Below, piece by piece: positions 1-64,000 of a stretch of 64,000 bases of DNA (position 1 is its first letter; every line of letters starts with the position of its first letter). Under the pieces are notes generated by a model. That model worked only from the letters and a program-made list of their open reading frames with translations, ran no database searches and was not told the origin of the DNA. This DNA is from Dehalococcoidia bacterium. Lineage in GTDB: Bacteria; Chloroflexota; Dehalococcoidia; Lucifugimonadales; UBA3495. The stretch covers positions 1 through 64,000 of the forward strand of contig JAJDTP010000009.1 in the NCBI GenBank assembly GCA_022827095.1, read 5' to 3'. Made by a program: the position numbers and the translations under genes.

Positions 1-48
1 GAAAATTGCGCCAATCTGCATGAAAGCTCCTCTAAATCCGGCCATTCG

Positions 49-1068
49 TTAACGCCGGTACTCGTCGCCGCAGTCGCCGATCATCCGGTACAGGTCGCGG
101 GCGTTGGCGGATACCTCGTCAATCGCCCGGTAGTCGTCCGCATCCAGTTGGAAGCTGAACACCCGCGCGTTCTCCGCGATGTGCTCGGCCACGCCCAGGC
201 GTGCCCCGATGATCACGCCGGCCACGGTGTTCTTCTCCAGGATGTACCGCGCCGCCACGTTGGCGATGCTGACGCCGTGCTTGTCGGCGATGGTTCTGAG
301 CGTCGCCAGCAGCCGTTGGAACAGGTCCCAGCCGCCCCAGGCGTCCACCATCTGCTTGTACTTGCGCAGGCTGGCGGTGTTCAGCGCGCCGCCGCCCGGT
401 TCCGGCTGGCCCAGGTAGTGGTCGGACAGCAGGCCACCGCACAGCACGCCATAGGGCAGCAGCCATACCCGCTGCTCCTCGCACACCGTCGTCATCTGCA
501 CCTCCGGCCGGCGGTCGATCAGCGAGTACTGCACCTGGTTGGACACCACCCGGACGCCGTGGTCGGCGATGTCCCGCAGCCGTTGCGTGTCGAAGTTGGT
601 CAACGCCACGCGGTGCAGCTTGCCCTCGTCCCGCAGCGTCGCCAGATGCTCCAGCGCGTCCAGGTAGCGCCGGTCGGCGTACTCCCACCAGTGAAACTGC
701 AACAGGTCCAGCCGCTCGACGCCCATGCGCCGCAGCGAGATGTCCACGTTATTTTCGACGATCTGCCGCGTCATCGGACCGGGCCGGGGCACCCACTTGG
801 TGAACGCCTGGATCTCGGACAAGGCAGCCTCGCCCCGTTCCGCCGACAGCCGCCGGCGGAACTCGCCGATGAAGTCCTCAGCCGGCCCGTAGTGGTCGGC
901 CAGGTCCCAGGTTGTGAAGCCGGCGTCGTGGTAGGCCAGCATGGCCTCGATGGCGGCCTGCGGGTCAATACGGCCGTGGGCCCCGGACACCTGCCACATG
1001 CCATTGAGGATGCGGCAGATGGGCAAGCCGTCAACGAAGCGAAGGCGGGATTCTTGAGGTAGGGACAT
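49..1068 (-). CDS. aldo/keto reductase
   Basis: NADPH-dependent aldo/keto reductase of the (beta/alpha)8 barrel superfamily, presumably cytosolic. The family's catalytic tetrad can be traced: an Asp-x3-Tyr segment (WDLADHYG), a Lys in AFTKW and a His in LLQFHWWEY. The C-terminal VIIGAR segment is the usual cofactor-binding region. I chose the ATG at 1068 (MSLPQESRL); the longer reading to 1131 adds a 21-residue extension without family character. The protein is about 339 residues, normal for the family. It is divergent from the next gene, so the short gap at 1069-1205 should hold both promoters. The substrate cannot be predicted. Confidence 0.85.
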   Translation of the reverse strand: MSLPQESRLRFVDGLPICRILNGMWQVSGAHGRIDPQAAIEAMLAYHDAGFTTWDLADHYGPAEDFIGEFRRRLSAERGEAALSEIQAFTKWVPRPGPMTRQIVENNVDISLRRMGVERLDLLQFHWWEYADRRYLDALEHLATLRDEGKLHRVALTNFDTQRLRDIADHGVRVVSNQVQYSLIDRRPEVQMTTVCEEQRVWLLPYGVLCGGLLSDHYLGQPEPGGGALNTASLRKYKQMVDAWGGWDLFQRLLATLRTIADKHGVSIANVAARYILEKNTVAGVIIGARLGVAEHIAENARVFSFQLDADDYRAIDEVSANARDLYRMIGDCGDEYRR

Positions 1069-1205
1069 GGCGATGCTCGTACAGTGGTCGACGTGGGCAT
1101 CGCGATTGTACCATCCTGCTCGTTTTGACATCCGGCCCTTGTGTTAGGATGCGCCCAATCACCCTTTAGACCCAGTCCTACCCGCCCGGCACAGGAGGCA
1201 CCGCC

Positions 1206-2312
1206 ATGACCACGCAGCAGCCCATCCGCATCGGACTGATCGGCGCCAACATCCACCAGGGCTGGTCGCCGCGCGCGCACCTGCCCGCGCTGGTGGCACA
1301 CCCTGACTTCGACCTCGCCGCCGTGTGCACCACACGCCAGGAATCGGCGGACGAGGCCAAGGCCGCCTTCGACGCGGGCAGCGCGTGGGACGACTACAAC
1401 CGGATGCTGGCCGACGCCGACATCGAGGCTGCCACCATCTCCCTGCGCGTGCCCAGCCACTACGAGCCGACCACTGCCGCGCTGCGGGCCGGCAAGCACA
1501 CCTTCACCGAATGGCCGCTGGGGCGCACCACTGCCGAGGCCATCGAGTTGGCAGACCTGGCCCGGGAACAGGGCGTCAAGACCATCGTCGGCCTGCAGGC
1601 GCGGGCTAACCCCGCCATCGCCCACCTGAAGAACCTGGTGGCTGACGGCTACGTGGGCCGGGTCATGACGTGCCATGTCCGGCTGATGCGGGAGGGCGTG
1701 CTTTCGCGGGATTCCGGGCGCACCTGGCAGCGGGACAACGAGCTGGGCGCTCACACCCTGACCATCGCGTGCGGACACACCATCGACGCGCTGTGCAGCG
1801 TGGTGGGCGAGTTCGCCGACGTAGCCACTGTGGTCAGCACTCAGGCCACCACCTGGCACGAATCCGACACCGGCGAGGACCTCGAAGTGACGTCGCCGGA
1901 CAACATCCTCGTCAGCGGCAACCTGCAGGGAGGCGGAGTGGCGTCGGTGCAGATCGGCAGCACGCCATGGGCCGGCAGCGGTTACCGCATGGAGATCTAC
2001 GGCGAAGAAGGCACGCTGGTGGCCGTCTCCGTCGATTCGCCACAGATGCAGCAGGTGAGCATCCGCGGCGCGCGTGGTGGCAGCAACGAACTGCAGGACC
2101 TGACGCCGGCCGAGGAACTGCACTTGGCTCCCGAGATTCCGGGCAGCACGGCGTACAACGTCGGCCAGCTGTACAGCCTGTTCGCCGCCTCGATCCGGGG
2201 CACGGCCAACGGAGACGGGCTACCCGACTTCGACCACGCGGTGGGCCTGCACAAGTTCATCGACGCCATCCGCCAGTCCAGCGACGAAGGGAGAAGGGTT
2301 ACCGTCGCGTGA
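1206..2312 (+). CDS. Gfo/Idh/MocA family oxidoreductase
   Basis: Nucleotide-dependent oxidoreductase acting on a sugar or related polyol. The N-terminus is a Rossmann fold (RIGLIGANIHQGW), followed by the C-terminal alpha/beta domain of the GFO_IDH_MocA family. The usual E-K-P motif, whose Lys takes part in catalysis, reads TEWPLG here, so the Lys is replaced by Trp. That suggests a Gal80-like or otherwise divergent member. At 368 residues it has normal length. An AGGAGG-like site lies about 8 bases before the ATG. The substrate is unknown. Confidence 0.8.
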   Translation: MTTQQPIRIGLIGANIHQGWSPRAHLPALVAHPDFDLAAVCTTRQESADEAKAAFDAGSAWDDYNRMLADADIEAATISLRVPSHYEPTTAALRAGKHTFTEWPLGRTTAEAIELADLAREQGVKTIVGLQARANPAIAHLKNLVADGYVGRVMTCHVRLMREGVLSRDSGRTWQRDNELGAHTLTIACGHTIDALCSVVGEFADVATVVSTQATTWHESDTGEDLEVTSPDNILVSGNLQGGGVASVQIGSTPWAGSGYRMEIYGEEGTLVAVSVDSPQMQQVSIRGARGGSNELQDLTPAEELHLAPEIPGSTAYNVGQLYSLFAASIRGTANGDGLPDFDHAVGLHKFIDAIRQSSDEGRRVTVA

Positions 2313-2366
2313 CGTGATGAGGCGCGGTGATACAATGCCGGCAGTTCGCGGAGTGAGGAAGTTGCG

Positions 2367-2957
2367 ATGACGACTGCCACCAACATCAATCCCGGCGTCC
2401 GTATGACTCTTGAAGAGTTCTTTGATCTGCCTGAAACAGTGATTCCGCGCTATGAACTTCACCGGGGAGAACTCTGCATCGTGGCGGAGCCGTCGCTTGA
2501 CCACCAGCATTTGACGAAATTACTCATCCGCCACTTCTGCGAGCAAATTGAGGATGCCGGCGCCGGATACGTTCTCCCACCGGTGGACGTGGTATTGTCC
2601 GGTGATACCACAGTCGCTCCTGATATTGTCGTCATTAGTACCGAGCGGGCCGGCATTATGCACCCGCTGCGTATCTACGGCGCGCCGGACATCGTGGTAG
2701 AGGTCCTATCAACCGATCGCGACCGGGACCTGGTAGACAAGCGCCAGTTGTACGCCGCTGCCGGCGTCCCGGAATACTGGATTCTGGACGGCGACGCCGA
2801 CACGCTCACGGCGTTGGAGTTGGGCGACGATGGAATCTACAGGGAGCGTGCCGTCCTGACCACCGCCGACACCCTGACCACGCCGCTCTTCCCTGATTTC
2901 AGCCTGCCCCTGGCGCAGGTGTTCGACCATCCGGCACGGATCCGACCGCAGCAATAG
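2367..2957 (+). CDS. Uma2 family (DUF820) PD-(D/E)XK endonuclease-like protein
   Basis: A 196-residue Uma2/DUF820 protein, a family with a restriction-endonuclease-like fold that is abundant in cyanobacteria and Chloroflexi. The core is visible: APDIVVIS, then DIVVEVLS with the acidic residue, then a Lys in DLVDKRQLYAAAGVPEYWILD. Cellular role is unknown for most members. It stands alone between a Gfo/Idh oxidoreductase and a convergent luciferase-like gene, with a strong hairpin just after its stop. A second, divergent Uma2 protein lies at 35162-35728. Confidence 0.8.
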   Translation: MTTATNINPGVRMTLEEFFDLPETVIPRYELHRGELCIVAEPSLDHQHLTKLLIRHFCEQIEDAGAGYVLPPVDVVLSGDTTVAPDIVVISTERAGIMHPLRIYGAPDIVVEVLSTDRDRDLVDKRQLYAAAGVPEYWILDGDADTLTALELGDDGIYRERAVLTTADTLTTPLFPDFSLPLAQVFDHPARIRPQQ

Positions 2958-2980
2958 TTTCCGGTCAGTCTCGAAAAACT

Positions 2981-3007
2981 GAGGGGCGGGTGTGCAACCC
3001 GCCCCTC
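2981..3007. terminator. bidirectional terminator hairpin between convergent genes
   Basis: An 11-base-pair perfect stem with a 5-base loop sits between the ends of the Uma2 gene (+) and the luciferase-like gene (-). On the minus strand it is followed by AGTTTTT, a good intrinsic terminator for the minus-strand gene. On the plus strand the following sequence, GCTGTTTG, is weaker. The GGGGCGGG core is shared with other intergenic hairpins in this window. Confidence 0.75.
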
Positions 3008-3032
3008 GCTGTTTGCCCGATGCCGTGGCCGG

Positions 3033-4295
3033 TCAGTCGGCGGTGGTCGTCGCCGTCGCGCCGGCGGTGGCGGAGTCGACGATGGGCTGGTTGGTGCGGG
3101 CGTCTACCTCGAAGGGGGAGTAGAGTTCCAGCTCCTTGCCCATCTCGCGGACGGCGGGGATGACCTCTTCGCCCATCAGCCGCAGGCTGCGCATCTGGTC
3201 CTCGTGGGTCATGGCGCCGTCGCCGTCCCAGAAGAAGACGCTGCCCGGGCGCAGGTACTCCAGCACCTCGCGGATCTTGGGGATGACCGTCTTGGGCGTG
3301 CCGGTGATGATGGTGCTGTCGGCGACCTGGTCCTCGAAAGGCCGGCGGTTGGTGCCGAAGCGGCCAGCGGGCCCGAAGGCGGCGGCGGACAGGCGGCGGG
3401 ACGTGCGCGACGTGTGGCCCGGCAGGTTCATGATGGCGGGATTGATGCCGCCCTCGTTACCGGCCAGGAAGGGGTTGCTGACGCCGGAGAGGTACTTGCG
3501 CCCGACTTCCTCGGCCAGTTCCTCGGTCTCGTCGACGTGGACCTTCCACAGGTAGGCCACGTTCTGCGTGCCCGACTCGTAGCCGTTTTCGGCGGCGGTG
3601 TCGTGGTAGAGCTGGAAGGCCTCCCGGGTGGGCTCCAGGCGGGTGGCCAGGAGGACCAGCGGGTAGCGATGCTCGGCGCACCACTTCACCGTCTCCACGG
3701 ACACGGTGGACGGGATCCAGATTTGCGGGTGGGGTTCCTGCAGGGGCTTGGCCCACGGGTTGACGTAGCGGTAGTGGAAGTGCTTGCCCTCCCAGCGCCA
3801 GGGGCCGGGCTCGGTCCACGCCTTGATGATCAGGTCGTGGGCCTCCTCGAACCGCTCGCGGTTGAAGTTGGGCGGCGAGTTGTGGGACCAGCTCTCGCGG
3901 CCGCCGCCCCGGACGAAGCCGGACACCAGGCGGCCGTGGGAGATCATGTCGATCATGGACAGCTGCTCGGCCAGCCACAGGGGGTCGTCCCAGATGGGCA
4001 ACACGTTGCCCAGGATGATGATCTTCACCTTCTCGGTGATGCGGGCCAGGATGGACGCGCCGACGTTGGTGACGCCCTGCATGCAGAAGGGCGTGGAGTG
4101 GTGCTCGTTGAGCATCACGGCGTCGAAGCCCATCTGCTCTGCGTAGACCTTCTCGTCGAGGTAGCGGTTGTAGAGCTGAGCGCCGATGTCGGGTCGGTAG
4201 TGGCTGTTGGAGATACCCAGGTCGGTGCTCTGGGTGCCCATCAGGCCAGAGTTCTCATCCTGCCAGGGCTGCTCGGTAAAATGGCCAATCAGCAT
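3033..4295 (-). CDS. LLM class flavin-dependent oxidoreductase (luciferase-like monooxygenase)
   Basis: A 420-residue luciferase-like F420/FMN-dependent monooxygenase. Family features: an N-terminal strand leading to EQMGFDAVMLNEHHSTPFC, KIIILGNVLPIWDDPLWLAEQLSMIDMISHGRLVSGFVRGGG, and GKHFHYRYVNPWAKPLQEPHPQIW split across the barrel. The start is supported by AAGGAGAGG about 5 bases upstream of ATG 4295. It is one of five such paralogues in the window and is most like the copy at 33067-34302 (shared MLNEHH and VSGFVRG blocks). In SAR202 genomes this expanded family has been proposed to oxidise recalcitrant organic matter; the substrate of this copy is unknown. Confidence 0.9.
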   Translation of the reverse strand: MLIGHFTEQPWQDENSGLMGTQSTDLGISNSHYRPDIGAQLYNRYLDEKVYAEQMGFDAVMLNEHHSTPFCMQGVTNVGASILARITEKVKIIILGNVLPIWDDPLWLAEQLSMIDMISHGRLVSGFVRGGGRESWSHNSPPNFNRERFEEAHDLIIKAWTEPGPWRWEGKHFHYRYVNPWAKPLQEPHPQIWIPSTVSVETVKWCAEHRYPLVLLATRLEPTREAFQLYHDTAAENGYESGTQNVAYLWKVHVDETEELAEEVGRKYLSGVSNPFLAGNEGGINPAIMNLPGHTSRTSRRLSAAAFGPAGRFGTNRRPFEDQVADSTIITGTPKTVIPKIREVLEYLRPGSVFFWDGDGAMTHEDQMRSLRLMGEEVIPAVREMGKELELYSPFEVDARTNQPIVDSATAGATATTTAD

Positions 4296-4408
4296 AGCGG
4301 CCTCTCCTTAGTTGGAAGCGCGGTACGGGTGGTTCAATGATGGCCGCAGTTTAGCAGGGGCCGGGTGCGGGGGCAAGGTTGGCTGCCGCCGGCGCGTTGC
4401 GGACGGCG

Positions 4409-4876
4409 TTACAGGCTTTCCGCCAGGTATTCCAGCTCGTCCAGCACTTCGGGGAAGGTAGGAAATTGGTAGCGTTGCAGGGTTTCGTGGAATACTTCCG
4501 CACCCGTCGTCGGGTCATAAACGCGGTGGTGGTATTCATGCGAGTCTCGGTGCAGATTGTGGTATTTCAGCAGCAGATGTTCTCCGCGCAGCCACCCGAT
4601 GTAGCGGAACGAGTAAGCGCGGATGCGCAGCGTGCTGCCGAAGTAGCGCGCGTCAAACCAGATTTCCACTTCAAGGGCTACGTCTGTTCGGCAGATGACC
4701 TCGCCGCTTAAAGAAACGACACTCTCGCCTCCATCGCTGAAGGTGAGAATGTCTGCAAACACGAAGGGATGCTGATTCAACCGGAGTTCGTGGACGGTTC
4801 GGTAGTGGTCCCAGGTGTTCCAGTCGTGGGGGTCTTTTTGCGGAGGGATAGCGCGCCTTGATAGCTGGAATACCAT
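4409..4876 (-). CDS. TumE-like (DUF6516) toxin candidate
   Basis: About 155 residues from the ATG at 4876. The C-terminal half resembles the DUF6516/TumE toxin family: a strand-rich segment (LRIRAYSFRYIGW), then HLLLKYHN and a His-rich SHEYHHRVYD, ending in a helix FPEVLDELEYLAESL. It overlaps the upstream antitoxin-like gene by 100 bases when read from ATG 4876. A shorter reading from TTG at 4780 would overlap the antitoxin stop by only four bases (TTGA) and give 123 residues, closer to typical toxin length. The family assignment rests on remembered pattern similarity. Confidence 0.6.
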   Translation of the reverse strand: MVFQLSRRAIPPQKDPHDWNTWDHYRTVHELRLNQHPFVFADILTFSDGGESVVSLSGEVICRTDVALEVEIWFDARYFGSTLRIRAYSFRYIGWLRGEHLLLKYHNLHRDSHEYHHRVYDPTTGAEVFHETLQRYQFPTFPEVLDELEYLAESL

Positions 4877-5049
4877 CTGAGGACCTCGGCGGTAGGACGG
4901 ATTGCATCCAATTCGAGCAGCGTCGCCATCTTTTCGCTGGTCATTTCGTAGCGGATTTCGTACTGGCGCAGTTTTCCCTCAACCTCAGTCAGCATGGTGC
5001 CGGTCGGCACATGGCGAACCGTGATGCTCGTTTTCCCGGTAGTTGACAT
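4777..5049 (-). CDS. putative antitoxin partner of the TumE-like gene
   Basis: A 90-residue protein upstream of the TumE-like gene. The middle part (KLRQYEIRYEMTSEKMATLL, then TAEVLRWYSSY) matches the general form of small antitoxins found next to DUF6516 genes: a coiled helix with Y-x-M-S/T-S-E followed by E-x-L-x-W. ATG 5049 has a purine-rich GAAAGGGGG site upstream. The last 20 residues are Thr/Pro/Gly-rich and lie over the toxin frame, so they may be poorly constrained. The two genes are probably co-transcribed and translationally coupled. Confidence 0.55.
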   Translation of the reverse strand: MSTTGKTSITVRHVPTGTMLTEVEGKLRQYEIRYEMTSEKMATLLELDAIRPTAEVLRWYSSYQGALSLRKKTPTTGTPGTTTEPSTNSG

Positions 5050-5171
5050 GGCTTGCCCCCTTTCCTGCCCGATTCATTGTATCCGATGGTCAATAGTCGT
5101 CAACGGACGGCAAGCGATTTGGAGGCTACCGAGTTGCGAACTGCGACGGGCGGGCGTTTCCTCTCCGGGGT

Positions 5172-5597
5172 TTAGCAGGGGGCGGGGGCAAGGTTGGGAA
5201 CCTCGCTGAAGAATCGCTCCGCGAGCATGTCAAGATTTTTGGTTTCGCATTCCCAGACGGTAATGACGTGCCAACCGAGGTCGCGTAGTTGACCGTGCTG
5301 CCGTATATCGCGATCGACATTTTCGTCGAACTTGGCTTGCCAGAAGGCGACGTTGCTCTTGGGAGTGTATGCGAACCGGCAACCGGGGTGGCGGTGCCAG
5401 TAGCAACCATGTACCAAAACGACCGTCCGCCGGCCAGGCAGGACGATGTCTGGTCGTCCCGGCAAATCTCTCCGATGCAGGCGGAATCGGTAGCCCATCC
5501 TGTGTAGCAGAGAACGAACCAACCGCTCCGGCTTGGTGTTTCCGCTTCGGATGCGGGACATATTCCAGCTGCGATGCTCAGGAGTCAGGCTGTCCAT
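5172..5597 (-). CDS. vsr: very short patch repair (Vsr) endonuclease
   Basis: Nicks next to T:G mismatches that arise when 5-methylcytosine deaminates, starting short-patch repair. The N-terminus, MDSLTPEHRSWNMSRIRSGN, is the classic Vsr start. The catalytic Asp is in GRPDIVLPGRRTVVLVHGCY and the zinc-binding residues are in GCYWHRHPGC. The length, 141 residues, is normal. It overlaps the end of the cytosine methylase gene by 20 bases and is the last gene of the five-gene operon. Vsr usually accompanies the methylase whose deamination products it repairs. Confidence 0.93.
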   Translation of the reverse strand: MDSLTPEHRSWNMSRIRSGNTKPERLVRSLLHRMGYRFRLHRRDLPGRPDIVLPGRRTVVLVHGCYWHRHPGCRFAYTPKSNVAFWQAKFDENVDRDIRQHGQLRDLGWHVITVWECETKNLDMLAERFFSEVPNLAPAPC

Positions 5598-7143
5598 TTC
5601 TTTCCAACAGCTCCGCTACCAGTTCGGCAATCTGATACGACAACAACGGCGGCACCGCGTTTCCGACCTGTCCGTACTGGTCGGTCCGACTACCTTCAAA
5701 GAAATAGTTATCCGGGAAAGTTTGCAACCGTGCTGCTTCTCTTACTGTGAGACTACGGCACTGCGATGGGTCGTAGTGAATGTAGTAATGTCCATCTTTA
5801 CGGATGTGGCTAACCACCGTTCGGGATGGGGCATCCTTTGGCACCACGCTGAACCTGTCAGCAAAGTTGCTGTTGTTCAGGGCGCTTTCTGTACTACGAT
5901 GGTTTGGGCGCAATCCCGGCGGGAAATCGCTGATACGGAACGGCCGGTCGAGACCGTTGACGTAACAAGCGGCGTAGATATACCTCCATAAATCATCCGC
6001 CCGGTGCGTCCTGGCTTGGTGGTTCAAGGTTCCTTGTAAGCGCTCGTCCTCAAACCAATCCCGTCTATACTCACAGGTCGATCCGCTATTCAAAAAGCGC
6101 ATGTCGCCGCGATCACATTGCGGGACCTCAATCTCGGAAAGAGCAGCATCTATCCGGCCTCGGACCGATGCATCAATGTCGAACCACCAACCCTGCTCCA
6201 CGATGTCGTTAATCGACTGAACCCAGTTCATTGGGTTGTCCTGACTGGACAATCCGCTTCTTACGGAAGGGACGCCATCCAAGACCTTTTCAGCATCAAC
6301 CTTCTCCGGTAATGCCGTCAACGTCTTGGGCCTGGCGAGTACGTCATCGCGCACGCCGAGTATGACTACGCGGTGGCGCGCTTGGGGTATGCCATAATTC
6401 TCTGACTTAACTACGAAATCTGAGGGAGTTGGCAAACCATCCGAGCGAGAAGGCTTTACAGCCACCGGATAAAGTTTATATCCGTAGCTGTGCGGAACGG
6501 AAATTCCATCAAGTGAAAGCGCACGCGCTGGGGCGGCCAAGTCAGAATACATCCTGTCAAAAATCGATTGATCTTTTCGGGATGCGCTCAGCAGGCCCCG
6601 CACGTTTTCCATTACAAATGCAGCGGGCCAATGTGTGGCGATAATCCTGATGTATTCACGATAAAGCTCAAACCGAACGTCGGTGTCCGGGTTGTAATCG
6701 TCTACTGGCCTGTTGCTGTTCCTGGCCCGCCCGATGGTCGAATATGCTTGACAGGGTGGCCCGCCAATCAGTACCCAATCGTCCGAGTTCGCCGTTGCTT
6801 GCCTGATCGCGCTGCTAACAAGCCCATCGTGCGCTTGGGCACTGCCCAGCTCCACCTGAAGGCAGCGACGTTTTGCCTCGCCGGCTTCCACGGGATGACG
6901 GCGAAACAGCTCGTCCCGGTCTATCTTCCCACAGACGTATTCGTAGTAACCGTCGGGCACGCGCGTACCCCTGAACTGGTGGTAGAAAGCCCGCAGCCGG
7001 AGTGTCTGGATCGGTGCAACGTCCTTTTCTATAGACAGGCGAACATCAAACGGGTACTTGCCGCCCCGTTCCAGAGCGTTGAAACCCTCCCCAAGGCCGC
7101 CGCATCCCGCAAAAACGTCGACGACCGGTATGGCGTGAGTCAT
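5578..7143 (-). CDS. dcm: DNA (cytosine-5) methyltransferase
   Basis: Methylates cytosine C5 in a DNA recognition site. The motifs occur in canonical order: I (DVFAGCGGLGEGF, SAM binding), IV (GGPPCQAYS, catalytic Cys), VI (FVMENVRG), VIII (QARHRVVILGV) and X (QVGNAVPP). At 521 residues it is longer than M.HhaI and has a large region between VIII and IX for target recognition. Its start overlaps the upstream DUF6339-like gene by four bases and its end overlaps vsr. Specificity cannot be read from sequence. It probably protects host DNA from a partner nuclease activity in this operon. Confidence 0.93.
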   Translation of the reverse strand: MTHAIPVVDVFAGCGGLGEGFNALERGGKYPFDVRLSIEKDVAPIQTLRLRAFYHQFRGTRVPDGYYEYVCGKIDRDELFRRHPVEAGEAKRRCLQVELGSAQAHDGLVSSAIRQATANSDDWVLIGGPPCQAYSTIGRARNSNRPVDDYNPDTDVRFELYREYIRIIATHWPAAFVMENVRGLLSASRKDQSIFDRMYSDLAAPARALSLDGISVPHSYGYKLYPVAVKPSRSDGLPTPSDFVVKSENYGIPQARHRVVILGVRDDVLARPKTLTALPEKVDAEKVLDGVPSVRSGLSSQDNPMNWVQSINDIVEQGWWFDIDASVRGRIDAALSEIEVPQCDRGDMRFLNSGSTCEYRRDWFEDERLQGTLNHQARTHRADDLWRYIYAACYVNGLDRPFRISDFPPGLRPNHRSTESALNNSNFADRFSVVPKDAPSRTVVSHIRKDGHYYIHYDPSQCRSLTVREAARLQTFPDNYFFEGSRTDQYGQVGNAVPPLLSYQIAELVAELLERNGQPDS

Positions 7144-7838
7144 GGCTTGAACTGGTCAAATTCTTCTGGCAGAAGGTCGAGCAGCTTATCCGGGTCCAGC
7201 CCGTACAAGTCCCACGTCAAATCAAGTTGATTGAGAATTGCCGCTAGGCGCCGTGCGCTCCCTGCTCCCCGGCCAGCAGCTCCGCGCTTTGGACTATTGG
7301 TTGCGGAGTTGATATAGAGTCTTGTAGCGACTTCCATCACGGATGGATTGGTTACCAGTTCCTGACGCGATGCCAGTTGCTCTGCTATGTCGCCGGGCTG
7401 GTGCGGTGGGTTTGCCAGCAAGGCCATGGCTCGGTGCGGATTATCGTTGTGTGCGCGGTAAATCAGATATGGCCCTGCCAAGAGATGCCGATAATACTGG
7501 CGGTAGTTGTCCACCGCAGGCACCCACCTGGGACGATCTCCGGGCGAACTGCCCTGCGGGCAAAGCTGTTCAAAGTAAAACGCCGACAGCCACGTCCATG
7601 TCCCGACGTCGGTGTTCACGCCGGGGGCAGCAACGTCATCAAGCAAGCCATGCAGGTACTCGCCGACGGAGAACCGCGTTGGAAAGTGCACCCGTTCTAC
7701 ATCAATATCGGCACCTGTACTGACGGAACAGGCGACATCCTCGAGGATCGCACGCAGTTGGTTCTCCGTCCGCGCCGAAGATGCCCGGAAGTCGTCAAAT
7801 CGGGTAATACCGACTTCGGTGAATCTGCGGAGCTTCAC
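7140..7838 (-). CDS. DUF6339-like protein of a methylase-associated operon
   Basis: A 232-residue soluble protein with no catalytic motif that I recognise. Trp/Tyr-rich blocks (DVGTWTWLSAFYFEQLCP; YRQYYRHLLAGPYLIYRAH) recall the DUF6339 family, members of which I remember next to cytosine methylases. Both ends overlap neighbours by four bases (ATGA), so it belongs to one polycistronic unit with the GHKL ATPase, the 255-residue protein, Dcm and Vsr. A structural or specificity role in restriction is inferred from context only. The C-terminus (LLDLLPEEFDQFKP) is acidic and aromatic. Confidence 0.6.
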   Translation of the reverse strand: MKLRRFTEVGITRFDDFRASSARTENQLRAILEDVACSVSTGADIDVERVHFPTRFSVGEYLHGLLDDVAAPGVNTDVGTWTWLSAFYFEQLCPQGSSPGDRPRWVPAVDNYRQYYRHLLAGPYLIYRAHNDNPHRAMALLANPPHQPGDIAEQLASRQELVTNPSVMEVATRLYINSATNSPKRGAAGRGAGSARRLAAILNQLDLTWDLYGLDPDKLLDLLPEEFDQFKP

Positions 7839-8602
7839 AGGTCATCCTCACTGTCCCATCGCCGGGCGAAAGTGTCATAGGTATGATGACGCTTGCAGAA
7901 TTCGGCAACTACTGCGTCAATCCAGTCGCCAGCTGACAGATCATCGCCACCCTTATCGTCGTCAGGCGGGTCAGAAATACCGGGATGGGTTTTGGCGAAC
8001 CGAAGCCACATGAAACGCCAATCGTCACTTTCTTCGGCGTCAGGCATGTTATCCGGTACAATGTGCGTCAGTATCGCCCGCAGTACCATGGGATATACCA
8101 GCGCGACGAAGTGCTCATCCCTTGAAACGTCTCGCCATCGATCTATCTTGTCATTAATCAGCAGCACGGGCTCGTCTTCCAAGTCTAAACGGAATACCTC
8201 TTGGTCCAAGCTGGCAGGTCTGACTGGAAGGAGTGATTCCTGCCCACCGTCCACCCAGGCAGGGCGGATGCGATCGCCAACAGCCAGCAGCTGACCATCA
8301 GTTGCTTCCGCTACTGACGTTACCTTCACTCTGAATCTGATGGCGTCGGGTGTGTTGAATTCGGTCAATGCCAAGTGGCCGGGCAATCTGACGTTGGCCA
8401 CGGTGCCCAAGTCGAATGGCATGTAAGTAGATTGGCGGTACGCTTCGACTCGCACCAAAGCGTCGCCCGGGAGGTCGTGGCGCTTTAGCGAAAAGTGGGG
8501 GATTTCGAAAGCGAGCGGAACGGCTTCGTTGTAGAGACTGATTCTGACGTCCTGAGTCGTAAGCCGTCGCCTACCCGTAAAGTGGATACGTCGTGCAGGC
8601 AT
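7835..8602 (-). CDS. uncharacterised protein in the GHKL-Dcm-Vsr operon
   Basis: 255 residues with no family that I recognise. The N-terminal half looks beta-rich with alternating hydrophobic residues (DVRISLYNEAVPLAFEIPHF; VRVEAYRQSTYMPFDLGTV). The C-terminal half is helical and acidic with two Trp-rich segments (DDWRFMWLRFAKTHPG; DDLSAGDWIDAVVAEFCKRHH). No PD-(D/E)XK, HNH or Walker motif is evident. It overlaps the GHKL ATPase stop by four bases and the DUF6339-like start by four bases. Tight coupling suggests a complex with stoichiometric subunits. Confidence 0.55.
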   Translation of the reverse strand: MPARRIHFTGRRRLTTQDVRISLYNEAVPLAFEIPHFSLKRHDLPGDALVRVEAYRQSTYMPFDLGTVANVRLPGHLALTEFNTPDAIRFRVKVTSVAEATDGQLLAVGDRIRPAWVDGGQESLLPVRPASLDQEVFRLDLEDEPVLLINDKIDRWRDVSRDEHFVALVYPMVLRAILTHIVPDNMPDAEESDDWRFMWLRFAKTHPGISDPPDDDKGGDDLSAGDWIDAVVAEFCKRHHTYDTFARRWDSEDDL

Positions 8603-10461
8603 CAGGCACCACCGCTTTCCTTTACGTCAACATAAATTTGCCTGTTGGGATCAAATCCGGTCACGGTAAGGCGAAAATCGTCAGGCTCGGTAATACGCAC
8701 AATCATTCTGTTATCACCTGTGTCTATGACCTCAGCACCCTCGTATTGGTACTGTATTGGCGACACGTTCAACTGGAAATCAGTAGTCCGGTACTGGCCG
8801 GTAGCGCTGCCTCGCCGGACATCATAAGCCACTAAAATTTCTGCGTGGCTGCCTGCTGTTATTGGTGCCACTCCCGGTACAACCGAAAAGCCGCCTTGTG
8901 CAGGTCTGATAGCAAAACGTGAAGGCTGTGCTGGAGGGGGGGCAGGCGGCTGTACCGGTGGCGACCCACCATTGCGACCGCCCGTACCCGGAACCGTGAA
9001 AAATTCGGCCAGCAGGCGCCTGTCTTCCTCTTTGTCTTCGGCTGCCACCAAGTCACAGATCCGCCTGACGCTTTCCACGACAAACCGCAGGTCACCGACG
9101 CCAGAGGTATAGTCTTGCTTTACTTGTTGACCTTGCCATATCGTATGGCTCGGATTCTCTGATTGCCGCAGAAATTCGGATATCGGGGCATCGTCGGCGA
9201 TGACCAAGGCACGAATGCCTCGCAAGAACGGTGCTCGAACATCGGATATAACGATACCGTCGCGAATGAACACTGGGCGCAGGCGTTGACCGGAATTCTC
9301 GTTGATCATATACACATCAAAGTGCGATGGAGCAGACGTGCCATCCCTTTTGCGGACAGTTACCGGAACCCGTATTGCGATGTATTCTTGTCCTTTCAGT
9401 TTCCCATCTAGGACCTTAAGCAGGTCGTCTTCGAACAGGCTTTTGTCCCAAGACCATCCTCGCGTCGGGTTGGTCATGCCCAGCGTAAGCAGACTTGCCG
9501 TGGCATCGCCGCTTATGGCCCATTCAGCTAATTCGATTGCTGGCAAAATGCTGGCTTGTTCTGGAAAATTTCGTGCCTCGTTCAAGAGATTATTCTGTTC
9601 GAGCCATGTCCCTATGCCTGCCGTCTCGACGATTACATCGAGGTCGCCAGAGAGAATCGCATAGGAATAATTCTTGAAAACGGCTTGAAGCAGAGCGTGC
9701 TCCGTAACCTCCGGGTCAAACCAAGGGACGATAATCGATAGCCCAGGGTCGTTCCGTCGCTCCAAGCGGAATGCTTTCTGAAACTGCTCGATGTCGTCGT
9801 GGCTCTCGATAGGCATCACCATATTTTCGTTGTCAGATCTGACGCCAAAGTACCCATCCTGGCAGTAGTTGTCACCGACCCAATGGGACTTCAAGACGGT
9901 TTTCCCCATCAGCAGACGGCGGCCGTCGTCATTCCGCACTGTCAACCCGAATACAGTGTTGACCCTGCTCGCCCTGAAAAAGGTATCCTTACCCAATCCC
10001 CAGCTGCCGCGCCTGCCGGGTTCTTTATCCGATAACCCTTCAGCTCGAAAGAAATGGAAAAAGTTATTTTCGCCGCGCTCTTTGGGCGGATAGGGTGTGG
10101 CCGGATCGCCCTGCAAACCGCAGGTGCCGAAATCTTCGAAAATAAGCACTGCACGAGCCTCGCTTTCGCCCGGCAAGTCCTCTTTACGCAGACCGTTTCC
10201 GTCTGCCGTGTAATGTGCACTCGCCCCGGCGAAGTACGGGCTTGCTTCCTGCCAGTCCAAGTCCTCGTTTTCGATGACCAGAGACATGCGCACCGATGTT
10301 TTGAGACCGGCCAGGGTAGCATCCAACGAATTCTGAATGCCTTCACGCACTAAAGCCTCGCCCGGCTCGCTCACGGCGTCGCTGGCGAAAAACGCGCCTG
10401 CAATCGGTTCCCGTACAGTGGGACCTGGAGTAAGCGGCTGGAAGTGCCACCCGGTAGTCAT
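8602..10461 (-). CDS. GHKL (MutL/MORC-like) ATPase, first gene of the restriction-type operon
   Basis: About 619 residues with the Bergerat fold. The N box is REGIQNSLDA (E40, N44), the G1 box IFEDFGTCGL (D110, G112) and the G2 lid GRRGSWGLGKD (to K158). It resembles the prokaryotic MORC/MutL-like ATPases reported beside methylases, Vsr and Z1 helicases in restriction systems (Iyer and co-workers). A Pro-rich linker (VQPPAPPPAQPS) separates the ATPase from a C-terminal Ig-like beta domain. I chose ATG 10461 because AGAGAGG lies six bases upstream; the longer frame to 10683 runs into the divergent TPP-enzyme gene. ATP-driven dimerisation on DNA is inferred from the fold. Confidence 0.85.
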   Translation of the reverse strand: MTTGWHFQPLTPGPTVREPIAGAFFASDAVSEPGEALVREGIQNSLDATLAGLKTSVRMSLVIENEDLDWQEASPYFAGASAHYTADGNGLRKEDLPGESEARAVLIFEDFGTCGLQGDPATPYPPKERGENNFFHFFRAEGLSDKEPGRRGSWGLGKDTFFRASRVNTVFGLTVRNDDGRRLLMGKTVLKSHWVGDNYCQDGYFGVRSDNENMVMPIESHDDIEQFQKAFRLERRNDPGLSIIVPWFDPEVTEHALLQAVFKNYSYAILSGDLDVIVETAGIGTWLEQNNLLNEARNFPEQASILPAIELAEWAISGDATASLLTLGMTNPTRGWSWDKSLFEDDLLKVLDGKLKGQEYIAIRVPVTVRKRDGTSAPSHFDVYMINENSGQRLRPVFIRDGIVISDVRAPFLRGIRALVIADDAPISEFLRQSENPSHTIWQGQQVKQDYTSGVGDLRFVVESVRRICDLVAAEDKEEDRRLLAEFFTVPGTGGRNGGSPPVQPPAPPPAQPSRFAIRPAQGGFSVVPGVAPITAGSHAEILVAYDVRRGSATGQYRTTDFQLNVSPIQYQYEGAEVIDTGDNRMIVRITEPDDFRLTVTGFDPNRQIYVDVKESGGA

Positions 10462-10558
10462 CAGCATCCTCTCTGGCGATACCCAATTATCGACCGTTGA
10501 CGGCGGGATGATACAATCCGTTTCACCCAACCGCAATCCCCAAACGAGGTCCAAAACC

Positions 10559-12226
10559 ATGTCCATTGACGTTGCAACTTCCATTGCCCGCATCCTCAAG
10601 CAGGAGGGTGTCGAGTGGGTTTCCACCTTTCCCGTGTGCCGGGTGAACAATGCCTTGGGGCGCGAGGGCGTGCCCATGATCATGATGCGGGACGACCGCT
10701 ACGCCGTGGCGCTGGCCGACGCCTACTCGCGGGTCACCGGCGGAGACCGCATCGGCGTCTGCACCGTGCAGGGCGGCGTCAACGGCGCGGGCCTGCAGTA
10801 CTCCTTCCCCGGGCTGGCCCAGGCCTTCGAGGACAACTCGCCGATGCTGTGCATCACCGACGGCATTCCGGCGGGCAGCACCGAGAACACCATGTTCGAC
10901 GTGACCACCGCCCTGAAGACCATCACCAAGTGGTTCGGCTACGTCGACCGGCCGGAGCGGACGCCGGAGTTCCTGCGGCGGGCCTTCTCCATGCTGCGCA
11001 GCGGGCGTCCGGGTCCGGTGGTGCTGGCCATCCCCAACGCCGCCGGCGTCTACGACGAGACCGCCGACCCCTACTTCCCGGTGCGCGGGTACAAGTCGGC
11101 GCCGGACCCGTCGGACGTGGCCCGGGCCATCGACCTGATGATGGATGCCGCCAACCCGCTGATCTACGCCGGCGAGGGCGTGATCTACGCCGGGGCCTCC
11201 GAGGAACTGGTGGGCCTGGCCGAGTTGCTGAACGCCCCGGTGATCACCACGCTGAAGGCCAAGGGCACGTTCCCGGAGAACCACCCGCTGTTCGTGGGCG
11301 TGCGCGGCGAGCATCCCATCGCCTACCTGAACAAGAGCGACGTGATCCTCACCGTCGGCAGCAGCCTGTCGCCAGGGCGGTTCACCCACGGCATCCCCAA
11401 CGCGGCGGGCAAGACCATCATCCAGTGCAACCTGGACGACCTGCACCTGAACCGCATCTTCCCCACACATCATGCGGTGCTGGGCGACGCCAGGTTCACC
11501 CTGCGGGCGCTGGCCGACGAGGTGTCGCGGCGCACCGACGGAGCGGGCCGGGCCGCCGGCAACGTGGTGGCCGAGGTTCGCGAGACCCGCGATGCCGGCC
11601 TGGCCGAGTACCGGGAGGCCATGGCCTCCAGCGACACGCCCATCAACCCGTACCGCGTGTTCGGCGACATGATGAAGGTGCTGGACCCGTACAACTCCTT
11701 CGTGACCCACGACTCCGGCAACACCCGCGACCAGCTGAGCACGGTGTACGACACGCTGATCCCGCGCGGCTTCCTGGGCTGGGGCAACATCTCCACCCTG
11801 GGCTTCGGCCTGGCCGGGGCCATGGCGGCCAAGCTGGCCTATCCGGAGCGGCAGGCAGTGGCGGTCACCGGCGACGCCGGCATGGGGTACATGCTGGGCA
11901 ACCTGGAGGTTCCGGTTCGCCAGCAGTTGGGCATCACCGTCGCCCACGTGGCCAACGGCGGGTTCGCCGGCTACGGCCCTGGGTTCTGGGGCGACGGCCA
12001 CGACCCCTACACCCACCAGGTGATGGGTCCCGAGGACGTGAACATGTCCCGCGCGGTGGCGGAGTTGGGTCTGTACACCGAGCGGGTCACCGAGCCGTCG
12101 GACGTGGTGCCGGCGCTGGAACGGGCCATGGCGGCCAACGGGACCGGCCAGCCGGCGTACCTGGAGTTCATCTGCTCGCAGTACCCGCGCTACGGCGGCT
12201 TCGCGCCGAGCAGCATCGCGCACTGA
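10559..12226 (+). CDS. thiamine pyrophosphate-dependent enzyme (acetolactate synthase-like)
   Basis: A 555-residue ThDP enzyme with the three-domain layout: N-terminal PYR domain (the catalytic Glu region may be the VQGG segment with its following GPGLAQAF-type block), central domain, and C-terminal PP domain with the GDAGMGYMLGNLE and VANGG metal/ThDP motif. Members include acetolactate synthase, benzoylformate decarboxylase and sulfoacetaldehyde acetyltransferase. No regulatory subunit gene is adjacent, which argues against a simple ilvB. ATG 10559 follows a GAGGT site. It is divergent from the GHKL ATPase, with a 97-base shared promoter region. Confidence 0.8.
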   Translation: MSIDVATSIARILKQEGVEWVSTFPVCRVNNALGREGVPMIMMRDDRYAVALADAYSRVTGGDRIGVCTVQGGVNGAGLQYSFPGLAQAFEDNSPMLCITDGIPAGSTENTMFDVTTALKTITKWFGYVDRPERTPEFLRRAFSMLRSGRPGPVVLAIPNAAGVYDETADPYFPVRGYKSAPDPSDVARAIDLMMDAANPLIYAGEGVIYAGASEELVGLAELLNAPVITTLKAKGTFPENHPLFVGVRGEHPIAYLNKSDVILTVGSSLSPGRFTHGIPNAAGKTIIQCNLDDLHLNRIFPTHHAVLGDARFTLRALADEVSRRTDGAGRAAGNVVAEVRETRDAGLAEYREAMASSDTPINPYRVFGDMMKVLDPYNSFVTHDSGNTRDQLSTVYDTLIPRGFLGWGNISTLGFGLAGAMAAKLAYPERQAVAVTGDAGMGYMLGNLEVPVRQQLGITVAHVANGGFAGYGPGFWGDGHDPYTHQVMGPEDVNMSRAVAELGLYTERVTEPSDVVPALERAMAANGTGQPAYLEFICSQYPRYGGFAPSSIAH

Positions 12227-12308
12227 TCGGCGTTACACTGGAAAGCAGGCGGGGAATCGCGCGTCAGATCAACTCGCGATCGGCGTAACGCCACCACGAA
12301 GAAAGTAC

Positions 12309-12665
12309 ATGGGCACTTTCAATTTGACCATCCAGATCGGTAACCTCAACGGTGAGCATTTCGAGGATGTCGACGTGATGGTGGATACCGGCGCGACAAC
12401 AACAGTGATCCCTCGCTCCACCTTGGAGGGGTTGGGTATCCAACCTGACATCCGCAGGACGTTTGAATACGCCGGGGGCGAGCGCGTACAGTTGGACATG
12501 GCTGAAGCGCGGGCACGGGTGGATGGAATCGAAACCAACACTTGGGTGATTTTTGGCGAGGAGGGAATGTCGCCGCTGCTGGGCGCTTACACTCTGGAGG
12601 GCGTGTTCTTGGGGGTTGACCCGTATAACGAGCAGTTGATCCCGGTGGACGGGTCGTTGAAGTAA
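12309..12665 (+). CDS. retropepsin-like aspartyl protease family protein
   Basis: A 118-residue single-domain protein with the aspartic protease signature VMVDTGATTTVIPRSTLEGL (the D-T-G-A catalytic loop) and a flap-like EGMSPLLGAYTLEGV. Bacterial members act, if at all, as homodimers of one-lobe subunits like retroviral proteases; most are uncharacterised. It precedes the isochorismatase gene by only 13 bases, so the two are probably co-transcribed, although no functional link is evident. Confidence 0.75.
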   Translation: MGTFNLTIQIGNLNGEHFEDVDVMVDTGATTTVIPRSTLEGLGIQPDIRRTFEYAGGERVQLDMAEARARVDGIETNTWVIFGEEGMSPLLGAYTLEGVFLGVDPYNEQLIPVDGSLK

Positions 12666-12678
12666 GGAGGTGGACGCC

Positions 12679-13200
12679 ATGCCCAACGCAGTCCTGGTGG
12701 TCGACATGGTGCGCGGGTTCATGGAGCCGGGGCACAACCTGTACTGCGGCGACGACGCCCGCAGCATCATCGAGCCGGTGCGGCAGTTGCTGCGGCGGGA
12801 GGCTCAGGCGGGATCGTCCATCCTCTTCGTCTCCGACCACCACCTGCCCGACGACCTGGAGTTCCAGATGTTCCCGGTGCACTGCGTCATCGGAACCGAG
12901 GAGCCGGAGGTCATACCCGAGCTGGCCGAATGGGTCGGCGATGGGAACGTCATCCCCAAGAACCGCTACAGCGGGTTCTTCAACACCGACCTTGCTGATC
13001 GGCTGGCCGCGCTCAACCCCGACAAGATCATCGTCTGCGGCGTGTGCACCGACATCTGCGTGATGCACACCACGTCGGACGCGCGCAACCGGGACTACGC
13101 CGTGGAGGTGCCCACCGACTGTGTAGCGTCCTTTGACGCCGACGCCCACCGGTGGGCGCTGGACCACATCGGCAGGATTCTGGGGGCGCAGGTCGTCTGA
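12679..13200 (+). CDS. isochorismatase-family cysteine hydrolase
   Basis: A 173-residue hydrolase of the isochorismatase/nicotinamidase fold. The catalytic Asp is in LVVDMVRGFMEPG, the Lys in IPKNRYSGFFNTDL, and the Cys in GVCTDICVMHTTSDARNR. Nicotinamidase-like members carry the same D-K-C triad. I chose ATG 12679 over GTG 12670 because AAGGAGG occupies 12664-12670, eight bases upstream. The substrate is unresolved between amides such as nicotinamide and carbamates. Confidence 0.85.
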   Translation: MPNAVLVVDMVRGFMEPGHNLYCGDDARSIIEPVRQLLRREAQAGSSILFVSDHHLPDDLEFQMFPVHCVIGTEEPEVIPELAEWVGDGNVIPKNRYSGFFNTDLADRLAALNPDKIIVCGVCTDICVMHTTSDARNRDYAVEVPTDCVASFDADAHRWALDHIGRILGAQVV

Positions 13201-13207
13201 CCCAGCT

Positions 13208-14872
13208 TCACAGGATCTCCGTTCCCGGCTCGTTGAGCATCACCTGGCGCAGCAGCGGCACCGGCGGGGCGCCCCAGGACAGCGTGGCGTCGTGGAACCG
13301 GCGCAGGCTGTAGGCTGAACCTTCCTGCCGGCGCCAGTCTTGGCGGAGTTTGAGCAGCATCAGCTTGCCCAGGGTGTAGTTCAGGTAGCCGGGGTCGAAG
13401 GTGCCGCGCAGGGCCTCCCGACGGGCCGGGTGCTCTTCCATGTAGGCGTGGGCCTGGAAGAACCGCGTAGCCTCGTCCACGGTCATGCCCTGGGTGTGCA
13501 TCCCCAGCGAGCAGAGGTAGCGGCAGTTGCGGACCAGAGCCTCCAGGAGTTGGGTGAGTCACAGCGCGGGGTTGTCGCGACCAAACTCGGTCTCCAGCAT
13601 CATCTCCTCGGTGTAGTGCGCCCAACCCTCGGTGAAGGCGTAGGACGTGGCGACCCGGTTGATCAGGGGAAGGCCGCCGCCGTGGCGGTTGTGCAGGTTG
13701 TGGACGTAGTGACCCGGGTAGACTTCATGGACGCTGACGATCTGAAGCGTATGGTAGTTGAAGTTGGTCAGCCACTCCTCCTGCTGGCGCGGCGTCCAGT
13801 CCGGCTCCACGGGCGTCACGTAGTAGAAGGCCTCGGTGGCCACTTCCTCCAGGCCGCCGGGCGAGTCCATGGCGGCGAAGGCGTAGCGCATGTAGGACGG
13901 CGTCTCGGTGACCTGGCAGCGCTCCTCCGAGGGCACACTGATGATGTCATGGTCGATGAGAGCCTGGCGGATGTCCTCCAGCATGGCCCGCGTTTCCGGT
14001 ATCAGGGCATCCGCCGCGGGATGGTTGCCTGCGATTTGGGCCACCACCTCGCGCACCGACTTGCCGGGAGCAACCAGCGCCGCTGCCTCATCCAGGCGGC
14101 GGAGGTTTTGCTCCAGATTGGCTTGCCCGATGGAGAGGACGTCGAGCAGGGGCGTGTCGACCCCTTCACCGACTTGCAGCATCCGACTGTACAGGTCGCG
14201 TCCGATGGCGAATTCGGGACGGACCCTGCGGTCCTGCAAGCGCTGGACGAAATCGGCAACGGCAGCGGCGGCGGTCTCGCGCGCCGCGTCGAACTCGGCG
14301 GCCACGTCAGGAGCGATGGCCGCGCATTGAGTGGAGGCGTCTGCCAAGCCGGTGTTATAGAACGACGCCATACCCCGGTAGGCTTCGACGGCCATCTCGC
14401 GGATGGGTTGTCCCAACTCGGCATCCGTGATCGCATCCACCATGTTCAGGAAGTCGGGAACCTGGCGGAGAACGGCGGTTGCCGAACGCAGTCGGTCCGG
14501 CAAAGGCGCGTAGTCCCGCTGCACGTAGCTTCCGACGCCGATATAGCCGACCTAGCGCTGGGGGTTGTTGTGCAGGGTACGCATTTCCTCCAGGCTGAAG
14601 AGTTCGCGACGGAGGAACATTTCCAGCAGGCTGCGGGACAGGCGGTCCATCCGGAAGTCGTCATCGGCAACGGGACCATCGGATGGGGGTAGCGCAGAGA
14701 GTTGGGCCAGCGAACGGTGCAGCTCTTCGATGCGTCGAGCTACACACCCGGGGGTGAAATCGGGCAGCCGACCGTCGTAATCGTGGCGGCCGATCCGGCT
14801 GCCGGACGTGGGCACGAACTCCCAGTGTTCGCGTATGGCGCGTTCAGCGAGGGCGTCAACAGCTTCGTTCAT
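13208..14872 (-). pseudogene. DUF885 family metallopeptidase-like gene broken by two in-frame stops
   Basis: Three consecutive open segments lie in one reading frame: 14872-14552, 14551-13559 and 13558-13208. Together they make one DUF885 protein of about 550 residues containing HEVYPGHYVH, the family's H-E-x3-H zinc-binding motif. The interrupting codons are TAG at 14554-14552 and TGA at 13561-13559. Sense continues on both sides (VGYIGVGSYVQRDYAPL after the first, LTQLLEALVRNCRYL after the second), with no frameshift. Each stop is one C-to-T change from CAG or CGA. Recent inactivation is the simplest reading; sequencing error or readthrough is possible. Confidence 0.8.
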
Positions 14873-14918
14873 GTCGTCTCACTCCGAGATGCACAGGATG
14901 GCGGCAAGCTGGATAGAC

Positions 14919-14946
14919 ATAGGGGCGACCGCATGGCCGCCCCTAT
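14919..14946. repeat. AGGGGCG palindromic hairpin
   Basis: A 12-base-pair stem with one mismatch and a GCAT loop, in the gap between the EthD-like gene and the DUF885 pseudogene. It shares the ATAGGGGCG/CGCCCCTAT core with hairpins near 2981, 16218, 26823 and 37248. It may terminate the minus-strand EthD transcript but has no T-run, so a dispersed palindromic repeat is the safer label. Confidence 0.6.
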
Positions 14947-14967
14947 CCCTGGCTGCTTGGCGAGTTA

Positions 14968-15282
14968 TCAGGCAACCAACTCGCTGATGAGGAACTTGGG
15001 CTCGATGTCGGTGAAGTTCTTCACGTCCCCGACCAGCTCGCGGCCGTGGGTCTTGAAGCCTTCGTGCACCCCGTCCACGTCGTTGAAGAAGAGGTAGCCA
15101 ACGGCAGTGTACATCGGAGGGGCGTTGGGGTCGGTGTCGGAAATGCCCTTTTCCACGTTGTAGTAGCGCATCCCGAAGGTGGTCAGGCGTTCCTGCACCA
15201 GAGGCATGTGCGTATTGCAGTAGTAGTCGAAATCGAAGGACTTGCCGTCCTCGTTCTCGTAGAACACGGTTACTTTGATCAT
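14968..15282 (-). CDS. EthD family protein
   Basis: A 104-residue ferredoxin-like dimeric alpha/beta-barrel protein. The opening KVTVFYENEDGKSFDFDYY with NTHMPLVQERL is the EthD signature; EthD was first described in ethyl tert-butyl ether degradation. The usual partner, an oxygenase, is not adjacent; an SDR gene lies upstream on the same strand. A role as a small isomerase or reductase accessory in catabolism is inference. A sequence rich in GGAGACACAG lies before ATG 15282. Confidence 0.75.
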   Translation of the reverse strand: MIKVTVFYENEDGKSFDFDYYCNTHMPLVQERLTTFGMRYYNVEKGISDTDPNAPPMYTAVGYLFFNDVDGVHEGFKTHGRELVGDVKNFTDIEPKFLISELVA

Positions 15283-15301
15283 GGCTGTGTCTCCTGTGGC
15301 G

Positions 15302-15347
15302 CTGGATTCCGGCTTTCGCCGGAATGACGAGCGTAGTCGGAATGACG
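15302..15347. repeat. GGATTCCGG-type dispersed palindrome
   Basis: Contains TGGATTCCGGC-TTTC-GCCGGAATGACG, a short palindrome with a partial second copy of CGGAATGACG. The same motif recurs at 39631-39658. It occupies the gap between the SDR and the EthD-like gene. This type of repeat is common between genes in many bacteria; no function is known to me. Confidence 0.6.
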
Positions 15348-15361
15348 AAGTTAGGGGGAAA

Positions 15362-16165
15362 TCAATGGTAAACGTTGGTGCCGGACCCGCCGCCCGCCGC
15401 GATGGTCTCGCCGCTGATGGCGATGCTGCGAGGGGAGGCGAAGAAAGCCACCACCCACGCCAACTCCTCGGCGTCGACGATGCGACGGGTGGAGTTGCGG
15501 GAGGCGGCGCGGCGTTCGATCTCCTCGACGGTGGTGCCTTCGCGTTCGGCCTGCTCGGCGTACATTGGCCCGCTGCGCTCGGTACGGGTGGTGCCGGGAT
15601 GCACGAGGTTGACGCAAACTCCGTCGCCGCCCAATTCCTCCGCCAGGTACTTGGTCAGGTTGGAGAGGCCGGAGTTGCGGACGCCGGCGCTGAGGTTCCC
15701 CTCCGCCCGGCGCGCGGACAAACCGCCGACATTCACGATGCGGCCCCAGCCCTGCTGCTGCATGTACGGCGCCACGGCGCGGGCGCAGCGCAGGTAGCCC
15801 ATCACCTTGGTGTCCAGGTCCAGCATCACGTCTTCGTCGCGGATTTCAGCCAGCGAACCGCGGGCGAGGCCCCCGGGCGCGGCGGCGTTGTTTACCAGGA
15901 TGTCGATGCGCCCGCCCAGCGCCTCGGCGGCCTGGGCGACCATGGCATTCACCTGGTTGGTGCTGGTCATGTCGGAAACAATGGGAACGATCCTGCCGCC
16001 GGTGTCTGCGGCGATATCCTCGGCCGACTCGGACAGGGTGTCGGCGTAGCGGCCGGTGATGACTACGCTGCAGCCATCGGCAGAGAGTACCCGGGCCACC
16101 GCTTTGCCGATGCCGCGGCTGCCGCCGGTAACGATTGCGGTCTTGCCCTCAAGTTGCAGATCCAT
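15362..16165 (-). CDS. SDR family oxidoreductase
   Basis: A 267-residue classical short-chain dehydrogenase. The cofactor motif TGGSRGIGKAV is at residues 12-22 and NNAAAPGG follows the fourth strand. The active-site region is atypical: the Ser-Tyr-x3-Lys signature is not clean, with NVGGLSARRAEGNLSAG where the Tyr normally sits, so catalytic Tyr may be replaced. The C-terminus ends in the usual SGETIAAGGG segment. First of at least four SDR genes in the window. The substrate is unknown. Confidence 0.8.
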   Translation of the reverse strand: MDLQLEGKTAIVTGGSRGIGKAVARVLSADGCSVVITGRYADTLSESAEDIAADTGGRIVPIVSDMTSTNQVNAMVAQAAEALGGRIDILVNNAAAPGGLARGSLAEIRDEDVMLDLDTKVMGYLRCARAVAPYMQQQGWGRIVNVGGLSARRAEGNLSAGVRNSGLSNLTKYLAEELGGDGVCVNLVHPGTTRTERSGPMYAEQAEREGTTVEEIERRAASRNSTRRIVDAEELAWVVAFFASPRSIAISGETIAAGGGSGTNVYH

Positions 16166-16217
16166 GCTGGGAGGTCCTCCCGGTCAAACTAGCGGCATTG
16201 TACACCAGGCAAACGAT

Positions 16218-16246
16218 CAGGGGGCAGGTGCAATACCCGCCCCCTG
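16218..16246 (-). terminator. hairpin after rplL
   Basis: A 12-base-pair stem (one G-T pair, 5-base loop) lies 33 bases beyond the rplL stop on the minus strand. On that strand it is followed by ATCGTTTG, a weak T-tract. Position and stability suggest it ends the ribosomal protein transcript. Its GGGGGC/GCCCCC core matches other intergenic hairpins. Confidence 0.55.
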
Positions 16247-16278
16247 GCGCTGGCTAAAGGCGTTGTTCCGGCCGAAGC

Positions 16279-16671
16279 CTAGGCAACTTGCACCGTGGCT
16301 CCAGCCTCTTCCAGCTTGGACTTGATGCTGTCGGCGTCTTCCTTGTTCACGCCCTCGCGGACGCGGGTCGGGGCAGACTCGACCAGTTCCTTGGCCTCGC
16401 GCAGACCGAGGTCGGTGACCTCGCGCACGGCCTTGATGACGTTGATCTTGTTGGCGCCGAAGTCAGACAGAGTGATGGTGAACTCGGTCTGCTCCTCAGC
16501 GGCCGCGGAAGGCGCGTCATCGGTCACTACGCCGGCAGCCGGAGCAGCGGCAACCGCCATGGGGGCGGCCGCAGAGACGCCGAACTCTTCCTCGATGGCC
16601 TTGACCAGATCGGCCAGATCCATCACGCTCATGCCCTTGATCGCGTCAAGAACTTCCTGGTTCACTGCCAT
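16279..16671 (-). CDS. rplL: 50S ribosomal protein L7/L12
   Basis: Stalk protein that recruits translational GTPases. It has an N-terminal dimerisation helix ([25 protein letters not shown] split across helices), an Ala/Pro-rich hinge, and a C-terminal domain with the conserved LREAKELVE and [11 protein letters not shown] segments. 130 residues, normal length. CAGGAGG lies upstream of ATG 16671. It is the last gene of the rplK-rplA-rplJ-rplL block; rpoB, which follows rplL in many bacteria, is replaced here by an SDR gene. Confidence 0.96.
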
Positions 16672-16721
16672 GATTGTTGCCTCCTGATGGTTGTTTACGA
16701 CTGGACGTGGGATGACTTTCG

Positions 16722-17261
16722 CTATTCGGCTGCTTCTGCCGGCTGGAGTTGATCAATCCTGGCCTGCAGGACGTAGGCCAGGCTGCTGATGGTAGCGTTG
16801 AGCACGCTGGCCAGCCCGTAGAGCGGTGATTGCATGGTGCCCAAAAGCTGGGCCACGAGGACGGGACGCGGCGGCAGATCCGCCAGTCGCGTCACATCCG
16901 CCGGCTGCATGGCGACGCCCTGCTCGACCACCGCGCCGTGAACCGCGAGGGCGCCGGCGCTGGCCTGGGCCGCCTGGTTAACCGCCTTGGCTATGGTGGC
17001 TGCATCTTCGTAGCCCAGCGCGATGGCGGTTTGACCCGTTATAACATCTTTTAATTGGGGAATCTCCGCGGCGTCGGCGGCGCGGCTGAGCAGGCTGTTC
17101 TTCACTACGACGAATTCGACGCCGCCGTCACGCATCCTGCGCCGGAGGTCCACCATCTGGTTGGCGTTCATGCCGGAGTAGCCGGTGGAGATGATGATGG
17201 AACTGCGTTCCAGTTTGTCCTTCAACTCGGCTACGCGATCGACTTTTTCCTGGGTTGGCAA
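16722..17261 (-). CDS. rplJ: 50S ribosomal protein L10
   Basis: Anchors L7/L12 dimers to 23S rRNA. Recognisable features: the [15 protein letters not shown] strand near the N-terminus, [20 protein letters not shown], and a C-terminal helix for L12 binding. I chose TTG 17261 because AGGAG lies six bases upstream; an in-frame TTG at 17279 lacks such a site. About 179 residues. An attenuator-like hairpin lies just upstream, in the position of the L10 leader. The gene is 50 bases from rplL. Confidence 0.93.
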
Positions 17262-17287
17262 GGTCTGCTCCTGGATCAAGGACGTTT

Positions 17288-17324
17288 AAAAAGGAACCCG
17301 CGCTCCGAGATGAGGGCGCGGGTA
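17288..17324 (-). promoter_or_regulatory. L10 leader attenuator/terminator
   Basis: On the minus strand a stem CCCGCGC/GCGCGGG is followed by TTCCTTTTT and lies within 30 bases of the rplJ start. Many bacteria carry an L10-binding leader between rplA and rplJ that controls the rplJL transcript. The 253-base gap from 17280 to 17532 fits such a leader. I did not fold the full kink-turn region. Reading it as autoregulatory is family knowledge applied to position. Confidence 0.55.
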
Positions 17325-17532
17325 ATTCGGCGTGCGTGGCCTTTGGGCCAGCGGCGTTGATCATCCACATGCGCGCCGGAGCAATCCGGCGCTGCGCCTC
17401 GGCGGGCGACCGGCATGGCCATTATTCCCCATGGGGAACCCGCTGTCTCGGGCGTAGTAACGGTATTCGATTGTGCGGATCAGTCTAGCATCCCCTCCGG
17501 GGATTGGCAACGGTAGGATGCCAGCCAGCAGC

Positions 17533-18246
17533 TTACTCCGGCTTCATCCCCTGGAGTGTCCCCACATCTACGGAGAGGCCGGGCCCCATGGACGAGGTGA
17601 TGTATGCCGACTTGATGAAAGCGCCCTTGACCGCGTCCGGGCGCTCACGCATGACGGAGTCCATGAACACGGTAAGGTTGTCCATCAAGGCGTCGGTCTC
17701 AAAGGAGGACTTGCCAAACTGCCCGTGGATGATGGCGGTCCGGTCGGTGCGAAACTCGAGACGGCCGGCCTTGGATTCCTGGATGACGCGCGGCAGGTCA
17801 CGGGCGGGAACGAGAGTGCCGGTACGAGGGTTGGGCATCAGCCCCCGGCGGCCCAGGACGCGACCCAATCGGCCGATCTTGGACATGATTTCCGGGATCG
17901 CCAGCCCAACGTCAAACTCAACCCAGCCGCTTTCAACCTGGGCGATCAGGTCGTCGTCGCCCACATAGTCGGCGCCGGCCTGGCGGGCGATGTCGGCGGC
18001 CTCGCCGTTGGCGAACACCAGCACGCGCACCTGCTTGCCCAGCCCGTGAGGAAGGACGGTGACGCCGCGAACCTGTTGCTCGGCGTGGCGCACGTCAGCG
18101 TTGGTGCGGAGATGGACCTCCATGGTCTCGTCGAACTTGGCGGTGGAAAGTTCCTTCACCAGGTCGATGGCTTCTCGAGGCTGGTAAACGCTGTCCTCCG
18201 GAACACGCTCGGCAACGGCGGTGTAGCGTCGGCTGTGCTTGGGCAT
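17533..18246 (-). CDS. rplA: 50S ribosomal protein L1
   Basis: A 237-residue L1 with the canonical N-terminal helix (RRYTAVAERV), KFDETMEVHLRTNADVRHAEQ, VLVFANGEAADIARQAGAD, and the C-terminal YITSSMGPGLSVDVGTL. It forms the mobile L1 stalk at the ribosomal E site and in many bacteria represses its own rplKA mRNA. It lies downstream of rplK by 47 bases in the same transcription unit. Confidence 0.96.
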   Translation of the reverse strand: MPKHSRRYTAVAERVPEDSVYQPREAIDLVKELSTAKFDETMEVHLRTNADVRHAEQQVRGVTVLPHGLGKQVRVLVFANGEAADIARQAGADYVGDDDLIAQVESGWVEFDVGLAIPEIMSKIGRLGRVLGRRGLMPNPRTGTLVPARDLPRVIQESKAGRLEFRTDRTAIIHGQFGKSSFETDALMDNLTVFMDSVMRERPDAVKGAFIKSAYITSSMGPGLSVDVGTLQGMKPE

Positions 18247-18293
18247 TTTCGATTCTCCCTGGTAGCGTTTCCGGGAATTGAACAGCGCTGGCG

Positions 18294-18722
18294 TCAGTCG
18301 TCTTCGACCGTAATCCCCATGCTGCGGGCGGTGCCGGCGATGATGTTCATGGCCTGTTCGACGGAGTTGGCGTTGAGGTCCTTGAGCTTCTCCTCCGCGA
18401 TGCCACGCAGGACTTCGTTGGTGACGGTTACGCCGATAGGCGCGCGTGCGTCCCCCTGACCCTTCTCGATGCCGGCGGCGCGGCGCAAGAGGTCCGAAGC
18501 CGGAGGGGTTCGGGTGACGAAGGTAAAGGAGCGGTCCTGGTACACGGTCAGATGGACGGGCACGATGGTGCCGGACTGGCTGCCGGTGCGTTCGTTGTAC
18601 TCCTTGACGAAGGCCATGATGTTGACGCCGTGCTGACCCAATGCCGGACCCACCGGCGGCGCGGGCGTAGCCTTGCCTGCTTCCAGCTGGAGCTTGATGA
18701 CGGCGAGTACTTTCTTTGCCAC
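18294..18722 (-). CDS. rplK: 50S ribosomal protein L11
   Basis: A 142-residue L11. The N-terminal domain contains the Pro-rich [20 protein letters not shown] segment; the C-terminal rRNA-binding domain contains [18 protein letters not shown] and [18 protein letters not shown]. It binds the GTPase centre of 23S rRNA. It follows nusG in the expected order. Confidence 0.96.
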
Positions 18723-18785
18723 TGATGGCCTCCGGTTGTCCTGATTTTAGGCGCGCGGACCAGGGTCCGCGTTGGGAGGATGGGA

Positions 18786-19346
18786 TCAGGCCTTTTCCAC
18801 CTGGGTGAAGTCCAGTTCCACGGGGGTTTCGCGGCCGAAAACGGAGATCAGAACGGTGACCTGCCCCCGGTGTTCGTCCACCTCTTCGACGCGACCAAGC
18901 ATGTCGGCAAAGGGGCCTTCGGAGATCCGTACCGTGTCTCCCTGCGCCAGGCCGATGACGGCGCGCGGCTCGCCGGAGGCGACGCGGTCCAGGATGTCAT
19001 CAACCTCGCGGTCGTCCAGCGGGACCGGACGCGGGCGGTCGCCGCCCTCTTCCTCGGCCGAAATGAACCCCGTCACGCCGGTGGTATTTCTTACCAGGAA
19101 CCAGGCCTCGTCGTCCATGACCATCTGGACCAGGATGTAGCCCGGAAACAGCTTGCGGCGCTGCTTGGTTCGCTCACCCTTGTTGCGGGTGATCTCGTCC
19201 TCGGCCGGCACCTCGACGCGGGTTATCCGGTCGTCCATGCCGAGGCTCTGTCGGCGCAGGTCAAGGTTCCGCTTGACCATATCTTCCTGACCCGTATAGG
19301 TGTGGACGATGTACCAGCGCAGGTCGTCGGGATGCGTTGTGGTCAT
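18786..19346 (-). CDS. nusG: transcription termination/antitermination protein NusG
   Basis: A 186-residue NusG. The NGN domain starts RWYIVHTYTGQED and includes KLFPGYILVQMVMDDEAW and VRNTTGVTGF; the C-terminal KOW domain has GDTVRISEGPFADMLGRVEE. It binds RNA polymerase and couples it to Rho or to the ribosome. It sits between secE and rplK as in most bacteria. About 20 acidic residues separate NGN and KOW, normal for the family. Confidence 0.95.
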   Translation of the reverse strand: MTTTHPDDLRWYIVHTYTGQEDMVKRNLDLRRQSLGMDDRITRVEVPAEDEITRNKGERTKQRRKLFPGYILVQMVMDDEAWFLVRNTTGVTGFISAEEEGGDRPRPVPLDDREVDDILDRVASGEPRAVIGLAQGDTVRISEGPFADMLGRVEEVDEHRGQVTVLISVFGRETPVELDFTQVEKA

Positions 19347-19471
19347 TGTTTCAATCTCAGTGGGCGAGAATGGAGCGGCCCCAAGAAAGTGCCGGCCCCA
19401 TTGACGCCGGCGCTAAGGGCGGTCTCCGGAGATACCGCAGCGAGGCGTGAGCGCGCCGAACCCGGTCAGGG

Positions 19472-19726
19472 TCAGAAAGGCAACTGCCGCAGGCCGATAA
19501 CGAAACTCATCCCGAAGTCGAAAACCCGGTCCAACAGACCGAGGAAGAAGCCCATGATCACGGACAGCACGATGACGATGACCGTGAGCCGGGCCGTTTC
19601 TTCCTTACTCGGCCAGACCGATTTCCGAAGTTCGGACGCGGTTTCACGCAGGAAGCCGATCGGGCCGACCCTCCCCACCGCGCGGGGAGAGATCGGCGAC
19701 GGTCGTCTGGTCGATGCACGGGCCAC
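19472..19726 (-). CDS. secE: preprotein translocase subunit SecE
   Basis: An 84-residue SecE with GFLRETASELRKSVWPSKEE (the conserved amphipathic helix) followed by a single transmembrane segment, LTVIVIVLSVIMGFFLGLLD. It clamps SecY in the translocon. The start codon is GTG at 19726, six bases after the rpmG stop. The gene before nusG is secE in most bacteria, which supports the call. Confidence 0.92.
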   Translation of the reverse strand: MARASTRRPSPISPRAVGRVGPIGFLRETASELRKSVWPSKEETARLTVIVIVLSVIMGFFLGLLDRVFDFGMSFVIGLRQLPF

Positions 19727-19732
19727 GGGCCG

Positions 19733-19903
19733 CTACCTCACTTCCCGATGGACCTGATGGCCCCGACAGCGGCTGCAGTACTTCCGCAATTCCATGCGGG
19801 TCGTATGGCTGCGCCGGTTCTTGATGGTCGAGTAGTTGCGCTCTCGGCAGTCGGTACACTGCAACGTGATGACCTGCCGGGCGTCGGTTGACTTGCGGGC
19901 CAT
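19733..19903 (-). CDS. rpmG: 50S ribosomal protein L33
   Basis: A 56-residue protein translated by hand from ATG 19903 to TAG 19733. It opens [19 protein letters not shown], has the [20 protein letters not shown] core of L33, and keeps the zinc-ribbon cysteines (CTDC and CSRC), so it is the Zn-binding form. It lies four bases after the tuf stop and six bases before secE, in the common tuf-rpmG-secE-nusG order. Confidence 0.93.
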
Positions 19904-19907
19904 GGGA

Positions 19908-21092
19908 TCACTCCAGCAATCGGGTGAACACGCCGGCGCCGACGGTACGGCCGCCCTCGCGGATGGCGAAGCGGAGTCCCTCTTCGACGGCGATCGGGGT
20001 GATGAGGTTCACGGTCATGGTAATGTTATCACCGGGCATGACCATTTCCACGCCGTCGGGCAAGGCGATCTCGCCGGTGATGTCGCTGGTGCGGATGTAG
20101 AACTGGGGCTTGTAGCCGGTGAAGAAGGGGGTGTGGCGGCCGCCTTCAGCCTGGCTCAGCACGTACACCTCGGCCTCAGCCTTGCGGTATGGGCGCATGG
20201 AACCGGGCGCCACCAGCACCTGGCCGCGCTCAACCTCGTCTCGGTCCACGCCGCGGAGCAGCACACCGACGGCGTCGCCGGCTTCAGTGGTGTCGAGAAG
20301 CTTGTGGAACATTTCCAAACCGGTGGCCACGGTCTTGCGAACGTCACCGGAGCGGATGATTTCCACTTCCTGGCCAACGTTGAGCTGTCCGCGCTCGACG
20401 CGACCAGTGACGACGGTGCCGCGGCCCTTGATGCCGAAGACGTCCTCAATGGGCATCAGGAACGGCTGGTCGGTGACGCGGGACGGCTGCGGGATGTAGT
20501 CGTCCATGGTCGCGACCAGTTCACGCACCTGCTCCATGGCGTCGGCGTCGCCCTCGAGGGCCTTCAGGCCGCTGACGCGGACGATGGGGGTATCGTCGCC
20601 GGGGAAGTCGTAGGTGCTGAGCAGCTCGCGAACCTCGAGCTCCACCAGTTCCAGCAACACTTCGTCGACCATCATGTCGACCTTGATGAGCGCAACGACG
20701 ATGGAGGGCACTTCGACCTGACGCGCCAACAGGATGTGCTCCCGGGTCTGGGGCATGGGGCCGTCGGGAGCGGACACGACCAGGACCGCGCCGTCCATCT
20801 GGGCTGCGCCGGTGATCATGTTCTTGATGTAGTCGGCGTGGCCTGGGCAGTCAACGTGGGCGTAGTGCCGACTCTCGGTCTCGTATTCCACGTGGGCGAT
20901 GGCGATGGTGATACCGCGGGCCCGTTCTTCCGGCGCGTTGTCGATGCTGTCGAAACTGCGGAAGCTGGCGTTGTTCTCCTGAGACAGCACGTTGGTGATA
21001 GCGGCGGTCAGGGTGGTCTTGCCGTGGTCGACGTGACCGATAGTTCCCACGTTGACGTGGGGCTTGGAACGGTCGAAGACTTGCTTAGCCAT
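19908..21092 (-). CDS. tuf: elongation factor Tu
   Basis: A 394-residue EF-Tu. G1 GHVDHGKT (19-26), G3 DCPG (81-84) and all three domains are present. Domain 2 has [13 protein letters not shown] and domain 3 [16 protein letters not shown]. Two GTP-specificity motifs deviate: the G4 box N-K-x-D reads I136-K-V-D139, and G5 S-A-L reads S174-G-L. Switch I reads ITIAI instead of ITINT, which I recall also from Dehalococcoidia. The Asn-to-Ile change comes from one base (AAC to ATC at 20687-20685). It is first in the protein-coding part of the tRNA-tuf-rpmG-secE-nusG unit. Confidence 0.95.
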
Positions 21093-21173
21093 GGTGGCGG
21101 GTTACTCCTTGCTCCTTGTTGGTGGTTGCTTCGTTCCGGCCCGCGGGACCTCCCTGCGGGTTGTTGACGCCGG

Positions 21174-21248
21174 TGGAGCCCAAGGGCGGAATCGAACCGC
21201 CGACCCCGTTCTTACCAAGAACGTGCTCTACCTCTGAGCTACTTGGGC
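21174..21248 (-). tRNA. tRNA-Thr (anticodon GGT)
   Basis: Acceptor stem GCCCAAG/CTTGGGC, D arm GCTC...GAGC, anticodon arm CGTTC-TTGGTAA-GAACG with anticodon GGT, and T arm GGCGG-TTCGATT-CCGCC. CCA is encoded. It lies between tuf and tRNA-Tyr on the same strand, in the tRNA cluster that leads the tuf operon. Confidence 0.95.
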
Positions 21249-21275
21249 GGATGGAATGCTGTTTTCGACAATAAG

Positions 21276-21363
21276 TGGTGGAGGGGGCAGGATTCGAACC
21301 TGCGAAGCCCGTCAGGGCGCCAGATTTACAGTCTGGTGGCTTTAACCACTCACCCACCCCTCC
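21276..21363 (-). tRNA. tRNA-Tyr (anticodon GTA)
   Basis: A class II tRNA of 88 bases with a long variable arm (CGCCC-TGA-CGGGC region). Acceptor GGAGGGG/CCCCTCC; anticodon arm CCAGA-CTGTAAA-TCTGG with anticodon GTA; T loop TTCGAAT. CCA is encoded after the discriminator A. Confidence 0.95.
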
Positions 21364-21409
21364 GTGTATTTGTTCCCGGACAGATGATCCAGTTTCGATA
21401 ATTTCGATT

Positions 21410-21485
21410 TGGAGCCCCAGAGGGGACTCGAACCCCTAACCTGCCGATTACAAATCGGCTGCGCTGCCAATTGCGCCACCGGGGC
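21410..21485 (-). tRNA. tRNA-Thr (anticodon TGT)
   Basis: Acceptor GCCCCGG/CTGGGGC with one G-T pair, anticodon arm GCCGA-TTTGTAA-TCGGC giving TGT, T arm AGGGG-TTCGAGT-CCCCT, CCA encoded. First RNA of the tRNA-Thr, tRNA-Tyr, tRNA-Thr, tuf series. Confidence 0.95.
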
Positions 21486-21533
21486 GCGAGGTTGGCTCCG
21501 CTGAGCCCGACCGGCTAAACCGCGCCATAAGCT

Positions 21534-21560
21534 AAAAAAGCCCCGGCAACTTCCGGGGCC
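21534..21560 (-). terminator. intrinsic terminator upstream of the tRNA cluster
   Basis: On the minus strand GCCCCGG-AAGTTG-CCGGGGC is followed by six T residues. It lies downstream of the glutamine synthetase-like gene (stop near 21778) and upstream of tRNA-Thr, so it most likely ends the former transcript. The rest of the 292-base gap at 21486-21777 shows nothing else I can name. Confidence 0.75.
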
Positions 21561-21777
21561 TTCCGGTTTTCGCCAATCAATAAATAGATTACGGAACGCG
21601 GCCCAAATTGTCAATGCTATTCGACCGTTTTAACCGTTCAGAGTCCGCCAGGTGACCTCCCCGGAGTAGTCATGATTCGCCTGAAACCGGAGCGCTGCAA
21701 GGCGTTGGCACCGGCTTTAGCTGATATGACGATCCTTCGCCGGACGGGCGCTGAACCGCAAAAATTTATCAGGGAGA

Positions 21778-23148
21778 TCAAATCCGTTCAAAGTAGCGCG
21801 TCCGCTCCCAATCGGTGACCGCGCGCTGATAGGCAGCGGCCTCGGTTGAGAAGAAGTGCGCGTAATGCGTCACGACGTCAGCGCCGAAGGCTGACCGGGC
21901 CAGTGCGCTACGCTCGAAGTTCCTGATAGCCTCTTCCAGACTCGACGGCAGCACCGCCTCTTCTTGCGCCGAGTAGACGTCGCCCAGATATGCTGGAGGC
22001 GGCTCAATCCGTTGCTCGATGCCGGCCAATCCGGATGCGACAACCGCCGCGTAAGCAAGATACGGGTTGACGTCCGCTCCCGGGATCCGGCACTCGATGC
22101 GCAGGCTGGGACCGGTTCCCACAATCCGGAAGCCTGCGGTGCGGTTGTCGGGGGACCATGCTGGCGCCGTCGGAGCCCAGCTTCCAGCCTGGAACCGCTT
22201 GTATGAGTTCACGGTGGGCGCGTAACAAACCATCAATTCCGGCGCGTACCGCATCCACCCGCCCAGGAACCACCGAAACTCATCGGAACAGGCTATTCCG
22301 GCCAAATTACTCTCCCCCGGGAAGGCGTTGACTAACTCGCCGTTCTCCTCGCTCCACAGGCTCACGTGAAGGTGGGAACTGGAACCGGCCTGGGTGGCGT
22401 CCGGCTTGGCCATGAAGGTGGCGCTGCATCCGAGCCGGTCCGAAATCTCCTTGATGGCCTGCTTGAGCACCGCGTGCCGGTCCGCCATTTCCATCACGGG
22501 AGCGTAGCGGACGTTCAACTCGTGCTGCCCGCGGCCAAACTCTCCCTTGGTAGATTCAATGGGAACCCCGGATGCCGCCAGGTTGCGGCGGAAGGCGCCG
22601 TTCAGGTCCTCGGTGCGGGCCGCCTGCAGCAAATGGTAGTCCTCGATGTACCATCCGGCTTCCGGCAAGTCACGGTATCCGCTCTTTGCCGCGTCAATGT
22701 AGGACACTCGAAATTGGTAGTACTCCAACTCGGAGCCGGCCATGGCCTGAAAGCCCTTTGCGCCCAGCCGTTCCAGCTGTCTGCGCAGGATGGAACGGGG
22801 AGCCACGGCAACCGGCCGGTGGTCGGCTTGCAGTTCCGCATCGCAGATAACCAGCGCGGTGCGATCCAGCCACGCCAGCCGGCGTATCGTTGTCAGGTCC
22901 GGCGCCAGGTGTACGTCCCCGTAACCACGGTCCCAGTTGGCAAACTCATAGCCGGCGACCGGCTCCATATCCATGTCAACGGTGAACAGGTAGTCGCAGA
23001 CGTGGGTGCCGCCCGCCACCTCGGTCAGGAAAAACGAAGCATCCAGGCGTTTGCCAAGCAGCCGCCCGTACAGGTCCGGGAACGCCAGAATCACCGTGTC
23101 TATCGAGCCGTCGCCAACCGCCGATTGCAACCCGGCGATATCCAACAT
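21778..23148 (-). CDS. glutamine synthetase family protein (gamma-glutamylpolyamine synthetase-like)
   Basis: A GS-fold ligase of about 456 residues. It opens IDTVILAFPDLYGRLLGKRL, the D-x-x-G-R-x-x-G-K-R motif typical of the PuuA/GlnA3-like branch. It then has GSELEYYQF (metal-binding Glu), GEFGRGQHELNVRYAP, and KPDATQAGSSSHLHVSLW. These members join glutamate to amines rather than to ammonia. I chose ATG 23148: the longer frame to 23364 overlaps tRNA-Gly on the other strand. GTG starts between 23148 and 23175 remain possible. Confidence 0.85.
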   Translation of the reverse strand: MLDIAGLQSAVGDGSIDTVILAFPDLYGRLLGKRLDASFFLTEVAGGTHVCDYLFTVDMDMEPVAGYEFANWDRGYGDVHLAPDLTTIRRLAWLDRTALVICDAELQADHRPVAVAPRSILRRQLERLGAKGFQAMAGSELEYYQFRVSYIDAAKSGYRDLPEAGWYIEDYHLLQAARTEDLNGAFRRNLAASGVPIESTKGEFGRGQHELNVRYAPVMEMADRHAVLKQAIKEISDRLGCSATFMAKPDATQAGSSSHLHVSLWSEENGELVNAFPGESNLAGIACSDEFRWFLGGWMRYAPELMVCYAPTVNSYKRFQAGSWAPTAPAWSPDNRTAGFRIVGTGPSLRIECRIPGADVNPYLAYAAVVASGLAGIEQRIEPPPAYLGDVYSAQEEAVLPSSLEEAIRNFERSALARSAFGADVVTHYAHFFSTEAAAYQRAVTDWERTRYFERI

Positions 23149-23310
23149 CCCTAGAACTTGCTCGTCCTCCACTGGCACGGTTGTCGCCTCCGGCTGGCCC
23201 TTCGTTAAATCTTGCAGCGCATGGGCCGCTGTGACCCCATCCCGCGACGTCGTTGCTGCGGACAACCGGCTACGGACAACCGGCCCGCTGGTCGCGCTGC
23301 TGACATGGGT

Positions 23311-23316
23311 TATAAT
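23311..23316 (+). promoter_or_regulatory. -10 element of the tRNA-Gly promoter
   Basis: A perfect TATAAT hexamer 11 bases before the mature tRNA-Gly 5' end. The -35 region about 17 bases upstream (CTGGTC) is poor. Its position fits initiation a few bases before the tRNA. Confidence 0.6.
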
Positions 23317-23327
23317 GGATCTACTGA

Positions 23328-23401
23328 GCGGGCGTAGCTTAGTGGTAAAGCCCCAGCCTTCCAAGCTGGCTACGTGGGTTCGATTCCCATCGCCCGCTCC
23401 A
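23328..23401 (+). tRNA. tRNA-Gly (anticodon TCC)
   Basis: Acceptor GCGGGCG/CGCCCGC, anticodon arm CCAGC-CTTCCAA-GCTGG with anticodon TCC, T arm GTGGG-TTCGATT-CCCAT, CCA encoded. It is on the strand opposite both flanking protein genes, with its own TATAAT upstream. Confidence 0.95.
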
Positions 23402-23426
23402 TATTTTTGTCCGCGCCGCCCTTGGG

Positions 23427-24122
23427 TCAGCCCCCATCCGACACCGTGATCTGCCGGTCGCCAATGGGCTGCGGCGGCCGGTTATTCGGCCCGTGGGTCA
23501 GCGATTGCAGTATGTCCACCTGGTCCGCTGACACGGTTCCGATGCTCTGCATGACCATCCACCGCACCCCTTCCGAGCACGGCGGCGTGGTCAGCGAACC
23601 GCGGTACCCGTAATAGCCGCTATGCGACGGCTCGTATTCCGCCGCGTTCGGGCCGCCACCAACGTCGGCTTCCACCCCCGTCGCCGGAGCCAGGCCCAAC
23701 AGATCCTCCACCAGGGGACTGGGGTTGCCCAGCCGGAACAGTAGCCCCACAACGGCCAGGTTGCCGTCAGCATCCTGGTGCACCAGGTGAAGCTCAGCCG
23801 CGAAGGTTTCGCCGTCCAGCAGATGCTCTCCAGGGGAATGGTAATGAACGCCCAGCAACTCGTAGCGGCGTCTACCCACCGACACCCCGCTGCCGGGGTC
23901 GAAATCCAGGTAAACGGTGTGCCCGTTGTTGCGGGCCTGCACAGCAACGGTCGTGTAGTCGAAAGTCACCGTTTCGGTCCCGCCCGAGACGTATCCGGCC
24001 AAGTTCACCGGCGACTGCTCAACTCCTGCGGAACACAGGTTGTAGTCGGAGGACAGGCAGCCCCATCTATCAGGGCCAATCTCACCGGCGTAACCCCATT
24101 CCGGGTGAGTTTCGGTTGCCAT
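23427..24122 (-). CDS. alpha-class carbonic anhydrase
   Basis: A 231-residue enzyme for CO2/bicarbonate interconversion. The zinc histidines are in GVHYHSPGEH and ELHLVHQD; the gatekeeper Thr region is GSLTTPPCSEGVRW, and the N-terminus has the family's WGYAGEIGPDRWG and QSPVNL blocks. Alpha-class enzymes in bacteria are normally exported, but no signal peptide is visible: the protein opens MATETHPEWGYAG. It overlaps the upstream gene by ATGA, implying coupled translation. Confidence 0.9.
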   Translation of the reverse strand: MATETHPEWGYAGEIGPDRWGCLSSDYNLCSAGVEQSPVNLAGYVSGGTETVTFDYTTVAVQARNNGHTVYLDFDPGSGVSVGRRRYELLGVHYHSPGEHLLDGETFAAELHLVHQDADGNLAVVGLLFRLGNPSPLVEDLLGLAPATGVEADVGGGPNAAEYEPSHSGYYGYRGSLTTPPCSEGVRWMVMQSIGTVSADQVDILQSLTHGPNNRPPQPIGDRQITVSDGG

Positions 24123-24604
24123 CAGGTCGCCTCAGCGGCGGCCAGAGCGCGGAGGGCCGATTGCTGCAGGACATCAGAGTCCAAAGTGGCGCGCAATTCT
24201 CCGTCCTCACCCTGAGCGAAGCTCTCTTCCACGCGGAACTCTTCGATCAGCGCGGCGACAGCGGCCTGCCGTTGGTTCTCTACGGCGTCGGCAAGGGCGG
24301 TCAGGCGACCGTCGGCGATATGCCGGTCGATCTCGGCGGTGATCAACTCCTCCTCCACGATGCGGCGCTGAATCAGCCCGATGTTCTGGAGGTTGCGCCC
24401 GAGGTAACAGCCGCCGAACTGCATGATCTCGCACTCGCGGCCCTCGAGCCCGTCGATTTCAGCGAACCAGTGGTAGCGGGGCTCCAACTCGTGCTCGCTG
24501 AGGTAGTCGCGCACCTGCTGGTCTTCCGGCGCTGGGTCGGATGGATCGAACACCAGCTTGACCGTATGCATCATCAGGCCGGCGGGTTCTACGGTGATGT
24601 ACAT
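24122..24604 (-). CDS. uncharacterised protein coupled to carbonic anhydrase
   Basis: 160 residues from ATG 24604, which has AAAGGAGG upstream. I do not recognise the family. The N-terminal half is beta-rich with LMMHTVKLVFDP and a Trp-containing HELEPRYHWFAEIDG. The C-terminal half is strongly helical, acidic and Ala/Glu/Leu-rich with few glycines, possibly a coiled coil (EEELITAEIDRHIADGRLTA). Its stop overlaps the carbonic anhydrase start by four bases. The frame continues upstream to 24688 but into a dispersed repeat. Confidence 0.6.
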   Translation of the reverse strand: MYITVEPAGLMMHTVKLVFDPSDPAPEDQQVRDYLSEHELEPRYHWFAEIDGLEGRECEIMQFGGCYLGRNLQNIGLIQRRIVEEELITAEIDRHIADGRLTALADAVENQRQAAVAALIEEFRVEESFAQGEDGELRATLDSDVLQQSALRALAAAEAT

Positions 24605-24625
24605 ATCTGGCCTCCTTTTGTCGGA

Positions 24626-24693
24626 TGTCATTGCGAGTGTAGAGCGGCAATCTCGTCGGGATTGACACGTCGCTGTCGCTCCTCGCAATGACA
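24626..24693. repeat. short member of the TGTCATTGCGAG palindromic element family
   Basis: Starts TGTCATTGCGAG and ends CTCGCAATGACA, a 68-base inverted-repeat element whose inside reads GCGGCAATCTCG. It lies between the ketopantoate reductase-like gene and the 160-residue protein. Related longer copies lie at 37082, 38462, 44466 and 56766. No extended terminal repeat is seen here. Confidence 0.75.
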
Positions 24694-24698
24694 GAGTA

Positions 24699-25751
24699 TT
24701 AACCCTCGACCGCCCGAATGATGCGGTCGACGTTTTCCGGGCCGGGCGCTACGGTCTTGCTGTCGACAAGGCGCATGGCCTCAACGATGGCGTCATGGTA
24801 GGGCGTGGCGACTCCGGTTTCGCGGCCCTTCTCGCAGATCAGGCCGTTCATGAAATCGACCTCGGACTTGCGTCCCTTGTGCACGTCCTGGGCCATGGAG
24901 GCCAGCCAGTTCACGCGTCCGCCGGACTGGGACAGCTTCCCATCCAGCTCCTCGAACACGTCACCAGTGTCGGCATCCGCCCAGAACTCCGCGGGCGTGC
25001 CGTTGATCTCCACTACCTTGAGCCCCTGGGCCAGGCCGACCTGAGCGCCCTCCTTGGCCAAGTTGATGCGGATGCGGCGTATCCTGGCATCGCCGGCCAT
25101 TTCCTGGCTGCCCAGTTGGCTCATGGCAGAGATGGCGTTGCCCATGCCGTTCTGGCACAGCTTGGCCCAGCGTTCGCCGGGCAGGTTGTCGGTGGCGTAG
25201 GCCGCGTCGATGTGGTCCAGCTTGGCAGCCAGCGCCTCGGAACGCGGGGTGAGGGCTCCGGTGAACTCGCCGATGCGGAACACGGTGTGGCCGTGGTCCC
25301 GCCCGGGCGCGCCGCCGCGGTTCACGTGGGCCGGCTCCCAGAGGGCCACCTCGATGTGGGAGGCGATGCAGCCCAACTGCCGGTCTTCGCCAACGATGTT
25401 GGCGATGGTGGGGTCGTTCCAGCAGTTCTGGATGGACACGAACGCGCCGTCGTCCTTCACGTACCGCTTGATGAAGTGGGTCGCCCACTCGGTGTCGTAG
25501 GACTTGACGGTGATGAAGGCGTAGTCGAAGGGTTCGGTGATGTTCTGGGCGTCGGTCAGGTGCATGGCGTTGACCGGCACGGTGAAATCGCCCTGGCTGC
25601 CGCTGGCGCGCAGGCCCTCGGCGCGCATCTTTTCCACGTGCTCGGGCCACATGTCGATGAAGGTGATGTCGTCCTCGCCGGCCTGAACGAGAAACGCGCC
25701 GACGTAGCTGCCCACGGCGCCGGGGCCCATTATTACGATGCGGTCTGCCAT
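24699..25751 (-). CDS. ketopantoate reductase family protein
   Basis: A 350-residue ApbA/PanE-type reductase. It opens with IVIMGPGAVGSYVGAFLVQAG, a G-x-G-x-x-G NADPH-binding motif, and has the family's C-terminal all-helical domain (WAKLCQNGMGNAISAMSQLG; catalytic Lys region). Real PanE proteins are about 300 residues; this one is longer, and paralogues of this type in Chloroflexi act on unknown 2-oxo acids. No other pantothenate gene is adjacent, so panE itself is not assigned. Confidence 0.8.
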   Translation of the reverse strand: MADRIVIMGPGAVGSYVGAFLVQAGEDDITFIDMWPEHVEKMRAEGLRASGSQGDFTVPVNAMHLTDAQNITEPFDYAFITVKSYDTEWATHFIKRYVKDDGAFVSIQNCWNDPTIANIVGEDRQLGCIASHIEVALWEPAHVNRGGAPGRDHGHTVFRIGEFTGALTPRSEALAAKLDHIDAAYATDNLPGERWAKLCQNGMGNAISAMSQLGSQEMAGDARIRRIRINLAKEGAQVGLAQGLKVVEINGTPAEFWADADTGDVFEELDGKLSQSGGRVNWLASMAQDVHKGRKSEVDFMNGLICEKGRETGVATPYHDAIVEAMRLVDSKTVAPGPENVDRIIRAVEG

Positions 25752-25795
25752 AGTGTCATCTCCGGGATGGTTTGGGGTTTTGTGAATGCCGGGGG

Positions 25796-26287
25796 TTAGC
25801 GTTCGGTTGGCGGCGGGAAATACTCTTGCAGCAGGTCGATGCCGTCGCTGACCGTGCCCGCCGATTGGATGACCACGGCATCGGTCAGGTCGCCTTCGTA
25901 AAAATGGGTGTTCAGGCTGTGGACCAACGCGGTTGCATTATTCAGCGCGATTTCCGCATCCGGGTCTAATTGCCCCACTAGGGAAGCTAATTCGCCGGCT
26001 ACCCGGTAGATCCCAACGTGACGGGACAGTTTTATCTGATGGTCAGCGCCGATGGCCTTGACGATTTGCGTGAAAGCGCCCCAGGATTTTTCGGCTGTTT
26101 GCAGATAATCGCTTTCGTCCAGACTGCGCTGAACGTGCTTGCGGTAATGGTCCAGGTTGGCGCGGTAGGTTGCCGCCTGGGCCGCCGCGTCTTCCGCAGA
26201 CAGCAACGTGTCCCAGCGCGGGGAAAAGGCGGCGCGGATAGCAGCAACGACTTGTTCGCTGGTGAAAGATGGTGGCGCGTTGCTCAT
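25796..26287 (-). CDS. PaREP1-like protein, tandem copy 2
   Basis: 163 residues, a close paralogue of the next gene. The central block SDYLQTAEKSWGAFTQIVKAIG followed by IKLSRH resembles PaREP1/HEPN-type domains, which have a small four-helix fold and the pattern D-Y-x-Q-x-x-E-K-x-W-G. It overlaps the upstream paralogue by ATGA. The function is unknown; HEPN domains are often RNases or RNA-binding, and the pair lies downstream of the Ro gene, but no active-site R-x4-6-H is clear. Confidence 0.6.
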   Translation of the reverse strand: MSNAPPSFTSEQVVAAIRAAFSPRWDTLLSAEDAAAQAATYRANLDHYRKHVQRSLDESDYLQTAEKSWGAFTQIVKAIGADHQIKLSRHVGIYRVAGELASLVGQLDPDAEIALNNATALVHSLNTHFYEGDLTDAVVIQSAGTVSDGIDLLQEYFPPPTER

Positions 26288-26790
26288 AACGTTGCTCCAT
26301 CATCACTTGGTTGATGCGGGAACCAGTCCTGCAATAGATCAATAGCCTCGCTCACCGTAGTGGCGGACTGGGTGACTCGATCATCCGGCAGTTCATTTTC
26401 GTAGAAATGCAGATGCAGACTGTGGGCCATAACCGACGCATCGCTCACCCTGCCGCCGGCTTCAGGGGCGGTTTGGGCGATCAACTTTGCCAGTTCGCCG
26501 GCCACGCGCATAATCCCGATATGACTGGACAGTTTTATCTGGTGGTCGGCGCCGATAGCTTTGACGATTTGCGTGAAAGCGCCCCAGGATTTTTCGGCGA
26601 CTTGCAGATAATCGCTTTCGTTCAGACTGCGCCGAACGTGTTGCCGGTAATGCGCCAAGTTCTCGCGGTAGGTTTCCGCATGGACCGCCGCATCTTCCCG
26701 GGACAACGACGTGTCCCACCGGGGGGAAAAGGCGGCGCGGATTGCAGCAACGACCTGCTCATCAGTGAAGGTCGGCTGTGGCGCGTTCAC
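26284..26790 (-). CDS. PaREP1-like protein, tandem copy 1
   Basis: 168 residues, tandem partner of the gene at 25796-26287. Identical stretches such as EKSWGAFTQIVKAIGADHQI and VVAAIRAAFSPRWDT show a recent duplication, while the C-terminal halves have diverged. Co-translation by ATGA overlap suggests a heterodimer or simple dosage. It follows the Ro/TROVE gene on the same strand with a 102-base gap containing a hairpin at 26823-26846. Confidence 0.6.
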   Translation of the reverse strand: MNAPQPTFTDEQVVAAIRAAFSPRWDTSLSREDAAVHAETYRENLAHYRQHVRRSLNESDYLQVAEKSWGAFTQIVKAIGADHQIKLSSHIGIMRVAGELAKLIAQTAPEAGGRVSDASVMAHSLHLHFYENELPDDRVTQSATTVSEAIDLLQDWFPHQPSDDGATL

Positions 26791-26822
26791 GGCATGGTCT
26801 CCGGACGGTTGCGGGAAGGCAA

Positions 26823-26846
26823 CGCCCCTGCATTTTTACAGGGGCG
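26823..26846 (-). terminator. CGCCCCTG hairpin between Ro and PaREP1-like genes
   Basis: A perfect 8-base-pair stem (CGCCCCTG/CAGGGGCG) with an 8-base A/T-rich loop. It lies 46 bases after the Ro stop on the minus strand and could end that transcript, although no T-run follows. Its core matches the GGGGCG hairpin family in this window. Confidence 0.5.
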
Positions 26847-26892
26847 GAGCGGATTTGTCCATTCCCGGCCGTCGGCAAACTCCTCTGCGCGG

Positions 26893-28548
26893 CTACGAGT
26901 TGACGAAGTCGGCGATAACCTGCGGCACGGAGGCGTCAAAACCCACCACGTCCAGCATCCCGGCGTCCTTGGGGTCGGCGATGCTGAACTCGGTGGCCGT
27001 CATGGCAACGACTACCATTTTGGCAGGAATGCCCGTCTTGTCGCGGTACTGGCGCAGCGCTTCCGCGGGATGGATGCGCCCGGCCCAGGTTTCGTTGTCG
27101 GTAATGATGACGAAGCAGCCCACCGGGATATCCTTCGCCGTGGCGTCCAGCATAGGCAGGGCGCAGTCGGTGCCGCCCCAGGGCAGGTGGTCCGTCTTGC
27201 GCAGCGCGTCGGCGAGGCTGTCCGTGGCGGCGATGTGCAGCGGCATCATTTCGTAGTCGGCATGACGGTGAGAACCGAAAAAACGATTGGCGATGGCCGC
27301 GCCGTTGGCGTCGGCGAAGGCGGCCATATAGTAATTACTCTCGCGTCGGGCGATTGCCATGGCCATGGCGGCGGCTCCCATGCGCGGCGTCAGTCCCTCG
27401 ACGCCGGCGATGGAGCCCCCGGACATGGAACCGGACACGTCAATGCCCAGGTAGAACCGCCGGCCGGTTTGTGGCGCAAAGGCGAAGGACTTATCGAAGG
27501 CTGAATCCAGCGCGTCCACCACCGTCGGCACGGGAGTCCAGGTGTTGCGTCCCCTGACGCCTCGGCCGGACTTGTAGGTAGTCAGGGCGGACAGGATGGC
27601 GATGGGGTGGATCCGCGCCGCCCGCAGCCCATCGGCGTCGTTCAACCTGGCGGCAACTTGACCGGCGGCGTCGGACATCGGGGCAACGATGCCGAGGCGG
27701 GTTAGCGTGGCCAGGTTCCTCAGCATGGCCGTCAGGGGCATCTTTTCGAACAGGGCTTCCCAAATTACCTTTTCGCCCATGACCTCGCCGGGAATCATCT
27801 CCCAGGTCATGTCAAATTCGCGGATGGCATCGGCAATCAGGACTGGATCGCTCACGTGCCCCAGAACGGATTCGTAAGCGCGGATTATGTCATAACGGCG
27901 GTCATCCTCCGGTGGCGCACTGCCCTGCGTTACCCAGGCGTACAGGGCGTCAAAGTCGGGATTGTCCTTGCCCGACGGGTGAGCCTTGCGGAGCAGGTCA
28001 CGGTGAGTCCAGCCGTTGCGCTGGCGGTATTTGACCATTTGGTAAGCGGCCGGCGCGACTCCGCCCTGGGCCTCGTACCAGGTGCCGATGGCCCGTCGCA
28101 GACCCTTGCCCCAGCCGCGCATAGCGTCGGCGTACTCTACGAAGCGGAACAGGTGGCTGCCGGTGCGGGCGACTTGGGGCAGGACGGACAGCGCGTGGCG
28201 GCGAACGTCGTCGTCGCCGAAGGACGCTGCCATGGCCAGCACGAAGAGGGGTGGGCCATTCCTGGGCGCGACGCCCCGGCTGGCGCGGGTAGCCTCGTCG
28301 ATGACCCGGTGGCCGTCGATTTCGATGCACCGCTTGACGGTATTGGCGTTCTCGACGGTCAGCTTACGCTCTGCCGCATAGTAGCTGCCGCCCTCCGAGC
28401 CGAGAACCAGGAAACGGCGCAGGCGCGTAAAGTCGTCTACGGGAAAGGCCATGCCGCCGGCGGAGTTTTGGACCATCTCGCCCTCGCGTCCGGGCAGAGG
28501 CTCCGACTGCGGGGCAGGAGCGCCGTACACTTGGGTCAGATAGACCAT
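26893..28548 (-). CDS. rsr: TROVE-vWA Ro60-like RNA-binding protein (Rsr)
   Basis: A 551-residue orthologue of the Ro autoantigen. The TROVE part covers about residues 20-360, with the family start VYGAPAPQSEPLPGREGEMV and FTRLRRFLVLGSEGGSYY. The vWA domain follows, with the metal-ion motif D-x-S-x-S in YLGIDVSGSMSGGS and Thr/Asp residues later. Ro binds misfolded RNAs and Y RNAs; in Deinococcus it works with PNPase. GGAGGAGG lies before ATG 28548. The gene is preceded on the same strand by a candidate Y RNA. Confidence 0.92.
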   Translation of the reverse strand: MVYLTQVYGAPAPQSEPLPGREGEMVQNSAGGMAFPVDDFTRLRRFLVLGSEGGSYYAAERKLTVENANTVKRCIEIDGHRVIDEATRASRGVAPRNGPPLFVLAMAASFGDDDVRRHALSVLPQVARTGSHLFRFVEYADAMRGWGKGLRRAIGTWYEAQGGVAPAAYQMVKYRQRNGWTHRDLLRKAHPSGKDNPDFDALYAWVTQGSAPPEDDRRYDIIRAYESVLGHVSDPVLIADAIREFDMTWEMIPGEVMGEKVIWEALFEKMPLTAMLRNLATLTRLGIVAPMSDAAGQVAARLNDADGLRAARIHPIAILSALTTYKSGRGVRGRNTWTPVPTVVDALDSAFDKSFAFAPQTGRRFYLGIDVSGSMSGGSIAGVEGLTPRMGAAAMAMAIARRESNYYMAAFADANGAAIANRFFGSHRHADYEMMPLHIAATDSLADALRKTDHLPWGGTDCALPMLDATAKDIPVGCFVIITDNETWAGRIHPAEALRQYRDKTGIPAKMVVVAMTATEFSIADPKDAGMLDVVGFDASVPQVIADFVNS

Positions 28549-28569
28549 GATGTCCTCCTCCGTGAAGTG

Positions 28570-28595
28570 AAAATAGAGCCGAGGTCATCGGCTCT
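28570..28595 (-). terminator. terminator-like hairpin in the Ro leader
   Basis: On the minus strand AGAGCCGA-TGACC-TCGGCTCT, a perfect 8-base-pair stem, is followed by ATTTTC. It lies just upstream of the Ro Shine-Dalgarno sequence, so most transcripts from the Y RNA promoter would stop before Ro, or readthrough may be regulated. Confidence 0.6.
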
Positions 28596-28607
28596 GGGTG
28601 TTGCGGG

Positions 28608-28656
28608 TAAGAAACGCCGGTGGGAGGCCGCCGAGTTGGCAACTTTCCACCGGCGT
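28608..28656 (-). terminator. hairpin after the candidate Y RNA
   Basis: Perfect 10-base inverted repeat ACGCCGGTGG/CCACCGGCGT with a 23-base loop, followed by TTCTTA on the minus strand. It starts 16 bases after the closing stem of the Y RNA candidate and may define the primary 3' end. Confidence 0.5.
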
Positions 28657-28671
28657 TGGCTCACCGGGGTT

Positions 28672-28804
28672 CGCACGGATAAGAGGCGCCGACAGGAGCT
28701 CCGAAGCATAGAGCCCCGGGGTAGGACTTGAACCTACTCAGCAGAAATCTGCCTTATACCGATAACCCGCCAGCTTCGACCCGTGCGGTACGGCGAAACG
28801 CCGT
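28672..28804 (-). ncRNA. candidate Y RNA with tRNA-like module (YrlA type)
   Basis: Upstream of rsr on the same strand. Read on the minus strand it has a 5' hairpin CGGCG-TTT-CGCCG (28803-28791), then a closing stem CGCACGG (28787-28781) that pairs perfectly with CCGTGCG (28678-28672). An inner stem CGAAGC (28778-28773) pairs with GCTTCG (28707-28702). The core carries a D-arm-like GGGTTATCGGTA, a short GCAGATTTCTGC hairpin, and a perfect T arm GTAGG-TTCAAGT-CCTAC (28737-28721). The 5' strand GGTCGAAGC resembles the Ro-binding helix of Y RNAs. No usable anticodon loop or acceptor/CCA end exists, so this is not a tRNA. A degenerate tRNA relic is the alternative. Confidence 0.75.
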
Positions 28805-28810
28805 GTATCC

Positions 28811-28819
28811 ATTGTATCA
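28811..28819 (-). promoter_or_regulatory. extended -10 promoter for the Y RNA candidate
   Basis: Minus-strand TG-A-TACAAT is an extended -10 element. Initiation about seven bases downstream would fall at 28804-28805, just before the first hairpin of the RNA. It lies between the serA stop and the RNA, so the RNA need not depend on serA transcription. Confidence 0.5.
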
Positions 28820-28830
28820 GAGCTCGCCGG

Positions 28831-30408
28831 CTACATCGCCACCACCCGGGCGTCGTCCACCTGCGGCAAGGCTCTGATTTCGGCAAGTACGTCCGCAGAG
28901 ATCGGGTCGTCCAATCCCACCACCATCATGGCCTGGCCCCGGGGGGCGATGCGTCCCACTTCCATGAAGCTGATGTTGATGTTGTGGCGGCCGGCAGTGG
29001 TACCCACCGCGCCGATGATTCCCGGCTGGTCCTGGTTGTCCACGAACAACATGTAGGGGGCGGACGGGGCAACATCCATCCAGTACTCGTTGACGCGGAC
29101 CAAGTGCGGCTCGTCGCGCAGGGAGGTGCCCGCGATGGTGATGTCGTCGCCGGTGGTGTGCAGCGTCGCGGAGATCAGACTGGCGTACTCGCGGCTGTCG
29201 CCGGAGGTTTGCTCGGTGACCTGGAGGCCGCGCTGCTGCGCCAGCACCGGGGCGTTGATCATGTTGACCGCCTCACCGCTGACCTGCCCCAGCAAACCGA
29301 CCAGCGCGGCCGCCTTGAGGATGGCGGTGTTGTGCTCGGCGATTTCGCCCTGGTACCGGATGGTGATCCCAACGAACTGACCCCTCGCCATGCTGGTCAG
29401 CAGGCGACCCACCATGGACGCCACCGGCACGTAGGGCGCCAGGATGGCATGGACCTCCGGAGGCACAAACGGCGCGTTCACGGTGTTGCGGGCCGGCTTG
29501 CCATCCAGCACCGCCAGCACTTGCTCCGCCGCCTCGATGGCGACCTCGCGCTGGGCCTCCTGGGTTGACGCGCCCAGGTGGGGAGTGGCGACGAGCCGGG
29601 GGTGTTTCAGCAGGGGCAGATCGCCGGGGGGCTCGTTGGTGAACACGTCCAGGGCGGCGCCGGCCAGGTGTTCGCTTTCCAGGGCATCCAGCAGGGCGTC
29701 ATCGTCCACCAGTTCGCCGCGGGCAACGTTGATCAGGCGCGCGCCAGGTTTCATCTTCGCCAGTTGCGGCGCCGAGATGAGATTAGTTGTGCCGGCCGTC
29801 AGCGGGGTATGCAGCGTGATGAAATCCGCCTGGGCGAGCACTTCGTCCAGGGACATCACGGCCACGCCCATACGCGCAGCGAAGTCGGGGGCGACGAAGG
29901 GGTCGTAGGCGATCAGGTTCATGCCGAAGCTGGCCGCCCGGCGAGCGACCTCAGAGCCGACGCGACCCAGGCCAACGATGCCCAGCGTCTTGTTGCGGAC
30001 CTCGATGCCCATGAACGCCGACCGCTGCCACTGGCCCTCCTTCATGGAGGCATAAGCTTGCGGCACATTGCGGGCCAGGGCCAGCATCAGGGCGACGGTA
30101 TGCTCGGCGGCGGCCACGGTGTTGCCGATGGGCGCGTTGACCACGGCCACGCCGGCGCGGGTGGCCGCGTCCAGGTCGATGTTGTCCACGCCGATGCCGG
30201 CGCGGGCGACGACTTTAAGATCGCATCCGGCGGAGATTACCGGCTCGGTAACCTTGGTCTCGCTGCGCACCACCAGGGCATCGTAGCCGGGGATGGTGGC
30301 GATGAGTTCTTCAGGGGAGAGGCCGCGCTTGACGTCCACCGGGACGTGCTTTTTGAGCAGGTCGATGCCTTCGGCGGCGACGTTATCAGTTATCAGTACT
30401 TTGGGCAT
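28831..30408 (-). CDS. serA: D-3-phosphoglycerate dehydrogenase
   Basis: First step of serine synthesis from 3-phosphoglycerate. 525 residues from ATG 30408, the long SerA form. The substrate domain begins KVLITDNVAAEGIDLLKK; the NAD domain has LGIVGLGRVGSEVARRAASFG; the catalytic His is in ATPHLGASTQEAQREVA; an intervening ASB domain and a C-terminal ACT domain (LFVDNQDQPGIIGAVG) follow. GGAGG lies 12 bases upstream. The leader at 30409-30560 contains a GGAGGGTG/CACCCTCC hairpin of unknown function. The open frame continues to 31770 but only as a shadow. Confidence 0.95.
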   Translation of the reverse strand: MPKVLITDNVAAEGIDLLKKHVPVDVKRGLSPEELIATIPGYDALVVRSETKVTEPVISAGCDLKVVARAGIGVDNIDLDAATRAGVAVVNAPIGNTVAAAEHTVALMLALARNVPQAYASMKEGQWQRSAFMGIEVRNKTLGIVGLGRVGSEVARRAASFGMNLIAYDPFVAPDFAARMGVAVMSLDEVLAQADFITLHTPLTAGTTNLISAPQLAKMKPGARLINVARGELVDDDALLDALESEHLAGAALDVFTNEPPGDLPLLKHPRLVATPHLGASTQEAQREVAIEAAEQVLAVLDGKPARNTVNAPFVPPEVHAILAPYVPVASMVGRLLTSMARGQFVGITIRYQGEIAEHNTAILKAAALVGLLGQVSGEAVNMINAPVLAQQRGLQVTEQTSGDSREYASLISATLHTTGDDITIAGTSLRDEPHLVRVNEYWMDVAPSAPYMLFVDNQDQPGIIGAVGTTAGRHNINISFMEVGRIAPRGQAMMVVGLDDPISADVLAEIRALPQVDDARVVAM

Positions 30409-30612
30409 GGGGATAAACAGCCTCCGCACCGCTGTCTGCGCTGAAAGGCGCGAATTTCGTGCTTGGAGGGTGGGGCAACCACCGTGCAATGACACCCTCC
30501 AGCGGCGGTGGTAGCATATCGATGGTAGCACAAAGGCTCTTTTTCTGTCAGCCGTGACCGCCGATATGGCCCACCAGTTACGCGTGGCAGACCCGTCCAC
30601 GGAGGCAATCCA

Positions 30613-31785
30613 ATGATCAAAGACTTTTCGGTTCTTTACGCCGGCCACGTGCTGGAAGGTGACGGCATCGGGTTCGACGGCATCCCCGCCAACGACCGGT
30701 GGTACAACAACGACCGTCTCTCCATGGCCCTGGACATCGCGCGGGAGGCAGCGGTCTTCCTGGACGACCTGGGCTTCGACATCCTGTGGATGGCCGAGCA
30801 CCACTTCCAGCGCGAGGGCTACGAGTGCATCCCCAACCTGCTCATCATGAGCCAGTACCTGGCCCAGCACACCAACCGGATCAAGTTCGGCTGCGGCTTC
30901 AACATCCTGCCCATGTGGCACCCCATCCGCCTGGCCGAGGACTTCGCCATGGTGGACATCCTCACCGGCGGCCGCGTGGTCTTCGGCATAGGCCGGGGCT
31001 ACCACACCCGCGAGGTGGAGTCCTTCGGCGCGCCCATGATCGACGGCGACGCCAACCGCGAGCTGTTCGAGGAGCAGTTCGAGATCATGATGAAGGCCTT
31101 CAACAACGAGTCCTTCTCCCACCAGGGCAAGCACTACACCATCCCGCCGGACATTCCCTACCGCGGCTACGACCTGAAGGAGGTGACCCTGGTCCCCCGG
31201 CCCAAGACCCGTCCCGTGGACGTGTGGCAGCCCATCGTCAGCGCGTCGGACCGCGCCCTGGACTTCATGGCCAGGTGGGGCATCAAGGGCGTCATCCTGG
31301 GCACGGGCGAGCAGTACGTTGAAGAGTGGGTGACCCGCTACCAGGCAGCCAACCAGCGGGCCGGCCGGGACCTGGCCTTGGGCGAGGGCCTGTGCATCGG
31401 CCTTTGGGCCATGGTGGACGACACCACGGCCGGCGCCCGCCGCCAGTTGCAACCGCTGTTCGAGGAGCACGTCAAGTTCGCCGCGCCCCTGGGGATGCTC
31501 CGCTACAGCGACCAGCAGATCTCTGCCACCGGCCCCGGCGGGGTCGCCCGCCACATCGCCGCCGGCACCGATTTCCAGGACGTCATCGACAACCGAGCGT
31601 GGTTCGCCGGCAGCCCCGAGGATACCATCGCCTGCTTGGAAGAGCTGCAGGACAAGTACCCCGGCCTGGAGCAGATCATGATCGCCTTCCCCATGGGCGC
31701 AACCACCAACCAGTTCAAGGAGCAGATGGGCCGGTTCGCGGCGGAGGTGATACCGCACTTCAAGAAGCAAGCCAATGCGACATGA
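30613..31785 (+). CDS. LLM class flavin-dependent oxidoreductase
   Basis: A 390-residue luciferase-like monooxygenase. Key segments: LGFDILWMAEHHFQREGYE, KFGCGFNILPMWHPIRLAED, GRVVFGIGRGYHTREVESFG, and GKHYTIPPDIPYRGYDLKEV. It has the G-R-G-Y-H loop that distinguishes this branch from the copies at 3033 and 33067. GGAGG lies before ATG 30613. It is divergent from serA and followed by an Mrr-like nuclease. The substrate is unknown. Confidence 0.88.
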   Translation: MIKDFSVLYAGHVLEGDGIGFDGIPANDRWYNNDRLSMALDIAREAAVFLDDLGFDILWMAEHHFQREGYECIPNLLIMSQYLAQHTNRIKFGCGFNILPMWHPIRLAEDFAMVDILTGGRVVFGIGRGYHTREVESFGAPMIDGDANRELFEEQFEIMMKAFNNESFSHQGKHYTIPPDIPYRGYDLKEVTLVPRPKTRPVDVWQPIVSASDRALDFMARWGIKGVILGTGEQYVEEWVTRYQAANQRAGRDLALGEGLCIGLWAMVDDTTAGARRQLQPLFEEHVKFAAPLGMLRYSDQQISATGPGGVARHIAAGTDFQDVIDNRAWFAGSPEDTIACLEELQDKYPGLEQIMIAFPMGATTNQFKEQMGRFAAEVIPHFKKQANAT

Positions 31786-31976
31786 TTGGAAGTCGGGAGT
31801 AGACTAATATCCGGCAGTATGCCCGCGTCTCGCAACCGCGTGGGAGCGCACCCCAAGCGCGGACTGACAGATTCACTCTACGGTTCCCACGCCAAACAAG
31901 ATCGTTATTGTGGCAGTCGACAGCTTTTGCAAGTACACCATCGCAGAAAATACCCAGAACGTTTAGGAGTTGACTC

Positions 31977-32906
31977 GTGGCTCTCCCTTCGCAAAAAGAA
32001 TTTCATCGGCCCGTATTGGAGATTTTGGGACGAACTAACCCGCCTTCGTCTATCAGACAAATCATGGACGAGACGGCTACTCTCTTGCAGTTGTCGGATG
32101 GAGACAGGCAAGAGACCGAAGCTAACGGCGCCTTAAAGTGGGAAAAAAGGGTGCGGTGGGCCGCCCACAATCTAAAAAACTATGGCGGTCTAGTCGAATC
32201 GCCGGCCTACAGGCAATATCGGATTACAGATCCCGGACGCGAATTCCTTACATCTACGCATGGCGTGATCACCATCAAGCAACTGATAGATGCTAGGGAG
32301 CCTTCGGCTAATGTTGGAACAGCCACGGTCTCGGACGAAACGGTCCAAGGCGTCGAAGATATCGATCCTACGATCATTGACGAAACAGATGCGACACCCG
32401 ACGAACTGATCCAAGCGGGATACAGACAACTGCAAGACGCAGTGATAGATGAGCTGCGTGGGGCAGTCAACAGTCTGGACTCTACTCAGTTCGAGTTGTT
32501 GGCAATCGCTCTGTTGGAAAAGATGGGTTATGGAAAAGGGGAACATACAGGAGGTCGAGGAGACGGGGGAATCGACGGCGTCCTACGGCAGGATCCGCTG
32601 GGGTTGGGGACAGTGTGCTGCGTTCAAGCCAAGCAGTGGGGCCAGCCTGTCGGTGATGACGTCGTTCGCACCTTCTCAGGTAGTATCGAACGGTTCGGTT
32701 CATCCCTGGGTGTGATCGTAACAACTGACAGGTTTGCCTCCACTGCTGTCGAGACCGCGAGAGCCTATTCAGTAGGCAACAAAGTGATCCGGCTTATAGG
32801 CGGTCATGATTTGATCCAGCTGATGCTATCGCACGGAATTGGGGTAGTAACTGAGAATGTTTATGAGATTAAGCGAGTGGACACCACCTATTTTGAACGG
32901 TTTTGA
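31977..32906 (+). CDS. mrr: Mrr-type restriction endonuclease
   Basis: A 309-residue Mrr protein, a type IV restriction enzyme that cuts DNA carrying methylated bases. The N-terminal winged-helix domain (Mrr_N) opens PSQKEFHRPVLEILG. The catalytic PD-(D/E)XK domain has FELLAIALLEKMGYGKGEHT, G-x-GDGGIDGV (catalytic Asp), and CVQAKQWG (Q-x-K). GTG 31977 has AGGAG eight bases upstream. Base composition is lower in GC than the flanking luciferase-like genes, which suggests acquisition. It could conflict with the local Dcm methylation unless its specificity differs. Confidence 0.9.
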   Translation: MALPSQKEFHRPVLEILGRTNPPSSIRQIMDETATLLQLSDGDRQETEANGALKWEKRVRWAAHNLKNYGGLVESPAYRQYRITDPGREFLTSTHGVITIKQLIDAREPSANVGTATVSDETVQGVEDIDPTIIDETDATPDELIQAGYRQLQDAVIDELRGAVNSLDSTQFELLAIALLEKMGYGKGEHTGGRGDGGIDGVLRQDPLGLGTVCCVQAKQWGQPVGDDVVRTFSGSIERFGSSLGVIVTTDRFASTAVETARAYSVGNKVIRLIGGHDLIQLMLSHGIGVVTENVYEIKRVDTTYFERF

Positions 32907-33066
32907 CCCTTCGTACTCTTGCCGCTTCATCAAACGTCGAAATCTGACCGTGCTGTCTTAACGTCACTACGGTGCCCAAGCGGCGTGATCCACTATCAGG
33001 GTGTATCATGGCCCCGACCAAACCCACCGCCCCCGCCCAGGCTGACCCACCGCAGGAGGCCATTTC

Positions 33067-34302
33067 ATGTTCCTGATGCGTTTTACCGAACGGGCCTACG
33101 TGAACTACACCGAGGAGGACGTGCGCAACTCGCCCAACGAGGCGGTGCGGCTCACGTTTTCGAACTCCAACTTCGACCCACAGGAAGGCCACTACCTCTA
33201 CAACATGTACCTCGACGAGTACGAATACTCGGAGGAAGTGGGATTCGACGGGCTGATGCTCAACGAGCACCACAACACGCCCACCTGCCTGGGCGCGACC
33301 ATGAACCTGGAAGCGGCCATCCTCGCCCGCAACACCAAAAACACCAAGATCGTGCTGCTGGGCAACCCCTTGCCCATCTTCGACAACCCCATCCGTCTGG
33401 CCGAGGAACTGGCCGAGATCGACATGATCTCCGGCGGCCGCCTGGTCTCCGGCTTCGTGCGTGGCACCGGCGTGGAGAGCTTGGCCACCAACACCAATCC
33501 GCTGCACAACCGCGCCCGGTTTGAGGAAGCCCACGACCTGGTCATCAAGACCTGGACCACACCCGGCCCCTTCCGCTGGGAGGGCGACCACTACCACTTC
33601 CGCGTGGTCAATCCCTTCCAGGTGCCGATGCAGAAGCCCCATCCGCCCGTCTGGATCCCCGGCACCGGCAGCCCCGAGACCCTGGTCTGGTGCGCCGAGC
33701 GCAACTACCCGTACATCTTCCTGGAAACCGACCCTCAGGGCACCCAGGACATGAAAGCCATCTACGCTGAGGCCGCCCGCGAAAACGGCTATGAGCCGGG
33801 CCCGGAGAACTTCGGCTACCTCGTGCGCATCCACGTGCAGGACACCGACGAGAAAGCCTACGACGTGGGCAAGGGCTACATGGTGGGCAACATCGGCGTG
33901 GGCCGCATCCCGCTGCCGCGCGACTACGCCTCGCCGGTGGGCTACGGCAGCCGCAGCGACGACCCCCGCTTCCTGCGCCTGCGCGAGCAGATTCGCAGCG
34001 ACCCGTTCCGCGTGGGCGGCCTGGACGGTGCGCAGTACGATTCCATCCTGGACTCCAAGCGGTGGATCATCGGCAGCCCCGACACCGTTATCAGCCAGCT
34101 GCGGGAGGTGCTGAGCTTCATGCGCCCCGGCATCCTGGCCGTATGGACCAACGACGGCTCCATCAGCCACGAAGATACGATGCGCTGCCTGGAACTCATG
34201 GGCCAGGAGGTCCTGCCCGCCCTGCGCGAGATCGGCGAAGAACTGGAGCTGACCGATCCCTTCCAGAAGGAGGGCGTGCAGCCCGGGCTCACCGCGTTGT
34301 AA
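33067..34302 (+). CDS. LLM class flavin-dependent oxidoreductase
   Basis: A 411-residue luciferase-like monooxygenase. It includes EEVGFDGLMLNEHHNTPTC, KIVLLGNPLPIFDNPIRLAEE, GGRLVSGFVRGTGVESLATN and GDHYHFRVVNPFQVPMQKPH. It is closely similar in layout to the 3033-4295 copy. CGCAGGAGG precedes ATG 33067. The alpha/beta hydrolase that follows by 44 bases is probably co-transcribed, which suggests oxidation followed by hydrolysis of a cleavable bond; the substrate is not known. Confidence 0.9.
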   Translation: MFLMRFTERAYVNYTEEDVRNSPNEAVRLTFSNSNFDPQEGHYLYNMYLDEYEYSEEVGFDGLMLNEHHNTPTCLGATMNLEAAILARNTKNTKIVLLGNPLPIFDNPIRLAEELAEIDMISGGRLVSGFVRGTGVESLATNTNPLHNRARFEEAHDLVIKTWTTPGPFRWEGDHYHFRVVNPFQVPMQKPHPPVWIPGTGSPETLVWCAERNYPYIFLETDPQGTQDMKAIYAEAARENGYEPGPENFGYLVRIHVQDTDEKAYDVGKGYMVGNIGVGRIPLPRDYASPVGYGSRSDDPRFLRLREQIRSDPFRVGGLDGAQYDSILDSKRWIIGSPDTVISQLREVLSFMRPGILAVWTNDGSISHEDTMRCLELMGQEVLPALREIGEELELTDPFQKEGVQPGLTAL

Positions 34303-34346
34303 GCAATGCTCAATTCACCGTTCGTAAACCAAGGAGCATAACCCCA

Positions 34347-35126
34347 ATGGCAAACTTCACCGAGGAAACCATCTCCGTCGCCGGCGGCAACCTGCAGGTG
34401 TACAAGGGCGGCAGCGGCGACCCGCTGCTGGTGCTGCACGGCGCCGGCGGCAACGCCGGACCCCGTCGTTACGCCCAGGCCCTGGCGGAGAAGTTCACCG
34501 TCTACCTGCCCTCTCATCCCGGCTACGGCAAAAGCGACCGCCCTGGCTGGGTGGAGACCATGCAGGACCTGGCCTGCTTCTACACCTGGTACCAGGAGCA
34601 GGAGGGGCTGGAAAACGTCCGCGCCATCGGCTTCTCCATGGGCGGCTGGCTGGCGGCGGAAATGCTGTCTATGACCGGCCACGCCTTCAGCAGGGTGATG
34701 CTGGTAGGCGCCGCCGGTATCAAGCCGGTGGATGGCGAGATCACCGACATCTTCATCATCAACCCCGGGCAGATCCGCGACCTGGCCTACCACGACCCCG
34801 GCCAGGTTCCCGAATGGGACGAAATGTTCGGCTCCGCCCCGACGCCGGAACAGACCGATCAGGCCGAGTCGGACCGGGAGATGGCCATTCGGCTGACGTG
34901 GCGCCCCTACATGCACAACCCGCGCCTGCCGGCAAAGCTGGGTCGGGTCAGCGTCCCGACGCACATCGTGTGGGGCGAAAATGACAACCTGGTCCCAGTG
35001 GAGTGCGCCGACCTCTACCAGCAGGCCCTCGCCGGATCCCAGGTCACGGTGCTTCCCAACTGCGGGCACTCACCGCAGATCGAAAAGCCGGACGACTTCG
35101 TGCAGACGGCGCTGGCCTTCCTTTAG
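34347..35126 (+). CDS. alpha/beta hydrolase
   Basis: A 259-residue hydrolase. HGAGGNAGPRRY is the oxyanion-hole region, the nucleophile elbow is GFSMGGW (Ser), an acid lies in WGENDNLVPVE, and the His is in NCGHSPQIEKPDDF. That is a complete Ser-Asp-His triad. The lid region is helical with HDPGQVPEWDEMFG. ATG 34347 has AAGGAG 10 bases upstream; the open frame runs further back to 34062 inside the preceding gene. Probably in one unit with the luciferase-like enzyme. Confidence 0.85.
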   Translation: MANFTEETISVAGGNLQVYKGGSGDPLLVLHGAGGNAGPRRYAQALAEKFTVYLPSHPGYGKSDRPGWVETMQDLACFYTWYQEQEGLENVRAIGFSMGGWLAAEMLSMTGHAFSRVMLVGAAGIKPVDGEITDIFIINPGQIRDLAYHDPGQVPEWDEMFGSAPTPEQTDQAESDREMAIRLTWRPYMHNPRLPAKLGRVSVPTHIVWGENDNLVPVECADLYQQALAGSQVTVLPNCGHSPQIEKPDDFVQTALAFL

Positions 35127-35161
35127 GCCGGCGCCAGTCCCCCAAGGCACGGGAGGCAATT

Positions 35162-35728
35162 ATGGCCACCACTCCCATCGGCGAGAAGCTGCTGACCGCC
35201 GACGAATTCCTGCGGCTGTGCGAACAGCGGGTAATCAAGGGTGAACTGGTCAAGGGAGTTTGGTGCGAAACCTTGTCTACGAACGGTGAACATGGCGAAT
35301 TGGCGATGGCCATAGGTACGGCCTTGACAGTGCATGTGCGCCCCAACCGGCTGGGTAAGGTTACGGGCACTGATGCCGGTGTCCTGCTGGAACGGGATCC
35401 GGATACAGTGCGCGAGCCGGATGTCGCCTACTTTTCAGCGGAGACATTGCCTCTTGACGCGAGATCCCGCGGGTTCTACGAAGTGGTCCCCGATCTGGTC
35501 GTCGAGATAATCTCGCCCAACGACAGCCCGCAATACGTGGCTGACCGGGTGGCGATGTGGCTCAGCCACGGCGTTCGCCTGGTGTGGGCTGTGTACCCGG
35601 TGTCTCGCACCGTGGCTGCCCATCCCTCAGCAGGTCCGACTCTCATCTACACCGAAGACGACGAGTTGGACGGTGGCGACGTGCTTCCCGAGTTCCGTTG
35701 CTTAGTGCGCGACATCCTGGACTGGTGA
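35162..35728 (+). CDS. Uma2 family (DUF820) endonuclease-like protein
   Basis: A 188-residue Uma2 protein. Motif residues: EPDVAYFSAE, VPDLVVEIISPND (acidic residue after a hydrophobic strand), and ADRVAMWLSHGVRLVWAVYP, where the usual Lys of the K-x3-Y segment is replaced by Arg. That could reduce nuclease activity. ATG 35162 follows GGGAGGC. It is divergent in sequence from the copy at 2367-2957. Confidence 0.75.
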   Translation: MATTPIGEKLLTADEFLRLCEQRVIKGELVKGVWCETLSTNGEHGELAMAIGTALTVHVRPNRLGKVTGTDAGVLLERDPDTVREPDVAYFSAETLPLDARSRGFYEVVPDLVVEIISPNDSPQYVADRVAMWLSHGVRLVWAVYPVSRTVAAHPSAGPTLIYTEDDELDGGDVLPEFRCLVRDILDW

Positions 35729-35738
35729 TCGTCAGGCT

Positions 35739-37091
35739 TCACTCCACCGCGTGCAGCCGGCCGTCGGTTGTTCGCACGTACAACCTGCCGCCGGCGTAGG
35801 CCGGCGGCAATTCTATGGGTCCGCCCAGGTCCAGCTTCCACAACATCGAACCGTCCGCCCGGTTGAGGCAGTACACCAGGCCGTCCCGCGCGCCAAAGTA
35901 GATGCGGTCTCCCAGTATGATCGGGGAACTGACGACCCCACCGTCCGCCTGGAACCGCCACAACTGGTGGTCGGTCAACCCCTCCCTGGCGTAAAACGCC
36001 CCGTCACTGTCACCGACGTAATAGACGCCGTCGGCAATCGCGGGCGACGATACGATCCCCTGGGTATGCCGCTCCTCCGGCGCGAACCGCCACCGCTCTC
36101 CCCGCTGGGCCGGCGGTGGTGGTATGCCCGGGATCTGCCAGATCCACATCTGGAACCAGGCCCGCTTGATCCAGTAGAGCCCCGGCATTCCCTTCACACC
36201 GGTGTTGATGGCGTACAGAGTCCCACCGGACGGGAAATACACGGTGTCGCCAGTCACCACCGGCGGCCCCTCAGCCGAGCCGGCGGTCAGGAAACGGAAT
36301 CGCCGCCTCCCGTCGTCCGCGTCGATGAAGTACAGGTTGCCCTCGTCGTCCGCCACATAGAGCCGGTCGCCGCGCAGGGTGGGCGTGGTCTTCACGTTGC
36401 CCTTGAGCTTGTGCTTCCAGAGCTGTTCGCCGGTTTGGGCGTCCAGGCCGTAGATGATGTTGCCCGCTGAAGTCACGTAGGCCACGCCACCGTGCACCAG
36501 CGCTGAAGCCGATATCGGCAGGTGCGCCTTGAAATTCCACGCCTGTTCGCCGGTGTCCTGGTCCAGCGCGAGCATCCGGTGGTTGGTGAGACCAACGAAC
36601 ACCAGGTTGTTGTTCGCGACGGTGGTGGCATGATCCATGGGGCCGGGCGTTTCCACTGACCACAGTTGCTCTCCCGTTCCGGCGTCGAGAGACGACACCT
36701 GGAAGTGCCCGCCAACGAACACCCTGCCGTCCGCTACCAGCGGGGCAGACCGGGTGTAGGGACCCAGGTCCTGGGACCAGGCGACGCGACCGGCGGGTTG
36801 CTGCTCCACCTCGGGAATATATCCGTTCAGGCTGGTGCCATAACCCAGCATCGACCAGCGTCCGGCGTTGGAGGCCGAAGACGCGGCGGCCGACGGGCTT
36901 CCCACGAACCAGCGCGCCGGGTTGGGCAGGCTGAACCAGAATATCCACCCCAGTATGGCCACCAGCAGCAATACGCCAGCCGTGAGGGCCGGCTTCAGCA
37001 CGCGCATCCGGTAGCGACGCCGGGCCGTGCGCTGGCTGCGTTCAACCCAGTCGGGAAATTCCGCCTGGTGTTCCTGTTCCTGCGTACCCAC
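35739..37091 (-). CDS. PQQ-like beta-propeller repeat membrane protein
   Basis: About 450 residues. A short cytoplasmic segment rich in Arg is followed by one transmembrane helix (LTAGVLLLVAILGWIFWF), then an extracellular eight-bladed propeller of PQQ/BamB-type repeats with W-x-G-Q or TGEQLW motifs (about seven TGEQLW-like cores: SLDAGTGEQLW, GLDAQTGEQLW). Likely a scaffold or cell-envelope assembly protein; no PQQ-enzyme active-site residues are obvious. The GTG start at 37091 lies inside the terminal repeat of a palindromic element, so it may begin later, at ATG 37007. Confidence 0.75.
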   Translation of the reverse strand: MGTQEQEHQAEFPDWVERSQRTARRRYRMRVLKPALTAGVLLLVAILGWIFWFSLPNPARWFVGSPSAAASSASNAGRWSMLGYGTSLNGYIPEVEQQPAGRVAWSQDLGPYTRSAPLVADGRVFVGGHFQVSSLDAGTGEQLWSVETPGPMDHATTVANNNLVFVGLTNHRMLALDQDTGEQAWNFKAHLPISASALVHGGVAYVTSAGNIIYGLDAQTGEQLWKHKLKGNVKTTPTLRGDRLYVADDEGNLYFIDADDGRRRFRFLTAGSAEGPPVVTGDTVYFPSGGTLYAINTGVKGMPGLYWIKRAWFQMWIWQIPGIPPPPAQRGERWRFAPEERHTQGIVSSPAIADGVYYVGDSDGAFYAREGLTDHQLWRFQADGGVVSSPIILGDRIYFGARDGLVYCLNRADGSMLWKLDLGGPIELPPAYAGGRLYVRTTDGRLHAVE

Positions 37092-37207
37092 TTTTTATCA
37101 ACCTGTCATTGCGAGCGCAGCGCGGCAATCTTGTTGCCGAGGAGTCGCCGCTCAGTCCGCGAGATTGCCACGTCGCTTCGCCCCTCGCAATGACAAACTG
37201 AGTACGC
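37082..37207. mobile_element. MITE-like palindromic element, GCGTAC family (126 bases)
   Basis: Ends are GCGTACCCA and the inverted TGAGTACGC. Internally TGTCATTGCGAGCGCAGCG and the complementary CTCGCAATGACA form long inverted arms. The copy at 44466-44591 has the same length and ends. The left end overlaps the proposed start of the PQQ-propeller gene. Confidence 0.75.
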
Positions 37208-37247
37208 GTGGGCGCGTTCCTGTTTCTGCATGTCGGTTAATACACTG

Positions 37248-37275
37248 GTAGGGGCGAATGATCATTCGCCCCTAC
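37248..37275. repeat. perfect 28-base AGGGGCGAATGAT palindrome
   Basis: A fully symmetric hairpin, GTAGGGGCGAATGAT followed by its exact complement. It lies between the end of the permease gene and the PQQ-propeller gene, both minus strand. It is the cleanest copy of the GGGGCG hairpin family. No T-tract follows, so a termination role is uncertain. Confidence 0.7.
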
Positions 37276-37303
37276 ATTCTAGCCTCAAAATTGGCTTGCG
37301 TCG

Positions 37304-38404
37304 TTACACATTGCGCTGCTTGGGGTCCAACCGGTCGCGCAGCCAGTCGCCCAGCAGGTTCACCGACAGCACGGTGAACAGGATGGCCAGGCCGGGGAAG
37401 AAGGAGACCCACCAGGAGTCGATGATGAGCTCGCGTCCGTCGGCTACCATGACGCCCCACGCCGGATTGGGACGGGGGATGCCCGCGCCCAGGAAGCTGA
37501 GGCCGGCTTCCAGCAGGATCACGAAACCCAGCTGGAGGGTGGCCAGCACGATGATCGTGTTCACCAGGTTGGGGAAGATGTGGCGCAGCATGATCCTGAT
37601 TTCCGATGAGCCGGCCACCCGCGCCCGGGCGATGAAGTCCTGCGTCTTCAGCGCCAGCGTCTCCCCACGGATCAGCCGGGCGTAGCGCGACCAGAGGAAC
37701 AGGCACACTACGATGAGCACGTTTTCGATGCGTGGCCCCAGGGTGGCCGCCAGCACCAGCGCCACCAGGATCAGCGAGATCGACAGGGACATATCGACCA
37801 GCCGCATCACCAGCGTGTCCACCCAGCCGCCGTAATAGCCGGCCAGGATGCCCAGCACGGTGCCTATGAGTCCCGACACGAAGATCGCCATCATCGACAC
37901 CACCAGCGCCAGCCGGGCGCCGTGAACAATTCGGCTGAATATGTCCATGCCATTCTTGTCGGTGCCCAGCAGGTATTTGCCCTGCCCGCCGGGTTTGACC
38001 ACGATCTGGATCTGGTCGCCCAGAACCGGAGCCTCGCCCTCGGCCTTGCCCACCACGCTCGCGTCACCGATGCGGACGGTCCGCTCGGCGTCGGTCAGCT
38101 TGATTTCGTTCTGGCGATTGTCCCGGTTCACCCGCTCCACAACCGTCCGATAGGACACCACGTCGCCGGACCAGGCCGGTGGAACCAGCCGGTCGTCGAG
38201 ATCTCCGCGCCGCGGGTTATGGGGAGCGATCAGCTCAGCGAAAACTGCCGGTATGAGCAGGAACACCAGCAGCATCGTGACCGGGAACAGAGGCAGCCGG
38301 CGTATTTCGGAGATCCAATGACGGATCCTGGAAAGAGCGCCAGGGCGTACTGCCGCTTCTTCCGAGACGGGACTGGCGGGGGCTGGCGCCGTGGTGATAG
38401 CCAT
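37304..38404 (-). CDS. dppC: ABC transporter permease, DppC/OppC type
   Basis: A 366-residue inner-membrane permease for peptides or nickel. N-terminal cytoplasmic region, first [23 protein letters not shown], then the large extracytoplasmic loop, and the binding-protein-dependent permease core with [21 protein letters not shown] and EAA-type loop [19 protein letters not shown]. The loop between TM1 and TM2 is longer than usual. Partner permease and binding protein are upstream; ATPases are at 44762-46913 on the other strand. Confidence 0.88.
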
Positions 38405-38461
38405 GTCTCATTCTCCACCGTTGGCCATTGTCTTTGTCGATACCAATGCGTCTTTCGTATG

Positions 38462-38609
38462 TGTTCAGAAATCAGGGGTTGTCATTGCGAGGCGCTTGCG
38501 CCGCGGCAATCTCGACGTCGTAGCGGCAACGTCCGGCTGGAAGCTCTCTCCAGCGCCAACGAGATTGCCGCTCTCCGCTCGCAATGACACTTCCCCACAA
38601 GTCTGAACA
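38462..38609. mobile_element. MITE-like palindromic element, TGTTCAGA family (148 bases)
   Basis: Terminal inverted repeat TGTTCAGA/TCTGAACA. Inner core starts TGTCATTGCGAGGCGCTTG and ends GCTCGCAATGACA, with inner arms GGCAATCTCG/CGAGATTGCC. Its core resembles the GCGTAC family, but the ends differ. A near-identical copy is at 56766-56915. It separates dppC from dppB. Confidence 0.75.
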
Positions 38610-38638
38610 GTTACCGTCTGTTTTCCGTGCGCGCTCGC

Positions 38639-39562
38639 CTACGTGTAGCGGATCCGGGGATCCAGGTACGCGTAGAGGATATCCACGATCAGGTTCGCGA
38701 AGATGTAGATGGACGATCCGATGATCACCACTGCCTGCAGCACCTGGAAGTCTCGCCCGCGCACGGCGCCCACCGCCAACTGCCCCACGCCCGGCCATGA
38801 GAACACCGTTTCCACGATCACGGTACCCGTGAACAGGCCGCCGATGATGATGGCGAAGTAGGTCAGTGGCGCAATAAAGGCGTTGCGGAGACAGTGCTTC
38901 CAAATCACTTTCCATTCCGGCACGCCCTTGATGCGCGCCAGTTTAACGAATTCGGTGTCCAGAACGTCCAGCATCGAGGAGCGGATCAGGCGCAGCAGCG
39001 CCGCCACCTGGAAGAAGCCCAGGGTGAACGCCGGCATGATCATGTGGGACAGTCCACCCTTGCCGGACGATGGCAGCCAACCCAGTTGCACCGCGAAGAG
39101 CCACAGCAGCATGATGCCCAGCCAGAAGCTCGGCACCGATTGGCCCAGGAAGGCCACCGCCTTGCCCTGGTAGTCCAGCCAGCCGTCTTTGCGCGCTGCG
39201 GTGATGACGCCCAGGGGCACGCCGAGGACCACGGCGATCACCATGGCCAGGCCACCTAGTTGCAGCGTGGCCGGGAAGCGATCCATCACCATGCCCATGG
39301 CGGTCTGTCCGCCAAAGGCGTAGGACTCGCCGAAGTCGCCCTGAACGGCATTGCCCAGGAAGACCAGGTAGCGCATGTGCAGCGGCTTGTCCAGGCCCCA
39401 TTTTTCCTTCAGGGCGGCGATGTCTTCGGGGGTCGCCTCACCCATGGGCAGCATCACGGACGTGGGGTCGCCGGTGATGTTGGAGAGCATGAACACGATG
39501 ATGCTCACCAGGAGCACGGCGATAATCGCCTGCCCCACGCGGAAGATTATGAACCGCTGCAT
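38639..39562 (-). CDS. dppB: ABC transporter permease, DppB/OppB type
   Basis: A 307-residue permease. Short N-terminal TM (FRVGQAIIAVLLVSIIVFML), extracytoplasmic loop with GDPTSVMLPMG and the PLHMRYLVFLGNAVQGDFGES segment typical of DppB, then the core with ARIKGVPEWKVIWKHCLRNAF (EAA loop). Forms a heterodimer with DppC. It follows the binding-protein gene in one operon; a palindromic element lies between it and dppC. Confidence 0.9.
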   Translation of the reverse strand: MQRFIIFRVGQAIIAVLLVSIIVFMLSNITGDPTSVMLPMGEATPEDIAALKEKWGLDKPLHMRYLVFLGNAVQGDFGESYAFGGQTAMGMVMDRFPATLQLGGLAMVIAVVLGVPLGVITAARKDGWLDYQGKAVAFLGQSVPSFWLGIMLLWLFAVQLGWLPSSGKGGLSHMIMPAFTLGFFQVAALLRLIRSSMLDVLDTEFVKLARIKGVPEWKVIWKHCLRNAFIAPLTYFAIIIGGLFTGTVIVETVFSWPGVGQLAVGAVRGRDFQVLQAVVIIGSSIYIFANLIVDILYAYLDPRIRYT

Positions 39563-39630
39563 GATAGCCTCCGGCTTCTGCTACCGTTATTCCGGGTTAT
39601 ACGTTGTCATGGGACTTACGCAGTTGTGAC

Positions 39631-39658
39631 CGTCATTCCGGCTATCGCTGGAATGACG
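39631..39658. repeat. CGTCATTCCGG-type palindrome
   Basis: CGTCATTCCGGCTATCGCTGGAATGACG, a near-perfect palindrome of the same type as at 15302-15347. It lies between the binding-protein gene and dppB. Confidence 0.65.
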
Positions 39659-39667
39659 GGTCGAGGC

Positions 39668-41488
39668 TTAACGGGCCGCCTTGGCGTACTCCAGGTGGCC
39701 GAACACGCCGGTGAGGCTGCCGAACTTGTACTCGGCCACCTCCTCGGGGTTTGCCACCAGCGTGGCGCGGACGTTGACGATGGGGATGGTACGGTAGTTA
39801 TCGTAAATGTGGTCACCCATCTCCTGCGCCAACCGGTGTCGCTCGGCCGGGTCCGTTTCCCTGAGGAGCGCCTCGTAGTTGTCGTCGTAGATCTGGTGCT
39901 CGACGTAGGCCACGCCGCCGCCGGGCAGGCCAGTTTCCGGATTGATGTCCCCGGTGTAGTAGTAGATGCGGGCGTTGGCGTTGATCTGCCTGATGGTCTG
40001 GCGCACGGGAAGGATGAAGTGAGCGTCGTGCTGGTCGCGGAAGGCGTCCAGCGCGCGGGCGAACTCAACCTCAACCAGCTTCACGTCGATGCCGATGTCC
40101 TGGAAGGACTGGGCAACGGTCTGAGCGACCTCGATGGTTTCCGGCAGGCCGGGCAAGCTGGACTGCCACACTTCCATATAGAAGCGGTTCTGCCCGTTGT
40201 CGCCGGGGAAGCCGGCCTCGTCCAGCAGTTCTTTGGCCCGTTCCGGATCGTAGCCGTACCTCTCGTCGAACTCGTCGGCCCAGCGCGGGTTCCAGCCCTC
40301 CAGGGTGTCGTGGAAGATGGTGTTGTACATGGGCTCGCCGCGGCCCTTGAACAGCTCGTTGATGATCTGCTCGCGGTTGATGGCGCGGTTCATGGCCTCC
40401 CGGACCAGGCGACCGGTTTCCCCGGCGGCCGTCCAGGGCTCAGTGTCGGGATTCCAGTTGACCTCGCTCAACTCGTATTGCCCGAAGGGCATGATGGTCA
40501 GGCCAACGGAAGGCAGCGGGCTTTCGAACACCTCCATGCCCTCATCGATGGCCTGCTGGTGCAGCACCTTGGGGATGTCCACCATGTTGGCCTCGCCGGT
40601 GAGCAGCATGGCCAAACGGGTCAGGTCCTCGGGCGTGGTGCTGATCCGCATCCGCTTGAACTCGGGGTTGACGCGCCAGTGGTCGTAGGGCACGGCCTCG
40701 TACTCGGTGTACTCCTTGAGTTCGCGGTTGACGAACTGGAAGCCGCCGGTTCCGGCCGGGCCCTGCTCGAACATGGCGTCGCCCTCGGCCGCGTGCTGAG
40801 CCGAGCTGCGAATCGCCGCGCACGGCACCACCAAGATGTTGAACCACCAATCGGCGACGTCAACCTGGGGCTGGGCCAGGGTCATCTTCAAAGTGTAGTC
40901 GTCAATGACCTCGGCCTGGCCGGCGTCGATCATCTCCGTCATGGAGTCGTACCCCATGAACTTCTTCAACGGTCCCTTGCAGCCGGCCAACGGATCGGAC
41001 ATCTGCTGGTCGACGGTGAAGATGAAGTCCTGGACGGTGAACTCGCCCCAGCCGAAGTGCATCTCCACGCCTTCCTGGAGGTAGAAGGTGTACTCGCTGG
41101 CATCGGGGCTAACATCCCATTCCCGGGCCAACTGGGGCAGGATTGTGGAGACGCCGGTGTCGGGCGAGATGGTGGTCGGGTTTTCCCAGATGGGCCGGAA
41201 CACCAGGTGCCCGCTGCTGGTGGCCAGCCAGGGGAAGAAGGTGTCCTGGGGCAGCGGGGTTACGGCCAGGTGGAGGTAGGTGTCCTCATCAGCCATGGCC
41301 GGCATGGCGGTGGGCTCGGGGGCGGCGGTGGCGGAGGCCTGGGCCGGAGCCGCCGGGGCAGCGGTGGCTGCAGGTGCGGCAGCCGGTTCCGAAGCCGTGC
41401 CGCCGCAGGCGACAATCGCGGACAGGAATACAATCAACAGGAGAACTGCGGCTATGCGCGACGCGTTTCGGATACTGCGAACTGCCAT
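39668..41488 (-). CDS. dppA: ABC transporter substrate-binding lipoprotein (peptide/SBP family 5)
   Basis: A 606-residue solute-binding protein. It begins with a signal segment, VLLLIVFLSAIVAC, with lipobox I-V-A-C, so it is membrane-anchored by a lipid. An Ala/Pro-rich spacer follows, then the SBP_bac_5 fold (PLPQDTFFPWLATSSG; EYTFYLQEGVEMHFG; REAMNRAINREQIINELFKG). Such proteins bind peptides, nickel or other solutes. First gene of the dppABC-like operon, with a strong promoter upstream. The gene is a little longer than DppA. Confidence 0.88.
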   Translation of the reverse strand: MAVRSIRNASRIAAVLLLIVFLSAIVACGGTASEPAAAPAATAAPAAPAQASATAAPEPTAMPAMADEDTYLHLAVTPLPQDTFFPWLATSSGHLVFRPIWENPTTISPDTGVSTILPQLAREWDVSPDASEYTFYLQEGVEMHFGWGEFTVQDFIFTVDQQMSDPLAGCKGPLKKFMGYDSMTEMIDAGQAEVIDDYTLKMTLAQPQVDVADWWFNILVVPCAAIRSSAQHAAEGDAMFEQGPAGTGGFQFVNRELKEYTEYEAVPYDHWRVNPEFKRMRISTTPEDLTRLAMLLTGEANMVDIPKVLHQQAIDEGMEVFESPLPSVGLTIMPFGQYELSEVNWNPDTEPWTAAGETGRLVREAMNRAINREQIINELFKGRGEPMYNTIFHDTLEGWNPRWADEFDERYGYDPERAKELLDEAGFPGDNGQNRFYMEVWQSSLPGLPETIEVAQTVAQSFQDIGIDVKLVEVEFARALDAFRDQHDAHFILPVRQTIRQINANARIYYYTGDINPETGLPGGGVAYVEHQIYDDNYEALLRETDPAERHRLAQEMGDHIYDNYRTIPIVNVRATLVANPEEVAEYKFGSLTGVFGHLEYAKAAR

Positions 41489-41532
41489 TCGGATACCTCC
41501 GTATCAGTCAGCGGATTCCCGTGTGCCGCCAA

Positions 41533-41561
41533 ACATTAGCATTGGCAATAACTGATGTCAA
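41533..41561 (-). promoter_or_regulatory. sigma-70-type promoter of the dpp operon
   Basis: Minus-strand TTGACA, 17-base spacer, TAATGT. Transcription would begin near 41526, about 38 bases before the binding-protein start at 41488. A perfect -35 with an ideal spacer makes this one of the clearest promoters in the window. The 343-base gap 41489-41831 holds this and the CaiB promoter. Confidence 0.65.
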
Positions 41562-41746
41562 ATATTCGGTTCAGTGATAATATAGGGGCCGTAAAATATT
41601 CAAATCAATGCCGATTGAGTTGGTTATCGTTGTTGAACGGCTTCATGCCGAGCGGTATCGTCACCGTGACAACGCTTTACGGACGTGGAATAACCTCCGG
41701 TTGGATTGCGTGGTTTTACGTCGGCTGAGGCCTTTTCGGATTGCCG

Positions 41747-41782
41747 TTGCGCGGGCGCATTTGCAACCATATACTCCCGCGC
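41747..41782 (+). promoter_or_regulatory. promoter with flanking inverted repeat before the CaiB pair
   Basis: TTGCGC (41747-41752), 17-base spacer, TATACT (41770-41775). An inverted repeat GCGCGGG (41749-41755)/CCCGCGC (41776-41782) brackets the -10 element and overlaps the -35, a layout that suits repressor binding. Initiation near 41782 gives a 50-base leader. No regulator gene is adjacent. Confidence 0.4.
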
Positions 41783-41831
41783 GGTTATATTTGTCGGTGA
41801 GACAATACTCGGATTAGCGGTTTACACAATC

Positions 41832-43055
41832 ATGTCGTCCACATCGTCAACGCCTCTGTCACGCCTGACTTCCGACCAATCGCCGCCGCCATTGGCAGGC
41901 GTGCGCGTGGTTGAGTGGGGCGAGATGGTATCGGCGCCGTTTTGCGCCAAGGTCCTGGCCGAGTTGGGCGCGGACGTCGTCAAGGTCGAGCTGCCCACAG
42001 GCGACGCGGCGCGCCGTGCTGGACCCTTCCCCGGTCGAGAACGCCACGCGGAACGGAGCGGGCTGTTCCTGTTCGCCAACCTGGGCAAGCGCGGCATAAC
42101 CCTGGACACCGACACGGAAGACGGCATCGAGCGGCTGCACAATATGCTGACCCGCGCCGATATATTCGTCGAGAACCAGCCTTTCCCGGCCCTGGAGCCG
42201 GCGGGAATCGACTCGGCCTCCCTGCGCCGTCGTCATCCCCACCTGATAACCGTGTCGCTGTCACCCTACGGCCGCACCGGCGATTACCGGAAGTACGCCG
42301 GCTACGACCTGCAGGTGAACGCCCTGAGCGGCATGAGCTTCGGCACGGGTCACCCACACCGGGAGCCGCTCACCACGCCGGACCGACAGGCCGGGTATCT
42401 GGCCGCCCTCGGTGGGGCCTACGCCGCCATTGTGGCCTTGCTGGCCCGAGAGTCGAACTTGGCCGGCGACGGCGATCACGGCGGCGGGCAGTACATCGAC
42501 GTCGCCGATTCGGGCGTCATCAGCACGCTGCTGACCGGCTACCATCTGCCCACCTTTATATATCGGGGAATCGCCGGCTCACGTTCGGGCAACCGGATGC
42601 GCCTGGGCCTCTTTCCCAACTGCGTGCTGCCGTGCCGGGACGGCTACGTGTGCATCGACGCCCCGCAGATGGAACAGTACCAGCGGTTCCTGAACCTGAT
42701 GGGAGACCCGCACTGGACCGAGAACCCACGCTACCGCGACCGCCGCGCCATGAGCGATCAATACCCCGAGGAGGCTGAAAACCTGATCGCACCCTGGTTC
42801 ATGGAACACGACAAGGAGGAGATCCTGCAACTGTGCCTGGAAAACCGCATCCCGTGCGCGCCGGTTCTGACCATGGACGAGGCGCTGGCAATGCCCCACC
42901 TGCACCAACGGGATTGGTTCGTCGAATCGGATCATCCTGAAGCCGGTGGCTACCGCTATCCCGGCGCTCCGGTGCGGCTGCACGGTTCGCCGTGCCGCGT
43001 CGTCCGTCCCGCTCCGCTGCTGGGACAGCACAACGCGGACGTGTTCGGAGAATGA
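41832..43055 (+). CDS. CaiB/BaiF family CoA-transferase
   Basis: A 407-residue class III CoA-transferase. It starts LAGVRVVEWGEMVSAPFCAKVLAELGADVVKVE, the family's N-terminal Rossmann-like segment; the catalytic Asp position, usually in an x-Asn-x-x-x-x-Asp region, is within LQVNALSGMSFGTGHPHREP. C-terminal AQRD-like blocks (HQRDWFVESDHPEAGGYRY) and the PGAPVRLHG tail fit the family. The open frame extends to 41706; ATG 41832 gives the best N-terminus. It overlaps the next gene by four bases (ATGA). Confidence 0.85.
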   Translation: MSSTSSTPLSRLTSDQSPPPLAGVRVVEWGEMVSAPFCAKVLAELGADVVKVELPTGDAARRAGPFPGRERHAERSGLFLFANLGKRGITLDTDTEDGIERLHNMLTRADIFVENQPFPALEPAGIDSASLRRRHPHLITVSLSPYGRTGDYRKYAGYDLQVNALSGMSFGTGHPHREPLTTPDRQAGYLAALGGAYAAIVALLARESNLAGDGDHGGGQYIDVADSGVISTLLTGYHLPTFIYRGIAGSRSGNRMRLGLFPNCVLPCRDGYVCIDAPQMEQYQRFLNLMGDPHWTENPRYRDRRAMSDQYPEEAENLIAPWFMEHDKEEILQLCLENRIPCAPVLTMDEALAMPHLHQRDWFVESDHPEAGGYRYPGAPVRLHGSPCRVVRPAPLLGQHNADVFGE

Positions 43056-44350
43056 TGGTTCGCAGTAGTCCGATGCCTCTGCCCCCTCTGCGCAATGTCC
43101 GCGTCGTGGACCTGGGCTCCGCCTGGGCCGGGCCGATGGCGGGACACCTGCTGGCGGACATGGGCGCGGAGGTAATCAAGATCGAGAGCCGGGCGCGCAT
43201 GGACGGCATGCGCCTGGGCCGGCCCATGATACCCATTGAAAATCACGGTGAAGATCTGGCCGGCGGAGACCGCGGCCTCTGGCCCGAATTGCAACCGGTG
43301 TTTCACGGGCTCAACCGGAACAAGCTCAGCGTGACGCTGAACCTGCGCACCGAAGCCGGCCGCGGCATCCTGCAACGGCTGGCCTCGGTCAGCGACGTGG
43401 TGCTGGCGAATTTCTCCCCGGGCGTCCTGGAACGTCTGGGCATGGACCACGCCAGCCTCACGGCGATCAAGCCGGACATCATCGTGGCATCCATGCCGGC
43501 CTTCGGCGATACCGGCCCGCTGCGCGACATGGTGGCCTACGCGCCCATCATCCAGGCCATGTCGGGCATGATGAGCCTGGTGGGTTACGCGCCGGAAGAA
43601 GGTGAGCCGCTGGTGGGCGAACTCCAGGCCGCGTGGAGCGACACGGTGGCCGCCCTTTGCGCAGCTCTGGGCGTGGCCGCGGCCCTGCGACACCGCAATC
43701 GCACGGGCCAGGGACAGTATGTGGAAGCCGCTCACCTTGAGGGCACCGCCGCGTTGCTGGGAGTACCCATGCTGGAATACCAGATGACGGGTGAGATCCC
43801 GGTTCCGCCCGGCAACGACGACCCGGAGTTCGCGCCGCACAACAACTACCCCTGCGCCGGCGAGGACACCTGGGTCGCCATCGCCGCTCGCACGGAGGAG
43901 GAGTGGCAGGCGATAGCCGGCGTCATCGAAAGCGATGGAGCCGGATGCTCTGCTCTGGCCGCCGACGCCAGGTTCGCCGATAAATCGTCCCGATGGCGCA
44001 ACCGGCGTGATTTGGACAAGCGCATCGCGGCGTGGACGAGCAGCCTCAGCCCTCAGCAGGTGGCGGAAAGGTTGCAGACGGCGGGAGTGGCGGCCATGCC
44101 GGTGATGAACATTGCCGACCAGTTCGCCGACCCACATCTGAACGCCCGGGAAACCTACGTGGAAATCGACCACCCCCACGTCGGTGCCGAGATGGTTTAC
44201 GGAGTCCCCTGGCGGTTCAGCGACACCCCCGGCTCGGTGCGGGTGCCGGCTCCGCTGCTGGGCCAGCACAACGGGTACGTGTTGCAACAACTGCTGGGTA
44301 TGGATGAAACGCGAATTGAGGTTCTGGTAACGCAGCAGGTCGTGTACTGA
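43052..44350 (+). CDS. CaiB/BaiF family CoA-transferase
   Basis: A 432-residue paralogue of the upstream gene. It has LRNVRVVDLGSAWAGPMAGHLLADMGAEVIKIE, followed by GLNRNKLSVTLNLRTEAGRG and LANFSPGVLERLGMDH, and TGQGQYVEAAHLEGTAAL. Start and stop of the two genes overlap (ATGATG), which couples translation and suggests a heterodimer, as seen for some paired family III transferases. The acyl substrate is unknown. Confidence 0.85.
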   Translation: MMVRSSPMPLPPLRNVRVVDLGSAWAGPMAGHLLADMGAEVIKIESRARMDGMRLGRPMIPIENHGEDLAGGDRGLWPELQPVFHGLNRNKLSVTLNLRTEAGRGILQRLASVSDVVLANFSPGVLERLGMDHASLTAIKPDIIVASMPAFGDTGPLRDMVAYAPIIQAMSGMMSLVGYAPEEGEPLVGELQAAWSDTVAALCAALGVAAALRHRNRTGQGQYVEAAHLEGTAALLGVPMLEYQMTGEIPVPPGNDDPEFAPHNNYPCAGEDTWVAIAARTEEEWQAIAGVIESDGAGCSALAADARFADKSSRWRNRRDLDKRIAAWTSSLSPQQVAERLQTAGVAAMPVMNIADQFADPHLNARETYVEIDHPHVGAEMVYGVPWRFSDTPGSVRVPAPLLGQHNGYVLQQLLGMDETRIEVLVTQQVVY

Positions 44351-44465
44351 CCGGCCGAAGCCGCATCCGTGCGCCACCGTCGTCATCCAAAAATCCCGTC
44401 CATCCTGTCCATCCATGCAATGAAACCACCTGAAACGGGACGCTACCCTGTCATGTCCATCTCAT

Positions 44466-44591
44466 GCGTACCCAGTTTCCCCCACCTGTCATTGCGAGCG
44501 CAGCGTGGCAATCTCGTGATGGCAACAGGATCTCTTCCAGCAACGAGATCGCCACGTCGCTGCGCTCCTCGCGACGACAAACTGGGTACGC
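44466..44591. mobile_element. MITE-like palindromic element, GCGTAC family (126 bases)
   Basis: Perfect 13-base terminal inverted repeats GCGTACCCAGTTT/AAACTGGGTACGC. The interior has TGTCATTGCGAGCGCAGCG and CAACGAGATCGCCACGTCGC. It has the same length as the 37082-37207 copy. It occupies part of the 411-base gap 44351-44761; after it lies a possible promoter (TTGCTT 44606, TATGAT 44628, 16-base spacer) for the ATPase genes. Confidence 0.8.
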
Positions 44592-44761
44592 TTGAGCATG
44601 TCCATTGCTTGCAGCGGTATGCTGCCTATGATACCGTGGCTCAACCTAGAATCGCGGGAACGTAGTGCGTCCGGCGATCACGATAACGTATTAACAGTCC
44701 GCACAGAGATACCCATCAGATTGGCCAGTGAGCAAAGCACTCACCCAGGAGGAGGTTTGCA

Positions 44762-45805
44762 GTGGACCCGCTGTTGGAAGTCAAGAATCTGCAAACGTAC
44801 TTTTTCACCTACGAAGGCGTGGTCAAGGCGGTTGACGATGTGTCCTACGAGGTGATGCCCGGCGAAACGCTCGGGCTGGTCGGCGAAAGCGGATGCGGTA
44901 AGAGCGTCAGCGCCCTATCGCTCATGCGCCTGATCCCCGACCCGCCTGGCAAGACCGTGGGCGGCGAGGTCATGTTCGACGGCGAGGACATCCTGCAGAT
45001 CGACATGGACGATATGCGCCGCATACGCGGGGCGAAGATGGCCATGGTGTTCCAGGAGCCCATGACCTCGCTCAACCCGGTGCTGACCCTGGACCGGCAA
45101 CTGACCGAGACCATCCAGTTACACATGGGCAAGAGCCGCGATGAAGCCCGCAAGGACGCGGTCGACCTGCTCGCCAGGGTGGGCATTCCCGACCCGGAGC
45201 GGCGCATCCGCCAGTATCCGCACCAGTTCAGCGGAGGCATGCGCCAGCGCGTCATGATTGCCATGGCGCTGAGCTGCAACCCGCGGCTCATCATCGCCGA
45301 CGAGCCCACCACGGCGTTGGACGTGACCATTCAGGCGCAGATCCTGGAGTTGATGAAGTCGCTGACCCAGGACCTCGGCGTCGCTCTGATCATCATCACG
45401 CACAACCTGGGCGTCGTGGCCCGCTACGCCGACCGGGTGAACGTGATGTACGCCGGCAAGATCATCGAACGCGGTTCGGCCTTCGAGATCTACACCAATC
45501 CCCGCCATCCCTACACCGTCGGGCTCCTGGACTCGGTTCCGCGGCTGGACCAGCGACTGATGGACGACGAGGGTCAGGCGGCCAAACTGGTGCCCATCGA
45601 AGGTCAACCGCCGGACTTGGTCAACCTGCCCCAGGGGTGCTCCTTCCGCGCCCGCTGCCGCTTTGCCATCGACAAGTGCGTCACGGAAGCGCCGCCGCTG
45701 ATGCCGGTGGAGAGCAACAATTCCGAGGAGCCCCACGTGTCCGCCTGCTGGCGCTCGGAAATCCTCGGCGTGCAGGCGTTGAGCTACGCCATGGGAACCG
45801 GCTAG
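44762..45805 (+). CDS. dppD: oligopeptide ABC transporter ATP-binding protein, DppD/OppD type
   Basis: A 347-residue ATPase. Walker A GESGCGKSV, Q-loop MVFQEPMTSLNPV, signature FSGGMRQRVMIAMAL, Walker B RLIIADEPTTALDVT, H-loop ITHNLG. The C-terminal Cys-containing tail (CSFRARCRFAIDKC) is the oligo_HPY zinc/iron-binding extension of the family. GTG 44762 has AGGAGGAGG upstream. It works with the paralogue that follows and, by inference, with the permeases at 37304-39562. Confidence 0.92.
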   Translation: MDPLLEVKNLQTYFFTYEGVVKAVDDVSYEVMPGETLGLVGESGCGKSVSALSLMRLIPDPPGKTVGGEVMFDGEDILQIDMDDMRRIRGAKMAMVFQEPMTSLNPVLTLDRQLTETIQLHMGKSRDEARKDAVDLLARVGIPDPERRIRQYPHQFSGGMRQRVMIAMALSCNPRLIIADEPTTALDVTIQAQILELMKSLTQDLGVALIIITHNLGVVARYADRVNVMYAGKIIERGSAFEIYTNPRHPYTVGLLDSVPRLDQRLMDDEGQAAKLVPIEGQPPDLVNLPQGCSFRARCRFAIDKCVTEAPPLMPVESNNSEEPHVSACWRSEILGVQALSYAMGTG

Positions 45806-45872
45806 AACCTCAATCCAAACACCGTCATTCGGTATCGATGGTAAATGTCGGTCCTGACAAGGGAGTTTCACG

Positions 45873-46913
45873 ATGACGACTGCTGAAATGCCCCAAACCG
45901 CTGCCACCACTCCGGCGGCGGAAAACCTGCTGCTGGACGTCCGCGACCTCAAGATGCACTTTCCCGTAACGTCGGGCATCCTGTTTCAACGGGCGGTTGC
46001 CTACATCAAAGCCATCGACGGCGTGAATTTCACCGTGCGTCGCGGCGAGACCCTGGGGATGGTCGGCGAGTCCGGCTGCGGCAAGACCACCACCGGCCGC
46101 TGCATCCTGCGTCTCTACCGCCCCACCGACGGCCAGATCTGGTTCAACGGCGTTGACATCGCCCAGGCCAAAACCGGCCAGATGCGGGCCATGCGCCGGC
46201 AGATGCAGATCATCTTCCAGGATCCCTACAGCTCGTTGAACCCGCGGATGACCGCCGGCAACATCATCGGCGAACCGCTGGCGGTGCACGGGCTGGTCAA
46301 CAACAAGCGGGAGTACCGCGAGCGGGTGGCCGAACTGCTCAACAACGTTGGCTTGAATCCGTATATGGCCGACCGCTTCCCGCACGAGTTCAGCGGCGGG
46401 CAGCGCCAGCGCATCGGGGTCGCCCGCGCCCTCAGCGTTGACCCCGACTTCATCGTTTGTGACGAGCCGGTTTCGGCGTTGGACGTGTCCATCCAGGCGC
46501 AGATCATCAACCTGCTGGAGGACCTCCAGGAACGGTACGACCTCACCTACCTGTTCATCGCCCACGACCTGTCGGTGGTGCGCCACATCAGCGACCGGGT
46601 CGCGGTGATGTACCTGGGCAAGATCGTCGAGATCGCCGACCGCAACGCGATCTACGAGAATCCGCAGCATCCCTACACCCGCGCGCTGCTTTCGGCGGTG
46701 CCGATCCCCGACCCGGTGCTGGACGCCCAGCGGGAACGGATCATCCTTTCCGGCGAGGTTCCCAGCCCGCTGAATCCGCCCAGCGGCTGCGTGTTCCACC
46801 CTCGCTGTCCCATCGCTACGGACGACTGCACGCGGGTAAATCCGGAAGCCCGGGAGGTGCTACCCGACCACGTCGCGGCCTGCATCAACGTGCCGGGGTA
46901 CGGCCCTTACTGA
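45873..46913 (+). CDS. dppF: oligopeptide ABC transporter ATP-binding protein, DppF/OppF type
   Basis: A 346-residue ATPase. N-terminal [25 protein letters not shown] is the OppF hallmark; Walker [14 protein letters not shown]-loop [13 protein letters not shown], signature [15 protein letters not shown], Walker [16 protein letters not shown]-loop AHDLSV. A Cys tail ([15 protein letters not shown]) closes it. It lies 67 bases after dppD and ends at an intrinsic terminator. Confidence 0.92.
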
Positions 46914-46936
46914 CACATCCACAAAGGGCACTCATA

Positions 46937-46970
46937 ATACCCCGGGAGCGATGCTGCCCGGGGTATTTTT
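46937..46970 (+). terminator. intrinsic terminator after dppF
   Basis: Perfect 10-base-pair stem ATACCCCGGG/CCCGGGGTAT, 10-base loop, then TTTTTG. It lies 24 bases after the dppF stop. A textbook rho-independent terminator. Confidence 0.85.
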
Positions 46971-47024
46971 GACAGCCTCACTACCCGGCCTTACCCTGTT
47001 TCGATATAGCGCAGGAGGCTCGCT

Positions 47025-47222
47025 ATGTGGGATAGGATCTTCATATTGTCGATGGTTGTGTTCTTCATCGGCATGGTGGTGGTGCTTACGGGCGAATTCG
47101 TAATGCCCGATTGGGAACCGGTCACCATAGTCATCGGAGGTTCGGTAGCGGCGTTCGCCGGAATAGCCGGCGCGGTGTCGGGTATAGTGTTGGTCTTGAC
47201 TACCGATTTCCGGCCTAACTAA
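47025..47222 (+). CDS. small membrane protein, two TM segments
   Basis: 65 residues with hydrophobic segments FILSMVVFFIGMVVVLTGEF and VTIVIGGSVAAFAGIAGAV..., plausibly two helices. GCAGGAGG lies before ATG 47025. No family recognised. It ends TAATG, overlapping the next small membrane protein, so the two are co-translated and likely form a complex. Confidence 0.6.
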   Translation: MWDRIFILSMVVFFIGMVVVLTGEFVMPDWEPVTIVIGGSVAAFAGIAGAVSGIVLVLTTDFRPN

Positions 47223-47422
47223 TGGGCCTCTTCTCATTAGCCGCCAAAGCGATATTAGTGACCCTCGGTTTGGTTGTAACGGCCTTGGCTCTGGCGGCTG
47301 TGGTAGTAATTTTCGCTCGTCTTGATATGGACCCTCTTAATGTTCTGTATGTAATGGCGGCGCTCATCACTATATCCGGCGCCATCATATCGCTGGTTAG
47401 ATGGATGTCGCGGCGAAGATAA
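47222..47422 (+). CDS. small membrane protein, two TM segments
   Basis: 66 residues: AKAILVTLGLVVTALALAAV and VLYVMAALITISGAIISLV, followed by a positively charged tail RWMSRRR that favours the cytoplasm. Its ATG overlaps the previous stop (TAATG). No family recognised. Confidence 0.55.
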   Translation: MGLFSLAAKAILVTLGLVVTALALAAVVVIFARLDMDPLNVLYVMAALITISGAIISLVRWMSRRR

Positions 47423-47451
47423 TATACTGCATGGGCACACCGAGGATGAAA

Positions 47452-48219
47452 ATGCGTTTGGAAAACAAGACAGCAATGATCACCGGCGCCAGCCGCAACA
47501 TTGGCGCCGAAATCGCCCGCACCTTTGCCCGCGAGGGCGCCAACCTGATCCTGAACACGCGGCAATCGGCCGAGGAACTGGAGGCGGTAGCCGCCGAATG
47601 CCGAGAGCTGGGCGCCCAGACCCATACCGTCATCGGCGACGTTGCGGACCCCGACCGCGTGGCCGACATGGTCGCGGAGGGCATCGACGCCCTGGGGACG
47701 GTGGACGTGCTGGTGAGCAACGTGGCGGTGCGCCCGCACAAACCCATCCTGGATGTGACGGTTGAGGAGTGGCAGAGTGTCATGGCCACTAACCTGCACT
47801 CCGCTTTCTATCTCATCCACGCAGTGCTGCCGGGAATGATCGAGCAGGGATCAGGCAGCATCATCGGACTGGGCGGGCAGTCGGCCATCACCGGTCGCCC
47901 CGACACCGCGATCGTCACGACCGCAAAGACCGGCTTGCTGGGACTGATCCGTGCCGTTGCCGCCGAGTGCGCCCAGTACGGGGTGCGCGCCAACCTGGTG
48001 AACCCCGGTTCCACCGACACGGCACGAGCCCATCCCGAGTGGTATCCGGAGTTCCAGGACGTGGCTCGCGGTTCCGACCAGCACCTGCAAGAGATCCCTC
48101 TGGGCCGTCAGGGTACGGTGCAGGACATCGCCAACGCCTGCCTGTTCTACGCCAGCGACGAGTCGTCCTACATCACCGGCGACCGCATGAACGTCGTAGG
48201 CGGGCGTTACATCGTATAG
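47452..48219 (+). CDS. SDR family oxidoreductase
   Basis: A 255-residue classical short-chain dehydrogenase. TGASRNIGAEIARTFA is the cofactor motif, and the active-site region is GLGGQSAITGRPDTAIVTTAKTG, where the usual Y-x3-K Tyr is not evident although a Lys is, so catalysis may differ. It ends GDRMNVVGG. I chose ATG 47452 (RLENKTAMITGAS) with GAGG upstream; in-frame ATGs at 47401, 47431 and 47446 exist. Confidence 0.8.
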   Translation: MRLENKTAMITGASRNIGAEIARTFAREGANLILNTRQSAEELEAVAAECRELGAQTHTVIGDVADPDRVADMVAEGIDALGTVDVLVSNVAVRPHKPILDVTVEEWQSVMATNLHSAFYLIHAVLPGMIEQGSGSIIGLGGQSAITGRPDTAIVTTAKTGLLGLIRAVAAECAQYGVRANLVNPGSTDTARAHPEWYPEFQDVARGSDQHLQEIPLGRQGTVQDIANACLFYASDESSYITGDRMNVVGGRYIV

Positions 48220-48261
48220 AGCAACGAGCCCGACATCGATGGCGCGACTGGCCTCGGCGGT

Positions 48262-49242
48262 CTAGCTTCCGTAGGCTCGCTCCAGCACGGCGTCCAACTG
48301 TTCCCTGGTGTAGCGGTACTCCTGGGTGCCGGGCTGCTGGATGGTGAAGTGGGCGCAGGCGGCGCCAATCTGGGCGGCGCGCTCCAGTTGACGCAGCGTG
48401 ATGGACCCGAAGCTGCCGCCGGCATTGGCATGGGCGGCGACCACCGGGTGGATCAGGCCCAGGATCAACCCGCCACGGAAGGCGTCGCCGGCGCCGGTGG
48501 GGTCCACCAGGTTGTCGGTACGGACGGGCGGAACAATCGCCTGACCTTCCGGAATGGTGACGCGAACTCCCTGCTCGCCCAGCGTGGTGACGAGGACACC
48601 GGTAAGTTCCAACAATCCGGCATCGTCGCGCCCGGTCTTTTCCGAAATGAGGGCCATTTCGTAGTCGTTGGCGATCAGCAGGTGCGAGTTGGAGATGCAT
48701 GCGGCGAGCCCGTCGGCATCCCACGCGGGGAGCGATTGGCCGGGATCGAATATGGTGTAGATGCCGGCGCGGTAGGCGTCGGCGGTGAAGTTGGCCATGT
48801 CGGTGAGGTTACCGGGACCGACGATGTTGATGGCGTCGGCGGGGTTCACCTTTCCGAAGTCGAAGCCGGTGGCGTGCTTCATCGCGCCCGGGTTGAATCC
48901 GGTAATCTGATTATCCGCGAGATCGGTGACGATGAAAGCGGAGGCGGTGGCCTCTTCGTCCACGATGCGGATGTCGCCGGTTGGGATGCCGTTGTCAGCC
49001 ATCCAGGTGAAGTAATCGCGGTAGTCGGAGCCGATGGCGGCGACGATGCGAGGTTCCTGTCCCAGCATCGCCAGGGAGTAGGCGATGTTGCCGGCGGTGC
49101 CGCCGAAGTAGGCGTTGAAGCCGTCCACCGTGAAGCTGAGGTTGATCTGGTGGACCCGCTCAGGGACGATATGGTCACCGAAGCGTCCGTTGAACGTCAT
49201 GATGCGGTCTATGGCGAGAGAGCCGGAGACTAGTATCTGCAT
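48262..49242 (-). CDS. PfkB family carbohydrate kinase
   Basis: A 326-residue ribokinase-like kinase. N-terminal SGSLAIDRIMTFNG, FGGTAGNIAYSLAMLG (PfkB signature 1), and C-terminal DPTGAGDAFRGGLILGL (signature 2, catalytic Asp, anion hole). Members include ribokinase, adenosine kinase and fructokinase; the wide substrate pocket (GFNAYFGG) recalls the adenosine kinase-like branch of actinobacteria and Chloroflexi. Substrate uncertain. Convergent with the SDR gene. Confidence 0.85.
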   Translation of the reverse strand: MQILVSGSLAIDRIMTFNGRFGDHIVPERVHQINLSFTVDGFNAYFGGTAGNIAYSLAMLGQEPRIVAAIGSDYRDYFTWMADNGIPTGDIRIVDEEATASAFIVTDLADNQITGFNPGAMKHATGFDFGKVNPADAINIVGPGNLTDMANFTADAYRAGIYTIFDPGQSLPAWDADGLAACISNSHLLIANDYEMALISEKTGRDDAGLLELTGVLVTTLGEQGVRVTIPEGQAIVPPVRTDNLVDPTGAGDAFRGGLILGLIHPVVAAHANAGGSFGSITLRQLERAAQIGAACAHFTIQQPGTQEYRYTREQLDAVLERAYGS

Positions 49243-49280
49243 GGTGTCGAGTTCCTTTGGTCGAGATTTAAAACGAGTAG

Positions 49281-49958
49281 TCAGCAGCCCCAGCGGCCGG
49301 CAATCTGGCCGGCGAACTGCACGGGTGAGCCCGGGCCGATTCCACGAGCCTCAGCCTGGCCGGCGTTGATCTCCAGGATGAAGCGAACCGGGCCGGTGGA
49401 CGAGTAGCGCGGCAGTTGGTCGCGCGGAGAGTCCAGGGGTGGGTTCGGCACGTCGTTTGTCACGCCGTCGACGACACAGTCCGCCCTGATCCACACCATG
49501 TCCAGCGGGAAGTGCATGTCAGGCATCCAGAAAGTACGCGGTGCATCCGCTTCGTAAACGAACAACATGGCTCGGTCCGTGTCGAGTGATTGGCGACCGG
49601 ACAGGCCCTGAACTCGTTCCTCCGCGGAAACCGCCAGGTCCACCATGTACACGGCCTCCCCGATGATCACGAGAGGCGCATCGGGCAATGGGGTCGCAGT
49701 GGGAACGGGGGTATCCGTGGGAGTGGGAACGATTGTCGGCGCCGGTGTTGGCGTTGGTGTCGGCGCAGGGGTAGGGAGCAGAGTCATTACGGGTGGCGCC
49801 GGAGCCGTCGCGGTAGGGGTTGCCGATAGGACGGTTGGCGCCGGCGTGGCGTTTGACGCCGGGTCTGAGGCGCACGCCACAACAGCAACGGCCAGCGCAG
49901 CAGCCATCAACCCCCGCGTTATCGACGCGAGGGCGGGTCTCCAACTGTGATACCCCAC
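49281..49958 (-). CDS. DUF192 lipoprotein with Pro/Thr-rich linker
   Basis: 225 residues. Signal segment ending AVAVVACASD (lipobox V-A-C), then about 60 residues of PTPTPAPT-type repeats, then a DUF192 domain (MVDLAVSAEERVQGLSGR; FWMPDMHFPLDMVWIRAD; ILEINAGQAEARGI). DUF192 proteins are secreted or periplasmic with a small beta fold; function unknown. The low-complexity linker suits a spacer between the membrane anchor and the domain. It follows the HpaI-like gene by 11 bases on the same strand. Confidence 0.8.
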   Translation of the reverse strand: MGYHSWRPALASITRGLMAAALAVAVVACASDPASNATPAPTVLSATPTATAPAPPVMTLLPTPAPTPTPTPAPTIVPTPTDTPVPTATPLPDAPLVIIGEAVYMVDLAVSAEERVQGLSGRQSLDTDRAMLFVYEADAPRTFWMPDMHFPLDMVWIRADCVVDGVTNDVPNPPLDSPRDQLPRYSSTGPVRFILEINAGQAEARGIGPGSPVQFAGQIAGRWGC

Positions 49959-49969
49959 CGGCGATCGTG

Positions 49970-50755
49970 CTAACCCAACTCGGCGCGAATGTCGCTAATC
50001 CGCTGCTGCAGGGAACGCAGCAGCACCGCTGTGGGCGGCGGAGCGACGTGGGTGTAGCCCACACCCATGGCCTGCAGCTCCGACGCGGTCAGGGGAAACG
50101 CGGGATGGTTCATGGGCATGGACAGCTTGGCGCCCCCGGCGGCCTTGACCTCGTCGGCCAGCTCCTCCAGGCGGGCGCGGATGACCGGGCTCTGCGGGTC
50201 GCGGATGCCCATGTACTCGGAAAAGTCGGTGGGGCCGATGGACACGAGGTCGATGCCGGGAAGCGCGGCGATCTGGCCGATTTCGCTGATGCCGCGCTCG
50301 TCCTCAGTCATTACGGACAGGATGATGTTCTCGTTGGACGTGCGGGTGTGCTCTTCCCAGCCGACCGTGCCGAAGCGGGCGGCGCGGGTGCCGCCGGCGC
50401 CGCCCCGATGACCCATGGGGGCGTATCGCACGGCGTCCACGGCGCGCTTGGCGCCCTCGAGGCCGTCGATGTGGGGGATGATGATGCCCTGCGCCCCGGC
50501 GTCCAGCAGGCGCAGGATGAGGTTCTCGTCGTTGCCGGGAATGCGGATCATGGAGGTCACGCCGGCCAGGTCCGCGGCCATGATCATCTGGTTGATCAAA
50601 CCGAGGTCGAAGGTGGTGTGCTCCATGTCGATGAACGCTGCGTCGAAGCCGGCCAGGCCGATGATCTCGATCACCTGCGGGTCGGCGAAGGTTACGTAGG
50701 TGCCCAAGGCGAGGCGGTTTTCGCGCAGCGCGCGTCTTACTCGGTTTTCCTGCAT
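49970..50755 (-). CDS. HpcH/HpaI family aldolase
   Basis: A 261-residue class II (metal-dependent) pyruvate aldolase. The family's Arg/Asp/Glu sites lie in FDAAFIDMEHTTFDLG, GVTSMIRIPGND, GAQGIIIPHIDG and VSIGPTDFSEYMG. It cleaves 4-hydroxy-2-oxo acids, often in aromatic degradation. Absence of neighbouring meta-cleavage genes leaves the pathway open. Confidence 0.85.
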   Translation of the reverse strand: MQENRVRRALRENRLALGTYVTFADPQVIEIIGLAGFDAAFIDMEHTTFDLGLINQMIMAADLAGVTSMIRIPGNDENLILRLLDAGAQGIIIPHIDGLEGAKRAVDAVRYAPMGHRGGAGGTRAARFGTVGWEEHTRTSNENIILSVMTEDERGISEIGQIAALPGIDLVSIGPTDFSEYMGIRDPQSPVIRARLEELADEVKAAGGAKLSMPMNHPAFPLTASELQAMGVGYTHVAPPPTAVLLRSLQQRISDIRAELG

Positions 50756-50806
50756 TTGATGATGCTCCTCAGAGGAGATGGTGTAGCGGCGGGGAGGTCA
50801 GCCGGG

Positions 50807-51094
50807 TCAATCTGACGTCTCGTGGGCCGCCGGAGTCTGCACCTGCTTTACGCCATATTTCGCCAGGATCGCATCGACGAAGGGTTTGAGCACTACTTCG
50901 GCCTGCTCAATGTTGAGCGCCACCGCCGATGCCTCGTCATCCTTATCGTAGTAGACCAAAACACCGTCGGCCATCTCTTCGGCGTCCTCGCGTGTTCGAC
51001 CGTTTTCGATGTATAGCGTCTGAGTGTCAGGAATGTATACCACTCGAGCTTCAGGAAGCGGTTCCAACTCGATACGTTTCACCTTGCGGACCAT
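50807..51094 (-). CDS. DUF2283 domain protein (putative antitoxin)
   Basis: 95 residues with the DUF2283 layout: DTQTLYIENG, a turn, DAEEMADGVLVYYDKDDEASAVALNIEQAE. Such proteins sit downstream of small RNase- or DUF4258-type toxins. Its ATG overlaps the 3' end of the upstream gene by 16 bases. It is probably the antitoxin or immunity half of a pair. Confidence 0.65.
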   Translation of the reverse strand: MVRKVKRIELEPLPEARVVYIPDTQTLYIENGRTREDAEEMADGVLVYYDKDDEASAVALNIEQAEVVLKPFVDAILAKYGVKQVQTPAAHETSD

Positions 51095-51414
51095 GGGCCC
51101 CCTCCGTATTGACGGTCCAGTCTGCGGTCCCGGTACGCCGTGTGGAACTGGCCGGTTTCAGGCGTGCCGATGAAAACGACCTTGATCCACCGACGGCTCA
51201 GCAGCACACGACCAACGAGGATGGTAATCTCTCGGCCGCCATTGATTTCAGTATACCGGTCGTAGGGATCCGCGATGATCCGCATAACCCATTCGGGGAG
51301 TACGTCACTGTGCCGCTCGGCGAACGTTGCCCCATGGCGCGGTGTTTTCGGCAGTCGTGCGAACGCGAGCCGTAATCTGGCGTCTTCATCGGAGGCGTCA
51401 AATCCGTGAGCCAA
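51079..51414 (-). CDS. small protein paired with DUF2283, possible toxin
   Basis: 111 residues from TTG 51414, which has GGAGGT nine bases upstream. No exact family recognised. The C-terminal half looks like a compact beta sheet with conserved-looking residues (RHSDVLPEWVMRIIADPYDR; RRWIKVVFIGTPETGQFHTA; YRDRRLDRQYGGGPW). This is reminiscent of BrnT/DUF4258-type toxins, where an Arg/His core acts on RNA. The frame remains open to 51630 but without coding character. Confidence 0.5.
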   Translation of the reverse strand: MAHGFDASDEDARLRLAFARLPKTPRHGATFAERHSDVLPEWVMRIIADPYDRYTEINGGREITILVGRVLLSRRWIKVVFIGTPETGQFHTAYRDRRLDRQYGGGPWSAR

Positions 51415-51437
51415 AGATGTGACACCTCCGAGGTTGG

Positions 51438-52529
51438 TTATGCCGCCGCGCCCGTGAGGTGTGCCACCTGGGGCATTACCTTGTTGGCGAGCAGGCGGGT
51501 GGAGTGTTCCCAGGCCGCGTTGTTCTCCGATTGGTCGTACACCAGCATGAGGAGGCCGCCGAACCCGCCCACGTCGCCGTACAGGCGGTTGATCTTCTCG
51601 GCGACCGTGTCCGGCGAGCCGATGAGCCACAGGTGCTCGGCCATGTACTCGATGTTGACCGCCTCGTCAGGTACCTCGTCGTCGTGTTTGAAGACCTTCA
51701 TCAGGTCAAACTCGCGGAACAGCGGCAGCAGGTAGTCGTGCCAGACGCGGCCCAGCATGCCGTTGAGGGCTAGGTCGAGGGCCTCCTCGTCGGTGTCTGC
51801 AACGTAGACATCGCGAACCAAACGCCAGTCGGCGCGGGACGGAGTGCGATTGGTGCGTGCGGCGCCTTCCTCGATGGCCTCCCAGTGGCTGCGGCAGTAG
51901 TCGGCGTTGAGCGCCAGGCTCATGGGGATGAAGCCGCGCTCGCCGGCGATCATGAGCGTGGGCGACTTGTAGCTGACCGACGCCACGCCGATGGGCGGAT
52001 GGGGTTGCTGGTAGGGCCGCAGGAAGAATTCCAGGGTGCCGTACATGGGTTCCGGGATGCTGACGTTCCAGTACTTGCCCTTGTATTCGAATGGGCCGTC
52101 GTTCTGCCATATCTTCAGGATGATATCCAGAGACTCGCGGGTCATGTCCCGGTGCTCGCCGTTGTTGCCGTCGACGTCGAACAGCGCCCAGTCGCTGGGC
52201 AGTCCGCTGGCTCCCACGCCGAACAGGAAGCGGCCCTGGGAGATGTGGTCCAGGTAGGCCACGCGGTGGGCCAACTCCGCGGGATGATGGAAGGGCAGCA
52301 GATGGGCGCCTGAACCGAGCTTGATCCGCTTGGTCTTCATCAGCGCCTGTGCGATGAGTAGGTCCGGAGCAGGTATGGGCTCCCAGGGCGAAGTGAAGTG
52401 CTCGCCGATCCAGGCTTCGTCAAAGCCCAGTTCATCACACAGGGCCAGGTAGTCCAGGTCCCACTGGTGGGCATCGTAGATGTTCCGTTCCGGCGGATGC
52501 GACGGCATCATGAACAGTCCGTACTTCAT
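51438..52529 (-). CDS. LLM class flavin-dependent oxidoreductase
   Basis: A 363-residue luciferase-like enzyme. LGFDEAWIGEHFTSPWEPIP, KLGSGAHLLPFHHPAELAHR, GRFLFGVGASGLPSDWALF and GKYWNVSIPEPMYGTLEFFL. Its pattern (E-H-F-T) differs from the M-L-N-E-H-H copies, pointing to a separate subfamily with limonene-monooxygenase-like features. ATG 52529 follows GGGGAGG. Confidence 0.88.
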   Translation of the reverse strand: MKYGLFMMPSHPPERNIYDAHQWDLDYLALCDELGFDEAWIGEHFTSPWEPIPAPDLLIAQALMKTKRIKLGSGAHLLPFHHPAELAHRVAYLDHISQGRFLFGVGASGLPSDWALFDVDGNNGEHRDMTRESLDIILKIWQNDGPFEYKGKYWNVSIPEPMYGTLEFFLRPYQQPHPPIGVASVSYKSPTLMIAGERGFIPMSLALNADYCRSHWEAIEEGAARTNRTPSRADWRLVRDVYVADTDEEALDLALNGMLGRVWHDYLLPLFREFDLMKVFKHDDEVPDEAVNIEYMAEHLWLIGSPDTVAEKINRLYGDVGGFGGLLMLVYDQSENNAAWEHSTRLLANKVMPQVAHLTGAAA

Positions 52530-52664
52530 GGCTCCTCCCCGTACAGGATGTGTCCGGCGTCCGGGCCGGCTTCAGGCTCAGGTGGTTGGCGTACCATAGC
52601 ACAATTCGGGCCGGGTTGCCGTCCGTGCTATAGTGCCGCATTCATTCATGGCGTGGAGGCAAAT

Positions 52665-53096
52665 TTGACCACAGTACAAACCGGCAACAGAGTACGGGTA
52701 CACTACACAGGCCGCCTGGACGATGGCGAAGTTTTCGACTCATCAGAAGGCGGCACACCCATGGCCTTCACCGTCGGGGGCGGTCAGGTGATACCGGGAT
52801 TTGAGAACGGTGTCGTCGGAATGGCCGTCGGAGAAACCAAAACCGTCCGAATTCCTAGCGCCGAAGCTTACGGCGAGCACCATGCTGACGGCGTGATGCG
52901 GGTGCCACGCGGCGAGTTCCCTCCTGACATGCCGCTGGAAGTTGGCGCCAGCGTGCAAGGGCAGCAGCAGAACGGGCAGGTGGTGAACTTCAGCATCATC
53001 TCCGTCGATGACGAAGCGGTAACCCTGGACGCCAACCACCCGCTGGCCGGCAAGGACCTGACCTTTGACCTTACTCTGGTGTCGATAGAAGGCTAA
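52665..53096 (+). CDS. FKBP-type peptidyl-prolyl cis-trans isomerase (SlyD-like)
   Basis: A 143-residue isomerase. VRVHYTGRLDDGEVFDSSEG, FTVGGGQVIPGFENGVVGMAVGE, AEAYGEHHADGVMRVPRGEF, and the IF-like flap HPLAGKDLTFDLTLVSI match the SlyD-type insert. It lacks the long His-rich tail of E. coli SlyD. I chose TTG 52665 with GGAGG five bases upstream; GTG at 52653 is an alternative. Confidence 0.88.
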   Translation: MTTVQTGNRVRVHYTGRLDDGEVFDSSEGGTPMAFTVGGGQVIPGFENGVVGMAVGETKTVRIPSAEAYGEHHADGVMRVPRGEFPPDMPLEVGASVQGQQQNGQVVNFSIISVDDEAVTLDANHPLAGKDLTFDLTLVSIEG

Positions 53097-53140
53097 CCAG
53101 CTTGAAAACTGGCTCCATCACGCATGAAGCGCAACCAGAA

Positions 53141-53422
53141 GTGAGACTGTTTCTCCGGTTGCTCCGGTATGCTCACGCTGATGTGGTGCGAGTCTTCATC
53201 ACCGGAGCAATTTGCGAAGTGTTCTTGGTCATCGTCTAGCTCGTGATAAAGAGCACAGCAGGGGATGACCCTGACTTGAAACCGACATCGATTGTCTTGG
53301 TTAAAGTAATTCTTTATGCCGAAGTCGGTACGGCAATCTTGACGATTTTGTTTGCTGTGGCGCTTACCGCAGGTTACGTTCGGAACCGTATCTCGAATTC
53401 CTCCGGCTCAGCCGCGCGCTGA
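53141..53422 (+). pseudogene. possible broken small membrane protein gene
   Basis: A GTG-initiated frame (VRLFLRLLRYAHADVVRVFI...) is interrupted by TAG at 53237-53239 and continues in frame with a hydrophobic stretch (VILYAEVGTAILTILFAVAL) to TGA at 53420-53422. It overlaps the opposite-strand gene at 53364-53679. The second part could be a 59-residue protein from GTG 53243. Coding status is doubtful. Confidence 0.25.
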
Positions 53423-53679
53423 CTGCAATGAGGATGGTAGCTCCCAACCCGTATGAACTTGCTGCAATCCAACCCAGAGTCATCGCCAATACGACGCAAC
53501 TGCCGACTACCGCCAACCAGAAGGAATTCGGTAATATAGCCTGCGATCGCTATTGCGAAACCGACGCAACCTACCAAAAGTAACCCTACGCTGATGCGGT
53601 TAACGGTGGCGAAGGGGTTAGCCACTTTCGGAGAGTTCGGGGGTTTTTCGTCTTCCAGATTTGAAAGTGTATTTGGCAT
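53364..53679 (-). pseudogene. small membrane protein gene with probable frameshift
   Basis: The frame from 53679 has a polar N-terminus and a first helix, ISVGLLLVGCVGFAIAIAGY..., then changes character after EFLLV. In the +1 frame the sequence continues with a second hydrophobic segment, AVVGSCVVLAMTLGWIAASS, and GATILIAVSARLSRRNS, ending at TAA 53366-53364. The two helices look like one protein joined by a one-base shift near 53525. It may be an inactivated gene or a sequencing slip. Confidence 0.5.
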
Positions 53680-53711
53680 GGTCGTTCCCCCCTCGGATTC
53701 ACTACACCAGA

Positions 53712-54527
53712 CTACACCCGCACCTGCTGCGCCAGCGTCTGGTAGGTGACGGGAGAGGTTGCCACCAGGCCGGCGTCGACCGGAAGCACCACGCCGTTAA
53801 TCCAGCGGGCCTCGTTGCTGGCCAGGAACAGGGCGGCGTTGCCGATGTCCCAGGCCGTGCCTTCGGTGCGCAGGGGCGCCGAGGAGCTGCGGACCTGGCG
53901 CAGGTCGTCGTCCATGCGGGGCGCGACCATAGGGGTGTAGACCAAGCCGGGGGCAATGCAGTTGGTGCGTATGCCGTCCGGCCCGTGGTCGGCTGCCATG
54001 CTGATGGTCAGGCCAATCACCGCCGCCTTCGATGCAGTGTACGGCGTGCTGCTGTGGGCGCGCAGGCCGGCGATGGAAGAAATGTTGATGATCGAGCCGC
54101 CGCCGGCTTCGATCATGCGCGGGATGGCGAACTTGCTGGCCATGACGATGGTCTTCACGTTCACCGCCATGATGTGGTCCCAGTCCTCTTCGGACACTTC
54201 GACCACGGTTCCCCGGCGGGAGATGCCCACGTTGTTGTCCAGGATATCCAGCCGTCCGTAGCGTTCGATGCAGGTTTCGACCATGCGCTCGCAGTCGGCG
54301 GCCCTAGTCACGTCGGCCTGCACGGTGGAGGCCACGCCGCCCTCGGCCTGGATCATCTCCATGGTCTCCGCAGCCCTTTCCTCGGTGATGTCGACCAGCA
54401 GGACCTTTGCGCCTTCACGGGCGAACAGCGTCGCCGTGGCGCGGCCGTTGCCGACGCCGGGCCCGCTGGAGCCGGCCCCGGTTACGATTGCCACCTTACC
54501 TTCCAGTCGCGGGCTGCGTTCAGGCAC
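53712..54527 (-). CDS. SDR family oxidoreductase
   Basis: A 271-residue classical SDR. TGAGSSGPGVGNGRATA is an expanded cofactor loop; NNVGISRRGT follows strand 4; the active site is S-x-Y-x3-K in ISSIAGLRAHSSTPYTASKAA. It ends WINGVVLPVDAGL. Substrate unknown; likely an alcohol or hydroxy-acid in the catabolic network. Confidence 0.88.
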   Translation of the reverse strand: MPERSPRLEGKVAIVTGAGSSGPGVGNGRATATLFAREGAKVLLVDITEERAAETMEMIQAEGGVASTVQADVTRAADCERMVETCIERYGRLDILDNNVGISRRGTVVEVSEEDWDHIMAVNVKTIVMASKFAIPRMIEAGGGSIINISSIAGLRAHSSTPYTASKAAVIGLTISMAADHGPDGIRTNCIAPGLVYTPMVAPRMDDDLRQVRSSSAPLRTEGTAWDIGNAALFLASNEARWINGVVLPVDAGLVATSPVTYQTLAQQVRV

Positions 54528-54554
54528 TGCTGATTCCTCCGTATCGGGCCGCCC

Positions 54555-56114
54555 TCACTCGGCGATGGGGCGCGAAATTATCCACAAACTCGCGCAAGTG
54601 TAGCACACCATTAGCGCCAGCATGGGCGCCTGGCTGAGCAGCGCAGCACGCCGGGTGGAATAGATCCGCGTCGCCTGCACATGGGCCAGGTAGACGCCGG
54701 CGATGTGGCCAACCACGATAGCCAGGATCGAGAAATACCAGATGAAAACCGGCGACAGGATGCCGATGTTGATGACGGCATCCGCAGTACCGAAGAGGTC
54801 CCAACCCCAGCCGAAGGGGTCGGATGCCAGCACGATGAACCGCTGCCCATTGATGAACAGGAACCCGAGGAAGTGGGCGAAGTGGTAGGCCAGGGCAATG
54901 GGCAAGAGCGAGAACGTGAACCGGCGCAACAGTTGGCCGGTGTCCGGTTCGGCCTGCCCGGATAGCAGGACCATTGCCCCGCATGTAACAGCGAACAGCA
55001 GTCCGAATACCACGGGCAGCCCCAGCACGCCGATCAGGTTGGCGATGTAGCCGCCGTAGATCGGGAACTGGAGGAGAAACTGGCCGGTGAAGACCAGCCA
55101 CTCCGGCGTCGCGGACAGACCGTCGAAGGAAACCGTGGAGAGCAGCAGGATCACATGGAACACGACGGTGAGGGTAACGACGTCGAGGCGGTTCAGACCC
55201 ACGCAGGGCGGACGCAGGTTGAACTCCCGCTGCGGTGGCGGGGAAACGGCGTAGCACTCGTAGCAGTCGACACAGTCGGTTTCGCCAGCGGAGCAGCGGC
55301 CGTCGCTGGAGCATCGCCGACATCGCGACGTTGGCGATCGGACCTCGGTTACCGAGAAGCGGGACATGAAACCGTAAACCACCGTGAACCCCTCGGCGTT
55401 GCGCAGCCAGACCTCCCGCCCGTACACGTACATGCCAACGAAGTTGTACAGGGTGTAGAGCACGAGGATCCATCCCAGGGCTCGCGGTCCGGCGGTATCG
55501 GCGGCCACGGTTTCCAGGATGGCGAATCCCACGAACACGAGCACGGCCGGCCACGGACCGATCCTTGCGGGGTACCGATGGTGCAGGCTCAGCCGGCCTC
55601 CGCCCGATACAATCGCGAACGCCTGCTCGAGAAATCCCCACGTCGCTTTCCACGGGTTGACCAGCGCCCACAGGTTGCCGAACAGTGCAGTAAAGAAGCT
55701 CAGTCCCACCCAGAAGGCCACATAGATTGCGGCCGGCGCCGGGTTGAGCGCGGCCCGTTCGTTGCCGATCAGCGCCCCGACAATCACATAGACGGTCAGC
55801 GCCACCGACAGGGTTTTCAGCGTGGCGGTGACGGGTCGCGAGGCCAGCCAACGGACGGGCGCCAGGCGCAGCAGGTTGTACCGAGGATAGCGGGCGTGGG
55901 CTGCCCCGGCCCGCAAGAACACGGCAGCCACGACGAAGGACAACGCAACGGCGACCGCGCCAGCGACCACGAACAGGGAAAGGGGCAACGGGAGGTCGTA
56001 TCGCTCGCCGAATCCGTGAGCACTGGCGGCTACCGGGAAGCCAGCGACGAGAGCCGCGACCAACGCGGTCGCACCCAGGGGCAGGAGGATTCCAGCCGTG
56101 CGGCTTTTCATCAT
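54555..56114 (-). CDS. polytopic membrane protein with Cys-rich loop (fenitrothion hydrolase-like family)
   Basis: 519 residues with about ten to twelve hydrophobic segments. It starts with a signal-like helix ending SAHGFGERYDLPLPLSLF, a pattern I recall from a family annotated as fenitrothion hydrolase (FedA) in actinobacteria. A soluble loop of about 60 residues has six clustered cysteines (CRRCSSDGRC...CVDCYEC), a possible metal or Fe-S site. It overlaps the upstream FixH/YtkA-like gene by ATGA. True function in this organism unknown. Confidence 0.65.
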   Translation of the reverse strand: MMKSRTAGILLPLGATALVAALVAGFPVAASAHGFGERYDLPLPLSLFVVAGAVAVALSFVVAAVFLRAGAAHARYPRYNLLRLAPVRWLASRPVTATLKTLSVALTVYVIVGALIGNERAALNPAPAAIYVAFWVGLSFFTALFGNLWALVNPWKATWGFLEQAFAIVSGGGRLSLHHRYPARIGPWPAVLVFVGFAILETVAADTAGPRALGWILVLYTLYNFVGMYVYGREVWLRNAEGFTVVYGFMSRFSVTEVRSPTSRCRRCSSDGRCSAGETDCVDCYECYAVSPPPQREFNLRPPCVGLNRLDVVTLTVVFHVILLLSTVSFDGLSATPEWLVFTGQFLLQFPIYGGYIANLIGVLGLPVVFGLLFAVTCGAMVLLSGQAEPDTGQLLRRFTFSLLPIALAYHFAHFLGFLFINGQRFIVLASDPFGWGWDLFGTADAVINIGILSPVFIWYFSILAIVVGHIAGVYLAHVQATRIYSTRRAALLSQAPMLALMVCYTCASLWIISRPIAE

Positions 56115-56674
56115 TCAGCAGAGTTGCGCCGGCGCAGGGTGAGCCACGTCCAGGCGCCAACCGCGATGATTGCGATCAGCACGGCCGTGATCCAGATCCA
56201 CTGGATGCTGGCGCCCGGTTCGCCCACGTCAAGCGGCAGCACGAAGGTCTCTTCCCCCCGTTCTGACGCGACCGTTACGGATACGTCCCACAGGCCGGTG
56301 ATTGCGAAGGGTACGTCCACCTCGAAATAGCGCAGCGTTTGCTCATTCAGCACCTGGTGTGGCCCGAACCCCGTGGAACCGGGAGGCCCGGACGTGATCA
56401 CGGTCATCCGCACCTCTGTGTCGCGCAGTGGACGGGGATCGGCAACGTCAAACACCTGGATCGCCAGGTGGGTCTGAGGGATCACCGGCCGCGCCGGGAT
56501 GATCCCGACAACCATGCGGTAGGAGCCCTGGGTGCGATCCATGATGATGGTGGACGCGCCGTTGGCCTCGGCGGCGCCTGCCACCCACGGGCTCGCTGCC
56601 GAAGCCGTGATCGCCGCTGCGAAAGCGACGGTAGCAAACGCCATGAACAACCCTGGCGACATAGTCCGAAACAA
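56111..56674 (-). CDS. secreted/membrane YtkA/FixH-like domain protein
   Basis: 187 residues. N-terminal signal segment (LFMAFATVAFAAAITASAASPW), beta-rich Ig-like middle (YRMVVGIIPARPVIPQTHLAIQ; EVRMTVITSGPPG; GLWDVSVTVASERGEE) resembling FixH/YtkA, and a C-terminal helix (IQWIWITAVLIAIIAVGAWTWL) with a basic tail. FixH-like proteins assist metal insertion in cytochrome oxidase. The ATGA overlap with the Cys-rich membrane protein suggests they act together, perhaps in copper handling. Confidence 0.65.
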   Translation of the reverse strand: MFRTMSPGLFMAFATVAFAAAITASAASPWVAGAAEANGASTIIMDRTQGSYRMVVGIIPARPVIPQTHLAIQVFDVADPRPLRDTEVRMTVITSGPPGSTGFGPHQVLNEQTLRYFEVDVPFAITGLWDVSVTVASERGEETFVLPLDVGEPGASIQWIWITAVLIAIIAVGAWTWLTLRRRNSAE

Positions 56675-56765
56675 CGCGTTCCCTGCTTATCCGCGGGCAA
56701 AAATATGCCGCAACACAATAGCACGGGGCTGCGAGGAGCATCAACAGAAAGCATGCGCCGGTAAG

Positions 56766-56915
56766 TGTTCAGAATCCAGGAGGTTGTCATTGCGAGGCGC
56801 TTGCGCCCTGGCAATCTCGACGCCGTAGCAGCAATGTCCGCCTCAAAGGACTCCCCTGCACCAACGGGATTGCCTCGCTGCGCTCGCAATGACACTTTCC
56901 CTGCAAGTCTGAACA
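56766..56915. mobile_element. MITE-like palindromic element, TGTTCAGA family (150 bases)
   Basis: Terminal inverted repeats TGTTCAGA/TCTGAACA and core TGTCATTGCGAGGCGCTTG...GCTCGCAATGACA. Nearly the same as 38462-38609, including the CAAGTCTGAACAGTTACC end. It fills the gap between the YtkA/FixH-like gene and an SDR gene. Confidence 0.75.
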
Positions 56916-56994
56916 GTTACCATACGCCGCCATCGCTATAATGCCGGAACACGCGAGCGTCTAACGCAACGCATCGCTGATGCAGGAGAGTGGT

Positions 56995-57777
56995 ATGCCC
57001 TTCGCAGGATTGGATTTGACGGGACGAAAAGCGCTGGTCACCGGCGCGGCGCGGGGGATTGGCGCGACTCTGGCCGTTGGGCTGGCGCAGGCCGGCGCCG
57101 ACGTGGCTGTCACCGATATGGCGTCCGACGAGTCTTGGGAGGGACTGTCAGATGTAGTGATGCGCATCCGCAACGAGGGACAGATCGGCCTGGCCGGCGA
57201 CCTGGACGTGCAGGACGTTCCCGAGATCAGGCCGACGATCCGGCGCATGGCGGAGGACCTGGGCGGCCTGGATATCCTGGTTAACAACGCTGGCATCCGT
57301 CGGCGCGCGCCCGCGCTGGAGGTTACCGAGGAAGATTGGGACGCGGTTATGGACACCAACCTGAAGGGCTCTTTTTTCTGCTCGCAGGCGGCGGCCAGGC
57401 TGATGATCCCCAACGGCTTTGGCCGTATCATCAACATCGCCTCCCAGATGGCTGTGGTTGGCGCCGTGAACCGCGCTGCCTACTGCGCCAGCAAGGGCGG
57501 ACTGGCGAACCTGACCCGGGTGCTGGCTCTGGAATGGGCGCAGCATGGCATCACCGTGAACGCCATCGGCCCCGGCCCGACCACCACCCCCGGCCTGCTG
57601 GAAGCCGACGATCGCGACGCCGACGAGGTGCGCGCCGAGCTTGCCATCAAGATGCCCCTGGGTCGCCGCATGGACCCGGAGGAACTGGTGGGAGCGGCGA
57701 TTTACCTGGCCAGCGATTCCGCCGGCGCCACCACAGGCCACCTGCTGGTCGTCGATGGCGGATGGACGGCGTTGTAG
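56995..57777 (+). CDS. SDR family oxidoreductase
   Basis: A 260-residue classical SDR. TGAARGIGATLAVGLAQAG, NNAGIRRRAPALEV, and active site Tyr/Lys in NRAAYCASKGGLANLTR. It closes with TTGHLLVVDGGWTAL. ATG 56995 follows GGAGAG by six bases. Located 41 bases before a luciferase-like gene on the same strand; joint oxidation and reduction steps are plausible. Confidence 0.9.
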   Translation: MPFAGLDLTGRKALVTGAARGIGATLAVGLAQAGADVAVTDMASDESWEGLSDVVMRIRNEGQIGLAGDLDVQDVPEIRPTIRRMAEDLGGLDILVNNAGIRRRAPALEVTEEDWDAVMDTNLKGSFFCSQAAARLMIPNGFGRIINIASQMAVVGAVNRAAYCASKGGLANLTRVLALEWAQHGITVNAIGPGPTTTPGLLEADDRDADEVRAELAIKMPLGRRMDPEELVGAAIYLASDSAGATTGHLLVVDGGWTAL

Positions 57778-57817
57778 AATTGTTTGTACGTCGGCGCACT
57801 GAGGTAAGGATAGAGCC

Positions 57818-58942
57818 ATGAAATTCGGAATGTTCTACGAGTTGCAGATGCCGCGTCCGTGGACGGACAACGCCGAGTACGACACGCTGTGGAACGCGGT
57901 GAAGCAGGTGCAGTACGCGGAGGAAATGGGTTTTGAGCGGGTCTGGCTGGTGGAGCACCACTTCCTCACCGAGTTCGCTCACTCGTCGGCTCCGGAGGTG
58001 ACGCTGGCCGCGATGGCACAGCACACCAAGAAGATGCGGCTGGGCTTCGGCGTCGTCCTGGCTCCCGTGCATCACCCCCTCCACGTCGCGGCCCGGGCGT
58101 CCACCTTGGATATCCTCAGTGACGGTCGGGTGGACGTGGGTGTGGGCCGAACCAAGGGGCCGTACCAACTGACTCCCTTCGGCGCCGACGTGGCCACCAC
58201 CCAGAGCATGATGGTCGAGACCCTGGAGTGCCTGCCCCGCATGTGGTGCGACGAGGTTTTCAGCCACGACGGCGAGAACTGGCAGATCCCGCCCCGCGAG
58301 GTCATCCCCAGGCCGTTGCAGCAACCCCACCCTCCCCTGTGGATGGCCTGCACCCAGGAGGACACCTTCCGCCTGGCCGGCCAATTGGGCGTGGGCTGCC
58401 TGGTCAACACCCTGGGCGGCACCGACAAGACGCGCGGCCTGGTCAACGCCTACTACGAGGCCATCGAAAACGCCACGCCCGTGGGCAGGTTCACCAACCG
58501 GCAAGTGGTGGCCTCCACCATCGGCTTCTGCGACGAGGACGATGCGCGGGCCCGCCAGAAGGGAGCGGAGGTCGCCGCCTGGTACCTGGAGCAGAGCCGC
58601 CAGCGGTTCGTGCTGGAATGGGCCGGCGTGGACCATGACGCCGTTCCAGACGAGTACCGGTTCTACGTGCAGGGCGGCGCCGTGCGCGGCGGCGGTCCGT
58701 CCCGTCCCTCTGAGGACCCGCAGCAGCAGAAGCCGCCCAGCCCGGAGGAACTGCTGGCCGGCGGCGGTTACTGCGTCGGAGACCCCGACGCCTGCATCCG
58801 CGTCATCGAGGAGTTCGAGGCCATGGGCGTCGACGAGATAATGCCCATCTTCCAGGCCGGCCACGCCACCCACGAAGAGGTGATGAACTCCATCCGCCTC
58901 TTCGGCGAATACGTCATCCCCCATTTCAGGAATAAGAGCTAG
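57818..58942 (+). CDS. LLM class flavin-dependent oxidoreductase
   Basis: A 374-residue luciferase-like enzyme. MGFERVWLVEHHFLTEF, RLGFGVVLAPVHHPLHVAA, GRVDVGVGRTKGPYQLTPFG, and the C-terminal region with PSRPSEDPQQQKPPSPEELL, a Pro/Gln-rich insertion unlike the other copies. It has GAGGTAAGG before ATG 57818. It probably shares a transcript with the SDR upstream. Confidence 0.9.
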   Translation: MKFGMFYELQMPRPWTDNAEYDTLWNAVKQVQYAEEMGFERVWLVEHHFLTEFAHSSAPEVTLAAMAQHTKKMRLGFGVVLAPVHHPLHVAARASTLDILSDGRVDVGVGRTKGPYQLTPFGADVATTQSMMVETLECLPRMWCDEVFSHDGENWQIPPREVIPRPLQQPHPPLWMACTQEDTFRLAGQLGVGCLVNTLGGTDKTRGLVNAYYEAIENATPVGRFTNRQVVASTIGFCDEDDARARQKGAEVAAWYLEQSRQRFVLEWAGVDHDAVPDEYRFYVQGGAVRGGGPSRPSEDPQQQKPPSPEELLAGGGYCVGDPDACIRVIEEFEAMGVDEIMPIFQAGHATHEEVMNSIRLFGEYVIPHFRNKS

Positions 58943-59032
58943 CTTTGACATCGATAAACAGGATGGGCAGGATAGAACTGCTTATCTTGTATATCCTGTA
59001 TATCGATGTAGAAATAACATTGGAGATACTTG

Positions 59033-60172
59033 ATGACTACTGTGGAGCGGGTAGAAACGGTTGCGCAAACGGCGGGGGAGCATCGCACGCGGACTCCGGT
59101 CGTGTCCGTAGTCGCCACAACGCCGGAGACCGTTTTGGCCGACGTGGAGCGCGCCATGCGGCTGGCCGGCGCGGAGTCGGTCCTGTCACTGGAGCAAGAG
59201 ACCCTGCTCAAGATCAACATCTCGTGGCAGCACTGGTACCCCGGCTGCTCGACGACGCCGTGGCAATTGGAAGGCGCAGTCCTGGGCTTGCAGAACATGG
59301 GCCACCGCGACCTCATCGCCGCCCACAACGGCACGGTGGTGGTCGACTCCTTCGAAGGCGAGGTCAACAACAAGCACAGGCCGGTGCAGGACAAGTACAA
59401 CCTGCGCACCGTGCACCTGGACACGCCGCCGGAGCCTTGGATCCGCTACGAGCCCAAGGCGGAGATGCTGGTGTTGGACGACATCTACCCCGAGGGCATC
59501 GAGATACCGCAGATCTTCGCCGGCAAGAACATCGTCCACTTGCCCACCATGAAGACCCACGTCTTCACCACCATGACCGGCGCCATGAAGAACGCTTTCG
59601 GCGGCCTGCTGCACCGCAAGCGCCACTGGACCCACTCGGTCATCCACGAGACGCTGGTGGACCTCCTGGCGATTCAGCAGGAGATCCACCCCGGCATCTT
59701 CGCCGTCACCGACGGCACCTTCGCCGGCGACGGACCCGGCCCCCGTGCCATGCGCTGGCACATCAAGAATCGCATCGTGGCCGGCGCCGACCAGGTGGCC
59801 GTGGACGCAGTGGTCGCCTCGATGATGGGCTTCGACCCGCTGTCGCTGCGGTTCATCCGCCTGGCCCACGAACGCGGCCTGGGCGTGGGCGATATGCGGG
59901 ACATCGAGGTGGTGGGCGACGAGCCCGACATCAGCCGGGTCAACTGGAACTTCGCCGACAACGAGAACACCTTCGCCAGCCGCGGCCAGAAACTCATCTA
60001 CTGGGGCCCCCTCAAACCCCTGGAGAACGCCCTCCTCCGCTCCCCCATCGCCGCCTGGGCCTACACCGCCAGCAACCTCTACCACAACGGCTACTGGCTC
60101 AACACGATAGGCAAGGGCCGGGTCCGCAAGGCGCTGAAAACGGAGTGGGGAAGGTTGTGGCAGGGCTATTAG
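59033..60172 (+). CDS. DUF362 domain protein
   Basis: A 379-residue DUF362 protein. The family has a large alpha/beta domain with a conserved K-x-N block (LLKINISWQHWYPG), then NGTVVVDSF, GKNIVHLPTMKTHVFTTMTGAMKNAFGG and GDGPGPRAMR. No Fe-S ferredoxin domain with C-x2-C-x2-C is seen, unlike many members. Function unknown; some act in flavin/cofactor chemistry. GGAGA precedes ATG 59033. Confidence 0.85.
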   Translation: MTTVERVETVAQTAGEHRTRTPVVSVVATTPETVLADVERAMRLAGAESVLSLEQETLLKINISWQHWYPGCSTTPWQLEGAVLGLQNMGHRDLIAAHNGTVVVDSFEGEVNNKHRPVQDKYNLRTVHLDTPPEPWIRYEPKAEMLVLDDIYPEGIEIPQIFAGKNIVHLPTMKTHVFTTMTGAMKNAFGGLLHRKRHWTHSVIHETLVDLLAIQQEIHPGIFAVTDGTFAGDGPGPRAMRWHIKNRIVAGADQVAVDAVVASMMGFDPLSLRFIRLAHERGLGVGDMRDIEVVGDEPDISRVNWNFADNENTFASRGQKLIYWGPLKPLENALLRSPIAAWAYTASNLYHNGYWLNTIGKGRVRKALKTEWGRLWQGY

Positions 60173-60235
60173 GCTTTCGCATGGATGCACAGGATAGACA
60201 GGATTTTGGGTTAGAATGGCTGCACGGGGGTGACG

Positions 60236-61597
60236 ATGATGCACCTGATTGGAATGTGGTTCGGCGACGTTCCGCCGTTGACTCAGCGTATTAAGTTCAA
60301 GTTTGATGAGCACGTGAACGTGTTCGTCGGCCCAAACGCGTCCGGTAAAAGCACGGTGTTGATGGCACTGGCGCGGTACTTCGAGGTTCTGGACGGAGAA
60401 AGCGAAGCAAAGAGGCCATCGGATGATTTCTACATAGACGAAATGACTGAACTTGATTTTGATGATATTGTTGATGAAGAGGACCCGGAGCATAACATTA
60501 TAGCTGGAAGCTGGGATTGGTTCGGTAACCGCCAGGTGGGCAATCCAGCAGTTGTACACTTGAACTCTGTAAGAAATGGGTTGCCAGGTATATCTGTGCC
60601 GCATACTGACGGTGAAAGATACCAAACTGTCCTCGAGATTTTGTCCGGTCCGTTCAGTGGTTCCCAAACGTTAAAAGCATTAGATGCATTGGCGAGGGAT
60701 GCGCAGAAGAATCAGCCAGACTTGGTCAGTCTCATGAAGCGCCTTGGCATTAGGAGAGCCATTGAAGTAGCCGTAGAATGCAGCAAAAAGATTTGCCAAG
60801 AGGTGATCAACGATACTACTACCCGTCATTACAGAACAGCATCCGATGCCGGAGAATATCATGATGACCCAGCGGGTGATCTAGAGCAACCACTGGTCCT
60901 ACGCAGCGCAGCAATAAGCACAAGTGACGTTCGCAACTTCAATAACTACCCGGTACGAGAAAGGCCTGCACGTGACCTCGATTCTGGGCCAATATACATA
61001 GGGCACCTCAGTTCTGGAACCGAAGGAACACTACTGTGGGTTCAGTGGTTGGCGCTCAAAATGCTCCATCACTACGGCTTTGCGGATGAGTGGGAAAAAC
61101 AACCCGCCATTCTCCTCATCGACGAAATCGAAAATCACCTGCATCCCACCTGGCAGCGTCGTGTCATACCCGCGTTGCTGGAGCATTTCCCTGGCTTGCA
61201 GATCTTCGCCACCACGCACTCGCCCTTCGTGGTGGCCGGCTTGGAAAAGGGCCAAGTGCACATGCTGAAGCGCGATGCCAATGGCGTGGTTACCGCCAGC
61301 ACCAACGAACACGACATCATCGGCTGGACCACGGATGAAATCCTGCGCACGTTCATGGGCGTAGACGAGCCCACCGACCAACTCACCATCGACCGCCGCG
61401 AACGCTTGCTGGAGTTGCGCCGCAAGGACTCGCTTACTGATGAGGAAGCCGCCGAGATGGAAGAATTGCGGCGCCAGGTCAACGAGGACTTCCTGTCCAG
61501 CAGCACTCCGTTGGCGGCCCAGCGGGAACGCTACGGCGACATTATGCTGGAGTTCCTGCGCTCCCGACAGTCCGAGCTATCCCAGGACGGCAGTTAG
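60236..61597 (+). CDS. ptuA: ABC-type AAA ATPase, Septu PtuA-like
   Basis: About 453 residues. Walker A GPNASGKST near residue 33, ABC signature LSSGTEG, Walker B AILLIDEIENHLHP, and a switch HSPFVVAGL. The gene ends with a helical tail. Such one-gene ATPases followed directly by an HNH nuclease define Septu defence systems (PtuA-PtuB). The 5' half is lower in GC than neighbouring genes, suggesting horizontal gain. It lies 6 bases before the HNH gene. OLD-type ATPases without the nuclease partner are the alternative. Confidence 0.75.
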   Translation: MMHLIGMWFGDVPPLTQRIKFKFDEHVNVFVGPNASGKSTVLMALARYFEVLDGESEAKRPSDDFYIDEMTELDFDDIVDEEDPEHNIIAGSWDWFGNRQVGNPAVVHLNSVRNGLPGISVPHTDGERYQTVLEILSGPFSGSQTLKALDALARDAQKNQPDLVSLMKRLGIRRAIEVAVECSKKICQEVINDTTTRHYRTASDAGEYHDDPAGDLEQPLVLRSAAISTSDVRNFNNYPVRERPARDLDSGPIYIGHLSSGTEGTLLWVQWLALKMLHHYGFADEWEKQPAILLIDEIENHLHPTWQRRVIPALLEHFPGLQIFATTHSPFVVAGLEKGQVHMLKRDANGVVTASTNEHDIIGWTTDEILRTFMGVDEPTDQLTIDRRERLLELRRKDSLTDEEAAEMEELRRQVNEDFLSSSTPLAAQRERYGDIMLEFLRSRQSELSQDGS

Positions 61598-61603
61598 TCC
61601 ACG

Positions 61604-62275
61604 ATGCGGTGGATTGACCGGGGGCCGGAGCCTCCCGGAGTGGACGGCTATGCCCGTCAGTTCACACCGGGATGGGTTGACCACTTCCGCCATGGTCGAG
61701 GTGGGCGACCCACCGACTCGTTCTGGCGGGAATTTCGTTCGACGCTGGGAGTTCGGACGGCTGACATCTGCTGGTATTGCGAACGCCAATGCGAACCGGC
61801 GTCGGAGGCCGGAGGAAAGGCCGCTACCGTCGACCATTTCAAGCCACGGTCACGCTTCCCGGAACTGACCTATCAGTGGACCAACTGGGTGTTCAGTTGC
61901 CGCCGCTGCAACGAAGAACATAAGCAGGACAAATGGCCCGCTTTGGGGTACGTTGACCCATGCGCCGGCGACGAGCTGGAACGACCTGAACAGTTTTTCG
62001 ATTACGATACCGAAACCGGCGAAATAGTCGCGCATCCAACGCTCACCGGTGATGCCCGCCAAAAAGCATGGGCAACCATCGCGGATCTCGGACTAAACAA
62101 ACTGGATGTTGTCTTCTACCGTTTGGATTGGACGCGACAGTTCCTGGACGACTTGGGGATGTTTCCGGCAGGCGAGCGGAGAGCTTTCGTAGAGTTTTGG
62201 TTTGAGCAACCGCAGGAATTCCGGGGAGCGATTGCAATGACCGTAGCCCGGCTGGAGGCTTCAGGCGAGCTCTAG
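61604..62275 (+). CDS. ptuB: HNH endonuclease, Septu PtuB-like
   Basis: 223 residues. HNH finger: CWYCERQCEP, then TVDHFKPRSRFPEL, then TNWVFSCRRCNEEHKQDKW; the paired C-x2-C motifs bind zinc and the D-H is catalytic. The C-terminal half is helical (NKLDVVFYRLDWTRQFLDDLG). Immediate coupling to the PtuA-like ATPase supports the Septu assignment. Septu acts against phages by degrading nucleic acid when the ATPase is triggered; that role is inferred. Confidence 0.8.
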   Translation: MRWIDRGPEPPGVDGYARQFTPGWVDHFRHGRGGRPTDSFWREFRSTLGVRTADICWYCERQCEPASEAGGKAATVDHFKPRSRFPELTYQWTNWVFSCRRCNEEHKQDKWPALGYVDPCAGDELERPEQFFDYDTETGEIVAHPTLTGDARQKAWATIADLGLNKLDVVFYRLDWTRQFLDDLGMFPAGERRAFVEFWFEQPQEFRGAIAMTVARLEASGEL

Positions 62276-63513
62276 ACGCTTCCAATTCCCCTTTCGGCCG
62301 CTCTGGTTGCGTTTTGCCACCCGATTTGGTTAGCCGCAGCCGCCGACGCCACGTCCTCGTACTCCGGCGCCGCGCTGACCACCTCGCCGGCCAGCCACTT
62401 GCGTTTGAGGCGGATGGGGCCGTACTCGGTCTCGACCGTCACGGTGTCCCGGTCGGCCACATAGCGACCCACCGGGCGGACGCGGACGCCCAGCGTCGGC
62501 GTGTCCCGCAGGAATACCTCCGCCAGACGGGATTCCAGGTTGGCCGGGGCCAGGGCGGATAGCAGGACGCCGGGGCGGTTCTTTTTCATCTGGATCGGCG
62601 TGTGCCAGACGTCCAGAGCGCCAGCCTCGAAGAGGCGTTCCATGGCGAAACCCAACTGCTCGCCGGTGGCGTTGTCCAGGTTGGTTTCCAGCAGTACCAC
62701 GTTGTCCTGCCAGCGGGCGAAGGGTTGGGCCGCCTGAGCTCCGGGAGATTGCCGCGCTCCGCTCGCAATGACAGCGGAGGGGACCGTTTCGCCCAACCAC
62801 AGGCGCAGTACGTTAGGGAAGGCGGCCGGGTCTTTGCCGCCGGCGCCGACGCCGATGCGGTCAATGGTCATGGCCGGCTGGCGGAACTCGTCGGCCAGCG
62901 TTGTAATCAGCGCCGCGCCGGTGGGGGTGGTCAGCTCGCCGACGCCGGCATGAAACTGACGCTCCGGCGCAACGGGCGCTCCGGCCGCCGCGATGATTTC
63001 CAGCGTCGCCGGCGCGGGATTACTGTAGCCGCCCGGTCGACGCGGACCGCCGGGTTCGCCCAGCACCAGTGGGGCAGCGTACACTCGCGCCACGTCCAGC
63101 CGCTCCAGTCCGTGAACCACGCCGACGACGTCAACCAGCGTGTCGGCGGTGCCCAACTCGTGCAGGTGGATCTGGTCGGGATCGTCGCCGTGTACCCGAG
63201 CCTCTGCTGCGAACAGGGTTTTGAGGACCGCGGAAGCGGCATCCCGCGTCCGTTCTGACAGTTCCGACGCGCCCGCCACGGCAGCCAGCATCTGCTGCGG
63301 TGAGTATCGCGGGGCGTCGGATACGTCAACCAGAACCCGGGTGCCGCGAACCTCGCACCGGATTTCGGTTGCGGTTTCGAGCTTGACGCCGGAGATACCC
63401 AGCGCGTCGACGGCCTCTCGCACTGTATCCAGCGGTAGCCCTGCATCGAGAAGCGCGCCGAGGAGCATATCGCCACTGGCGCCGCCCACCGACTGGATGA
63501 ATGCCGTTTTCAT
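62272..63513 (-). CDS. larC: nickel-pincer cofactor biosynthesis protein LarC
   Basis: A 413-residue LarC that inserts nickel into the pincer cofactor of lactate racemase, using CTP. N-terminal QSVGGASGDMLLGALLDAGL; GAGGKDPAAFPNVLRL; DNVVLLETNLDNATGEQLGF; MKKNRPGVLLS. Between LRLWLGETV and DNVVLLET lies an insertion encoding VIASGARQSPG, the translation of a dispersed palindromic repeat. It overlaps the upstream larE by ATGA, and its stop overlaps that of ptuB on the other strand. In some species LarC is made by a frameshift; here it is continuous. Confidence 0.9.
   Translation of the reverse strand: MKTAFIQSVGGASGDMLLGALLDAGLPLDTVREAVDALGISGVKLETATEIRCEVRGTRVLVDVSDAPRYSPQQMLAAVAGASELSERTRDAASAVLKTLFAAEARVHGDDPDQIHLHELGTADTLVDVVGVVHGLERLDVARVYAAPLVLGEPGGPRRPGGYSNPAPATLEIIAAAGAPVAPERQFHAGVGELTTPTGAALITTLADEFRQPAMTIDRIGVGAGGKDPAAFPNVLRLWLGETVPSAVIASGARQSPGAQAAQPFARWQDNVVLLETNLDNATGEQLGFAMERLFEAGALDVWHTPIQMKKNRPGVLLSALAPANLESRLAEVFLRDTPTLGVRVRPVGRYVADRDTVTVETEYGPIRLKRKWLAGEVVSAAPEYEDVASAAAANQIGWQNATRAAERGIGSV
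62745..62774. repeat. palindromic-element half copy inside larC
   Basis: GAGATTGCCGCGCTCCGCTC followed by GCAATGACAG corresponds to one arm of the TGTCATTGCGAG element. Read in the larC frame it encodes AVIASGARQSPG. The insertion keeps the frame and falls in a variable linker between two conserved blocks. Confidence 0.7.
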
Positions 63514-64000
63514 CCCCGGGAGTTGGCCGCGCCCACGCGCAGCACGTCGTTGAGGCTGCCGGAGCGTAGCCCGCTGAGGTCCAGCGACACCCAGAGGTAG
63601 CCCAGGGCTTTCAGTTGCAGGGTGATCTCGTCGCGGTGAGCGAAGGCCAGTTCCATCTCATCGGCGCCCACCTCGATCCGGCACAGCTTGTCGTGGTGGC
63701 GCGCGCGGACTTCCCGGAGACCCATATCGCGCAGGATGTCCTCGGCCGCCTCGATACGCCGCAGGGACTCGACGGTCACGGGAGTACCGTAGGGAATGCG
63801 CGACGAGAGGCACGGCTGAGCCGGCTTGTCCCACAGCGGCACGCCCAGCCAGAGGGCGGCGGCGCGCACCTGGGCCTTGTCCATGCCCGCTTCCACCATG
63901 GGACTGCGGATGTTGTGCTCGGCGGCGGCGGTCATGCCGGGGCGGTAATCACCGAGGTCGTCGGTGTTGGCGCCATTGGCGATCCATTGGAAGCCTTCAG
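63510..64000 (-). CDS. larE: ATP-dependent sacrificial sulfur transferase LarE, partial
   Basis: The C-terminal part of LarE, truncated by the window end. The signature ANGANTDDLGDYRPGMTAAAEH is present, followed by LGVPLWDKPAQPCLSSRIPYG with a conserved Cys, and RRIEAAEDILRDMGL. LarE adds sulfur to the pincer nicotinic acid scaffold. Its stop overlaps the larC start (ATGA), giving a larE-larC operon. The N-terminal PP-loop lies beyond 64000. Confidence 0.9.
   Translation of the reverse strand, partial: EGFQWIANGANTDDLGDYRPGMTAAAEHNIRSPMVEAGMDKAQVRAAALWLGVPLWDKPAQPCLSSRIPYGTPVTVESLRRIEAAEDILRDMGLREVRARHHDKLCRIEVGADEMELAFAHRDEITLQLKALGYLWVSLDLSGLRSGSLNDVLRVGAANSRG

Follow-up and report, generated by a model that had tools for sequence, protein, structure and literature searches.

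A probable Y RNA with a permuted tRNA-like module beside the Ro60 gene of a Dehalococcoidia bacterium

Introduction

The stretch of DNA analyzed here (the window; 64,000 nucleotides of contig JAJDTP010000009.1, Dehalococcoidia bacterium assembly GCA_022827095.1) carries a gene for Rsr, the ortholog of the RNA-handling protein Ro60 that is also present in animals, and, upstream of this gene, a short region that folds into a closed stem structure enclosing a tRNA-like T arm. What is this RNA, and what could it do for the protein encoded next to it? The first-pass annotation of the window proposed a Y RNA that carries a tRNA-like module, in a lineage for which few such RNAs are described. Here the structure of the RNA, its relatives at other rsr loci, its resemblance to known families and its presence or absence in related genomes are used to weigh that proposal against a strict YrlA RNA, a cis-acting leader of rsr and a decayed tRNA gene.

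Results

The rsr gene and its relatives

The Ro60/Rsr assignment of the first-pass annotation is borne out by matches to both domains of the family, and the RNA is indeed upstream of and co-oriented with this gene, which is the only rsr in the genome (Table 1). The nearest solved structures to the window Rsr are those of D. radiodurans Rsr (2NVO, 1.4e-109) and Xenopus Ro60 (1YVP). Alignment with these solved relatives reveals conservation of the residues aligned to Xenopus K170, R174 and H187, which we take to be RNA-binding residues. A PNPase gene is found in the same genome. Next after rsr come two tandem PaREP1-family genes (25796-26790, minus strand), whose family name comes from archaea. 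The distribution of rsr is sporadic, with 2 of 60 near relatives carrying the gene, and the TROVE family occurs in 1 of 393 genomes of the class and 17 of 400 genomes of the phylum. Loci with related Rsr proteins were collected from a genome of the same family (L033, rsr 57% identical), other Chloroflexota (L003, L034-L038, L068), Nocardia (L004, L005), Nonomuraea (L058) and actinophages (L050, L051, L053, L054, L059).

Table 1 Features of the Y RNA and rsr locus (positions in the window)
Feature	Position	Strand	Evidence
Y RNA + rsr cassette	26866..28829	-	absent between serA and PaREP1-like gene in same-genus genomes; ends approximate
rsr (Ro60 ortholog, 551 aa)	26893..28548	-	Pfam vWA_Ro60 2e-56, TROVE 9e-40
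Terminator-like hairpin, then AUUUU	28575..28595	-	terminator scan, 0.3 expected by chance
Large hairpin between rsr and Y RNA	28613..28657	-	fold
Probable Y RNA, ~117 nt: Ro-binding double stem + permuted tRNA-like effector module	28672..28788	-	independent covariance model; fold
Stem 1, 3' strand AUCCGUGCG	28672..28680	-	covariation in 36 units
Stem 2, 3' strand CCUGUCGG	28689..28696	-	fold + covariation
Closed acceptor-like hairpin CCGGGGC-UCUAU-GCUUCGG, no D arm after	28701..28719	-	fold; equivalents in L033, L034, L004, L036
T arm GUAGG-UUCAAGU-CCUAC	28721..28737	-	fold; compensatory changes
Small hairpin GGCAG-AUUU-CUGCU, at tRNA variable-arm place	28740..28753	-	fold; missing in closest relative
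GGUUAUC signature	28761..28767	-	UUA invariant in 36 bacterial units; position = UUAUC of nematode sbRNAs
Stem 2, 5' strand CUGGCGGG	28766..28773	-	compensatory changes in 5/6 counted stem-2 pairs
CGAAG, internal-loop side of Ro-binding module	28774..28778	-	CG invariant in 36 units
Stem 1, 5' strand CGCACGGGU	28779..28787	-	compensatory changes in 8/8 counted stem-1 pairs, 36 units
Perfect 15-nt hairpin ACGGCGUUUCGCCGU, directly 5' of Y RNA	28790..28804	-	sequence only
Extended -10-like TGATACAAT, possible promoter	28811..28819	-	motif alone

Anatomy of the window RNA

The 5' half of the RNA runs from stem 1 through CGAAG, stem 2, UUAUC and GGUAUAA to the small hairpin and GA, and the 3' half runs from the T arm through a single C, the acceptor-like hairpin, AGCU, the returning strand of stem 2 and CGCCUCUU to the returning strand of stem 1. 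The tRNA-like part is thus circularly permuted, such that the variable arm is followed by the T arm and a closed acceptor without a D arm; the Ro stem occupies the place of the tRNA anticodon stem, and the acceptor end is sealed by a loop. With only four nucleotides (AGCU) between the acceptor-like hairpin and stem 2, a D arm would not fit. The calculated fold energy of -51.5 kcal/mol compares with -42.0 kcal/mol for shuffled sequences (123 nt, z -2.5), and a 241-nt stretch is also more stable than its shuffles (z -4.5).

Several elements had been recognized in the first-pass annotation, including the outer stem (CGCACGG/CCGTGCG) and the T arm with its loop TTCAAGT, and both are retained here. 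The inner stem proposed at the same time (CGAAGC/GCTTCG) does not occur in the minimum-energy fold, in which CUGGCGGG and CCUGUCGG form the true inner stem and GCUUCG closes the acceptor-like hairpin; moreover, neither of the closest D-less relatives (L033 and L034) has a GCUUCG partner. A piece likened to a D arm (GGGTTATC / GGGUUAUC) is instead the conserved Y RNA signature, and the tiny hairpin described as replacing the anticodon arm does exist, at the site of the variable arm.

The closest unit of the same design (L033 6357-6454) reads CGGGACGGGUCGAAGCUGGUGGGUUACU-GUGGUUUG-T arm (GCGAG UUCGAAU CUCGU)-hairpin (ACGCCC CACG GGGCGU). It shares the Ro module with compensated pairs, the T arm and the acceptor-length hairpin, and has neither a D arm nor a variable-arm hairpin. 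Equivalent units are present in L034, L004 and L003 and, by model search, in L036 and L038. A GG lies at most 6 nt after UUANN in eight D-less units versus 2 of 20 D-bearing ones, a difference examined by a Fisher test and to be read as a pattern noticed post hoc, counted by eye and including two units found by a model that was itself built with GG-bearing units. Deinococcus-like D-less units have no GG after UUANN. As a lead, this GG may take over the T-loop docking role of the D-loop guanines.

The Anaerolineae MAG locus L003:2291-5560 was observed to hold about ten Y RNA-like units flanking rsr on both sides, mostly with permuted tRNA-like modules. In one of these (4974-5105), the insert is an almost whole tRNA in non-permuted order that includes an anticodon arm and scores 36.8 bits with the Rfam tRNA model. 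Another (L003:5275-5485) has a long non-tRNA insert containing TCTATAACGTCCCTAAGGTA, which brings to mind a conserved 23S rRNA segment. This likeness was rejected as not significant for the unit at 5285, with 19 of 30 matches to the segment, shuffles reaching 20, and no Rfam match.

Comparison with known RNA families

How does the window RNA relate to described families? Rfam returned no match in the Y RNA region at gathering thresholds, and the models of YrlA (RF02553), whose use the first-pass annotation had suggested, and of the Deinococcus Y RNA (RF01053) found no match in the window up to E 10. YrlA, known from Salmonella and other bacteria, resembles the window RNA in that its ends pair as a Ro-binding stem and its T arm is followed by a closed acceptor hairpin, and further units at the related loci are YrlA-like, scoring 40-51 bits. 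One alternative is therefore that the window RNA is a strict YrlA, which would mimic a whole tRNA, D, T and acceptor arms included. We consider this unlikely, since the YrlA model stays silent, the AGCU spacer excludes the D arm that distinguishes YrlA from the window RNA, and the closest relative is D-less as well.

The Deinococcus radiodurans Y RNA, like the window RNA, is encoded beside rsr, and it tethers Rsr to PNPase in RYPER (PMC4726728; PMC8394870). The window RNA differs from it in the closed acceptor-like hairpin after the T arm and in the missing RF01053 match. The Chloroflexota unit L037 2562-2680, which combines the YCG-GGUUAUC module of the series with a T arm and a variable-arm-like hairpin and shows no evident D arm, matches the Deinococcus model with 61.9 bits, and this match links the series to the PNPase-tethering RNA. 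If "independent" is taken to mean that the window RNA has no kinship with known Y RNAs, the term is therefore wrong.

The best Rfam match of the window RNA is RF01656, the family of nematode stem-bulge RNAs (sbRNAs), which are homologues of Y RNAs, at 32.6 bits (E 1.3e-4 genome-wide; next E 0.45), a score below the gathering score of 38 and hence short of the membership threshold. The same model gave 37.4 bits (E 7.8e-6) for the L034 unit, also under the gathering score of 38, and found two L033 units (E 1e-3 and 6e-3); these were the best places of their genomes. Across three same-genus genomes without rsr, the best E was 0.13 or worse. The consensus of the nematode sbRNAs resembles the window RNA in having CG, 13 nt and UUAUC, and over the first 28 nt the alignment needs no gaps. 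In nematode sbRNAs, the loop opens at its 5' end with a conserved UUAUC (PMC4450293), which vertebrate Y RNAs also contain (PMC4726728); in the window RNA, UUAUC likewise lies at the 5' end of the loop after the upper stem (28761-28765). Metazoan Y RNAs differ from the window RNA in having no tRNA-like module, and a 2015 review held that bacterial Y RNAs are not homologous to vertebrate ones (PMC4726728, citing Perreault 2007).

Flanking elements

The first-pass annotation placed an extended -10 element just upstream of the RNA and two terminator-like hairpins just downstream. The -10-like element is present, and a scan for sigma-70 promoters near the Y RNA passed no -10/-35 pair; the element, a possible promoter, suggests that the Y RNA may be expressed. 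Both hairpins are likewise present, and only the one nearer rsr passed the terminator scan. The position of the RNA immediately 5' of rsr, with two hairpins in between, would also suit a cis-acting attenuator whose structure and terminators set Ro production with no free Y RNA. This seems to us very unlikely, as the same-family relative has its Y units downstream of rsr, the Anaerolineae locus has them on both sides, and a single weak terminator-like site is available. With Y RNA position relative to rsr varying in this way, upstream attenuation was discarded as a conserved trait.

Evidence from relatives

A sequence-only signature, [CU]CG-N9/10-GG-UUA[UCA][CU] (in short YCG-N9/10-GG-UUA), was defined with no pairing criterion. 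Within 1.6 kb of rsr, it occurs 59 times on the strand of rsr versus twice on the opposite strand, and 6 times in the remaining 161 kb. The 5' arms chosen by this signature pair better with their own downstream region (mean 28.9) than with those of other loci (21.0, sd 4.6). A looser form, GGGYCG-N9-GGUUANC, was rejected as a genome-wide marker, with about one chance match per genome; it is specific only near rsr.

The alignment across relatives that the first-pass annotation had put forward as a check was made with 36 distinct Ro-binding modules. Compensatory changes are seen in 13 of 14 pairs, amounting to 130 cells versus 38 in shuffles, and the covariation score is 0.778 compared with 0.265 after shuffling and 0.08-0.19 with slid partners. 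In these modules 95.8% of cells are paired versus 70.8% when shuffled, a percentage that is inflated because the units were gathered partly by complementarity; the signature-enrichment, own-versus-other-arm and covariance-model tests are free of this bias.

The covariance model was trained on five relatives with the window excluded. Its sole significant match in the 3.8-Mb genome is the window RNA (53.5 bits, E 1.7e-6; next 20.1 bits), and the genome search thus found no further Y RNA copies. At most of the loci whose Rsr proteins are close relatives, the same model also detects Y units in the neighborhood of rsr. Near distant TROVE/vWA proteins of other Chloroflexota (~22% identity; L041, L043, L044, L046-L049), it found no Y RNA, and two signature-like motifs at L044 and L049 show no pairing. 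A decayed tRNA gene or a chance fold, for which the T arm with its canonical loop would speak, is a negligible prospect given the compensatory changes and the independent model match, and neither ARAGORN nor Rfam RF00005 calls the window RNA a tRNA. The two outcomes that the first-pass annotation had named as fatal to its proposal, a lack of compensatory changes and conservation no better than that of a decayed tRNA gene, are both excluded.

A cassette at a variable site

The serA gene has the same end point in 13 same-genus genomes without rsr, with other genes after it. Two of these 13 (L077 and L080) have, within ~60 nt after serA, the promoter-like sequence and PaREP1 family gene that follow rsr in the window. 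Because serA is joined there to post-rsr sequence, the Y RNA and rsr (~1.96 kb) are present or absent together. The two move between genomes as a single cassette. The stretch after serA (24699-28829 in the window) looks variable in the genus; it may hold rsr with the Y RNA, PaREP1-like genes or other small genes, or be empty.

Discussion

The window RNA shares with bacterial Y RNAs a location beside and co-oriented with rsr, and its ends form a conserved interrupted stem with the putative Ro-binding sequence. The proposal of a Y RNA with a tRNA-like module in this lineage is strongly supported by the covariance model, the compensatory changes and the joint gain with rsr. We are therefore confident in the overall reading in which the window RNA is a Y RNA that carries a tRNA-remnant module, forms a cassette with rsr, and would bind the Rsr encoded downstream and tether it to an effector. 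The RNA adds to the known bacterial Y RNAs and places a Ro60-Y RNA pair in a lineage where such pairs are rare and sporadic, and the signature and covariance model detect Y RNAs that are missed by current Rfam models.

How might such an RNA work? Conservation and covariation suggest that the double stem, together with the CG internal loop and GGUUAUC, is the Ro-binding module to which Rsr attaches. The part between the stems is, by its fold and its relatives, a circularly permuted tRNA remnant whose tRNA-like top half would form the effector side. By analogy with Deinococcus radiodurans and Salmonella, the likeliest partner to which the RNA would tether Rsr is the exoribonuclease PNPase, and the tethered complex might steer or gate RNA decay or quality control, with structured or damaged RNA as the target. 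With its canonical UUCAA T loop, the RNA would probably be modified by T-loop enzymes such as TruB.

A wider hypothesis, which we offer tentatively and hold to be possible rather than probable, is that bacterial and animal Y RNAs have a single Ro60-binding module in common (two stems with YCG, 13 nt and UUAUC between them), whether inherited along with a Ro60-Y RNA pair that moves horizontally or held in place by very tight constraint from Ro60, and that the window RNA represents a subtype mimicking the top half of a tRNA only, in which the GG at 28759-28760, directly behind UUAUC, replaces the missing D-loop guanines. The shared module fits descent and constraint alike. That a model of a nematode family picks out this module in a bacterial genome makes the idea of a common Ro60-binding code directly testable.

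tRNA genes were also observed next to rsr at other loci: at L037:570-2550, a dense array of ~18 tRNA genes stands immediately before the Y RNAs and rsr, and tRNA genes adjoin rsr in the phages Sparky (L054) and GMA2 (L059).
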